This document shows positions 1 to 47,411 of a DNA stretch of 47,411 bases, piece after piece. Below the pieces are notes generated by a model, which saw nothing but the letters and a program-made list of their open reading frames with translations, did not search any database and had not been told where the DNA came from. A program made the translations under genes and the position numbers. The stretch covers positions 1 to 47,411 of the forward strand of contig PKUM01000295.1 in NCBI GenBank assembly GCA_002868855.1. Reading direction: 5' to 3'. The DNA comes from Chromatiales bacterium (lineage in GTDB: Bacteria > Pseudomonadota > Gammaproteobacteria > Steroidobacterales > BM003). Positions within the stretch are counted from its first letter, which is position 1, and every line of letters begins with the position of its first letter.

Positions 1-711
1 ATGATCCCGAACTGCGCGGCCACGCGGCATGCGCATTTCACGCTCGACGGTTCCGGGCCGGCAACGCTCGAGCCGCCGCGCATCGAAGACTGGCCGGAGA
101 TTACCTGGTCGGCGGCTGAGGGTGCCCGCCGGGTCAATCTCGACGACCTGAGCCGGGACGAAATCGCGACGTGGAAGGCGGGCGAACGGCTGTTGCTGAG
201 CGGCAAGCTACTGACCGGGCGCGACGCCGCGCACAAGCGGATCGCGGATCTTCTTGGCCGCGGTGAGGCGCTTCCCGACGGAGTCGATTTTACCAACAGG
301 GTCATCTATTACGTTGGGCCGGTCGACCCGGTGCGCGACGAAGTGGTCGGTCCGGCCGGGCCTACGACCGCGACCCGGATGGACAAATTTACCAGAATGA
401 TGCTCGAGCAGACCGGCTTGATCGGGATGGTCGGCAAAGCTGAGCGCGGGCCCGTTGCCATCGATGCGATACGCGACAACAGGGCTGCCTACCTGATGGC
501 GGTTGGCGGAGCCGCATACCTGGTTTCGAAAGCGATACGCGCCTCGCGCATCGTTGCATTCGAGGAACTCGGCATGGAGGCGATACACGAGTTCGAAGTC
601 GCGGATATGCCGGTCACGGTCGCGGTGGATGCGACCGGGACATCGGTACACCAAACCGGCCCGCAACATTGGCAGGGCCGGATCGGCAAGATTCCGGTGG
701 TTAGCGCCTGA
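1..711 (+). CDS. Class I fumarate hydratase, C-terminal (beta) part; probably truncated by window start
   Basis: Translation carries fumarase/tartrate dehydratase beta-type motifs (LLLSGKLLTGRDAAHKRI, IYYVGPVDP, GPTTATRMDKF, GMVGKAERGP); coding from base 1. Confidence 0.85.
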   Translation: MIPNCAATRHAHFTLDGSGPATLEPPRIEDWPEITWSAAEGARRVNLDDLSRDEIATWKAGERLLLSGKLLTGRDAAHKRIADLLGRGEALPDGVDFTNRVIYYVGPVDPVRDEVVGPAGPTTATRMDKFTRMMLEQTGLIGMVGKAERGPVAIDAIRDNRAAYLMAVGGAAYLVSKAIRASRIVAFEELGMEAIHEFEVADMPVTVAVDATGTSVHQTGPQHWQGRIGKIPVVSA

Positions 712-740
712 ATCGAATCCGGCGCGATTACAAGCGTCGC

Positions 741-1577
741 TTAGTAAACGCTCGGAATAAAATATCGCTCCGCCAGCGACGCCTGGTCGTCATACTCGCC
801 TTTCTTCGAGCGCGGCGGCAGTTTGACTTTCTTGTGCGAAATGTCCTCGTGCGGAATCTTGCTCAACAGGTGGTGGATACAGTTGAGACGGGCTCGCCTT
901 TTGTCGTCCGAGCGAATCAGGTACCACGGTGCATAGGGCATGTCGGTCGCGGCCAGCATTTTGTCGCGGGCGCGTGAGTACGCGTACCAGCGGGCGCGCG
1001 CTTCGAGATCCATCGGGCTCAGTTTCCACTGCCGCAGAGGATCATTGATGCGGCGTTTGAACCGTCGTTCCTGTTCCTCGTTGCTGACCTCGAGCCAGTA
1101 CTTCAGCAGGATGATGCCGGCATCGGTGATCATCTTTTCGAACACCGGCGTGGTTTCGAGGAAACGGTCGGTCTGCTCCTGCGTGCAAAATCCCATCACC
1201 GGCTCGACCCCGGCGCGGTTGTACCAGCTGCGGTCGAACAGCACGACTTCGCCGCCGGCCGGAAACTGTTCGATATAGCGTTGGCCGTAGAGCTGGGTTT
1301 TTTGCCGTTCGGTCGGCGCCGGTAACGCTACGATCCGAAAAACGCGCGGGCTGACTTTCTCGGTAATCGCGCGAATCGTGCCGCCCTTGCCTGCCGCGTC
1401 ACGGCCCTCGAATACGATCGCAACTTTGAGTTTTTCCTGCTTGACCCAATCCTGCAGGTCACACAGACTTACCTGCAGTTTTCGCAGTTGCGCCATGTAC
1501 TCCTTCCGCCCGAGGCTTTCGTCTCTGTTTTTCTTGCTATCGTTTTTTTTGCGTTTTCCGTCGTTTTTTTTGCTCAC
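741..1577 (-). CDS. ppk2: Polyphosphate kinase 2 (PPK2) family protein
   Basis: Walker A-like FEGRDAAGKGGTIRAITE, LFDRSWYNRAGVEPVMGFC, RRINDPLRQWKLSPMDLEAR are PPK2 hallmarks; Lys-rich N-terminus. Confidence 0.92.
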   Translation of the reverse strand: MSKKNDGKRKKNDSKKNRDESLGRKEYMAQLRKLQVSLCDLQDWVKQEKLKVAIVFEGRDAAGKGGTIRAITEKVSPRVFRIVALPAPTERQKTQLYGQRYIEQFPAGGEVVLFDRSWYNRAGVEPVMGFCTQEQTDRFLETTPVFEKMITDAGIILLKYWLEVSNEEQERRFKRRINDPLRQWKLSPMDLEARARWYAYSRARDKMLAATDMPYAPWYLIRSDDKRRARLNCIHHLLSKIPHEDISHKKVKLPPRSKKGEYDDQASLAERYFIPSVY

Positions 1578-1725
1578 CGCGGGTATCTCCTTTTGGGCCG
1601 GGAAAGCTCGCGTCGCGGACGTGCCGGCAAGCCGCCTGATTCTGGATCGACTGGACTGGAATTAGTTCAGTTTGCGGTAACACTGTGCGATAAAGATCAC
1701 TTCTTGGTGAGAGGCTACACCTTTG

Positions 1726-3105
1726 ATGACCACGGAATCCAGTTTCGTCCGGGTGCTCGGACGCCGCGACGTCCTGACGTTGGCGTTTGGCGCGATGATC
1801 GGCTGGAGCTGGATCGTGTTGACCGCCGAATGGATCGGTCGCGCCGGGTGGCTCGGCGCTGCCGGCGCATTCGTCATTGGCGGCGTGGCGATGATTTTTA
1901 TCGGTCTGACTTATGCCGAACTTGCTGCCGCGATGCCCGAGGCCGGCGGCGAGCACGTCTACTCTCTGCGGGCACTGGGTCCGGTGTGGTCTTATGTCTG
2001 TACCTGGGCACTGTTGCTTGCCTATGTATCGGTGGCGGCATTCGAGGCGGTTGCGTTGCCCACAGCACTTTCATACCTGGCGCCCGGTATCAGGCAGTTT
2101 CCGCTCTGGACCATAGGCGGGTGGCAGGTCTACGCGACTGAAATTGCAATCGGCGTCGCCGCGGCATTCTGCATAACGCTGATCAATCTGCTAGGGGTCC
2201 GGCTCGCAGCTGTCGTGCAGGCGGCGGTAACCGTGGTCATTCTCCTGGCCGGTGTATTGCTTGCAACCGGGGCGTTTTTTTCGCCGTTGCAATCGGTCGA
2301 ACTTCCCGGGTTCGTGGACGGCGCGACCGGAATGCTTGGAGTGCTGGTGATGGTGCCGATGATGTTCGTCGGTTTCGACGTCATTCCGCAATCGGCCGGC
2401 GAGATCGATCTGCCGTCGCGGATGATCGGGGTCCTGCTGATTGCCGCGGTGTTGATGGCAATTGCCTGGTATGTTCTGGTGATCGGCGCCGTTGCATTCA
2501 CGCTCGACAGTGACAGCCTTTCGCGCTCGTCGCTGGCTACCGCCGACGCCGGTGCATCGGGCTGGGGTAGCCCGGTGGCCGGGAAAGTCGTGGTGCTCGC
2601 CGGTGTCGCGGGTATATTGTCGAGCTGGAATGCATTTGTCGTCGGTGGCAGCCGGGTCCTGTATGCACTGGCGCACTCAGGAATGTTGCCGCCGCTGTTC
2701 GCGCGGTTACATCAACGGCACCGCACGCCTTACGCGGCGGTGCTCCTGATTGGAGTACTTGCAGCTATTGCACCGTTTTTCGGCCGAACCACGATGGTCT
2801 GGTTTGTCGATGCCGGCAGTTTCGCGGTCGTAATTGCTTATTTATTCGTTGCCGTTTCGTTTCTGGTTTTGCGCCGCCGCGAACCCGACATGCCACGCCC
2901 ATATCGTGTGCGTGGCGGGACGGTGGTCGGTACGACTGCCGTAGCGCTTTGCATATTGCTTGCGCTGTTGTATTTGCCGTGGAGCCCGGTCGCGTTGGTC
3001 TGGCCCTATGAATGGGCCATGGTCCTGGGGTGGGCGGCGCTGGGGGGGCTGCTTTTTGCGTCGCGCAATTGGTGGTCGCGCGATGGTTCAGCCTCCTCGC
3101 TATAG
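1726..3105 (+). CDS. APC-superfamily amino acid permease
   Basis: ~12 hydrophobic segments; FGAMIGWSWIV, EAGGEHVYSLRALGP motif; ORF track starts at TTG 1723, adjacent ATG 1726. Confidence 0.85.
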   Translation: MTTESSFVRVLGRRDVLTLAFGAMIGWSWIVLTAEWIGRAGWLGAAGAFVIGGVAMIFIGLTYAELAAAMPEAGGEHVYSLRALGPVWSYVCTWALLLAYVSVAAFEAVALPTALSYLAPGIRQFPLWTIGGWQVYATEIAIGVAAAFCITLINLLGVRLAAVVQAAVTVVILLAGVLLATGAFFSPLQSVELPGFVDGATGMLGVLVMVPMMFVGFDVIPQSAGEIDLPSRMIGVLLIAAVLMAIAWYVLVIGAVAFTLDSDSLSRSSLATADAGASGWGSPVAGKVVVLAGVAGILSSWNAFVVGGSRVLYALAHSGMLPPLFARLHQRHRTPYAAVLLIGVLAAIAPFFGRTTMVWFVDAGSFAVVIAYLFVAVSFLVLRRREPDMPRPYRVRGGTVVGTTAVALCILLALLYLPWSPVALVWPYEWAMVLGWAALGGLLFASRNWWSRDGSASSL

Positions 3106-3194
3106 CGCCGGTCGCGTTGCTTGCGACTCCAGCTGCGCAGTTTCGGTTTTGACGGGTCAATCGGCGGATCGTGGTTCCGGTTTCGCGGCGCGCC

Positions 3195-4166
3195 TCAGGC
3201 GTTTGGCTGGTTTTGCATGATCCGCCGAAGTTGGCGCTCGGCCGCCGCATTTTTCTTTTGCGCCTCACTGTCACAGCGGAGCGCGATCCGGGTGAAAGCC
3301 TCGGCGGCGGGTGACGGGGTGCGGCCGGCGAGGCGGATGATCCCGTAGTTGGATTTCAGGAACGGCAGATCCAGCGCCAATACCGCAAGGTCGCCTCGCT
3401 GGACGCTGGGCAGGACATGGACCGGCATTGCGATGCCAATGGCATCGCTGGCGGCAACGATGTCCATTACCAAACCCATGGTATCTACCCGCACCGTTGG
3501 AACGACCAGGTCGTCGCCGTGCGGACCGGATTCGCGCCTGGCGGGAAGCATGCGCATTCTTCCTGGCAGTACCGTCGATACCAGCGGGAAATTGCGAATG
3601 TCCTGCAGCGTCAGCGCTTCGGCGTGGAGCACCGGGTGACTGTTGCGGCAAATCAGCACGGCACGGTGCTTCTCACACGGCTGCACCTCGAATCTTTGGT
3701 CGTCCGCGATACCGGATAATTCGGCGACGGACAGATCCAGCTGGCGGTCGAGTACCTGCTGGCGCAGGCTGAGCCACCCACCGACCCTGACATCAACTTC
3801 CAGCATCGGATGGCGCGCCAGCAATTCGCCTACGGAATGGCCAACCGAAATGGCAGCCGGGTACGGACCGGCCCCGATTGAAATCTGGCCAAGCTCGACG
3901 CCCTTCAGCAATTTCAGATCGCGCTGTAGCTCCAGGGCCGATGCGGCCAGCGCCGCGCCGCGATCGAGAAGTAGTTGCCCGGCCGCCGTGATCGAAACAC
4001 CCGCGCGCGAACGGTCGAAAATCCTCGCGCCGATCTCTTGTTCCAGTGATTGGATACTGCGGGTAATAGTCGGTTGGCTGATCTTGAGAGCCTCCGCGGC
4101 ACGCGAGAATGAGCGGTTCTCGGCCACCGCAAGAGCGTATTCGATTTTGCGTAGATTGAATGGCAT
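3195..4166 (-). CDS. LysR-family transcriptional regulator
   Basis: N-terminal HTH: LRKIEYALAVAENRSFSRAAEALKISQPTITRSIQSLEQEIGARIFDRSRAG. Confidence 0.93.
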   Translation of the reverse strand: MPFNLRKIEYALAVAENRSFSRAAEALKISQPTITRSIQSLEQEIGARIFDRSRAGVSITAAGQLLLDRGAALAASALELQRDLKLLKGVELGQISIGAGPYPAAISVGHSVGELLARHPMLEVDVRVGGWLSLRQQVLDRQLDLSVAELSGIADDQRFEVQPCEKHRAVLICRNSHPVLHAEALTLQDIRNFPLVSTVLPGRMRMLPARRESGPHGDDLVVPTVRVDTMGLVMDIVAASDAIGIAMPVHVLPSVQRGDLAVLALDLPFLKSNYGIIRLAGRTPSPAAEAFTRIALRCDSEAQKKNAAAERQLRRIMQNQPNA

Positions 4167-4684
4167 GCAGAAATCGTATCAAAATGGCTATATATTTGCA
4201 TTTGACGAATGATTATGCAGAGCGATAGAGTTGCGCGAAATCGCGATTGGGTACGTCCCGATCCGTAATTATGATTTCGCTAGGGATTGCGCCCGGGACA
4301 AGGATGTCCATCTTCTCTGATGGACGGGCCTTCCGGCACGAAAAATTTAGTACTGCTGCCGTTGCGAATCTGTGCGCTGTCAGCGCGCGAATTATGTCCA
4401 ACGGAGGAAACGTCGAGACCGATTCGGCGCATGGCGCGGCAGTAGAGAATAAGTGAGCGAAGCGGTGGCGACACCGCATGCATGGGAGAGGCAGCGCCAG
4501 CCGCAGCAGTTTCCGCGGCGCAAAAAGCTTGGGACCACGCATGACCTGTTCGGCAACTGCACTTTCAGGGCCGCTCGGGATTGGCGTTGGCGGAGCCAAC
4601 GCCGACTACGCGCAATCCGTTGTTTTTTTTAGGACGCATCCGGTCAGCCGAACGGTAGTTTTGGTCGAGGGAAGGAGTTTGATA

Positions 4685-6238
4685 GTGAGAAAAAAATTCA
4701 TCGTATTTCTGGGGCTGGCCGCATATTTGCTGGCTGCGCCCTGGGCAGTTGCCCAGGACAAGCCAAACATTCTCGTCATCTGGGGCGACGATGTCGGCCA
4801 GTCGAATATCAGCGCGTATACGCGCGGTCTGGTCGGATACAAGACGCCGAATATCGATCGTATTGCCAACGAGGGCATGCTGTTCACCGATTACTACGGG
4901 GAGCAAAGCTGTACCGCCGGCCGCTCGTCTTTCATTATGGGTCAGTCGGTTTTCCGCACCGGGCTGTCGAAGGTGGGTTTGCCCGGCGCCAAGGAAGGCA
5001 TGATGGAAGAAGACCCGACCATCGCGGGTCTACTTAAAGCCGAAGGCTACGCGACGGGGCAGTTCGGCAAGAACCACCTTGGCGATCGCGACGAGCATTT
5101 GCCGACCAACCACGGGTTTGATGAGTTCTACGGCAATCTTTACCACCTCAACGCAGAGGAAGAACCGGAAAACGAGGATTATCCGCGCGACATGGTGCTG
5201 CCGGACGGATCGACCTTTCTCGAGAAATTCGGTCCCCGTGGCGTGATTCACAGTTTCGCCGATGGCCGTATCGAGGACACCGGGCCGCTGACCAAAAAAC
5301 GCATGGAGACGGTGGATGACGATACCTCCGATCGCGCCATCCGCTTCATGGAGCAGGCGCACGCCGACGGCAAGCCGTTTTTCATTTGGTGGAGCGGTAC
5401 GCGCATGCACTTCCGCACCCACGTCAAAGAGGAGTTGCGCGGCATCTCCGGGCAGGATGAATATGCCGACGGCATGGTGGAACACGATATGCACATCGGC
5501 AAGTTCCTCGAGGCGCTGGATCGCCTGGGTATTGCCGACAACACGATAGTGTTTTATTCGACCGATAACGGCCCGCATTACAACACCTGGCCGGACGCTG
5601 CGGCCACGCCGTTCCGCGGTGAGAAAAACACCAACTGGGAAGGCGGCTGGCGCGTGCCCGCGGCGGTACGTTGGCCCGGCAAGATCAAGGCCGGGTCGGT
5701 CTCGAACGAGGTCACGCACCACATGGACTGGCTGCCGACATTCATGGCCGCGGCCGGCAATCCCGACATCAAGGAACAGCTGCTGAAGGGTAACGTGCGA
5801 GCCATCGGCCGCAAGTACAAGGTGCATCTTGACGGCTACAACATGCTCCCGTTCCTGACCGGAGAAGTCGAAGAGGGCCCGCGCAAGGAGATCTTCTATT
5901 TCTCCGATGACGGCGATCTGACCGCGCTCCGTTATGGTTCCTGGAAAATTATTTTCATGGTGCAGAAGTCGCCCGGCACGCTGAACGTCTGGCAGGAGCC
6001 GTTCGTGCCGATGCGAGTGCCTTATATCTACAACCTTCGCCGCGATCCATACGAGCGTGCGACGATCACGTCCAACAGCTACTACGACTGGATGATCGAT
6101 CGCGTCTATTTGCTGGTTCCGGCGCAGGTTTATGTCGGGCAGTTTCTTGAGACCTTCAAGGATTTCCCGCCGCGACAGAAGGCGGCGAGCTTCAGTCTCG
6201 ACAAGGTGATGGATGCGCTAAGCCCAGGGGGCGGATAG
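4685..6238 (+). CDS. Secreted arylsulfatase-type sulfatase
   Basis: Signal peptide (VRKKFIVFLGLAAYLLAAPWAVAQ), KPNILVIWGDDVG, CTAGR matching the CxAxR formylglycine motif, GKNHLGD; GTG start 4685 preceded by GGAAGGAG, in frame with the longer ORF from 4478. Confidence 0.88.
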   Translation: MRKKFIVFLGLAAYLLAAPWAVAQDKPNILVIWGDDVGQSNISAYTRGLVGYKTPNIDRIANEGMLFTDYYGEQSCTAGRSSFIMGQSVFRTGLSKVGLPGAKEGMMEEDPTIAGLLKAEGYATGQFGKNHLGDRDEHLPTNHGFDEFYGNLYHLNAEEEPENEDYPRDMVLPDGSTFLEKFGPRGVIHSFADGRIEDTGPLTKKRMETVDDDTSDRAIRFMEQAHADGKPFFIWWSGTRMHFRTHVKEELRGISGQDEYADGMVEHDMHIGKFLEALDRLGIADNTIVFYSTDNGPHYNTWPDAAATPFRGEKNTNWEGGWRVPAAVRWPGKIKAGSVSNEVTHHMDWLPTFMAAAGNPDIKEQLLKGNVRAIGRKYKVHLDGYNMLPFLTGEVEEGPRKEIFYFSDDGDLTALRYGSWKIIFMVQKSPGTLNVWQEPFVPMRVPYIYNLRRDPYERATITSNSYYDWMIDRVYLLVPAQVYVGQFLETFKDFPPRQKAASFSLDKVMDALSPGGG

Positions 6239-6260
6239 CCTTAATCTGACTGGCAGGTCC

Positions 6261-6288
6261 GGGTCCGGGGGCGTTGGCTCCCGGACCC
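6261..6288 (+). terminator. Strong hairpin downstream of the sulfatase, probable terminator
   Basis: GGGTCCGGGGGC-GTTG-GCTCCCGGACCC: 12-bp stem (one G.U) with 4-nt loop, followed by a T-rich stretch (GCTTTGCTCTCTTT). Confidence 0.7.
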
Positions 6289-6535
6289 GCTTTGCTCTCT
6301 TTACGATCGCGGGATCGCGTTACTATCGGCCGGGTGCCACGTCGCAATAGAAAATCTGGTTTTTCACTCAGGTCTGAATTGTCGCGGCACTCTCCCATCC
6401 GCTGTGGTGGCGGCTGCGGATTGCCATAGCGGCTGAATCGATGATTGATTGGGCGTGATCAGGCATCACGCCGGCAGGAGTCGTTAGTACCGGCCTTGTC
6501 GCAGTCCGCATGATGCTTGGTCCGCGGTCGTTGTA

Positions 6536-8641
6536 GTGGGTTTTCCAGTGATGCAAAACCGTTTGTCGGAGTGGGCGAACATTGCCGGGGCAATCACGGT
6601 CCTCCCGAATTTTTCCGCTCGTGCCGGCCGGCGATTTTTCGTGGTCGCTGTTCTCGCAGGATTTTTATCGCCGGCGCTCGCTCAGCACTCGCCCTCTGCC
6701 GCATGGCAATCGACAGGTTGCGACAGTTTCGGTATTTCCGAAGCGCCCGAATCCGTGAAATGCGGGTTCGTTGAAGTGCCATTGCGTCATGCCAGGCCAC
6801 ACGGACCTTCCATCTCTCTCGCCACCGTTGTCATTCCGGCGCAAACCTCGCAAGCCGAGCCGGATCCGCTCTTTATCGCGCAGGGCGGGCCCGGTGGTTC
6901 CACGATAGATACCTTTGCCGACGTGCTGATCAATCAGCCAGGTTACCGGCCTGTTCTCAATCGCGATCTCGTGCTGTGGGACCAGCGCGGAACGTTGCAC
7001 TCGAAACCGGCGCTGTTGTGTCCCGAGATTGCGGCAGCCGATCTTCAGGCGGTGCAGGCGAATGCCGTTGAATTGAGTGAAGCGCAACAGATGCGGCCGT
7101 ATATTGAATGCGGGCACAGGCTGGCCACCGAAGCGGGCGATTTGTCTGCGTTCAACACCGTTGAGAATGCCAACGATGTAGCCGCAGTTGCAGCGGCGCT
7201 TGGTTACGCTTCGATAAATTTCTACGGCGTGTCTTACGGCACGGAACTGGGCCAGTACCTGATGCGCCAGCATCCGGAGCTGGTCCGCGGCGTCATCCTG
7301 GACGCGGTCGTTCCGACCAGCTTCAATCTATTGACTGATGTGCCGTTCGTGCAGCAACGAATTGGTGAGAAATATTTCGGCGGTTGCGCCGCCGATCCCG
7401 AGTGTGCGGCGGCTTTCCCCGATTTGGGCAGCCGTTTCCTGGCGCTGCTCGACCGGCTTGATGCGGCGCCGGTCCGGGTGGAGGTGCGCAATCCCGATGC
7501 AGCGGACGGGACGGCTTACGCGGTCGATCTCGACGGCGGGTTGCTCGCAGATGCGTTATACCAGGCGCTCTATATGCAGGAAATGCACAGTCTTATTCCC
7601 TACCTTGTCGATCGTGCGGACAAGGGGGATTACCAGTTTGTTGCGTCGGTCTTGCTGCCCTTGATGCTGTTTGACGACACGATGGCGATTGGAATGTACG
7701 TGGCCGTGGTTTGCGCGGAACACGGAGATACCGATTCGAGCGATTTGTCCTATGCGGGTTTGGCGCGGCGCCTCGAGGAATCCGGCAAGGAATCCGCCGC
7801 GGCGATGCTCGAAATTTGTCGCGCCTGGGATATCGAGCCCCTCGATAATTCGGTGCATGAACCGGTCGTAAGCGACATCCCGGCGTTGTTGCTATCGGGC
7901 GAATTCGACCCGATTACTCCGCCGTCGTTTGCGGCGGAAGTCGGCGCATCTCTGGCCCGGGACTACCAGGTTAATTTTCCGAGTGGCAGTCATGGCCAGG
8001 CGTTCGGCGATACCTGCGCGGACGGCCTCATTCAGCGTTTTCTCGACAGTCCCGATACCTGGCCACCCGGCAGTTGCGCCCAGGCCAATCCGGGCGACTA
8101 TCTACTGCCCGGAGATATTCTTGTCGTCCCGGCTCTGCAGGGCTTTGTCTCCAGTGCGAATGACGCGGGGCTCGCACGGGTAGCACGGCTGTCGCTGTCG
8201 ATGTTGGCGGGTTTGCTTCTGCTGGCCTCGGCAATTCCCGCGTATGCGATCGGCGGCTTGTGGGTTCGAATGCGAGGGCGGGTCGTGCAGCACGGTGGCG
8301 GCGCCGGGGCGCTCCTGTCGGTCTGCGCACCGTGGCTCGTTTGTGGCGCCGCGCTGCTGCTGGGTATTTTTGTCTATCAGTTCGCACAGGCGTTGGCGGA
8401 GTCATACAACTCGGAACCGGCACTGTTGTATCTGGGCGCCATTCGCAGTGAATACGGACACATTTTCACCTATGCTTTCGCGGCTTTAGTGCTGCTCGCG
8501 GTCGTCATCGTAACCGCGGTGACGTTGTGGACGGGAGAGCGTCGCAGCCGGGCGGGACGGGTCTATTTCACGGCACTTGCGCTGGCGGCGATCATCGTGG
8601 TGTATAGCCTTTGGCGTCTTGGCATGCTGGTGTTGCCTTGA
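6536..8641 (+). CDS. Alpha/beta hydrolase (TAP/prolyl-aminopeptidase-like) with C-terminal transmembrane domain
   Basis: FIAQGGPGGS, WDQRGT, GVSYGTELGQ nucleophile elbow, LLSGEFDPITPP, PSGSHGQ; then about four hydrophobic segments. Start GTG 6536 or ATG 6551. Confidence 0.8.
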   Translation: MGFPVMQNRLSEWANIAGAITVLPNFSARAGRRFFVVAVLAGFLSPALAQHSPSAAWQSTGCDSFGISEAPESVKCGFVEVPLRHARPHGPSISLATVVIPAQTSQAEPDPLFIAQGGPGGSTIDTFADVLINQPGYRPVLNRDLVLWDQRGTLHSKPALLCPEIAAADLQAVQANAVELSEAQQMRPYIECGHRLATEAGDLSAFNTVENANDVAAVAAALGYASINFYGVSYGTELGQYLMRQHPELVRGVILDAVVPTSFNLLTDVPFVQQRIGEKYFGGCAADPECAAAFPDLGSRFLALLDRLDAAPVRVEVRNPDAADGTAYAVDLDGGLLADALYQALYMQEMHSLIPYLVDRADKGDYQFVASVLLPLMLFDDTMAIGMYVAVVCAEHGDTDSSDLSYAGLARRLEESGKESAAAMLEICRAWDIEPLDNSVHEPVVSDIPALLLSGEFDPITPPSFAAEVGASLARDYQVNFPSGSHGQAFGDTCADGLIQRFLDSPDTWPPGSCAQANPGDYLLPGDILVVPALQGFVSSANDAGLARVARLSLSMLAGLLLLASAIPAYAIGGLWVRMRGRVVQHGGGAGALLSVCAPWLVCGAALLLGIFVYQFAQALAESYNSEPALLYLGAIRSEYGHIFTYAFAALVLLAVVIVTAVTLWTGERRSRAGRVYFTALALAAIIVVYSLWRLGMLVLP

Positions 8642-8771
8642 ATGTTCGAGAAATTCGCCGTCGCGACAGGGCGTCGGCATCTGGGTACGGGTGGCGGGGT
8701 AAATCCGCGGTTTCACTCGGTGAGTGACTGGCAATTTTGCAGTCAAGTGGTTAAGTGAAGGAGATTTTGGC

Positions 8772-9278
8772 ATGGCAACGAAAACGGATTTTTCTGCGCA
8801 GGAGTGGGCCACGTTGAGAGACGCTGCGCATCTGACTGCGCTGGCAGTGACCGCGTCGGGTTCCAGCGGCATTTTTGGCACGATCAAGGAGGGCGTATCG
8901 ATCAGTGCGGCATTGATGGAGGGCATGCAGGCCGACAACGAACTGTTGCGCGAGTTGTGTGCCAAAGAAGAACTCGAGAGCGTCCGTGCTGCGCTGAAAG
9001 GGCGGCTGGAGGAAGTCAAGGGCAAGAAACCGGATGAAGCGAAAGCAGCCATTGCTGCTATGGCGCTGACGGACGTGACCCAGGCCCTGACGCTGCTCAA
9101 ATCCAAGGGTGCGAGTGGAGACCTTGGCGCCTATTCGGCTTTTGTACGCGGCATGGGTCAGAAGGTGGCCGAGGCGGCCAAGGAGGGAGGTTTTCTTGGA
9201 TTCGGCGGTGAGCGAATCAGCGAACCGGAGCGTGACCTGCTGGCTCGGCTCGATTCGACGATTTCCGCGGCGGCCTGA
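8772..9278 (+). CDS. Conserved-looking hypothetical protein, mostly helical
   Basis: ATG at 8772 preceded by GAAGGAG; ORF followed by a clear terminator; no recognised domain. Confidence 0.65.
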   Translation: MATKTDFSAQEWATLRDAAHLTALAVTASGSSGIFGTIKEGVSISAALMEGMQADNELLRELCAKEELESVRAALKGRLEEVKGKKPDEAKAAIAAMALTDVTQALTLLKSKGASGDLGAYSAFVRGMGQKVAEAAKEGGFLGFGGERISEPERDLLARLDSTISAAA

Positions 9279-9325
9279 TTCGCCGCCAGCTCGTGCTGGC
9301 ATTTTTGGCAATTCCGGTCCACTGG

Positions 9326-9353
9326 AAAGGGGTCTCTCAGAGGCCCCTTTTTT
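9326..9353 (+). terminator. Rho-independent terminator
   Basis: AAAGGGGTCTCTCAGAGGCCCCTTTTTT: GC-rich stem followed by T6. Confidence 0.88.
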
Positions 9354-9431
9354 GTGGCCCGACTGCGCCGGCGGTGGCGCGATTGCGTCGAACGGCATTG
9401 CGTGGCAGCTTGGGGGTGGGAGGTATTGACG

Positions 9432-10982
9432 ATGACTCATGCCACGGCAGCCGCTGCGGCGACAACAGAGGTCGATGTGCTGATCGTGGGGTCCGGTTTC
9501 GGCGGGATCTGCACCTCGATAAAACTCAAACAGGCTGGTATCGACAATTTTGTCGTACTGGAACAGGACAAAGATATCGGCGGCACATGGTATGCGAATA
9601 CCTATCCGGGTTGCGCCTGTGACGTCCAGTCGCACCTGTACTCATTCTCGTTTGAACCCAACCCCAACTGGACGCATATGTTCGCCCGCCAGCGCGAGAT
9701 CTGGAATTATCAGCGCCATTGCGTCGACAAGTACGGACTGCGTCCGCATATCCGTCTTTCCTGCGGGGTAGCGCAGGCGGTCTGGAATGAACAGCGCTGC
9801 GCGTGGCTGGTGGTCACGACCACCGGTGAGGCATACCAGGCCCGCACTTTGGTGGCAGCTATGGGACCGCTCAGCCGACCGGCGCTGCCGAATATTCGTG
9901 GCTTCGACAAGTTCCGGGGCAAGACCTTCCACAGCGCACGCTGGGACCACGACTACGATCTCGACGGAAAACGCGTGGCGGTAATAGGGACCGGCGCCAG
10001 TGCGATCCAGTTCGTTCCCGAAATAGCGCCGCGGGTCGGCCGTCTCAGCCTGTTCCAGCGCACCGCCCCTTGGGTGGTTCCTCGGCCGGACCGCCGGATC
10101 AGCAGAATCGAGCGCAGTACCTTCCGCCGTTTCCCGTTAGTGCAGCGAATCTACCGCAACCTGCTCTATTGGCGGCTGGAAGCGCGCGCCATTGTATTTA
10201 CCCAACTGCCGCGGCTCGCACGGGCAGTCGAATGGCTCGGTCGCTACAACCTGAAACGCGGCATTCCCGATCCGGAGTTGCGGCAGCGCCTGACGCCCGA
10301 CTTTCCGGCCGGATGCAAGCGCTTGTTGCTCTCGGACAATTACTACCCGGCTCTAACGCGCCGCAATGTTGATCTCATCACCAACGGCATATCCGAGATT
10401 ACCGCAGACGCTATTGTCTGCGAGGATGGCCGCACCATCGAAGTCGACGCGATCATCTACGGTACCGGATTCAATGCGACCGCACCGGTCCCGGCCAACA
10501 TGATCATCGGTCGCGAGGGCCTCGACCTGACCGATCGCTGGCAGCATGGTGCCGAGGCATTCCTTGGTATCAGTGTTTCCGGATTTCCCAACCTGTATTT
10601 TTTGATGGGGCCGAACACCGGTCTCGGTCACAATTCAGTGCTGTTCATGATCGAGACCCAGGTGCATTACCTGATCGAGGCGCTCAGAACCATGCAAGAC
10701 GGGGGCTTTGACTCGCTCGAGATTCGTCGTGATGTTGAGCTGGAGTTCAATCGCAAGATTCAGCAACGCCTGTCGCATACCGTTTGGGCAAGCGGTTGCA
10801 AGAGCTGGTATCTCGACGCCAATGGACGCAATACCACATTGTGGCCAGGGTTCACCGTCAGTTACTGGGCCGCGACACGCAGATTCAGGCTTGCCAGCTA
10901 TGTTGGCGGAACCGCCCCGCGTGAACCGGAGCGCATTGCGGCCACCGGCGACGAAAGAGACTCAGCGCGCGAAGCGGCCTGA
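9432..10982 (+). CDS. Flavin-containing monooxygenase / Baeyer-Villiger monooxygenase-like
   Basis: VLIVGSGFGGICTSIKLKQAG, DIGGTWYANTYPGCACDVQSHLYSFSF, GKTFHSARWDHDYDLDGKRVAVIGTGASAIQFVPEI; ATG 9432. Confidence 0.9.
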   Translation: MTHATAAAAATTEVDVLIVGSGFGGICTSIKLKQAGIDNFVVLEQDKDIGGTWYANTYPGCACDVQSHLYSFSFEPNPNWTHMFARQREIWNYQRHCVDKYGLRPHIRLSCGVAQAVWNEQRCAWLVVTTTGEAYQARTLVAAMGPLSRPALPNIRGFDKFRGKTFHSARWDHDYDLDGKRVAVIGTGASAIQFVPEIAPRVGRLSLFQRTAPWVVPRPDRRISRIERSTFRRFPLVQRIYRNLLYWRLEARAIVFTQLPRLARAVEWLGRYNLKRGIPDPELRQRLTPDFPAGCKRLLLSDNYYPALTRRNVDLITNGISEITADAIVCEDGRTIEVDAIIYGTGFNATAPVPANMIIGREGLDLTDRWQHGAEAFLGISVSGFPNLYFLMGPNTGLGHNSVLFMIETQVHYLIEALRTMQDGGFDSLEIRRDVELEFNRKIQQRLSHTVWASGCKSWYLDANGRNTTLWPGFTVSYWAATRRFRLASYVGGTAPREPERIAATGDERDSAREAA

Positions 10983-11040
10983 CCGGCAGCGGTGGTTCTG
11001 CCGCAGCGGCTGATTCAGGTCCGCGATCGGGGCGGGTTCA

Positions 11041-12297
11041 TCACGGCATAAAAATGGTCGCCGGGTGTTCCAGCAACGATTTCATCTGCTGGATCATTGC
11101 GGCCGCATCGTAGCCGTCGACAAACCTGTGATCGAACGACGACGACAGGTTCATGATCCTGCGTACCGCAATCGCGCCGTTTACCACGACAGGACGGTCG
11201 ACCGCCTTGTTGACGCCGATAATCGATACCTCGGGTGCATTGATCACCGGTGTCGTCACGATTCCACCCATTTTTCCGAGACTGGTAATCGTAATCGTCG
11301 ACCCTTTCAGTTCTTCCTTGCTGGCCTTGCCATCGCGCGCGGCGCTGGACACGCGGCTGATTTCGTTTGCAATGTCATACACATCGCGCGCTTCCGCATG
11401 ACGGACGACCGGCACCATCAGGCCATTGTCGGTCTGCGTGGCAATTCCGACATGGACACCGTGATGGCGAATGATGACATTACGCTCGCTATCGTAGGTG
11501 GCATTGCACTGGGGAAAATCCCGCAGTGCCCGGTTCAGTGCGAGTACAAGAAACGGCAGATAAGTCAGCGACGGCGCGCCCGCCGGTGCCTGGCCGTTCA
11601 GGTGTTTTCGCAACGCCTCCAGTTCGGTGACATCGATTTCCTCGACATAGGCGAAATGCGGAATGTTGCGCTTGCTATCGGTCATTCGTTGCGCGATTAC
11701 GCGGCGCACGCCAATGACCTTTATCTCATCGCTTCCAGTCGCCAGTTGCCGAGTGGCGGGCTTGCTTTGCGCTACCGGACCGCGGGTGAGGTAATTTTCC
11801 AGATCGGCCTTGAGTATTCGACCACGCGGGCCGCTGCCGGCGACCGCCGCGAGATCCACGCCGGTTTCGCGGGCCAGCCGGCGCACCGCCGGAGAGGTGA
11901 GCGGTCTTCTCCCGGTAACCGTCGCGCTGGCGGTCACGTCTGCTGTCACTGCAGCGGATTGCTCCTGCGGAGCGGAGGCTACGGCCGGCTCTTCGATCTG
12001 CGGAGCAGCCGGCTGCGGCTCTTTTTCCGCAGGTTCGGCCGCACTCTCGCCACCGTCACTCGTCTCGAAGATTATCAGGTCGCTGCCGACAGCAATCATG
12101 TCGCCCGGCTGTCCGGTGGTGGCCACGACGGTGCCGGACACCGGTGACGGGATCTCGACGTTGGCCTTGTCGGTCATGACATCGGCGATCACGTCGTCTT
12201 CTTTGACCGTTGCTCCCGGCTTCACGTGCCATTCCATCAGTTCGGCCTCGACGGTGCCTTCGCCGAGGTCGGGTAGCTTGAAAACGTATCTGCTCAT
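11041..12297 (-). CDS. 2-oxoacid (branched-chain type) dehydrogenase E2, lipoamide acyltransferase
   Basis: Lipoyl domain (KLPDLGEGTVEAELMEWHVKPG...VMTDKANVEIPSP), E3-binding domain, C-terminal SSSFDHRFVDGYDAAAM; start at 12297 in the ORF-track frame. Confidence 0.93.
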   Translation of the reverse strand: MSRYVFKLPDLGEGTVEAELMEWHVKPGATVKEDDVIADVMTDKANVEIPSPVSGTVVATTGQPGDMIAVGSDLIIFETSDGGESAAEPAEKEPQPAAPQIEEPAVASAPQEQSAAVTADVTASATVTGRRPLTSPAVRRLARETGVDLAAVAGSGPRGRILKADLENYLTRGPVAQSKPATRQLATGSDEIKVIGVRRVIAQRMTDSKRNIPHFAYVEEIDVTELEALRKHLNGQAPAGAPSLTYLPFLVLALNRALRDFPQCNATYDSERNVIIRHHGVHVGIATQTDNGLMVPVVRHAEARDVYDIANEISRVSSAARDGKASKEELKGSTITITSLGKMGGIVTTPVINAPEVSIIGVNKAVDRPVVVNGAIAVRRIMNLSSSFDHRFVDGYDAAAMIQQMKSLLEHPATIFMP

Positions 12298-12298
12298 A

Positions 12299-13315
12299 TC
12301 AGGCCGGCTCCATAACCAGTTCCAGCGCTTCGACGACCCGCTCCTGGCCCGGGAAGTACTCCCACTCAAAGGCATGTGGGTAGGGGGTGTCCCAGCCGGT
12401 AACTCGCTGAATCGGTGCTTCGAGGTGCCAGAAGCACTCCTCCTGCACGGTTGCCGTGAGTTCCGCGCCGAAACCGCTAAACCGGGTTGCCTCGTGAACG
12501 ATCACGCAGCGGCCGGTTTTCTTTACCGAACTGGTAATGGTGTCCACATCGAGCGGGATCATCGTTCGGATGTCGATGATTTCGGCGTCGATGTTGCCGC
12601 GTTGCGCTGCTGCCTCGGCGACATGGACCATCGTGCCATAAGTAAGAATGGTGACATCGGTTCCTGCGCTGACGATGTCGGACTTGCCGATCGGGACCGT
12701 GTAGTAGCCCTCGGGCACATCACCCTTGGGATGCGTGGTCCACGGCACGGCGGGTTTATTGGCGTCGCCGTCGAACGGACCGTTATAGATTCGTTTGGGC
12801 TCGAAAAATATCACCGGATCGTCATCTTCGATGGCGCTTATCAATAGCCCCTTGGCATCGTAAGGATTGGAGGGCATGACGACTTTTACCCCGCACACGT
12901 GAGTGAAGATGCCCTCCGGGGATTGCGAGTGCGTTTGTCCGCCCCTGATGCCGCCGCCGCACGGAGTACGCACTGTCACCGGCGCCCAGAAGTCTCCGGC
13001 GCTGCGGTACCGCAGCCGAGCCAACTCGCTTACGATCTGGTCGAAAGCCGGATAAATGTAGTCGGCGAACTGGATCTCCGCGACCGGGCGCAGGCCGTTC
13101 ACGCCCATGCCGATTGCGGTGGCCATAATCCCGCCTTCGGAAATCGGCGAGTCAAGCACGCGATGCTCGCCGTACTTGCGCTGCAGGCCGTCGGTGCAAC
13201 GGAAAACCCCGCCAAAATAGCCGACATCCTCACCCATGATCACGACCGCCGGGTCGCGCGCAAGCATGATGTCCATTGCCGAGTTCAACGCCTGGATCAT
13301 GTTCATGTTCGCCAT
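12299..13315 (-). CDS. 2-oxoacid dehydrogenase E1 beta subunit
   Basis: MGEDVGYFGGVFRCTDGLQRKYGEHRVLDSPISE, PCGGGIRGGQTHSQSPEG. Confidence 0.93.
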   Translation of the reverse strand: MANMNMIQALNSAMDIMLARDPAVVIMGEDVGYFGGVFRCTDGLQRKYGEHRVLDSPISEGGIMATAIGMGVNGLRPVAEIQFADYIYPAFDQIVSELARLRYRSAGDFWAPVTVRTPCGGGIRGGQTHSQSPEGIFTHVCGVKVVMPSNPYDAKGLLISAIEDDDPVIFFEPKRIYNGPFDGDANKPAVPWTTHPKGDVPEGYYTVPIGKSDIVSAGTDVTILTYGTMVHVAEAAAQRGNIDAEIIDIRTMIPLDVDTITSSVKKTGRCVIVHEATRFSGFGAELTATVQEECFWHLEAPIQRVTGWDTPYPHAFEWEYFPGQERVVEALELVMEPA

Positions 13316-13320
13316 GACTG

Positions 13321-14565
13321 TCAGCTCCTCAGCTTTTTCAGATGGGCCCGCTGCTTTTTCAGATGCTCCGGCATTTCTGCGAAGACATCCTCGAACATCT
13401 CGTCGGGGTCGAGTTTGGGGCCGTCGGTCAGGGTGCCGTAGCTCATGGCTTCCTTCCAGCAGTCCATGACATGTTTCTCGAGTTCTTCATTCAGGGTTTC
13501 GTGCCGGTCCTCGCTCCATTCGCCGAGCGCGATAAGGTGTTGCTTCAACCGTTCCAGCGGATCGCCGAGCGGCCAGTCATCCCATTCCTCTTTCGGCCGG
13601 TAGCGCGACGGATCGTCACTGGTCGAATGTCCGGAGGCACGGTAAGTGACGTGCTCGACCAGCGTGGGGCCGTATCCTTTTCGCGCCCGTTCTGCAGCCC
13701 ACCGCGTGACTCCGTATACCGCGAGGAAATCGTTGCCGTCGACCCGGATGCCGGGGATGCCGTAGCCGAGACCGCGCGCGGCAAAAGGACGCCGTTCGCC
13801 TCCGGCAAAGGCCTGGAACGTCGAGATCGCCCATTGGTTGTTGACCACATTGATCAGCACTGGCGCCTGGTAGACCGAGGCAAATGTAAGGGCATGGTGG
13901 AAGTCGGGTTCGGCGGTGCTGCCGTCACCGACCCAGGTCGCGGCGATGTCGTCCTCGCCCTTTATCGCCGCAGCCATCGCCCAGCCGACAGCCTGCGGCA
14001 CCTGCGTGGTCAGATTGCCCGAAATAGAAAAGATCCGGCCCTCGCGCCAGTGATACATGATTGGCATCTGGCGGCCCTTGCACATGTCGCGCGTATTCGA
14101 AAGGCACTGGCACATGAGGTCGACAAGGCTGCGTCCGCGCGCCACATACAGGCCCTGGTTGCGATAGGACGGGAAACACATGTCTCCGGGCTCGAGGGCC
14201 ATGCATTGCGCAATCGAAACAGCTTCTTCGCCAGTGGACTTCATGTAAAAAGTAGTCTTGCCCTGGCGTTGATTGCGCAGCATGCGGTCGTCGAAAATCC
14301 GGGTCAGCATGATGTGGCGCAATGCGACCTGCAGATCCTGAGGATCGAGGTGGGGGTGCCATGGACCGATTGCCGAATGATCGTCGTCCAGTACCCGCAC
14401 CATGTCGTAGGCCAGAGATTCAATATCGCGTGCGTGCGCATTGACATCGGGCCGCGCAACGACGCCGGCCGGTGATATCTGCAGGTAACTGAAATCGGGT
14501 TTTTCCCCCGGTCTTGCCGGTGGATGAGGAATGTGCAAACGAGACTTGCTGTTCATGTTTTGCAA
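13321..14565 (-). CDS. 2-oxoacid dehydrogenase E1 alpha subunit
   Basis: TPP-binding region WVGDGSTAEPDFHHALTFASVYQAPVLINVVNNQWAIST; TYRASGHSTSDDPSRYRP. Confidence 0.93.
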   Translation of the reverse strand: MQNMNSKSRLHIPHPPARPGEKPDFSYLQISPAGVVARPDVNAHARDIESLAYDMVRVLDDDHSAIGPWHPHLDPQDLQVALRHIMLTRIFDDRMLRNQRQGKTTFYMKSTGEEAVSIAQCMALEPGDMCFPSYRNQGLYVARGRSLVDLMCQCLSNTRDMCKGRQMPIMYHWREGRIFSISGNLTTQVPQAVGWAMAAAIKGEDDIAATWVGDGSTAEPDFHHALTFASVYQAPVLINVVNNQWAISTFQAFAGGERRPFAARGLGYGIPGIRVDGNDFLAVYGVTRWAAERARKGYGPTLVEHVTYRASGHSTSDDPSRYRPKEEWDDWPLGDPLERLKQHLIALGEWSEDRHETLNEELEKHVMDCWKEAMSYGTLTDGPKLDPDEMFEDVFAEMPEHLKKQRAHLKKLRS

Positions 14566-14859
14566 CCGTAGGAATTGACGAAATCGCCCGGATCATTATT
14601 CGCGCTGTCGCCGGGTCGAGTAAGAACCGGAATTCTACCTAATGCGCGACATTGGTGCGTGCCCGATGGGCATAATGTGGGTCGATCAGCATGATTATGC
14701 GGTCTTCGAACGCAACTATGCGGGATTTGTCGAAACAGGTATGTTGATGGCGATATAGTATGCTGCAGCGCGGCGCGCCCGGGTTCCGCGCAAGGGCACC
14801 CAACCGCGGGGCTCGGCAACCGGCTGCAGGTCTCCGGGATCAAGGGTCGAATAACGGCA

Positions 14860-15819
14860 ATGACTCAGCATTATCTGTTTCCGAAAAAACTGGCGCGGTC
14901 AGCGCCCGCACTGTATCGCTTCGGGCAACGAGTCGAAGGCAATGGGGTGCGTTTTCTGTTCTGGCTTCTCGGCGCGCTCGAGCCGGAACGGGCACAGCGC
15001 CTGGCCGGGAACATTACCCGCGCGCTGGTCGGGCGCACCAAGAAGGGACCGAAGGTAATCCGTAATCTGCAGATTGCGTTTCCGCAGATGAGCGCCGCCG
15101 AGATCGCGCAGACCGCGAACGAAGTATTCCGGTACATGGGTGTCTCCATGGCCGAACTCGCGCAGATGGAGAGATTCTCGAGGGAGCGGGATCAGCGCTT
15201 CGAATTTGTTGCGAATCCGAATATCGATGCGTTGTGCGGCGGGCCGAAACCCGCGGTATTTGTCACGGCCCACGTGGGTGCCTGGACCCTCGGGAATTTT
15301 GCGCCCGCGCACTTCGGTTTCCCGTTGACAATTCTGTATGCGCCGGAGTCGAACCCGGTCACAAACGATGTCTTGGTCAGGTTGCGCGGCGTGCTTCCCT
15401 GCAATGTTATGCCGCGCGACAACGCAATGCGCACACTGATGGGGGAATTGCGCAAAGGGCGCTCGGTCGGGCTTGCGACTGATAACCGCTTCGATGCCGG
15501 CGAGATGGTGCCTTTTTTCGGTGTGGACGCTCCGACGAATACCGTGCCCGCGCGACTCGCCCTCAGGTTCGGTGCCGATCTCGTGCCGGGACGTACGGAA
15601 AGGCTGCCGGGTATGCGCTTTCGGGTCACGTTTTACGATCCGGTGGTGCCCGGCGACCCTCAGGCGCCACAGGAGGAGCAGATTCTGCAGATGTCTGCGC
15701 AACTCAATAATCATTTCGAAGACTGGATCCGGGAAACTCCAGGGCAGTGGATGTGCATGTCGCGGCGCTGGCCGAGAGACGCTGAACCGAGCCGGGGAGG
15801 CTCTGCCGGCGCCGTCTGA
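14860..15819 (+). CDS. LpxL/HtrB-family lysophospholipid acyltransferase
   Basis: TAHVGAWTLGNFAP, TDNRFDAGEMVPFFGVDAPTNTVPARLALRFGADLVPG. Confidence 0.85.
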   Translation: MTQHYLFPKKLARSAPALYRFGQRVEGNGVRFLFWLLGALEPERAQRLAGNITRALVGRTKKGPKVIRNLQIAFPQMSAAEIAQTANEVFRYMGVSMAELAQMERFSRERDQRFEFVANPNIDALCGGPKPAVFVTAHVGAWTLGNFAPAHFGFPLTILYAPESNPVTNDVLVRLRGVLPCNVMPRDNAMRTLMGELRKGRSVGLATDNRFDAGEMVPFFGVDAPTNTVPARLALRFGADLVPGRTERLPGMRFRVTFYDPVVPGDPQAPQEEQILQMSAQLNNHFEDWIRETPGQWMCMSRRWPRDAEPSRGGSAGAV

Positions 15820-16482
15820 GCCCGGAGGCGACCGCAAGATTGCCGCAATTCCAGCGGCGACCACCAGTACCAGGGTCATTGCGTGGGCGAACCCGCTGGC
15901 CTCGGCGCTGAACAGATGCCGCCAACGTCCGCGCTGCGGTGCGGCATACTTGCGTTTGCGCGCGTGCGATTGCGCTGTGACGCCGCGCGTTGTACCGATC
16001 TGTGTTCTGGGCTAAGTTAACGCAACATGGTTCTGTAAGACGACTGATTGATGTGAAGACGCTCAGACAACAAGTAGAAAGCCGCTTGCCGGGCTGGGAG
16101 GTCTGGTATCCGAGTGTTTTCGATGCCGCGCGGGATCTTGGCATTATCAAGGCAGAGGTCTGTTCGCCGTCGTCCTTGCTGTTGTCGAATCGGCATGCGC
16201 GGGTACAGCGGTCCGCGGAACATGCGCACCGCGAGAAGTGGGGCGGAGCCGAGGAGCATCCTCAGACCTCGAGAACCCGTGGACCCCGGCGCACCAGGCG
16301 CAAGTAGGCTAATGTCACCGGCCGTTGCGGCCGGCCCGCACTTTGGCGCTATCATGATATTTATCGATCAACGGTGCGCGCTGGTTTTATCGCCGGCGCG
16401 CTCAGAACATTCCGTTGCGGGGCCGGTGTAAGTCGTTTTGCTACCGGCGCATTGCGTGCGGTACAGCTAATGGAGTTACACA

Positions 16483-17475
16483 GTGAAACTGGCAAGTCTC
16501 AAAGAAGGCGGTCGCGACGGCACCCTTATAGTGGTGGATCGGGCGATGGACCAGGCCGTTCGCGTGCCGGACATTGCGCCCACGCTGCAGGCCGCTCTCG
16601 ACGAATGGGCGCAAACCCAGCCGCGACTGGCGGAGGTCTACGGGCGCTTGCAGGCCGGCGCCGCGGATGGCGCATTTGATTTCGATCCGGCGGCGGTGGC
16701 GGCGCCATTGCCGCGCGCTTATCACTGGGCGGATGGCAGTGCCTATGTCACCCATGTCGAGCTGGTGCGCAAGGCGCGTGGCGCGGAGTTGCCGGAGTCG
16801 TTCTGGAGCGATCCGCTGATCTATATGGGCGCATCGGATGCGCTAATCGGTTCGCGCGATGACGTGCTGATAGAGAACGAGGAATGGGGGATTGATTTCG
16901 AAGCAGAGGTTGCCGTGATCACCGACGATGTGCCGGCCGGCGTGTCGGTCGAATCCGCGCGCAACCACATCAAGCTGATCGCACTGGTCAACGACGTGTC
17001 ATTGCGTAATCTGATTCCCGGTGAACTTGCAAAACAATTCGGCTTCTACCAGTCGAAACCGCAAACCTCTTTTGCCCCTGTCGCGGTGACCCCTGACGAG
17101 CTCGGTGACGCATGGGACGGCGTACGCCTGCATTTGCCACTGCACTCCGTTCTGAATGGCAATAAAGTCGGATCGCCTAACGCCGGAATCGATATGACAT
17201 TCGATTTCGCCCAGTTGATTGCGCATGCCGCAAAGGCCAGGCCGCTGATTGCGGGGACTATAATCGGCTCTGGCACTGTCGCCAACGTCGGTAGCAAGGA
17301 CGGGTCTTCCTGTCTTGCCGAAGTCCGCTGTCTCGAGACCATTGCCAACGGCAGTCCGAGCACACCGTTCATGCGATTCGGCGATCGGATCGAGATCGAA
17401 ATGCTGGACCATGACGGCCGGTCAATTTTCGGCAGGATCGACCAACGCATCAAGCGCTACGATCCGCCGCGCTAA
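16483..17475 (+). CDS. Fumarylacetoacetate hydrolase family protein
   Basis: VKLASLKEGGRDGTLIVVDR start; WGIDFEAEVAVITDDVPAG; adjacent to homogentisate dioxygenase. Confidence 0.88.
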   Translation: MKLASLKEGGRDGTLIVVDRAMDQAVRVPDIAPTLQAALDEWAQTQPRLAEVYGRLQAGAADGAFDFDPAAVAAPLPRAYHWADGSAYVTHVELVRKARGAELPESFWSDPLIYMGASDALIGSRDDVLIENEEWGIDFEAEVAVITDDVPAGVSVESARNHIKLIALVNDVSLRNLIPGELAKQFGFYQSKPQTSFAPVAVTPDELGDAWDGVRLHLPLHSVLNGNKVGSPNAGIDMTFDFAQLIAHAAKARPLIAGTIIGSGTVANVGSKDGSSCLAEVRCLETIANGSPSTPFMRFGDRIEIEMLDHDGRSIFGRIDQRIKRYDPPR

Positions 17476-17520
17476 TTGAGTGCCAACGAATCGTCTGGGT
17501 TTTTGCTGGAGGAGCAGGAT

Positions 17521-18858
17521 GTGGCGAATTCGATAAACACCGATGCTGCCGCCAGGCCGCGGGGCGCAGCGTCGCTGGACTATTTGTCCGGTTTCGGAAA
17601 CGAGCACAGCTCAGAGGCGCTCGAAGGCGCGTTGCCGATCGGTCAGTTTTCGCCGCAACGCTGTCCCTATGGCCTGTACGCCGAGAAATTCAGCACGACG
17701 GCATTTACGGCGCCACGGTCGGCTAATCGGCGTACCTGGTTTTACCGGATTCGCCCGTCGGTCGTTCAGGGCGAATTCGAACCGCTGGAATCCAATCTTT
17801 TGCGCACCGGCTATGCGGCCGATGCAGCCATGCCGCCAAACCAGTTGCGCTGGGATCCATTCGCGATCCCCGAGGCGCCGCGTGATTTTGTCGATGGGCT
17901 GGTGACGCTCGCGGCAAACGGCGACGCACTTGCGCAGGTCGGCATCGGTATCCACATGTATCTTGCCACCAGCTCGATGGAATCGCGTTTTTTTTATTGC
18001 GCCGACGGTGAGTTGTTGTTGTTGCCGCAGCAGGGCCGAATCAGGTTGCACACCGAGTGTGGGATTCTGGATTGCGAGCCCGGGGAAATCGCGGTCGTCC
18101 CGCGAGGTATGAAATTTCGCGTCGTCCTGCGTGACGGTGCGAGCCGCGGCTACGTCTGCGAGAACTACGGCGCGCCGTTGCAACTGCCCGAGCGCGGCCC
18201 GGTGGGTTCGGACGGCTATGCTAACGATCGCGACTTCCTGGCGCCGGTGGCGGCATTCGATGAACGGGAGGGAGATTTTCACCTGCTGTGCAAATTTGCC
18301 GGCAGATTGTATGCGGCACCGCTGTCGCACTCTCCGCTGGATGTCGTTGCCTGGGTCGGCAACTCGGTACCTTACAAGTACGATTTGCGGCGCTTCAATG
18401 CGCTAAACACAGTGAGCTATGATCATCCCGACCCATCAATTTTTACCGTGCTGACATCGCCATCGGACACCCCAGGCACGGCCAATGTCGACTTTGTGAT
18501 TTTTCCGCCGCGCTGGATGGTGGCGGAAAACACTTTCCGGCCGCCGTGGTATCACCGCAATGTGATGAGTGAGTTTATGGGGCTTCTTTATGGCGTTTAT
18601 GATGCCAAACCCGGAGGGTTCAGCGCGGGTGGCGCGAGTCTGCACAATTGCATGTCTGCGCACGGCCCCGACCTGGAGGCGTTCGAGGGCGCGTCGCATT
18701 GCGAGCTCGCCCCGGAACGCTACGAGGACACGATGGCATTTATGCTGGAGTCGCGTTACATGATTCAGCCGACACCTTTTGCAATGCAGGCGCACGAGTT
18801 GCAACAGGACTATCTGCGTTGCTGGGACGGTCTCACCAGTCGTTTCAGCGGCTCCTAG
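17521..18858 (+). CDS. hmgA: Homogentisate 1,2-dioxygenase
   Basis: [79 protein letters not shown] 17521 after GGAGGAG. Confidence 0.95.
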
Positions 18859-18956
18859 AATGCGACCTGCAGCCGGCGCAAATTGAGGCTGCACCGCGAA
18901 TTCAGGGCCGACTATTGATAGCGTAGCCGTGAACCGGTGCCGGGGTGCTGCCTGGC

Positions 18957-19958
18957 CTAACCCCAGCGCGGCCGATAACTGTCCAGAACCTCGATATAGT
19001 TGGTCCGCTCGAATGCCTCGACATCGGGCAGATTCTTGCGGCTCATCGTTCCGCGCATGGCCTCGATGCTCGCAAACCCCATCCGCTGCATCCACTCTGT
19101 AAGACCTTCATGCAGGCTTGCTATGTACTCCGGACCGAGGCGCAGCAGGGCCGAGGTCGTCATGACCACGTCGGCTCCGGCGAGCAAGTACTTGATCACC
19201 TCGGCGGAGCTGTTAACGCCACTGCTCGCGGCGATCGACGCGTCGATTTGATCGGAGAGCAGCGAAATCCAGAACAGTCCCGGCCGAATGTCGACCGGCC
19301 GGCTCAGGTCCAGAACCGGTGATACCGCGAGCTTCTCGATATCGAAATCGGGTTGATAGAAACGGTTGAACAACACCACGCCATCGGCGCCGGCATCGAC
19401 CAGTTGCCGAATCATGTTTGCAGGTGCGCTGAAAAAAGGAGCGATCTTTACGGCTACCGGAATCGACACCGCGCTTTTTACTGAGCGTAAGACCTCGATA
19501 TAACGCTGCTCAACCGTGGTTCCGGTTTCGTTCGGGTCCGTGGCGATATAGAAAATGTTCAATTCGATCGCTACTGCACCGGCTGCTTCTATATTGGTTG
19601 CAAATTCGACCCAGCCAGCGGCGGAAACGCCGTTGAGGCTGGCTATCACTGGGATGTCGACGCCTGTGATAGCGGAATCGATCAGCTCGAGATAGCGGTC
19701 CGAGCATCGATCGGCAGCATCGGATTCGGGAAAATAATTCAGTGCTTCCGCAAAGCTTTCTGCGCCGGCCTCCATCAGGTGCCGGTATGCAGCCTGTTCC
19801 TGCAGAATCTGTTCCTCGAACAGCGATGGCAGAACCACCGCAGCCGCACCATGATCTTCGAGCTGGCGGATGCTATCGAGCGTGCGCGTCAATGGCGAAG
19901 CGGAAGCGACGATCGGGTGGGGCAGGGCCAGACCCATGTACCGCGTGCTCATGTTCAT
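18957..19958 (-). CDS. Dihydroorotate dehydrogenase-like protein
   Basis: MGLALPHPIVASASPLTRTLDSIRQLEDHGAAAVVLPSLFEEQI; TIM-barrel DHOD-like; 4-bp overlap with upstream NifJ-like gene. Confidence 0.85.
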   Translation of the reverse strand: MNMSTRYMGLALPHPIVASASPLTRTLDSIRQLEDHGAAAVVLPSLFEEQILQEQAAYRHLMEAGAESFAEALNYFPESDAADRCSDRYLELIDSAITGVDIPVIASLNGVSAAGWVEFATNIEAAGAVAIELNIFYIATDPNETGTTVEQRYIEVLRSVKSAVSIPVAVKIAPFFSAPANMIRQLVDAGADGVVLFNRFYQPDFDIEKLAVSPVLDLSRPVDIRPGLFWISLLSDQIDASIAASSGVNSSAEVIKYLLAGADVVMTTSALLRLGPEYIASLHEGLTEWMQRMGFASIEAMRGTMSRKNLPDVEAFERTNYIEVLDSYRPRWG

Positions 19959-22900
19959 CGAGACTCTCCCTGTGCCATGGTGTCCTTTGCGGTATGTCCG
20001 TACGGATTGCCGGCGACGCCGTGCGCCGCCATGTTTTCGTAGATCTTCCAGTGTGAGTCGACCTGGGCCTGGGCCATTTCCATCAGCCGGGCGGCCTCCT
20101 GCGGGTGGGTCAGGTCGAGGATCCGGTAACGCGCTTCGTTATACGCATAGTCGCGCACGGTAACGGTCGGGCGGCGTGAGTCGAGCAGGAACGGGTTGTG
20201 ACCGGATTCACGCAGCAACGGGTTATAGCGCAGCAGCGGCCAGTGGCCGCAATCCACGGCGAGTTTTTGCTGTTGCAGGCCCTTCTCCATGTTGATGCCA
20301 TGTGCAATACAGTGGCTGTACGCGAGAATCAGCGAAGGGCCCGGGTAGCGCTCGGCTTCGCGGAAGGCCAGCAGGGTCTGTTGCGGATTCGCGCCGAGTG
20401 CGACTCGCGCTACGTACACATTGCCATAAGCGATCGCCTGCAACGCCAGGTCCTTTTTGGCGACCGCCTTGCCTCCCGCGGCAAATTTCGCCACGGCGCC
20501 GAGCGGCGTCGCCTTCGACATCTGGCCGCCTGTATTCGAATAGACTTCGGTGTCGAGAACCAGAACGTTTACGTCGCGGTCCATTGAGAGGACGTGGTCG
20601 AGGCCGCCGTATCCGATGTCATAGGCCCAGCCGTCGCCCCCGACCAGCCAGATGCTGCGGCGGACCAGGTGTGCGGCCACGGAAGCGAGGCGTCGCGCGC
20701 GCTCGTCGTCCAGCCCTTCGAGGCGCGAGACCAGTTGATCGATCCTATTGCGCTGCACACGGATCTCGCGTTCCTCGTCCTGGCGGGCATCGAGGATCTC
20801 AGCGGCCAGCGTGCGCCCGACTTCGTCACCCAGTTCGCTCAGAAGTTGTCGCGCCAGCCGGTTGTGCTGATCGGCCGAGAGCCGGAAGCCGAGGCCGAAT
20901 TCGGCGTTGTCCTCGAACAGCGAGTTTGACCATGCCGGCCCACGCCCTTCCTGATTCTTGCTCCATGGTGTAGTTGGCAAATTGCCGCCGTAGATCGACG
21001 AGCATCCCGTTGCGTTGGCGATGATCGCTCGATCGCCGAAAAGCTGTGACAGGAGTTTCAGATAAGGCGTCTCACCGCAGCCCGCACATGCACCTGGAAA
21101 CTCGAACAGCGGTGGCAGGTATTGCACCCCATGCACGTTGCCGAAGTCCACGTTGGCGCGGTCGGTATCGGGAAGCTGCTCGAAGAACCTGATATGGCTT
21201 CTGCCATTCGCCATGTCTTTCGCTTTCTCGCGCATATTGATCGCGCGTTCTCCTGGACGTTCGACGCTACGGGTCGGGCATGCGTCGACACAGAGCGAGC
21301 AGCCGGTGCAGTCCTCAGCGTAGATTTGCAGCGAGTAGCTGGTGTCGGGAAAACCGCGCGCGTTGAGCGGAGCACTGAGAAAACCGGCGGGCGCGGTTTC
21401 CAGACGGGCACGGTCGAAAAACTTGGCGCGGATCACGCCGTGCGGGCAAACGAAACTGCACTGGCCGCACTGAATGCAGAGATCGGGATCCCATTGCGGC
21501 ACGAAGCGCGCGATGTTGCGCTTTTCCCAGGCAGCAGTCGCGGTCGGGTAGGTGCCGTCCGGAGGCAATGCGCTGACCGGCAGTTGTTCGCCGCGACCGG
21601 CCATGATCGGCCCGGTGACCCGTCGCACAAACTCGGGAGCACTGTCTGGAACAGGCGGAGCGATATCGGATGTCGCGTCGGCGGTGTCCGGTACCGCCAG
21701 TTCGCTGAGCCCGGCCAACGCGGCATCGACGGCGGCGTGATTCCGGGCGACTATGTCCTTGCCTTTCAAGGCATAGGTCTTGTCGATCGCGTCCTTGATC
21801 TCGGCGACCGCGACCGCCGCGGGCATTACGTCGGCAATTGCAAAAAAGCAGGTTTGCATGATGGTATTGATGCGTTGGCCGAGATTGTGTTCACGCGCGA
21901 CACGATAGGCATCGATGGCGAATACGCGCGCCGATTTGTCGACGATGGCCTGCTGCACCGAACGCGGCAGCCGCTGCCATACCTCTTCCGGCGCAATAGC
22001 CGTATTGAGCAACAGGCAGCCTCCGTCACGCAGGCGCGAGACGACATCGAATTGCCACAGAAACTCAAACTGGTGACAACCGATAAAGTCGGCGCAATCG
22101 ATCAGGTAGCTTGCCGCAATCGGTCGTTTGCCGAATCGCAGATACGACACCGTCTGCGACCCGGACTTTTTCGAGTCATAGACAAAATAGGCCTGCGCAT
22201 AGGTGCCCGGCTGTTTGCCTAGTATCTTGATCGAATTCTTGTTGGCGCCAACCGTGCCATCGGCGCCCAATCCATGGAAAATCGCCCGGTAGGTGTCGTC
22301 TGGCTCGATGTCGAACCCGGATTCGACGAACAGACTGGAATCGGATACGTCGTCATTAATGCCGACTGTGAAGTGGGTGCGCGGCGTTTCGCTCGCGAGA
22401 TTGTCGAGCACGGCTTTGACCATCGCCGGTGTGAATTCCTTCGATGACAGTCCATACCGGCCACCGACTATCCGGATATCGGTCGGTTGGGAGTTGTGCT
22501 CGGCCATCGCCGCCACCACGTCGAGATACAGTGGTTCGCCGCAGGAGCCGGGCTCCTTGGTGCGGTCGAGCACTGCGATCCGGCGCACGGTAGAAGGCAA
22601 TGCGGCGGTTAGCGAGCGGGCGCAGAATGGGCGATACAATCGAACCTGCAACGCACCGACGCGCTCACCCCTGGCGGCCAGGCAGTTGACGGTCTCGCGC
22701 GCGGTTTCGGCCCCGGAGCCCATGAGGATGACGATACGCTCTGCCGCGGGATGGCCGTGGTAATCGAACAGCCTGTAGTGTCGTCCGGTTAGTGCCGCGA
22801 GCGCCTCCATGTTCGAGCGAACGATTTCGGGCACCGCGACGTAATAGGGATTTGCCGCCTCGCGCGCCTGGAAATACACATCCGGATTCTGGGCGGTGCC

Positions 22901-23560
22901 ACGAATTACCGGATGCTCCGGCGACAGGGCGCGACGGCGATGCTCGAATATCAATGCCTCCGGGATCAACGCACGCACGTGCTCGGGGCCGATTAGCCGC
23001 AGCGTATTGATTTCATGCGAAGTCCGAAAACCATCGAAAAAATGTATGAACGGAATGCGCGCGGCCAGGGTGGAGGCGTGCGCGATCAGGGCGAAGTCCT
23101 GTGCTTCCTGGACCGAACCCGATACCAGTTGCGCGAATCCGGTCGCGCGGGTTGCCATTACGTCCTGATGATCTCCGAAGATCGACAGGGCCTGCGCCGC
23201 CAGCGAGCGGGCCGCGACATGAAAGACGGCAGGTGTCAGTTCGCCCGCAATCTTGTACATGTTGGGGATCATCAGCAGCAAGCCCTGCGATGCGGTGAAG
23301 GTCGTGCACAGCGCACCGGTTTGAAGCGCGCCGTGAACCGCTCCCGCGGCACCTGCCTCACTTTGCATTTCCACAACGGAGGGACGATCACCCCAGGCAT
23401 TGGACTTGGCCTGGTTGGACCACTGATCAGCGAGTTCGCCCATCGGTGAAGACGGCGTGATCGGGTAGATCACGCATATATCGCTGCACTGGTAGGCAAT
23501 CCTGGCGACGGCTTCGTTACCGTCGATAGTGGCGATGCGGGCCGGTGTTTCACTCTGCAT
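19955..23560 (-). CDS. nifJ: Pyruvate:ferredoxin (flavodoxin) oxidoreductase
   Basis: 1201 aa; YPITPSSPMGELADQW, two 4Fe-4S motifs (CIQCGQCSFVCPHGVIRAK, CTGCSLCVDACPT), TPP region GDGWAYDIGYGGLDHVL, VYSNTGGQMSKATP. Confidence 0.96.
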   Translation of the reverse strand: MQSETPARIATIDGNEAVARIAYQCSDICVIYPITPSSPMGELADQWSNQAKSNAWGDRPSVVEMQSEAGAAGAVHGALQTGALCTTFTASQGLLLMIPNMYKIAGELTPAVFHVAARSLAAQALSIFGDHQDVMATRATGFAQLVSGSVQEAQDFALIAHASTLAARIPFIHFFDGFRTSHEINTLRLIGPEHVRALIPEALIFEHRRRALSPEHPVIRGTAQNPDVYFQAREAANPYYVAVPEIVRSNMEALAALTGRHYRLFDYHGHPAAERIVILMGSGAETARETVNCLAARGERVGALQVRLYRPFCARSLTAALPSTVRRIAVLDRTKEPGSCGEPLYLDVVAAMAEHNSQPTDIRIVGGRYGLSSKEFTPAMVKAVLDNLASETPRTHFTVGINDDVSDSSLFVESGFDIEPDDTYRAIFHGLGADGTVGANKNSIKILGKQPGTYAQAYFVYDSKKSGSQTVSYLRFGKRPIAASYLIDCADFIGCHQFEFLWQFDVVSRLRDGGCLLLNTAIAPEEVWQRLPRSVQQAIVDKSARVFAIDAYRVAREHNLGQRINTIMQTCFFAIADVMPAAVAVAEIKDAIDKTYALKGKDIVARNHAAVDAALAGLSELAVPDTADATSDIAPPVPDSAPEFVRRVTGPIMAGRGEQLPVSALPPDGTYPTATAAWEKRNIARFVPQWDPDLCIQCGQCSFVCPHGVIRAKFFDRARLETAPAGFLSAPLNARGFPDTSYSLQIYAEDCTGCSLCVDACPTRSVERPGERAINMREKAKDMANGRSHIRFFEQLPDTDRANVDFGNVHGVQYLPPLFEFPGACAGCGETPYLKLLSQLFGDRAIIANATGCSSIYGGNLPTTPWSKNQEGRGPAWSNSLFEDNAEFGLGFRLSADQHNRLARQLLSELGDEVGRTLAAEILDARQDEEREIRVQRNRIDQLVSRLEGLDDERARRLASVAAHLVRRSIWLVGGDGWAYDIGYGGLDHVLSMDRDVNVLVLDTEVYSNTGGQMSKATPLGAVAKFAAGGKAVAKKDLALQAIAYGNVYVARVALGANPQQTLLAFREAERYPGPSLILAYSHCIAHGINMEKGLQQQKLAVDCGHWPLLRYNPLLRESGHNPFLLDSRRPTVTVRDYAYNEARYRILDLTHPQEAARLMEMAQAQVDSHWKIYENMAAHGVAGNPYGHTAKDTMAQGESR

Positions 23561-25214
23561 GAGGCATTCCCGTGGCGCTGGCTGTCCCGGGCTCCGGAAT
23601 CAGGTCGATGGCATAACAGGGGCACTGCTCGAAACACACAGCGCAGCCGGTGCAGCGGCTGTAGTCGAACTTGTAGCGATGCCCGTGTCCGAGTTTGATC
23701 ACAGCGTCCTCCGGACAGGCGGCGAGGCAACCGTCGCACTCGAAGCAATTGCCGCAGGAAAAACAGCGTTGCGCCTCGTAGCGTGCCTGCGCGGCATCCA
23801 GCGAAGAAACGATTTCGTCGAACCCGCTGGTACGGCTTTCGCCTGAGAGCCGTCTTTCGTCCTGTTGCCGTGCATCGGTGTAGTAAGCGACCCGCAGTTT
23901 GTCGTGGGTGGCGAGCGGATGCGGCGGCGGTCTTTCGTACACGCTATTGCGCAAGTAGGCATCGATGTGGCGGGCTGCGTGTTTCCCATGTCCCACTGCG
24001 ACGGTCACTGTCCGCTCCGATGGCACCATGTCGCCACCGGCAAAAACGCCGCGACAACCGGTCATCATGTTGCTGTCGACAACGACGGTGCCGTCATAGC
24101 CGAACTCCAGTCCCGGCAGCGAGCGCAGGAATTCGGTGTCCGATTCCTGGCCAAGGGCGAGGATCAGTGCATCCGCCTCGAGGGTTTCGGTTTTGCCGGT
24201 CGGATGCGGTTTCCCGTGTTCGTCGAGCGCCATCACTTCAACGGTAAGCGTGGATTCGTCGATTGCGCGAATCGAGCGTAACCAGTTTATCTTGACGCCT
24301 TCCTCGAGAGCTTCGTCGGCCTCGAATTCATGCGCCGGCATGTGTGCCCGGTCGCGTCGGTAAATGATTAGCGCTTCCTCGGCACCGAGACGCTTGGCGA
24401 CGCGGGCGGCATCGATGGCAGTATTGCCGCCGCCGTATACCGCGACACGGCGTCCGAGTTTTGGCGCGGACTGATTCTTGACCCCCTTCAGAAAGCTTAC
24501 GGCGTCGAGGATACCGCTGGCATCGCGCGCCGGGATGTCGATTCGTTTTGCAAGATGGGCACCGACCGCAACAAACGCGGCGTCGAACTTGCCCTCCCGA
24601 ATTGCCTCGCGCAGATCGGCAACGGGATGTTCCAGCACGAATTTGACGCCGATATCCTGGATGCGTTTGACCTCGTGATCCAGCACGTCTCGTGGCAACC
24701 GGTATGCGGGAATTCCGAAGTGCATCATGCCGCCGGCAAGCGGCCCTGCCTCGCGGATCTCGACATCATGTCCAAGTCGGCGCAGGTGATACGCAGCCGA
24801 AAGACCGCTCGGTCCGCCGCCGACGATCAGCACGCGCTGTCCAGTATCGTTTTCCGGTGTAGGGAGTCTCCAGCGCTTCTCTATGGCGAGGTCCCCGATG
24901 TATCGCTCAACTGCGTGGATGCCGACGCTCTGGTCGACATGCTGCCGGTTGCACTGGTCTTCGCAGGGGTGATAGCAAACCCGGCCGTGAATGGCGGGCA
25001 ACGGATTGTCCGCAACCAGGATGCGCCAGGCCTGCTCGTAATCGCCCGCCTGCGCCTTGTCGAGCCATGCCTGAATGTTCTCGCCAGCGGGGCAGGCGTG
25101 ATTGCATGGAGGCTTGAGATCGACATAAACAGGGCGATGGCGCCGCAGCGCTCCGGCCAGGGCGTCGTGTTTCAAATCGGGTGCGGAAGTGAGATCGCGT
25201 TGTCGGGAGCGCAT
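23550..25214 (-). CDS. GltD-like NAD(P)/FAD oxidoreductase with C-terminal ferredoxin domain
   Basis: PCNHACPAGENIQAWL, RVLIVGGGPSGLSAAYHL, AVYGGGNTAIDAARVA; C-terminal CSRCTGCAVCFEQCPCYAI-type clusters; overlaps nifJ start by 11 bp. Confidence 0.9.
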   Translation of the reverse strand: MRSRQRDLTSAPDLKHDALAGALRRHRPVYVDLKPPCNHACPAGENIQAWLDKAQAGDYEQAWRILVADNPLPAIHGRVCYHPCEDQCNRQHVDQSVGIHAVERYIGDLAIEKRWRLPTPENDTGQRVLIVGGGPSGLSAAYHLRRLGHDVEIREAGPLAGGMMHFGIPAYRLPRDVLDHEVKRIQDIGVKFVLEHPVADLREAIREGKFDAAFVAVGAHLAKRIDIPARDASGILDAVSFLKGVKNQSAPKLGRRVAVYGGGNTAIDAARVAKRLGAEEALIIYRRDRAHMPAHEFEADEALEEGVKINWLRSIRAIDESTLTVEVMALDEHGKPHPTGKTETLEADALILALGQESDTEFLRSLPGLEFGYDGTVVVDSNMMTGCRGVFAGGDMVPSERTVTVAVGHGKHAARHIDAYLRNSVYERPPPHPLATHDKLRVAYYTDARQQDERRLSGESRTSGFDEIVSSLDAAQARYEAQRCFSCGNCFECDGCLAACPEDAVIKLGHGHRYKFDYSRCTGCAVCFEQCPCYAIDLIPEPGTASATGMPHAE

Positions 25215-25464
25215 CCGGGGTCACCATGCGTAGCGGGGTTTGTTGTCCGGCGCCGTTGACCGGTCGCGAATGGCACGACCGGGTTCGGCGTTCATGGCTT
25301 TTTGAATACGACATTTAACTGGCGGCCGGTATCGTGGCAATCCGCTATGGAGCGCTGGACGGCGCCTGGAACGGTATTGCGGTTGCGGTCAGGAGTCGCC
25401 TCTTCGGCGCCCGCGCGATGCAGCATTGGTTGTAATTGTATCTAAAGTAAAATATTGAAAGATA

Positions 25465-25833
25465 TTATAAATTATTGTTTTTATTATTTTTATTTCTCCA
25501 TTCCAGCGGATGCGCAACGCGGCGGAAAGAGTCCAGGCTGTGTCTGAGGCTCAGCCACGGGTGGCGCAACGGCATGCGCGGTCCTGCGTAACGCATGATG
25601 TTCTTTGCCTGTTCGCGGCGCGCCCGTTTGTAGCAATGAATCGGGCAATTCGCGCAGGTGGGTTTTTCCTCCCCGTAGGGACACTTCGAAAGCCGCTGGC
25701 TGGCGTAGGCAAGAAATTCCTCGCAGTCGGGGCACGGCTGCTGCGTCGCCGACTCGTGATTTCCCGCGCAATAAATTTTTACCATTGCCTGCATCGTGCG
25801 GTACTCGCGCCGGATTCTGCCGAGCGTCTTCAT
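25465..25833 (-). CDS. YgbA family ('nitrous oxide-stimulated promoter' family) protein
   Basis: RIRREYRTMQAMVKIYCAGNH...C-CEEFLAYASQRLSKCPYGEEKPTCANCPIHCYKRARREQ...MRYAGPRMPLRHPWLSLRHSLD closely resembles remembered E. coli YgbA; 4-bp overlap with fdsA 3' end. Confidence 0.88.
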   Translation of the reverse strand: MKTLGRIRREYRTMQAMVKIYCAGNHESATQQPCPDCEEFLAYASQRLSKCPYGEEKPTCANCPIHCYKRARREQAKNIMRYAGPRMPLRHPWLSLRHSLDSFRRVAHPLEWRNKNNKNNNL

Positions 25834-28610
25834 GTGTTACAGGTCTCCGGTTTGGTCTTGCGCAGGGCCGATACCCTTGCCGCGCAATACTTGAATTCGG
25901 GAATCTTTCCGTAGGGATCCAGGGCAGGGTTGGTCAGCAGGTTTGCGGCTGCTTCGGCGTAACAGAAGGGCACGAAGATCATGCCGTCCGGAACCGCATC
26001 GTCGCAGCGAATAGCGATTTCGATTTCACCGCGGCGGGTTGCAAGACTTGCCTTCTCCCCGGCGGCGATTCCGGCCCGATCCAGTTCGCTTGCACACATA
26101 AATGCGGCTGCCTCGGGTTCGCGCTCGTCGAGAATTTCGGAGCGGCGGGTCATTGCACCGGTGTGCCAGTGTTCCAACTGGCGGCCGGTGCACAGAACCA
26201 GCGGATAGTCCTGGTCTGGAATTTCATCGGCCGGGGACGGTGTCGCTGGCACCAGGCGAGCGCGTCCCCCGGTTCGCGGAAACCCGTCGCCGAACACAAC
26301 TTCATTGCCATTGTGGGTCGCGTTGTCGCAGGGATAGGTCACCGCGTTCTCCGTTTGCAGGCGTTCCCAGGTGATATGAGTCAGCGACGGCATCAGTCCC
26401 GCCATTTCCGCGAATACTTCTCGCGGCCCAGAGTAGTGCCAGTCAAGGCCGATGCGCCGGGCGATCTCCTGGATTATCCACCAGTCGGGTCTGGCATCGC
26501 CCGGTGGAGTCAGGGCCGGCCGGCCCATTTGCACCTGACGATTGGTATTGGTGACCGTGCCGGTTTTCTCGGGCCAGGCGCTGGCCGGCAGGATGACATC
26601 GGCATAACGCGCGGTTTCGGTCAGGAACAGGTCCTGTACGACGAGGTGTCCGAGGCGCGCCAATGCGGCCCGGGCATTAGTCAGATCGGGATCGGACATG
26701 GCCGGGTTTTCTCCGAGGATATACATGGCGCGGATATCCCCGGCGTGTATGGCGTGCATGATCTCCACGACCGTCAGCCCGCGTTCAGGGTTGAGTGATG
26801 TATTCCACGCCAGTTCGAACTGTTCTCGCACAGATGCCAGTTCGACGCCCTGGTAATCCGGGTACATCATGGGGATCAACCCGGCATCCGACGCGCCCTG
26901 GACATTGTTCTGTCCGCGCAACGGATGCAAACCTGTTCCGGGGCGGCCAATCTGGCCGGTCAAAGTTGCCAGCGCGATCAGACACCGGACATTGTCGGTT
27001 CCGTTGACGTGTTGCGAGATGCCCATGCCCCAGAAAATAATCGCCGCGTCGGCACCGGCGTAGACCCGCGCGATAGTTCTGAGAGTTGCGGCATCGATAC
27101 CGCACAATGGCGCCATAGCTTCCGGGGTGAATGGTTCGAGGTGCGTCCTGAGAACCGCGAAGTCTTCGGTGTGGCGTGCGACATATTCGGCATTCCACAA
27201 TTTCTCGGTGACAATGACATTCAGTAGAGCATTGAGCAGTGCCACATCGCTGCCCGGTTTGAACTGAAGCGTGTGGGTCGCGTGGCGACCCAAGGCTGTC
27301 CCGCGCGGATCCATCACGATAAGCGTGGCGCCGCGCCTGGCGGCCTGTTTGAAAAAGGTGGCGGCCACCGGGTGGTTTTCGGTCGGATTGGATCCGATCA
27401 CGATAATTACATCTGACTGCTCGACCGCGGTAAACGGCGCTGTTACCGCGCCGGATCCGATGCCCTCGAGCAGCGCAGCGACCGATGAGGCATGACACAG
27501 GCGGGTACAGTGATCGACGTTATTGCTGCCAAGTCCGGCGCGCATGAGTTTCTGGAACAGGTAGGCCTCCTCGTTGGAACACTTGGCGGAGCCGAAACCG
27601 GCAACGGAGGTTGCGCCGGATTCGCGGCGGGTATCGGCGAGACCGCCCGCAGCAAGGTTCAGCGCCTCATCCCAGCTCGCTGCGCGAAAATGTGCCAGAA
27701 AGTTCGCAGGATCAATGTCTGCAGCGGCGCTTTTCGGCACGCCGTCACGGCGTATAAGCGGTCGCGTCAGGCGCTCTGTGTGGTGGATGTAATCGAGTCC
27801 GAATCTGCCTTTGATGCAGAGCCGGTTTCGATTGGCCGGTCCATTGCGTCCCCGCGCCGCGACAATGCGATCGCGAGCGGTCAGATAGGTCAACTGGCAG
27901 CCGACTCCGCAATACGGGCAGACACTGTGAGTCTCTTCAAGTTCTGAAGCGACGCCCGCGCCGGATTCGTCAACTAGCGCCGATTCGATCAATGCGCCTG
28001 TCGGGCAGGCCTGCACGCATTCTCCGCAACCGACACACGTGCTGTCGCCCATTGGGTCGTCGCAATCAAAAACTATTTTGCTGAGATGACCACGATGCGC
28101 CATGCCTATGACGTCGTTGACCTGGACCTCGCGGCAGGCGCGGACGCACAAATTGCAATGGATGCAGGCATCGAGAAATACCGCCATAGCCGGATGGCTG
28201 CGGTCGGTATGGCTGACGCTATCGGCAGGAAAACGGCTCGCCTAAACACCGAGTCGATCGGCCCACTGCCACAAGCGTGATTGAGGGTCATGGCAGGATT
28301 CGCGTTGCGGCTGATCGGCGAGCAGCAACTCCAGCATCATTGTTTGCGCTGCGCGCGCCCGCCCGGTCGCGGTCGATACCCGCATCCCGGTCTGAGCCTC
28401 GCGAACGCAGGACGCGGCGAGTGTGCGTTCGCTTTCGATTTCGACTACACATGCGCGGCAATTGCCGTCCGGGCGATAACCGGGTTGCGGGTTATGGCAA
28501 AGGTGCGGAATCTCGATGCCGTGGCGGTTTGCAGCCGACCAGATCGTCTCCCCCGGCCGGGCTTCGATTTCCCGCCCGTCCACCACCAGCGTAAAAAACT
28601 CGCTGCTCAT
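25830..28610 (-). pseudogene. NAD-dependent formate dehydrogenase alpha subunit (FdsA-like), one reading frame interrupted by a single in-frame TAG (28242-28244)
   Basis: N-terminal 2Fe-2S domain (MSSEFFTLVVDGREIEARPGETIW...) 28245-28610, then TAG, then ASRFPADSVSHTDRSHPAMAVFLDACIHCNLCVRACREVQVNDVIG... and the Mo-pterin domain, all in one frame. Could instead be readthrough or sequencing error. Confidence 0.75.
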
Positions 28611-30307
28611 GCCTCGAGTTCCTCCGGAAAATACCGTAACAACGAAAGCAACGGGTTGCCGGCGGCCTGGCCAAGGCCGCAGATCGAAGCAGAGGACATG
28701 GCCTGGGCCAGTTCGCGCAGCAGCCCGGTATCCCAGTTGGGGGTGCTCATCAATGTCGCGGCCTTGCGTGTGCCTACCCGGCACGGTGTGCACTGGCCAC
28801 AACTTTCGTCTTCGAAAAAATGCATGAGATTGAGTGCAACTTCGCGCAGATCGTCCTGGTCGCCGAGCACAATCAGCGCGTGAGACCCGACGAAACAACC
28901 GTGCGCCTCCAGGGCACCGAATTCGAGTGGCAGGTCTGCCATGCTCGCCGGCAATATGCCGCCGGATGCGCCGCCGGGCAGATAGGCCCTGAAGCCGTGG
29001 CCGTCGGCCATGCCGCCGCAATGGTCTTCGATCAACTCGCGCGCACTGATGCCCGCGGGCGCCAGTTTCACCCCGGGTTCCTTGACCCGTCCCGACACCG
29101 AATAGCTGCGCAGGCCGGTGGCGCCACTGCGGCCATGGCCTGCATACCAGTCCGCACCTTTCTCGAGAATATCTCTGATCCAGTACAGGGTTTCGACATT
29201 GTTCACCAGCGTCGGATGGCCGTGAATGCCACATTGCGCGACATACGGCGGACGATGCCGTGGCAGGCCGCGTTTGCCCTCGATGGATTCGATCATCGCC
29301 GATTCCTCGCCGCAGATGTAAGCGCCGGCACCGCGTCGCAATTCGATCCTGTCAGCCAGCGGAATCGCCGCGGAACGCAATGCCGCAATCTCGGAGGAGA
29401 GTAACTGACGAATCGCCGGGTACTCGTCGCGCAGGTAGAAATAGACTTTTTCGGCATCTACCACCCAGCGCGCGATCAGCATGCCCTCCAGCACGGTATG
29501 CGGGTTGTTTTCGAGGTGGTGGCGGTCCTTGAATGTGCCGGGTTCGCCCTCGTCGGCGTTGACCGCCATCATGCGCGGACCCGGTTCGGCCCGAACCAAT
29601 TGCCATTTCCGTCCGGGCGGAAAGCCTGCTCCGCCGAGTCCGCGCAGTCCGGCGTCGTTCAATGTGTTCATTACGAAATCGGCCGAAAGCGTGCCGGACA
29701 CGCACTTCGACAACGTCGAATAGCCACCTTGCTGGCGGTATGAGTCGAGGTCAACGTAGGGCGGCACGACGGCAGCCGTCGAGCCGCATGCCACGGCTTC
29801 GGCCACCTTTTCGGTCGTGGCATGGTCAACATGGAACTGGCCAACCGCGACCGTCGGAGCATGTTGGCATCGGCCCATGCATGGCGCCCTGACGACCCGC
29901 ACGCCGTCGCCACTGCTTTCATTCAGATCGCGCAGCAATTGCCGCGCACCGGCGATCTGGCACGACAGGCTGTCGCACACCCTCAGAGTCAAAGGCGGCG
30001 GTGCCGGTTCGTGCTCGTCCACGACATCGAAATGCGCATAGAAAGTGGCCACCTCGTAGACCTCGGTCTGGCTCAGCCCCACCAGTTCCGCCAGCGCGGC
30101 GAGTTGGGACGGGCGTAGACATCGGTCGTGGTCCTGAATTGCATGGAGATACTCGATCAGGAGATCGCGCCGGTAGGGCGGATCGCTGAGCAATTGCCGC
30201 AGCGCGTCGAGATCGCCCGGGTCCGCGCGGCGTCCGCGCGGACGCGCCCGGGCGCCGCCGTTGCCGGTATGCCGCGGTCGACGTTCCTGTGTTCCGTTTT
30301 CAGACAT
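28607..30307 (-). CDS. Fused FdsG-FdsB (NuoE-NuoF type) NAD-binding subunit of formate dehydrogenase
   Basis: NuoE-like 2Fe-2S Cys (VCDSLSCQIAGA...APCMGRCQHAP) followed by NuoF-like (GLRGLGGAGFPPGRKW, NADEGEPGTFKDRH, GAGAYICGEESAMIESIEG, ESCGQCTPCRVGT); ATGA overlap with fdsA start. Confidence 0.92.
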   Translation of the reverse strand: MSENGTQERRPRHTGNGGARARPRGRRADPGDLDALRQLLSDPPYRRDLLIEYLHAIQDHDRCLRPSQLAALAELVGLSQTEVYEVATFYAHFDVVDEHEPAPPPLTLRVCDSLSCQIAGARQLLRDLNESSGDGVRVVRAPCMGRCQHAPTVAVGQFHVDHATTEKVAEAVACGSTAAVVPPYVDLDSYRQQGGYSTLSKCVSGTLSADFVMNTLNDAGLRGLGGAGFPPGRKWQLVRAEPGPRMMAVNADEGEPGTFKDRHHLENNPHTVLEGMLIARWVVDAEKVYFYLRDEYPAIRQLLSSEIAALRSAAIPLADRIELRRGAGAYICGEESAMIESIEGKRGLPRHRPPYVAQCGIHGHPTLVNNVETLYWIRDILEKGADWYAGHGRSGATGLRSYSVSGRVKEPGVKLAPAGISARELIEDHCGGMADGHGFRAYLPGGASGGILPASMADLPLEFGALEAHGCFVGSHALIVLGDQDDLREVALNLMHFFEDESCGQCTPCRVGTRKAATLMSTPNWDTGLLRELAQAMSSASICGLGQAAGNPLLSLLRYFPEELEA

Positions 30308-30522
30308 TGTATGTGGGCCGCCGGTTAGATCCGCCCCGCGCGGCGGCTGTCGGCGCGCGGGCTCTGTCCAGTGAGCATAGGACCAGTCGCGGGAACTCGG
30401 CAACCGCTACCGCGTCATGTTCCGGCATCGATGGGGAAAATTTGCCCGTTGACGCATCCAATTCACCGCGCAGCGGCATCTAATAGGCAAGACACAACTT
30501 TGTTGCGAAGGAGAACCGGAAA

Positions 30523-30921
30523 ATGAGTGGAGAATGGGTGCCAATTTCGCTGTTTTTGTCGGTCGCGGTAATTGCAGTGGTGTTTCTTGTGCTGCGATTC
30601 CGTGGCAAGCGCGAATTGCAAAAAACGGTTCGCCTCGCGCTGGAAAAGAACCACGAACTCTCGCCGGCGTTGCTGGCCAGTCTCGATGAGCGCAAGCGCT
30701 CGCCGCAGGCGGATTTCCGACGTGGCCTTATTGGCGTTGCAATCGGTGCTTCGTTCGCGCTATTCGCCCTGATTCTCGGCGAGCAGGATGCCATCCGGCC
30801 AATGCTGGGAATATCGGCCTTTCCATTTCTGGTCGGAGCGGCATACTTGGGACTTTCCAGGTGGGGTGGAAGATCCGATCGCGAAGAACCTGAAACTCTC
30901 CACGGCGGAGTCGGGCAGTGA
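30523..30921 (+). CDS. Small membrane protein (DUF6249-like)
   Basis: N-terminal TM, basic linker with ELQKTVRLALEKNHELSPALLASL, two further TMs; upstream of sigma factor. Confidence 0.6.
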   Translation: MSGEWVPISLFLSVAVIAVVFLVLRFRGKRELQKTVRLALEKNHELSPALLASLDERKRSPQADFRRGLIGVAIGASFALFALILGEQDAIRPMLGISAFPFLVGAAYLGLSRWGGRSDREEPETLHGGVGQ

Positions 30922-31456
30922 CGAGGAACTCGTCGCCCGCGCGGTGTCGCTGCAGGATGGCGACGCGTTTGGTGAATTGGTGCGGCGCCACCAATCCCGG
31001 GTGCGCGGATGCCTGCGTCAATTGACCCGCGATTTTGCACTCGCCGACGACCTGGCTCAGGAGACCTTCGTCCGTGCGTGGGACAAGCTGTCCTCGTTTT
31101 CCGGGCAAGGCCGGTTCGTGTCGTGGTTGATGAAACTCGCCTACAATGAGTTTTTGCAGTCACGGCGCAAGGCCAAACGGTACAGCGCTGCGGTCGACAG
31201 GTTCGGCACCGAGCAGACTGCGGTGCATAATCAGGCAGGCAGCGCCGGCGTGGCCTTCAGTTCCGATCTCGAGGTCGTGCTTGCCGCGTTGTCGGAAGAG
31301 GAACGCAGCGTCATGGTAATGTCATTTGCGCTCGGGCTTAGTCATGCGGAGATCGGCGACGTCACGGGGATGCCGATTGGTACGGTAAAGTCGCATATTC
31401 ACCGCGCGCGTCAGCGCATTCGCGAGAAATTTCCGGAGGAAAGTGGCGGCAAATGA
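30866..31456 (+). CDS. RNA polymerase sigma factor, ECF/sigma-70 family
   Basis: DDLAQETFVRAWDKLSSFSGQGRFVSWLMKLAYNEFL (region 2) and SFALGLSHAEIGDVTGMPIGTVKSHIHRARQRIREKF (region 4); GTG 30866 in frame, overlapping upstream ORF by 56 bp (start uncertain). Confidence 0.9.
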   Translation: MEDPIAKNLKLSTAESGSDEELVARAVSLQDGDAFGELVRRHQSRVRGCLRQLTRDFALADDLAQETFVRAWDKLSSFSGQGRFVSWLMKLAYNEFLQSRRKAKRYSAAVDRFGTEQTAVHNQAGSAGVAFSSDLEVVLAALSEEERSVMVMSFALGLSHAEIGDVTGMPIGTVKSHIHRARQRIREKFPEESGGK

Positions 31457-31788
31457 CCGGCATCCACAACCAGCGGGACGATGAGCGACTTCGCGGCTTG
31501 TTCCGCGAGGCCATGCCTCCGGTTGCGGATGACGGCTTTAGCGATCGTGTGCTTCGCCGCATTGGCCGGCGCAAGCGGATGCGCCGAGCGGTGCTCTACC
31601 TGGCCGCCGGCCTCGGATTGGCGATCGCGGCACGGCCGGCTACCGAGTTGCTGATGGCGGCGGGTGACTGGATGACCGCCTCGCTCGGGCAAAGCGTGGT
31701 GCTGGCCGCAGACCGGTTCGAACCGATGGTTGTTGTCGTGGTGCTTGGACTTCTCAGCCCATTCCTTGTAAGCCTGCTGGAGGACTAG
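31453..31788 (+). CDS. Small membrane protein, possible anti-sigma-like partner
   Basis: ATGA overlap with sigma factor stop; basic N-terminal region then two hydrophobic segments. Confidence 0.6.
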   Translation: MTGIHNQRDDERLRGLFREAMPPVADDGFSDRVLRRIGRRKRMRRAVLYLAAGLGLAIAARPATELLMAAGDWMTASLGQSVVLAADRFEPMVVVVVLGLLSPFLVSLLED

Positions 31789-31853
31789 GAGAATAGGCGC
31801 CGGGCCTGCATTCGCAAGGGCCGTTGTGACGTCTCGTCAATCTGGAGTCAGTG

Positions 31854-32213
31854 ATGCCTGATAAGGGGAAAAAAGGCAAAAAGCCGCGCAAGGAAAAGGA
31901 CAAGCGCAAGGGCGACAAAAAGCACAAGCTAGGCAAGGGCAGCGCAAAAGTGTCCGGATCCGCGGCGAAAGACAATTCGGCCGAGCGCGGAAAGACCAGG
32001 GAAAAAGGGGACGGCGGTAAGCGAAAAACCGATGCCGCAGCGATTGCGCGTGCGATTATCGATCCGGGTCAACGAGTGCGGATGATTGCGGAGGCGGCCT
32101 ATTACCGGTCTCTTGCACGTGGCCACGATTCAGGTAGCCCGGAGCAGGACTGGGCGGAGGCGGAACGCGAAATCGAGCAACAGTATCCTTCGCAGGACGC
32201 GTCCGCCGGCTAA
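31854..32213 (+). CDS. Lys-rich N-terminus plus DUF2934-like C-terminus
   Basis: MPDKGKKGKKPRKEKDKRKGDKKHKLGKG then RVRMIAEAAYYRSLARGHDSGSPEQDWAEAEREIEQQ (DUF2934-type pattern); start GTG 31851 or ATG 31854. Confidence 0.65.
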   Translation: MPDKGKKGKKPRKEKDKRKGDKKHKLGKGSAKVSGSAAKDNSAERGKTREKGDGGKRKTDAAAIARAIIDPGQRVRMIAEAAYYRSLARGHDSGSPEQDWAEAEREIEQQYPSQDASAG

Positions 32214-32287
32214 TCGGGTGACTGCGCAACCACCGCCTGGCGCTCACGTCTGCCAGGTGTGCGGAATCGACTGGCCGACCGCAATTG

Positions 32288-32686
32288 TCAGGGGCATATT
32301 CCCTTCAGCACCAGGTGCTGATAGCTAACCAGGCCCTGTATCTCGCCACGCGAAATCACCGGCGCCGCCGAAATGCCAAACCGACCGAAAAACCGGGCAC
32401 AGTAACGTATGTCCATTTCGGGGCGTATGAACAACACCGGCTTGGACATGATCTCGTAGACATTGACACGGTCCGCTGAGCGGTTCTGGGCCAGTACGCG
32501 GGTGGCAATGTCCGATGGCACGACTATGCCGTACTCGTCGTGCTTGGTACGACGATTGATGATCAGATGATGGGCGGAATTTTGCCGCATCAATTCGACC
32601 GCTTCCGTTACGGTGGTCATGCCGTCGACCATGACGAAATCCTGCTCCATGACTTCCTGGGCCTGGATTCTTTTTGTGTCGTTCAT
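32288..32686 (-). CDS. CBS-pair domain protein
   Basis: VMEQDFVMVDGMTTVTEAVELMRQNSAHHLIINRR...GIVVPSDI and IMSKPVLFIRPEMDIRYCARFFGRFGISAAPVI: two CBS repeats. Confidence 0.85.
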   Translation of the reverse strand: MNDTKRIQAQEVMEQDFVMVDGMTTVTEAVELMRQNSAHHLIINRRTKHDEYGIVVPSDIATRVLAQNRSADRVNVYEIMSKPVLFIRPEMDIRYCARFFGRFGISAAPVISRGEIQGLVSYQHLVLKGICP

Positions 32687-33039
32687 ATCTGCTCTTCCTC
32701 CTCCAGTGCCGGCGCGATTTTTTCGACCTGATGCGCAACTCCGACCGCATCTTCGACGTCGATCTGAAACGCGATTCCGGTGCCGGGTGAGGTGTCGAAC
32801 TCACCGGCAATACTTATGGTCTCCAGGATCGGTCGCGCCCGATGTTCCTCTACCAGGAGCAGGACGACATCCCGCTGCGTTTCGAGGGTCAGGCCGAGGA
32901 AGGTCTTTTTCTCGTCGATGCCTTGTCCCCGTGCATTTGTGATAACCGTACACCCAGTCGCGCCGGCTTTTCGCGCCGCCTCGGTGATCGCCTCCGTCTT
33001 GGTGTCATTGACGAATGCAATGACGAGTTTGAATCTCAT
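32683..33039 (-). CDS. PII-like signalling protein
   Basis: KLVIAFVNDTKTEAITEAARKAGATGCTVITNARGQG...DVVLLLVEEHRARPILETI...GIAFQIDVEDAVGV: PII-type ferredoxin-like fold pattern; 4-bp overlap with CBS gene. Confidence 0.82.
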   Translation of the reverse strand: MRFKLVIAFVNDTKTEAITEAARKAGATGCTVITNARGQGIDEKKTFLGLTLETQRDVVLLLVEEHRARPILETISIAGEFDTSPGTGIAFQIDVEDAVGVAHQVEKIAPALEEEEQI

Positions 33040-33053
33040 TTGCTGTCTCCTTT

Positions 33054-33854
33054 TCAGCTATGCGCTGTTGTGCTCTGGCGGTTGTCTTGGTTTGTCTCTG
33101 GATCGAGGTTGTTTTTACGGTACTCGGTGATTTGCGCGTAGGTCATGACTGCCATGATCGGAAACAGGCTGGCAAATGCGATCAGCCCGAAACCGTCGAT
33201 CAGCGGATTGCGGCCCGGAATTGCCTCCGCGAGGCCGAGTCCGAGCGCCGCGACGATAGGAACCGTGACGGTTGAGGTCGTAACGCCACCGGAATCATAG
33301 GCAAGCGGAATGATATTGCGTGGTGCGAACATCGTCTGAATCGTGACCACGAAATAGCCACAGATAATGAACCAGTGGATCGGGGCGCCGATGATGATGC
33401 GGAGCACGCCCAGCGTCAGGCCGACGGCTACCCCGATGGCGACCGCGATTCGCAGTCCCCAGGTGCTTACGCTGCCGGCAGAGAGTTCACTCGCCTTGAT
33501 TGCGACTGCTATCAGCGCGGGTTCGGCGATGGTCGTGCTGAAGCCGATTGCAAACGCGAATGCATAAATCCAGCCGAAATCGCGCCAATCGACAACAGCC
33601 GAAGTGCCCAGTATTTCGGGCGAGGTCAGTTGCGAAGCCATTAGCCGGCCGATCGGGAACAGCGCCTGTTCCAGTCCGATCAGAAACAGCGACAGCCCGA
33701 TCAGCACATAGCCAAAGCCGATGGCAATGGCGCGCGGATTCGGCAGCGCCCGCCGCAGAATGACGAACTGGAAGACCAGCAGAATGGTCGCGATCGGCAA
33801 TACATCCCGAATGGTGCCGAGCAGGACCTGGATCGCTTCGCCGAAACTGTCCAT
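33054..33854 (-). CDS. DUF1538 multipass membrane protein (second copy)
   Basis: [66 protein letters not shown]; multiple TMs. Confidence 0.82.
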   Translation of the reverse strand: MDSFGEAIQVLLGTIRDVLPIATILLVFQFVILRRALPNPRAIAIGFGYVLIGLSLFLIGLEQALFPIGRLMASQLTSPEILGTSAVVDWRDFGWIYAFAFAIGFSTTIAEPALIAVAIKASELSAGSVSTWGLRIAVAIGVAVGLTLGVLRIIIGAPIHWFIICGYFVVTIQTMFAPRNIIPLAYDSGGVTTSTVTVPIVAALGLGLAEAIPGRNPLIDGFGLIAFASLFPIMAVMTYAQITEYRKNNLDPETNQDNRQSTTAHS

Positions 33855-34586
33855 CTAGACGAGTATTCCGTAGATCATGACGAAGATCATTGGAGTCAGA
33901 GAGGCAAACGCGATCAGTCCGAATCCGTCCACTACCGGATTCCTGCCCTTGATCGAAGAAGCCAGCCCGACTCCCAGTGCTGTAACGAGGGGTACCGTGA
34001 TCGTCGAGGTCGTGACCCCGCCGGAGTCGTAGGCAATTCCGATAATCTCGCGCGGCGCGAAAGCCGTGACGATCATAACGATCACGTAGCCACCGGCGAT
34101 CAGGTAGTTGATCGGCCAGCCCTTCAGTATGCGCCAGACTCCGATGACCAGCGAGCATCCGACGGCGAGGGCGACTGTAAGGCGCAGGCCGAGTGCGTAG
34201 CCTTCCATCGCGTCATTGTCGGCGCCAATGACACCTGCCTCGGCGGCAACCTGTGAGGCTTCCTCGGCAATGGCGATCAGTGCCGGCTCGGCTGCGGTCG
34301 TACCGAAACCCAGGGCAAAGGCAAAGACTATCAGCCAGACCAGCGATCCCTTGCGCGCAAGAGAGTGCGCCATCGACTCGCCAATCGGAAACAAGCCCAG
34401 TTCGAGGCCGCGGATAAAAAACGTCAGTCCGAGTATTACCAGCAGCAGTCCGCCTATCATCTGTCCCAGTTGCGGCAATGGCTGGCGCAAAACGACGAGC
34501 TGAAAGAACGCTATGACCAGGATGATGGGCAACAGATCCCGACCGCTCTCGGACAGTCGCCCGAGCACTCTGTGCAACCAACTCAT
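33855..34586 (-). CDS. DUF1538 multipass membrane protein (first copy)
   Basis: [66 protein letters not shown]; start at 34586 chosen over the longer ORF; TAG abuts the next ATG directly. Confidence 0.82.
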
Positions 34587-34784
34587 GCCGGGCGTGATCT
34601 CCGCATTCTCGTATTCCGAACCGTATATTATGGCTTGACCCCGCACCGCAATGATAGAAAACCCGCGAACCTCGCGGCAATGCGTAAAATACGTAGCGGG
34701 CTGACCGGGCGGCCTGCTCGTTGCGCGAAATCGGGCGCCGGCTCGACGCTCCGGCATTCAAAGGAAAGGAAACGGTAATTCATT

Positions 34785-35849
34785 ATGGCAGTTCAGCACC
34801 TGCTGGCCGCATTCGACGGCTGGCGCGAACAACGCAAACCCCTGGTACTGGCGACGATCGTCGAGACCCTGGGTTCGACCTATAGCAAGGCCGGGACCCA
34901 CATGCTGATCGAGCCGGGTGGCGATTTCGAGGGCCTCGTGAGCGGCGGTTGTCTCGAAGGCGACCTTGTAGAGCATGCGCGAGACGTACTGGGAAACGGG
35001 CGGCCAAAGCTGGTGGTCTATGACATGCGCGACGAAGAAGCGGACCAGGTCTGGGGGCTCGGGCTTGGCTGCAACGGTGCGGTGCGAATATTTCTCCAGG
35101 CTCTCGATCCTGTGTCCGGCTATGAGCCGTTCATGGCAATGAGCCGGCTGATGTGCGACGCCGGGCGCGGCGCCTACGCGCTTGTAATTGCTGAAAATGG
35201 CGCCCCGCCTGCGGTCCCGGAGTGGATGGTCGCTGGAACCGCTGGGGTGCTCTCCGGGTCCGGTAGCGGCGGCTTTCTGCGCGACTACTGCGACGCGGCG
35301 GCCAATGCCGGCAGGGTCGATAACCTGCAGCTTGACGGTACGGAACTCGAGATCTTCGCGGCCCCGGTGCCCGTGATACCCAGGGTATTGCTGCTGGGCG
35401 CCGGTCCGGACGTGATTCCGCTCGCACGCATGGGGGAAATGCTGGGATGGCGTGTCACCGTGGCGGATCATCGCCCGGCTTATGTGGAGCGTCTGCGTCA
35501 GGTTGTTTCCGCAGAGATTCGCGCGACTTCGGCAGAAGGTCTGAGCGAAGCGCTCAATCTCGATAATTTCGACGCATGTGTCGTCATGAGTCACCACTAC
35601 CTCACCGATCTCGAATACCTGCGCTGCCTGGCACCCAGCCGCGTTCCGTATATCGGGATGCTGGGTCCGGAAAAACGCAGGAACCGTTTGTTCGACGACC
35701 TCGGCGAAGCGCACCGGAAGCTGCAGGGCAGGGCATACGGACCGGTCGGCCTCGATATCGGGGCCGATGATGCCGACAGCATCGCTCTGTCTATTGCCGC
35801 ACAAATACAGGCCGTGCTGAAGGATGCCGGCGGCGGACATCTTTGCTGA
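34785..35849 (+). CDS. XdhC/CoxI family molybdoenzyme accessory protein
   Basis: VLATIVETLGSTYSKAGTHMLIEPGGDFEGLVSGGCLEGDLVEHA; VWGLGLGCNGAVRIFLQ; PYIGMLGPEKRRNRLF. Confidence 0.92.
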   Translation: MAVQHLLAAFDGWREQRKPLVLATIVETLGSTYSKAGTHMLIEPGGDFEGLVSGGCLEGDLVEHARDVLGNGRPKLVVYDMRDEEADQVWGLGLGCNGAVRIFLQALDPVSGYEPFMAMSRLMCDAGRGAYALVIAENGAPPAVPEWMVAGTAGVLSGSGSGGFLRDYCDAAANAGRVDNLQLDGTELEIFAAPVPVIPRVLLLGAGPDVIPLARMGEMLGWRVTVADHRPAYVERLRQVVSAEIRATSAEGLSEALNLDNFDACVVMSHHYLTDLEYLRCLAPSRVPYIGMLGPEKRRNRLFDDLGEAHRKLQGRAYGPVGLDIGADDADSIALSIAAQIQAVLKDAGGGHLC

Positions 35850-35949
35850 GAGCCGGTGTTGCGCTCATGCAGAGCGGGGCGTGCATGCCGGGCAATGGAC
35901 GAAATCGGGTTTTACATCATAATGGTGCGATTGCAATGGTCTGTTTAGG

Positions 35950-36960
35950 ATGACGATGTTTCCGCGAATTGCAGCGGTTGTGCTCTGTTTTATGTGCGCG
36001 AATGCGTTGGCGCAGGACTGTACCTTCGATTCTCCGGATCTCCTGCTGCGGCCGGGCGAGCCCGGGCAGCCGACCGAGGTGCTGATACGCGTCTACGTGG
36101 TCGATATCACGAAAATTCTCGATGTCGAACAGAGTTTCGTGACCGATGTGTATTTCCGGGCGGAATGGACCGACCCGAGACTGGTCCACGATGGGCCGTT
36201 ACCCTGTCAGGCCCGGCCTGACCAGGTCTGGACGCCCCAGGTCCAGTCGTTGAACCGGCGGACGTTGGACAGTGCGAGTCCGCCGCAAATCCGGGTCGCT
36301 CCGGACGGCAGCGTGTTTTTTGTCGTGCGCCGCTTCGGCGAGTTTTCGTACGAGGCCGATCTCGGCGATTTCCCGTTTGACGAGCAGACGTTGTCGTTCG
36401 TGATTGTTTCCGCTCACGAGCCGCAGGAAGTAGTTCTGCGCTCGGATGAGGCCGCGGTGGGGATGGCCGAGCGGCTGTCTGTCGTCAACTGGAATCTGAA
36501 TTTTCGCGAGGCGCGCAGCGGCGCGCTCTATGTAGCGCCTCGCGATCGCACGGTTGCCCGACTCGACATCGAGTTCAGTGCGAAAAGGCTGACCGGCTAC
36601 TATGTGTGGAAGCTGATCGTCCCGCTGGTGCTGGTCGTGATGATGTCGTGGTCGGTATTCTGGATCGCCCCGGTCCACGTCGCGCCGCGGCTCGGTCTCG
36701 CCGCGACCTCGATGCTGACACTGATCGCATACCGCTTCGCTCTGGCGTCGATACTGCCGCCGATCGCGTACATGACACGAATGGACCTGTTCCTGGTATT
36801 CGCCTCGGTACTCGTCTTTGGCGCACTCGCCGTTGCGGTCGCTGTGACCTATGTAGCGGACAAGGGCAGGGATGGACTGGCGCTGCGGATCAATGAAGTA
36901 GCTCGCTGGTTTTCGCCGCTGATGTTCGCCGCGGTTATCGTTTTCGCATTCTGGTTTTGA
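35950..36960 (+). CDS. Prokaryotic pentameric (Cys-loop) ligand-gated ion channel homolog
   Basis: Signal peptide; beta-rich extracellular domain (VRVYVVDITKILDVEQSFVTDVYFRAEWTDPRL... FGEFSYEADLGDFPFDEQTLSFVI); RLTGYYVWKLIVPLVLVVMMSWSVFWI (M1), RLGLAATSMLTLIAYRFALASILPPIAYMTRMDLFL (M2-M3), C-terminal M4. Confidence 0.85.
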   Translation: MTMFPRIAAVVLCFMCANALAQDCTFDSPDLLLRPGEPGQPTEVLIRVYVVDITKILDVEQSFVTDVYFRAEWTDPRLVHDGPLPCQARPDQVWTPQVQSLNRRTLDSASPPQIRVAPDGSVFFVVRRFGEFSYEADLGDFPFDEQTLSFVIVSAHEPQEVVLRSDEAAVGMAERLSVVNWNLNFREARSGALYVAPRDRTVARLDIEFSAKRLTGYYVWKLIVPLVLVVMMSWSVFWIAPVHVAPRLGLAATSMLTLIAYRFALASILPPIAYMTRMDLFLVFASVLVFGALAVAVAVTYVADKGRDGLALRINEVARWFSPLMFAAVIVFAFWF

Positions 36961-37583
36961 CGGCGGCGGCGGCAGCAGCGAACGAGGTCTGGGCGGTCAT
37001 TTTGGCTGCCGGTGCGTCCACTCGCTTTGGCACTCCGAAACAACTCTTCCGCTGGCGCGGGCGGACGTTGCTGCAACATGCACTGGCTCATGCGCGGCAG
37101 ACTGTTTCCGATCGCGTCGTGATTGTAACGGGTGCGTATGCGAATCAGCTGGATGTTGTGCTCGGCCCCGACCGCGCGGTGTGCGTCTATAACGCAGGTT
37201 GGCGCGACGGCATGGGGTCATCGATACGGGCCGGAATTGCGGCTTTGCCGGGCGATTGCCCGGCGGCACTGGTGATGCCCTGCGATCAGCCGCTGGTAGA
37301 TGGCAGGGATCTTGCGGCGTTGGTCGGACATTGGCGTAAGCGGCCGCTGCGCGCGGTTGCCAGCGGGTATGCCGGTATATTCGGAATCCCGGCGGTACTG
37401 CCGGCGCGGTTGTTTCCGGCGCTTGGCGAACTGCACGGAGACCGCGGCGCCCGGGAGGTGCTGCGCCGCGAGGGCCACCGGTTGGACGTGCTCGAGCTGC
37501 CGGCCGGTCATCTGGATGTCGATGATCGATTTGCTGCATCGCGGCTCGACGATGAGGATGCCGGGACACAAGCGGATCGCTGA
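36957..37583 (+). CDS. MocA/MobA-like molybdenum cofactor nucleotidyltransferase
   Basis: VWAVILAAGASTRFGTPKQLFRWRGRTLLQHAL; MPCDQPLVDGRDL; TTG start overlapping the channel gene stop (TTGA). Confidence 0.85.
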   Translation: MTAAAAAANEVWAVILAAGASTRFGTPKQLFRWRGRTLLQHALAHARQTVSDRVVIVTGAYANQLDVVLGPDRAVCVYNAGWRDGMGSSIRAGIAALPGDCPAALVMPCDQPLVDGRDLAALVGHWRKRPLRAVASGYAGIFGIPAVLPARLFPALGELHGDRGAREVLRREGHRLDVLELPAGHLDVDDRFAASRLDDEDAGTQADR

Positions 37584-37669
37584 AAGCGGCCGCGGGAAAA
37601 AGAGTCACAGACACGCGTAATGCGGCGCGCGGATCGAAGCCGCGGCAGAGACATAGACGGAGGGCAACC

Positions 37670-39313
37670 ATGCATGGCCTGATGATGAACACACCATTGA
37701 CTATTACTTCGATCATGCGTCACGTCGAGCGCAATTCGCCTGAGGGTGAGATCGTTTCGGTCACCGCCGATCAGCCTTTGCATCGGCTGACTTACCGTCA
37801 GGCCTTTGCCCGCGCCCGAAAACTCGCGAATGCGCTTAATCGGCTCGGTATCGCATCTTCCGAACGGGTCGCAACGCTGGCATGGAATGATTACAGGCAC
37901 TTCGAGCTTTATTATGCGATTTCCTGCGCCGGGTTGGTTTTGCACACGATAAATCCGCGGCTTTTTGCCGAACAGATCGAATATATCGTCAATCATGCCG
38001 AGGACCGGTACATCTTTACCGACGTGATGTTCGTGCCGCTGCTGGAGAAGCTCGCGCCGCAGCTGCCCGGCGTAGAGGGCTATGTGGTCATGACCGATGC
38101 GGCGCACATGCCGCAATCCACGCTGCCCAATTTGCTGTGTTACGAGACGCTGCTCGAGGCCGAGTCAGAGGATTTTGAATGGCCCGAGCTTGACGAGAAT
38201 ACAGCGAGTGCGTTGTGTTACACGTCCGGCACGACCGGCAACCCGAAAGGCGTATTGTATTCGCACCGGGCAACCGTGCTGCATACCTACGCGTCAGCGC
38301 TTCCGGATGTGATGAATCTCAGGGCCGGCGATGTCGTATTGCCGGTTGTGCCACTGTTTCATGCGAACGGCTGGGGCACGACGTATACGGTGCCAATGGT
38401 TGGCGCGAAACTGGTATTTCCGGGACCGAAGCTGGGTGACGGCGAAACCCTGCATCGCCTGATGGAATCGGAAGGGGTCACCGCCGCACTCGGCGTTCCG
38501 ACGGTCTGGCTGGCCTTGCTGCAGTACCTGCGCGACAGCGGTGTGACATTGACGACGCTTCAACGCACCATCGTCGGCGGCTCTGCCTGCCCGCTGGCGA
38601 TAATGGATGAGTTTCGCGAAAAACACGGTGTGGAGACCCACCATGCATGGGGCATGACCGAGATGAGTCCGCTGGGTACGTTTAATTCGTTGTTGCCCGG
38701 AATGGAAACCCTGGATCATCAGGCGTTGCAGGCCGTACGTGCGAAACAGGGCCGCGCGGTGTACGGCGTGGAAATGAAGATCGTCGATGACGAGGGCAAC
38801 GAATTGCCCTGGGACGGCGAGCGCTTCGGGACGCTCAAGGTGCGCGGACCGTGGATTGCCAGCGATTACTATCGCACAGGTGAAAAAGGCAGCGCCCTGG
38901 ATAGCAAGGGCTGGTTCAATACCGGAGACGTTGCCACGATCGACGCCAGCGGTTACATGCAGATCACCGACCGAACCAAGGACGTTATCAAGTCCGGCGG
39001 CGAATGGATCAGTTCGATCGATCTCGAAAATGCAGCGGTCGCCCACCCCGGTGTACTGGAAGCCGCAGTGATCGGAGTCGCTCATGCGAAATGGGCCGAG
39101 CGGCCACTGATGATTGTCGTGCCGGGGGAGGGCGGCAACCTGGACAAAGAGACACTGCTCGAATTTCTTGCGGCGCATGTCGCGAAATGGTGGTTGCCGG
39201 ACGACATCGTATTCGTTGACGAAATTCCGCATACCGCGACGGGTAAAATCAGCAAGGTGGGTTTGCGTGAGCGATTTGGCGACTACCGGCTCCCCACCGA
39301 TACTGAGGACTGA
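37670..39313 (+). CDS. Long-chain-type acyl-CoA synthetase (AMP-binding)
   Basis: [71 protein letters not shown]. Confidence 0.93.
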
Positions 39314-39391
39314 ATGTAGTCGCGTCGCCGATCGAATCTTTCGGGCATTCTGCCGGCGCCAATTTTTTGAAAAACCAGGAAGGGACTTTTC

Positions 39392-40819
39392 GTGTACAAC
39401 TTTAGTGAGTTCTATATTGGGGGTGAGTGGGTCGAGCCCGCACAACCCAGGAGTCTGGCAGTCACGGATCCGGCCAGCGAACAGCAAATCGGAACGATCT
39501 CGCTCGGTACCGCGGCCGATGTCGATCGCGCGGTCGCTGCGGCGCGCGCGGCATTCCCGGCATTTTCGGTGAGCAGCCGCGATGAGCGTATTGATTTGCT
39601 CGACCGGATTACCGATGCGTACAAGAAGCGTTATGCCGACGTTGCGGCGGCGATCAGTGCCGAGATGGGGGCGCCGATTGCGCTGGCCACGAACGCCCAG
39701 GCGGCAATGGGGATTGCCCATTTCAAGGTCGCACGGAATATTCTGCGGAAGTTTGCATTCGAGGAAGAATTGGGGGGCACCCGGATAGTTCGCGAGCCGG
39801 TTGGTGTATGTGGCCTGATAACGCCGTGGAACTGGCCGATCAATCAAATCGCATGCAAAGTTGCACCGGCTCTGGCGGCCGGCTGCACGATGGTATTGAA
39901 GCCGAGCGAAATTGCACCGCTCGACGCTGCCATTCTGGCTGAGATCCTGGATGAGGCGGGAGTACCGCCGGGGGTGTTCAACCTGGTAAACGGTGACGGC
40001 CCGACTGTCGGTGCCGCAATTGCCGCGCACCCTGATATCGACATGGTCTCATTTACCGGGTCGACCCGGGCGGGACGTGAAGTCAGCGTCGCGGCCGCGG
40101 CAACGCTGAAGAGGGTTGCCCTTGAGCTTGGCGGCAAATCGGCCAACATCATTCTCGACGACGCGGATATTGAACGCGCGGTAAAGCATGGCGCGCGGGC
40201 CTGTTTCGAGAACACCGGCCAGTCATGCAATGCACCGACGCGCATGCTGGTGCCGCAGGCGCTGCTGGGTGCTGTTGAGCAGATCGCCGGCGAAGTAGCG
40301 CGAAAAGTCGTCGTCGGAGACCCGCGCAAGGAAGGTACGCATATGGGCCCGGTTGTAAGCGGGCAGCAATGGGAGAAGATCCAGACGCTGATAGAGGCGG
40401 GCATTGCCGAGGGCGCAAAACTGGTGGCCGGCGGACCCGGCAAGCCGGACGGGATCGATACCGGTTTCTTCGTAAAACCCACAGTGTTCTCCCGGGTTCG
40501 CAATGACATGAGGATTGCCAGGGAAGAAATCTTCGGTCCGGTGCTCAGCATTATTCCTTATGCGGACGAAGACGAAGCTGTCACGATCGCCAACGATACG
40601 CCGTACGGTCTGTCCGGTTACGTGTCGTCCTCGGACATCGAGCGGGCACGCCGGATTGCGGCGCGTCTGCGTACCGGCATGGTCCATCTCAACGGTACCG
40701 GAGTCGATATCGAAGCACCGTTCGGCGGCTACAAACAGTCGGGTAACGGGCGCGAGTGGGGAGTTCAGGGGTTCGAGGAGTATCTCGAAACGAAAGCCGT
40801 GATGGGCTGGAGTGAATGA
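39392..40819 (+). CDS. NAD(P)-dependent aldehyde dehydrogenase
   Basis: LITPWNWPINQIACKVAPALAAGCTMVLKPSE, FTGSTRAGREV, LELGGKSANIIL, ENTGQSCNAPTRML; GTG start. Confidence 0.94.
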   Translation: MYNFSEFYIGGEWVEPAQPRSLAVTDPASEQQIGTISLGTAADVDRAVAAARAAFPAFSVSSRDERIDLLDRITDAYKKRYADVAAAISAEMGAPIALATNAQAAMGIAHFKVARNILRKFAFEEELGGTRIVREPVGVCGLITPWNWPINQIACKVAPALAAGCTMVLKPSEIAPLDAAILAEILDEAGVPPGVFNLVNGDGPTVGAAIAAHPDIDMVSFTGSTRAGREVSVAAAATLKRVALELGGKSANIILDDADIERAVKHGARACFENTGQSCNAPTRMLVPQALLGAVEQIAGEVARKVVVGDPRKEGTHMGPVVSGQQWEKIQTLIEAGIAEGAKLVAGGPGKPDGIDTGFFVKPTVFSRVRNDMRIAREEIFGPVLSIIPYADEDEAVTIANDTPYGLSGYVSSSDIERARRIAARLRTGMVHLNGTGVDIEAPFGGYKQSGNGREWGVQGFEEYLETKAVMGWSE

Positions 40820-40838
40820 CAATGCGAGGGCCTGAGTT

Positions 40839-41558
40839 GTGAAGATTGAAACCCGACGGTTGCAATACCACGACGGAGATGTCGTATTGGAAGGCATGGT
40901 CGCCTGGGATGGCGATGCCCGCGGTCCTTTGCCTGGTGTGATGATTGCGCACGCCTGGGGTGGCGAGGGTGACTTTGAGAATGGAAAGGCGCGGGCTTTG
41001 GCCGAACTGGGCTATGTCGGTTTCGCGCTCGATATGTACGGCAAGGGCCGGCGTGGCGGAAACCCCGACGAGAATGCGGCATTGATGCAGCCATTCGTCG
41101 AGAACCGGTCGTTGTTGCAGGCACGTATCGGCGCTGCACTGGCGGCATGTCGTGCATTGCCCGAGGTCGATGCTGCGCGGATGGCGGCAATCGGGTTCTG
41201 TTTCGGTGGAATGTGCGTTCTCGATCTCGCCCGAAGCGGCGCGGACCTGCGCGCCGTCGTCAGTTTTCACGGCCTGCTTGGCGCCCCTGGAAACACCCGC
41301 GACGTGCAGATCCCGGCCAGGGTCCTGGTATTGCATGGACACGACGATCCGATGGTGCCGGTTGACCAGGTCGTGGCCCTGCAAACGGAACTCAGCGAGG
41401 CAGGGGCCGACTGGCAGGTTCATGTCTACGGCAATACCATGCACGCATTTACCAATCCTGCGGCCGCCGATCCGGATTTTGGAACGGTGTACAGCGCGGT
41501 TGCCGATCGCAGGTCATGGCGCGCAATGAGTGATTTTCTCGAGGACTCGCTGGCGTAG
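40839..41558 (+). CDS. Dienelactone hydrolase family protein
   Basis: GFCFGGMCVLDLARSG nucleophile elbow; LVLHGHDDPMVPVDQV; YGNTMHAFTNPAA; GTG start. Confidence 0.9.
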   Translation: MKIETRRLQYHDGDVVLEGMVAWDGDARGPLPGVMIAHAWGGEGDFENGKARALAELGYVGFALDMYGKGRRGGNPDENAALMQPFVENRSLLQARIGAALAACRALPEVDAARMAAIGFCFGGMCVLDLARSGADLRAVVSFHGLLGAPGNTRDVQIPARVLVLHGHDDPMVPVDQVVALQTELSEAGADWQVHVYGNTMHAFTNPAAADPDFGTVYSAVADRRSWRAMSDFLEDSLA

Positions 41559-41626
41559 CGAATTGTCACCGCATGCCGTTTGCGTCCAGGATGATCGTCT
41601 TGGCAAGCCGAAAATGAAGTCTGAGG

Positions 41627-42928
41627 GTGGATATGAGCAGTAACCAGGATTTGCAAAAACGCCGTGATGCGGCGCTGGCGCGCGGACAGACCAACCTGCT
41701 TCCGGTTTTTGTCGAGAAGGCCGAAAACGCAGAGTTGTGGGACGTGGCCGGGCGTCGCTACATCGATTTCGCCGGCGGTATTGCGGTGCTGAACACCGGG
41801 CATGTGCACCCCCGGGTTCGGGCGGCGGTCGAACGCCAACTCGGCAAGTTTTCTCATACCTGTTTCATGGTGACACCGTATGAGTCGGGTGTGGCACTTG
41901 CCGAGAAGCTCAATGCAATCGTTCCGATTTCCGGGCCGACGCGCAGCATGTTTGTTACGACCGGGGCGGAGGCGGTGGAAAACGCGGTGAAAATCGCACG
42001 GAGCTTCACGGGTCGATCCGGGGTCATCGCATTTAGCGGCGGATTCCATGGACGGACGATGATGTGCATGGGGCTGACCGGGAAAGTGATGCCTTACAAG
42101 AGCAGTTTCGGGCCGATGCCGGGCGAGATTTATCACGCGCCCTACCCAATGGCCTACCAGGGTGTCACCGAAAAACAAGCGCTCGGCGGCATAGCCAGTC
42201 TGTTCAAAGTCGACATCGATCCGCAGCGGGTCGCCGCAATGATTGTTGAGCCGGTGCTGGGCGAGGGCGGTTACTACGTGGCACCGCCCGCATTCCTGCG
42301 TGGGCTGCGCGACATCTGTGACAAACACGGCATCGTATTGATCGCGGACGAAATCCAGAGCGGGTTTGCCCGCACCGGGAGGATGTTCGCGATCGAGCAT
42401 GCCGGCGTCGAGCCCGACCTGATAACGATGGCAAAGAGTCTCGCGGGCGGTTTTCCGCTAGCGGCGGTAACCGGGCGCCAGGAGATCATGGATGCCCCGG
42501 AGCCGGGAGGACTTGGCGGAACCTACGCTGCGTCGCCGTTGGCAACCGAAGCCGCGCTCGCGGTACTCGACGTCATTGAAGAGGAAGGCCTGACCGGGCG
42601 CGCAGACGCGATTGGAGAGATCCTGCGTGACGGTCTTGAAGCGTTGTCTGGCGAACTCGAGTGTGTGGGCGATATCCGCGGGCTGGGCGCGATGCTGGCG
42701 TGCGAACTGGTGACAGATAAATCCACCCGTGAACCGGACCCCGAGCTCACTGCGGCCGTGATGCGCGAAGCAGCGCAGCGTGGTCTCGTGCTGGTCACTT
42801 GCGGTATGTACGGCAACGTAATACGGATCATGGTGCCGCTGACGGCGAGCGATGCGATAGTGCGTGAGGGTCTCGATATTCTCGTCGAGTGTTTGCGCGA
42901 TCTCAGCGCGCGCCGGGCCGTTGCCTGA
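41627..42928 (+). CDS. gabT: 4-aminobutyrate aminotransferase-type class III aminotransferase
   Basis: RYIDFAGGIAVLNTGHVHPRV, VTTGAEAVENAVKIAR, ADEIQSGFARTGRMFAIEHAGVEPDLITMAKSLAGGFPLAAVTG; ORF start in track GTG/ATG near 41627-41633. Confidence 0.92.
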   Translation: MDMSSNQDLQKRRDAALARGQTNLLPVFVEKAENAELWDVAGRRYIDFAGGIAVLNTGHVHPRVRAAVERQLGKFSHTCFMVTPYESGVALAEKLNAIVPISGPTRSMFVTTGAEAVENAVKIARSFTGRSGVIAFSGGFHGRTMMCMGLTGKVMPYKSSFGPMPGEIYHAPYPMAYQGVTEKQALGGIASLFKVDIDPQRVAAMIVEPVLGEGGYYVAPPAFLRGLRDICDKHGIVLIADEIQSGFARTGRMFAIEHAGVEPDLITMAKSLAGGFPLAAVTGRQEIMDAPEPGGLGGTYAASPLATEAALAVLDVIEEEGLTGRADAIGEILRDGLEALSGELECVGDIRGLGAMLACELVTDKSTREPDPELTAAVMREAAQRGLVLVTCGMYGNVIRIMVPLTASDAIVREGLDILVECLRDLSARRAVA

Positions 42929-42942
42929 GCGCCGAATTCTCC

Positions 42943-44400
42943 CTACAGGCCGCCCATGCAGAGATACTTGATCTCGATATAGTCATCGATGCCATAGCGT
43001 GAACCCTCCCTGCCGATCCCGGATTCCTTTACTCCGCCGAATGGCGCAACTTCGGTGGAAATAATGCCCTCGTTAATGCCGACGATGCCATATTCCAGTG
43101 CTTCGGCTACCCGCCACACGCGGCCGATGTCGCGAGCATAGAAGTACGCGGCGAGGCCATACGGAGTGTCATTGGCAATTCGTATCGCCGACGCTTCGTC
43201 GCTGAACCTGAAAAGCGGCGCGACCGGCCCAAAAATTTCCTCCTGCGCGATCGGCATCTCGGGTGTTACGTCACCCAACACGGTAGGCGCGTAATAGTTA
43301 GGGCCGGCGTCATGGCGTCGGCCGCCGGTCAGTATGCGAGCGCCATGGGTGGCGGCATCGTTAACGAGACCCTCTACTTTCGCCACTGCAGCGGCATTGA
43401 TGAGCGGCCCTATCACGACGCCCTGCTGGTCGCCGCTCCCCACCGTCATTGACTCGACCCGGCGCGCAAGTTCAGCGGCAAATTCGGCGTAGACGCCGTC
43501 CTGTACCAGTAAGCGGTTCGCGCAGACACAGGTTTGCCCGGCATTGCGGTATTTCGATGCAATTGCGCCGTCCACGGCCGCATCAATATCGGCGTCATCG
43601 AACACGATAAAGGGCGCATTGCCGCCGAGTTCGAGGGAGACTTTCTTTACCGTTCCGGCGCATTGCCGCATCAGGATTTTGCCAACAGCGGTCGAACCGG
43701 TAAACGAGAGTTTTCGGACCAGCGGGCTGCTGCACAGTTCTTCACCGCTGGCAGCCGCATGCGCAGTAGGGACGATATTAATCACACCGGGCGGTATCTT
43801 CGCGCGCGCCGCGAGCTCTGCCAGCGCAAGCGCGCACAACGGTGTGTCTTCAGCCGGCTTGACTACTGCGGTGCAGCCGGCCGCGAGGGCGGGAGCAATC
43901 TTGCGTGTAATCATCGCAACCGGAAAATTCCATGGTGTAATCGCCGCGACGACACCAATCGGCTGTTTCAGGGTCAGTATTCTGCGGTCCGCCGCGGGTC
44001 CCGGGATCACATCGCCGTAAATCCGTTTGCCCTCTTCGGCAAACCACTCCACGAAAGCTGCCCCGTATGCGACCTCACCGCGTGCCTCGGCGAGAGGTTT
44101 GCCCTGTTCGGCTGTCATCAACCGGGCGAGGTCTTCCTGGTGTTCGAGAATCAACCGGTGCCAGCGCTGCAGGCAGGCGGCTCTGTCACTGGCGGTCCTG
44201 GCGCGCCATTCCGGCAGTGCCCGCGCAGCTGCGGCAATCGCGGCCCGGGTCTCACTGCGGCCGCAATTCGCCACGCTGGCAACAGCAGCCCCGGTGGCCG
44301 GGTTGGCAACGGCGAACACGGCGCCATCGTCGGCATCCGTCCATTCGCCGTCAATGAAAGCCTGAGTCTTCAGCAGTGTGATGTCGGACAGTTCTGGCAT
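42943..44400 (-). CDS. gabD: Succinate-semialdehyde dehydrogenase-type ALDH
   Basis: ITPWNFPVAMITRKIAPALAAGCTAVVKPAEDTPL, LELGGNAPFIVFDDADIDAAV, KYRNAGQTCVCANRLLVQDGVY; convergent with gabT. Confidence 0.93.
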   Translation of the reverse strand: MPELSDITLLKTQAFIDGEWTDADDGAVFAVANPATGAAVASVANCGRSETRAAIAAAARALPEWRARTASDRAACLQRWHRLILEHQEDLARLMTAEQGKPLAEARGEVAYGAAFVEWFAEEGKRIYGDVIPGPAADRRILTLKQPIGVVAAITPWNFPVAMITRKIAPALAAGCTAVVKPAEDTPLCALALAELAARAKIPPGVINIVPTAHAAASGEELCSSPLVRKLSFTGSTAVGKILMRQCAGTVKKVSLELGGNAPFIVFDDADIDAAVDGAIASKYRNAGQTCVCANRLLVQDGVYAEFAAELARRVESMTVGSGDQQGVVIGPLINAAAVAKVEGLVNDAATHGARILTGGRRHDAGPNYYAPTVLGDVTPEMPIAQEEIFGPVAPLFRFSDEASAIRIANDTPYGLAAYFYARDIGRVWRVAEALEYGIVGINEGIISTEVAPFGGVKESGIGREGSRYGIDDYIEIKYLCMGGL

Positions 44401-44575
44401 GTTCGCTCCGGGAGTCGGCTGGTTTCAGTTTGGTTTTTTTGCTGGTTAGCCGCGAGTTTACACCCGCGGTAAACCATTGGCGCCTGATTGCCGCGGGCGC
44501 TGCAGCGAGGTAGACATTCACCCGGAACCGCGGTGATGACCTGACCCCGTCGCTTGCCGCACAATAGCCGCGGAG

Positions 44576-45970
44576 TTGACGGAGAACGCGATGGGAATTG
44601 TCGAGCGCATTCGTGCGATCGTGGGTGAGCGCGGCGTCCTCGATGGCCGCGAGGCGGCGTTGCGCAAGGCCGGTATCTGGCGCGACGATTCAATCAAGGC
44701 GCGCGCGATCATCCGCCCACGCACCACAGACGAGCTATCGGCCGTGCTGGAGTGCTGCCACGCAGCGGGACAGGCTGTCGTCATCCACGGTGGACTCACC
44801 GGGCTGGTTCGCGGTGCCGACAGCACTGCCTCCGACATCGTATTGTCGTTGGAACGCATGCGCGACATCGAAGCCATGGATCCCATTGGCAGGACCGTCA
44901 CGGTACAGGCGGGTGTTCCGCTGCAACAGGTGCAGGAAGCCGCTGAAGCTCACGGCTTGATGTTTCCGCTTGATCTGGGTGCGCGCGGCTCGGCGCAGAT
45001 CGGTGGCAATATCGCGACCAATGCCGGCGGCAACCGGGTCATCCGCTTTGGCATGGTCAGGGATATGGTGCTCGGCCTTGAGGTCGTCCTTGCCGACGGC
45101 ACGGTGATTTCGGCGCTGAACCAGATGCTGAAGAACAACGCAGGATACGATCTGAAGCAGCTTTTCATAGGTACCGAGGGAACGCTGGGTGTGATTACCC
45201 GAGCGGTACTCAGGTTGCGTGAGGCGCCGCGCAGCCGTTCCACTGCGCTTGTGGGGATCAACGAATTCGACGCGGCAGTGCAGTTCCTGCGGCTTGCTGA
45301 TTCCGGGCTCGGTGGCATGCTGTCGGCATTCGAAGTCATGTGGCGCGATTTCTATTCGCTGGTAACGGCCGCGACGCGGGGTAAGCCCCCCGTGGATGAC
45401 GGTTTCGGTCTGTACGTATTGCTGGAAGCTCTGGGCGGGGATCCGGCGGGTGACGAGTCCCGGTTCGAAAACATATTGTCCGCGGCCATCGAGCGAGGCC
45501 TGATCGGCGACGCGGTTGTCGCAAAATCGGACGCGCAACGCACTGCATTGTGGGCGCTGCGCGACGATGTAGAACAGGTTTTTCAATATTCGCCGATGCA
45601 GATTTTTGACGTCAGTCTGCCGCTCACGACAATACCCGGATACCTTGATCTGTTGCGCCAGTCTCTCGAAGCGCAATGGCCACAAAACCGCCTGTTCGTT
45701 TTCGGCCACCTGGGTGACGGCAATCTTCATCTCGCCATTTCGACCGCAGACCCGGATCCTGCGGCGCAGCGGCAGCTCGAGGAAATCGTTTACCGACCGC
45801 TGGGAGAGCTGGGTGGCTCGGTGTCAGCCGAACACGGTATCGGTATGGACAAGAAACCGTACCTGCGCCTGTGCCGCTCGGAAACGGAAATCTCGCTAAT
45901 GAAGGGTCTCAAGGCGGCGCTGGATCCGGCCGCGATATTGAACCCGGGCAAGGTGGTAGATCCGGCGTAA
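44576..45970 (+). CDS. FAD-linked dehydrogenase (D-lactate/glycolate/D-2-hydroxyglutarate type)
   Basis: VVIHGGLTGLVRGAD, GGNIATNAGGNRVIRFGMVRDMVLGLEVVLADGTVI, LKNNAGYDLKQLFIGTEGTLGVIT, SAEHGIGMDKK; ORF track start lies at non-ATG codon, ATG at 44591. Confidence 0.9.
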   Translation: MTENAMGIVERIRAIVGERGVLDGREAALRKAGIWRDDSIKARAIIRPRTTDELSAVLECCHAAGQAVVIHGGLTGLVRGADSTASDIVLSLERMRDIEAMDPIGRTVTVQAGVPLQQVQEAAEAHGLMFPLDLGARGSAQIGGNIATNAGGNRVIRFGMVRDMVLGLEVVLADGTVISALNQMLKNNAGYDLKQLFIGTEGTLGVITRAVLRLREAPRSRSTALVGINEFDAAVQFLRLADSGLGGMLSAFEVMWRDFYSLVTAATRGKPPVDDGFGLYVLLEALGGDPAGDESRFENILSAAIERGLIGDAVVAKSDAQRTALWALRDDVEQVFQYSPMQIFDVSLPLTTIPGYLDLLRQSLEAQWPQNRLFVFGHLGDGNLHLAISTADPDPAAQRQLEEIVYRPLGELGGSVSAEHGIGMDKKPYLRLCRSETEISLMKGLKAALDPAAILNPGKVVDPA

Positions 45971-45978
45971 GGTCACGG

Positions 45979-46824
45979 CTAGTCGCCGTCGCCGTCGTTT
46001 TCGACCTCAAAATAGTAGACGCCGACCCCGGCGCGATGAAGCATGTTGCAGTGCGGATAGTCCGTGTCGGCTTCATGTCCGGCAAGCCACTCGTCCAGCA
46101 TGTCGGTGCTGTAGCGGCCCTGGCGCACGGCGAGCTCGCGGAACTGGCTGACATCGCGTGCGAGCAACCGGTCCGTCCACACGAATCGCTGCATCCAGCG
46201 CTGGTCTTTGTCCGGTTGCTCCATGTTGTGCAACAGCGTTCGAGACAGATCGGTCATCGAGCGGGTCACGACATGAGCGAAATGGCGGCCCGGCTGCGAG
46301 ATTGTGAAGCAATCCGTGAGAACCCTGAGTCTGCCGTCTTCAGTGCGTTCGACGCAGCCCCATTCCTCGAGGTCGGTCAACAACTGTTCAGTCGCGGCAC
46401 CGCCGCCGACGCGCTGTGCGAGCGCGTCGAAACTCGGTGCCTCGCCTTCGATCGGCAACTCACGCGGCTTCTTGTCGAGGTCTGTGTAATCCTGGTCGTG
46501 ATGCCAGAAATGGAGAATTGTCGACAGCGGGGAAAACAGGCTGTGATCATCTCCCGGCTTTTTGTCGACGATCATTGCGGCGGCAATGTCTTCGGTAGTG
46601 AGGCCGGTTAGCGCGGCTACACGCTCGGGATCGTCTGCCGGCGACTCGAGGCCGAGGCTTCTGGCGCCGCCCGCGGCAAATGCGCGTCTGGCAATTACCG
46701 TGAATTCGCCATAGCCGACACCGAGGCGCAACAAAATGCGTCCGAACAAGGTCAGAAATCGTTCGAGGCCCGCGAGCAGTTCCTGACGGAAATGCTCGGA
46801 TTTGCTCCCTGGGTCTCCGCTCAC
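45979..46824 (-). CDS. DUF6502-like hypothetical protein
   Basis: RFLTLFGRILLRLGVGYGEFTVIARRAFAAGG pattern; convergent with preceding gene. Confidence 0.6.
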   Translation of the reverse strand: MSGDPGSKSEHFRQELLAGLERFLTLFGRILLRLGVGYGEFTVIARRAFAAGGARSLGLESPADDPERVAALTGLTTEDIAAAMIVDKKPGDDHSLFSPLSTILHFWHHDQDYTDLDKKPRELPIEGEAPSFDALAQRVGGGAATEQLLTDLEEWGCVERTEDGRLRVLTDCFTISQPGRHFAHVVTRSMTDLSRTLLHNMEQPDKDQRWMQRFVWTDRLLARDVSQFRELAVRQGRYSTDMLDEWLAGHEADTDYPHCNMLHRAGVGVYYFEVENDGDGD

Positions 46825-46932
46825 AAGGATCCTTCCACAACCATTATGTAATGTTGGCCAACCCTATCATGCTCGGGCGGTAGCGCGAAGCGTAAGGTTG
46901 CAGAGCTGTGACGCACTTCAGGTTTTTTGCGC

Positions 46933-47411
46933 TTACGGGATTGTGGAGGGGAGTTCTGCGGGGCTAAAACGCCGGCTCTCCCGGTGAATGATGTACAGGC
47001 CGGAGGATACGATGATGGCAGCCCCCGCCAGAGTTGTCGCATCGGGCACTTCGTTCCAAACCAGGTATCCGGCCGCTATTGCGCCGATGAGGCAAACATA
47101 CTCGAACGGTGCGAGCAGTGCCGGGGGCGCCAGCGCCAGAGCCCGGTTCATCGTCAGGTAGGCAAGTGCGCCAAAGGCGCCGCACAGAATGAAGGGCATC
47201 CAGTCCAACGCGGGGGGACTCCGCCATTCGCCGGCGATCAGCAAGCCCCCGAGCAGAGTGGGCAGCATGAATGGGTACAGCGCCAGGCTCGCGGCAGTCT
47301 CGGTACGGCTGAATATACGGGCCGTCAGTACCAGGAATGCATAGCAGGTCGTCGCCCCGAGTGCTGCCAGCGCAGCGGGATCGAACAGGTCCGCGCTCGG
47401 GCGGAGAACGA
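46933..47411 (-). CDS. EamA/DMT-family permease, 5' end beyond window
   Basis: Open in frame to window edge; hydrophobic; LAPPALLAPFEYVCLIGAIAAGYLVWNEVPDATTLAGAAIIVSSGLYIIHRE typical of the EamA C-terminus. Confidence 0.8.
   Translation of the reverse strand, partial: VLRPSADLFDPAALAALGATTCYAFLVLTARIFSRTETAASLALYPFMLPTLLGGLLIAGEWRSPPALDWMPFILCGAFGALAYLTMNRALALAPPALLAPFEYVCLIGAIAAGYLVWNEVPDATTLAGAAIIVSSGLYIIHRESRRFSPAELPSTIP

Follow-up and report, generated by a model that had tools for sequence, protein, structure and literature searches.

We identified a genuine bacterial pentameric ligand-gated ion channel (pLGIC), an additional member fitting the known superfamily, which is encoded between an xdhC-family gene and a mocA-like gene in the window (the whole stretch of 47,411 nucleotides that was analysed). 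Very probably the channel is sited there without a functional tie to these two neighbors. This reading is based on homology, motifs, fold, the gene junctions and a gene neighborhood that is not conserved. The channel gene with its segments and selected neighboring genes are compiled in Table 1.

Domains and fold of the channel protein

The open reading frame of the channel is intact and encodes 336 aa. A second candidate start codon, ATG, is located at 35956 with AGG a few nucleotides upstream, and the true start may be this codon rather than the one at 35950. Both neurotransmitter-gated channel domains were found in Pfam above cut-off: PF02931 (Neur_chan_LBD) covers residues 32–167 with E=7.5e-16 (58.6 bits, cut-off 26), and PF02932 (Neur_chan_memb) matches with E=2.3e-12 (48.1 bits, cut-off 28.1). 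The initial annotation had described the gene as a pLGIC homolog and had suggested this HMM search as a check; the two domains and the structural relatives listed below bear the description out. The channel is also hit by the NCBIfam models TIGR00860 and NF033918, with E-values no higher than 4e-35, yet stays under the cut-offs of both, which is expected of a divergent member.

In a PDB sequence search the top match was a GLIC/glycine-receptor chimera (2.4e-34), followed by GABA-A, glycine receptor, GLIC and ELIC chains. An AlphaFold model of the monomer, built with nine bacterial homologues (mean pLDDT 82.8), consists of a beta-strand extracellular domain and four helices. When this model was compared to the PDB using Foldseek, glycine receptors, GABA-A receptors and GLIC ranked at the top (1e-26 to 1e-27), and the 50 matches listed are exclusively pLGICs. 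By eye the N-terminus reads as a signal peptide, MFPRIAAVVLCFMCANALA/QDC. Together with the strands and helices of the model this agrees with the signal peptide, beta-type extracellular domain and four transmembrane segments recognized earlier. In the model the M3-M4 linker comprises 3 residues and there is no intracellular domain.

Pro142 and Asp144 in the Pro-loop, Arg213 just before M1, Pro225 in M1 and Pro270 in the M2-M3 loop are invariant (36/36 aligned rows). The [F/Y]PxD motif of the Pro-loop and the pre-M1 arginine are present as F141, P142, D144 and R213, and the invariant residues match the most conserved ones of the superfamily according to Jaiteh et al. (PMC4795631). Around residues 135–150 no cysteines bracket the Pro-loop; the channel contains Cys13, Cys16, Cys24 and Cys86 in total. 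Lacking the two bracketing cysteines, it is not an animal-type Cys-loop receptor.

The channel resembles proton-gated GLIC of Gloeobacter violaceus in its fold (Foldseek 2.8e-26 to the GLIC E35A mutant) and, like other bacterial members, in its Pro-loop without cysteines, but shares only 23% identity with it and has other filter residues. With the anion-selective glycine and GABA-A receptors, its top Foldseek matches, it has the fold in common, and with the glycine receptor also the M1-M2 length and the lack of an acid at -1'; in contrast to both it is devoid of Cys-loop cysteines and an intracellular domain, and the identity is about 25%. ELIC of Dickeya/Erwinia chrysanthemi likewise has a single extracellular domain with four helices, a short M3-M4 linker, a very similar M1 and M2 and gates at Leu9' and Phe16'. 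Compared with ELIC, the channel has an M1-M2 loop longer by two residues, the additional Cys24/Cys86 pair, proline instead of glutamate at -1' and replacements of Glu131 and Phe133 in the amine pocket. Identities of 34–38% are found to bacterial pLGICs from Holophagae, Verrucomicrobia and Gammaproteobacteria (L005, L006, L007, L009, L097), which have the same M2 signature without an acidic -1' and gene neighborhoods unrelated to that of the window.

Table 1. Positions of the channel gene, its predicted segments and selected neighboring genes in the window.
Feature	Position	Strand	Basis
xdhC-family molybdenum-hydroxylase maturation gene	34785..35849	+	PF13478 E=6.1e-28, PF02625 E=1e-23
pLGIC gene	35950..36960	+	PF02931 and PF02932 above cut-off, PDB relatives, AlphaFold, Foldseek
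Signal peptide (predicted), residues 1-21	35950..36012	+	By-eye reading; low-confidence helix 6-15 in model
Extracellular/periplasmic ligand-binding domain, residues 22-213	36013..36588	+	PF02931 32-167; model strands E42-E213
Cys24, first of co-occurring pair	36019..36021	+	Alignment of 36 homologues; model strand 22-23
Cys86, second of pair	36205..36207	+	Alignment of 36 homologues; model strand 86-88
Pro-loop FPFDEQ, residues 141-146, without flanking cysteines	36370..36387	+	P142, D144 invariant in 36 homologues; superfamily motif (PMC4795631)
M1 helix, residues 215-238, invariant Arg213 just before	36592..36663	+	Model and alignment
M2 pore helix, residues 244-268	36679..36753	+	Model and alignment
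Selectivity-filter segment Ala245(-2') Pro246(-1') Arg(0')	36682..36690	+	M2 alignment; no ELIC-type Glu(-1')
M3 helix, residues 277-304	36778..36861	+	Model
M4 helix, residues 308-335	36871..36954	+	Model
mocA-like NTP transferase gene	36957..37583	+	PF12804 E=6.2e-37; TIGR03310 below cut-off
gabT	41627-42928	+	Above TIGR00700 cut-off
gabD	42943-44400	-	Above TIGR01780 cut-off; convergent with gabT

Gene neighborhood and origin

The best NCBIfam model for the mocA-like gene is TIGR03310 (molybdenum cofactor cytidylyltransferase; E=7.3e-34, under the model's cut-off). As initially annotated, the distance from the xdhC stop (35849) to the channel ATG (35950) is exactly 100 bp, and the channel stop TGA (36958–36960) overlaps with the TTG start of the mocA-like gene (36957–36959) in the 4 bases TTGA. 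This TTG is the earliest start codon following an in-frame stop. A weak promoter-like site was detected upstream of the channel at 35896–35923; the scans returned 2 promoter-like sites with 0.8 expected by chance and 4 terminator-like sites with 2.7 expected by chance, and no terminator-like site was found on the + strand at either junction flanking the channel. Judging from this arrangement, it is plausible that the channel is co-transcribed with xdhC and mocA and that its translation is coupled to that of mocA. Seven genes are codirectional: xdhC, the channel gene, mocA, a methylthiopropionyl-CoA-ligase-like gene, an aldehyde dehydrogenase gene, a dienelactone-hydrolase-family gene and gabT. 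The genes for GABA catabolism, gabT (within this run) and gabD, follow the channel downstream at a distance of 4.7 kb. On the opposite strand, at 32288–34757 (-), two adjacent DUF1538 membrane-protein genes, then a P-II-like gene and then one with a CBS domain apparently constitute one operon divergent from xdhC. A DUF6502-family gene is located at the end of the window (45982–46824, -).

The initial annotation had tentatively linked the channel to molybdenum-hydroxylase maturation and to a corresponding ligand, had proposed a survey of pLGIC neighborhoods for xdhC and mocA, and had named a gene order not shared by relatives as grounds for refutation, which is what we observed. We gathered pLGIC homologues from the named genomes, relatives, the class and the order with wider flanks, and searched these flanks with the neighboring proteins of the window, using tblastn and blastp for XdhC and MocA. 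At the other homologous pLGIC loci fetched, no xdhC, mocA, gabT or gabD turned up, and for the remaining window genes we found nothing beyond one sigma-factor match; many flanks are short due to contig ends, so this result is strong, not exhaustive. There is no recurrent partner among the 94 genes located within two positions of other pLGICs: considering the best 25 of 121 Pfam families, the commonest is alpha/beta hydrolase with 4 genes and the other families account for 1 or 2 each.

The xdhC-mocA pair itself is also found without the channel. XdhC matches are present in 38 of 59 relatives. The genome G002, which belongs to the same family, has xdhC and mocA on one contig, overlapping by GTGA with no channel in between; the two genes are neighbors in G024 and G048 as well and, judged by their coordinates, in G042 and G047. 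Likewise gabT and gabD are linked in G001 and G003 in the absence of xdhC or a channel. For molybdenum hydroxylases there are three matches in the genome of the channel, all of them outside the window contig (C202, C2 and C336), and a single XdhC was found. The xdhC-mocA pair therefore looks like general maturation machinery. We conclude that the order xdhC-channel-mocA is a one-off among the genomes searched and that molybdenum-hydroxylase substrates are unsupported as ligands of the channel; the proposed functional tie did not hold up. Since the arrangement is unique to one genome, the neighboring genes say little about what opens the channel, and even such a striking gene order is a poor guide to the choice of ligands.

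At E≤1e-10 the channel has matches in 20 of the 296 genomes searched from the order and in 16 of the 369 from the class. No second genome of the host genus was found. In the tree the channel forms a long branch (1.58) without a well-supported sister, and within its family just one further channel was found, in G003; this one belongs to a 12-row clade with 100/100 support from which the window sequence is excluded. The patchy distribution and the long unplaced branch fit horizontal spread or repeated loss. The direct overlap of xdhC and mocA in G002 points to a probable insertion of the channel into an older pair, and this empty site together with the patchy distribution suggests that the gene was probably acquired horizontally. 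Alternatively, the channel may have been lost from relatives. Its base composition gives no sign of foreign DNA (GC 0.605, GC3 0.748, not clearly foreign).

Pore, selectivity and cysteine pair

The M2 segment VAPRLGLAATSMLTLIAYRFALASILPP can be aligned with ELIC and the glycine receptor. Its Leu 9' and Phe 16' equal the hydrophobic gate residues of ELIC, and the position of the ELIC filter glutamate (-1') is occupied by proline. An acidic residue at -1' occurs in none of the 28 core (closest) rows of the alignment and at -2' in a single one (L098); three core rows carry PAR, the motif of animal anion channels (L087, L088, L091). Among the eight more distant rows of the 36-row alignment, five have Asp at -1'. 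Acidic rings at the cytoplasmic mouth have been described for all known cation-selective pLGICs (PMC9897478); the channel has Ala245 and Pro246 at -2' and -1' and thus no acid at either position. Its A-P-R sequence, without acid at -1' and with a basic 0', is of the anion type, a motif which alone is weak evidence in prokaryotes: according to Jaiteh et al. the residues from -2' to 0' are unreliable predictors of selectivity in prokaryotic sequences (PMC4795631). For this reason we offer anion-selective or weakly selective conduction, in contrast to the cation-selective ELIC, as a prediction only. It follows from the missing acidic ring and has, in our view, an even chance of being correct.

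Both selectivities were predicted for bacterial pLGICs by Tasneem et al., 2004 (PMC549065). In the literature searched, the characterised bacterial pLGICs are cation channels, and we came across no prokaryotic pLGIC characterised as anion-selective. Tentatively, and with the odds somewhat against it, the channel may be part of a broad bacterial pLGIC group, spanning Gammaproteobacteria, Acidobacteriota, Verrucomicrobiota and Planctomycetota, whose members lack the acidic filter and are anion-selective, some of them with PAR and some with an N-terminal disulfide brace. If true, this group would provide a bacterial model for the selectivity of glycine and GABA-A receptors and would inform how anion selectivity arose.

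Cys24 and Cys86 are both present in 9 of the 36 homologues, distributed over several lineages, and neither occurs singly in any of them (0/36; the rows are related by descent). This joint presence suggests a disulfide, which is predicted to tie the N-terminus to the extracellular domain.

Ligand domain and possible modes of gating

ELIC opens in response to GABA and primary amines, and amines are held there by Glu131 and Phe133 of loop B (PMC3119659, PMC3430861). Aligned by eye via the GABA-A alignments, these residues correspond to Val153 and Ala155 in the channel. None of the 28 core rows has an acidic residue at position 153, and in loops A and C the channel has no aromatic residues at the aligned positions (Gln99, Pro197, Val202). 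From these residues the channel does not appear to be of the amine-gated ELIC type with its loop-B glutamate and aromatics. In loop D, read in the same way, Tyr68 and Arg70 are retained, which we take to match residues found in this loop in GABA-A alpha subunits. In 22 of the 28 core rows His or Tyr occupies position 156, and all 28 have Arg127. The pocket residues likewise do not seem to support purines, nicotinate or molybdate as ligands.

Sensing of GABA or a related compound would be in line with the loop-D residues, with the response of the relative ELIC and with the position of gabT in the codirectional run and of gabD beside it. We nevertheless consider it improbable: the two genes accompany none of the other pLGIC loci fetched and occur elsewhere as a linked pair without the channel, and the apparent lack of the canonical amine site argues against GABA despite the short distance to gabT and gabD. 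Equally doubtful is the idea that the operon has retained, by chance, a sensor that does not conduct or a channel that has degenerated. The sporadic distribution, the long branch and the poor fit to known ligand pockets would agree with it, but the reading frame is intact and the signal peptide, the four helices and all invariant gating residues have been kept.

Gating by protons or ions as in GLIC or DeCLIC, rather than by an organic ligand, we regard as rather unlikely; in its favor are the GLIC/glycine-receptor chimera as top PDB sequence match, the apparent lack of the canonical amine pocket and the calcium sensitivity of DeCLIC (PMC9897478). That the channel is a partner in molybdenum-hydroxylase maturation and gated by a hydroxylase substrate or molybdate seems very unlikely. 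The arrangement of the three genes on one strand is suggestive, and the 4-base overlap would couple translation of mocA; against this stand the other fetched pLGIC loci without xdhC or mocA, the empty site in G002 and the location of the hydroxylases on other contigs.

According to the preferred reading, a real pLGIC without functional tie to xdhC and mocA, the channel probably forms a homopentamer in the inner membrane with the ligand domain facing the periplasm. There a small molecule, or else protons or ions, would bind to the extracellular domain where two subunits meet. Binding would then be relayed by the pair of Asp144 in the Pro-loop and pre-M1 Arg213 and by the M2-M3 loop, the hydrophobic gates at Leu9' and Phe16' would open, and the pore would pass anions or be weakly selective. 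The gene, probably acquired and inserted between the older pair, would plausibly be read within the xdhC-mocA transcript, and joint work with these enzymes would not be required. As of 2016 a biological role was known for no pLGIC from a unicellular organism (PMC4795631), and our literature search for a knock-out phenotype of a bacterial pLGIC found nothing relevant.

Most bacterial genomes contain one pLGIC gene according to Tasneem et al. (PMC549065), whereas one family in the order includes several genomes with two or three (L082 on G563:C29, G583, G597, G561, G565). At locus L092 (34–834, 2782–3675) a related pLGIC gene has a cytochrome b561-like gene on one side and, beyond one intervening gene, a histidine kinase gene on the other. 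At locus L090 (474–1751, 1886–3400, 3758–4415) two pLGIC-like genes flank a gene with a periplasmic solute-binding (SBP_bac_3) and a transglycosylase domain, whose product could be a ligand-delivery partner.
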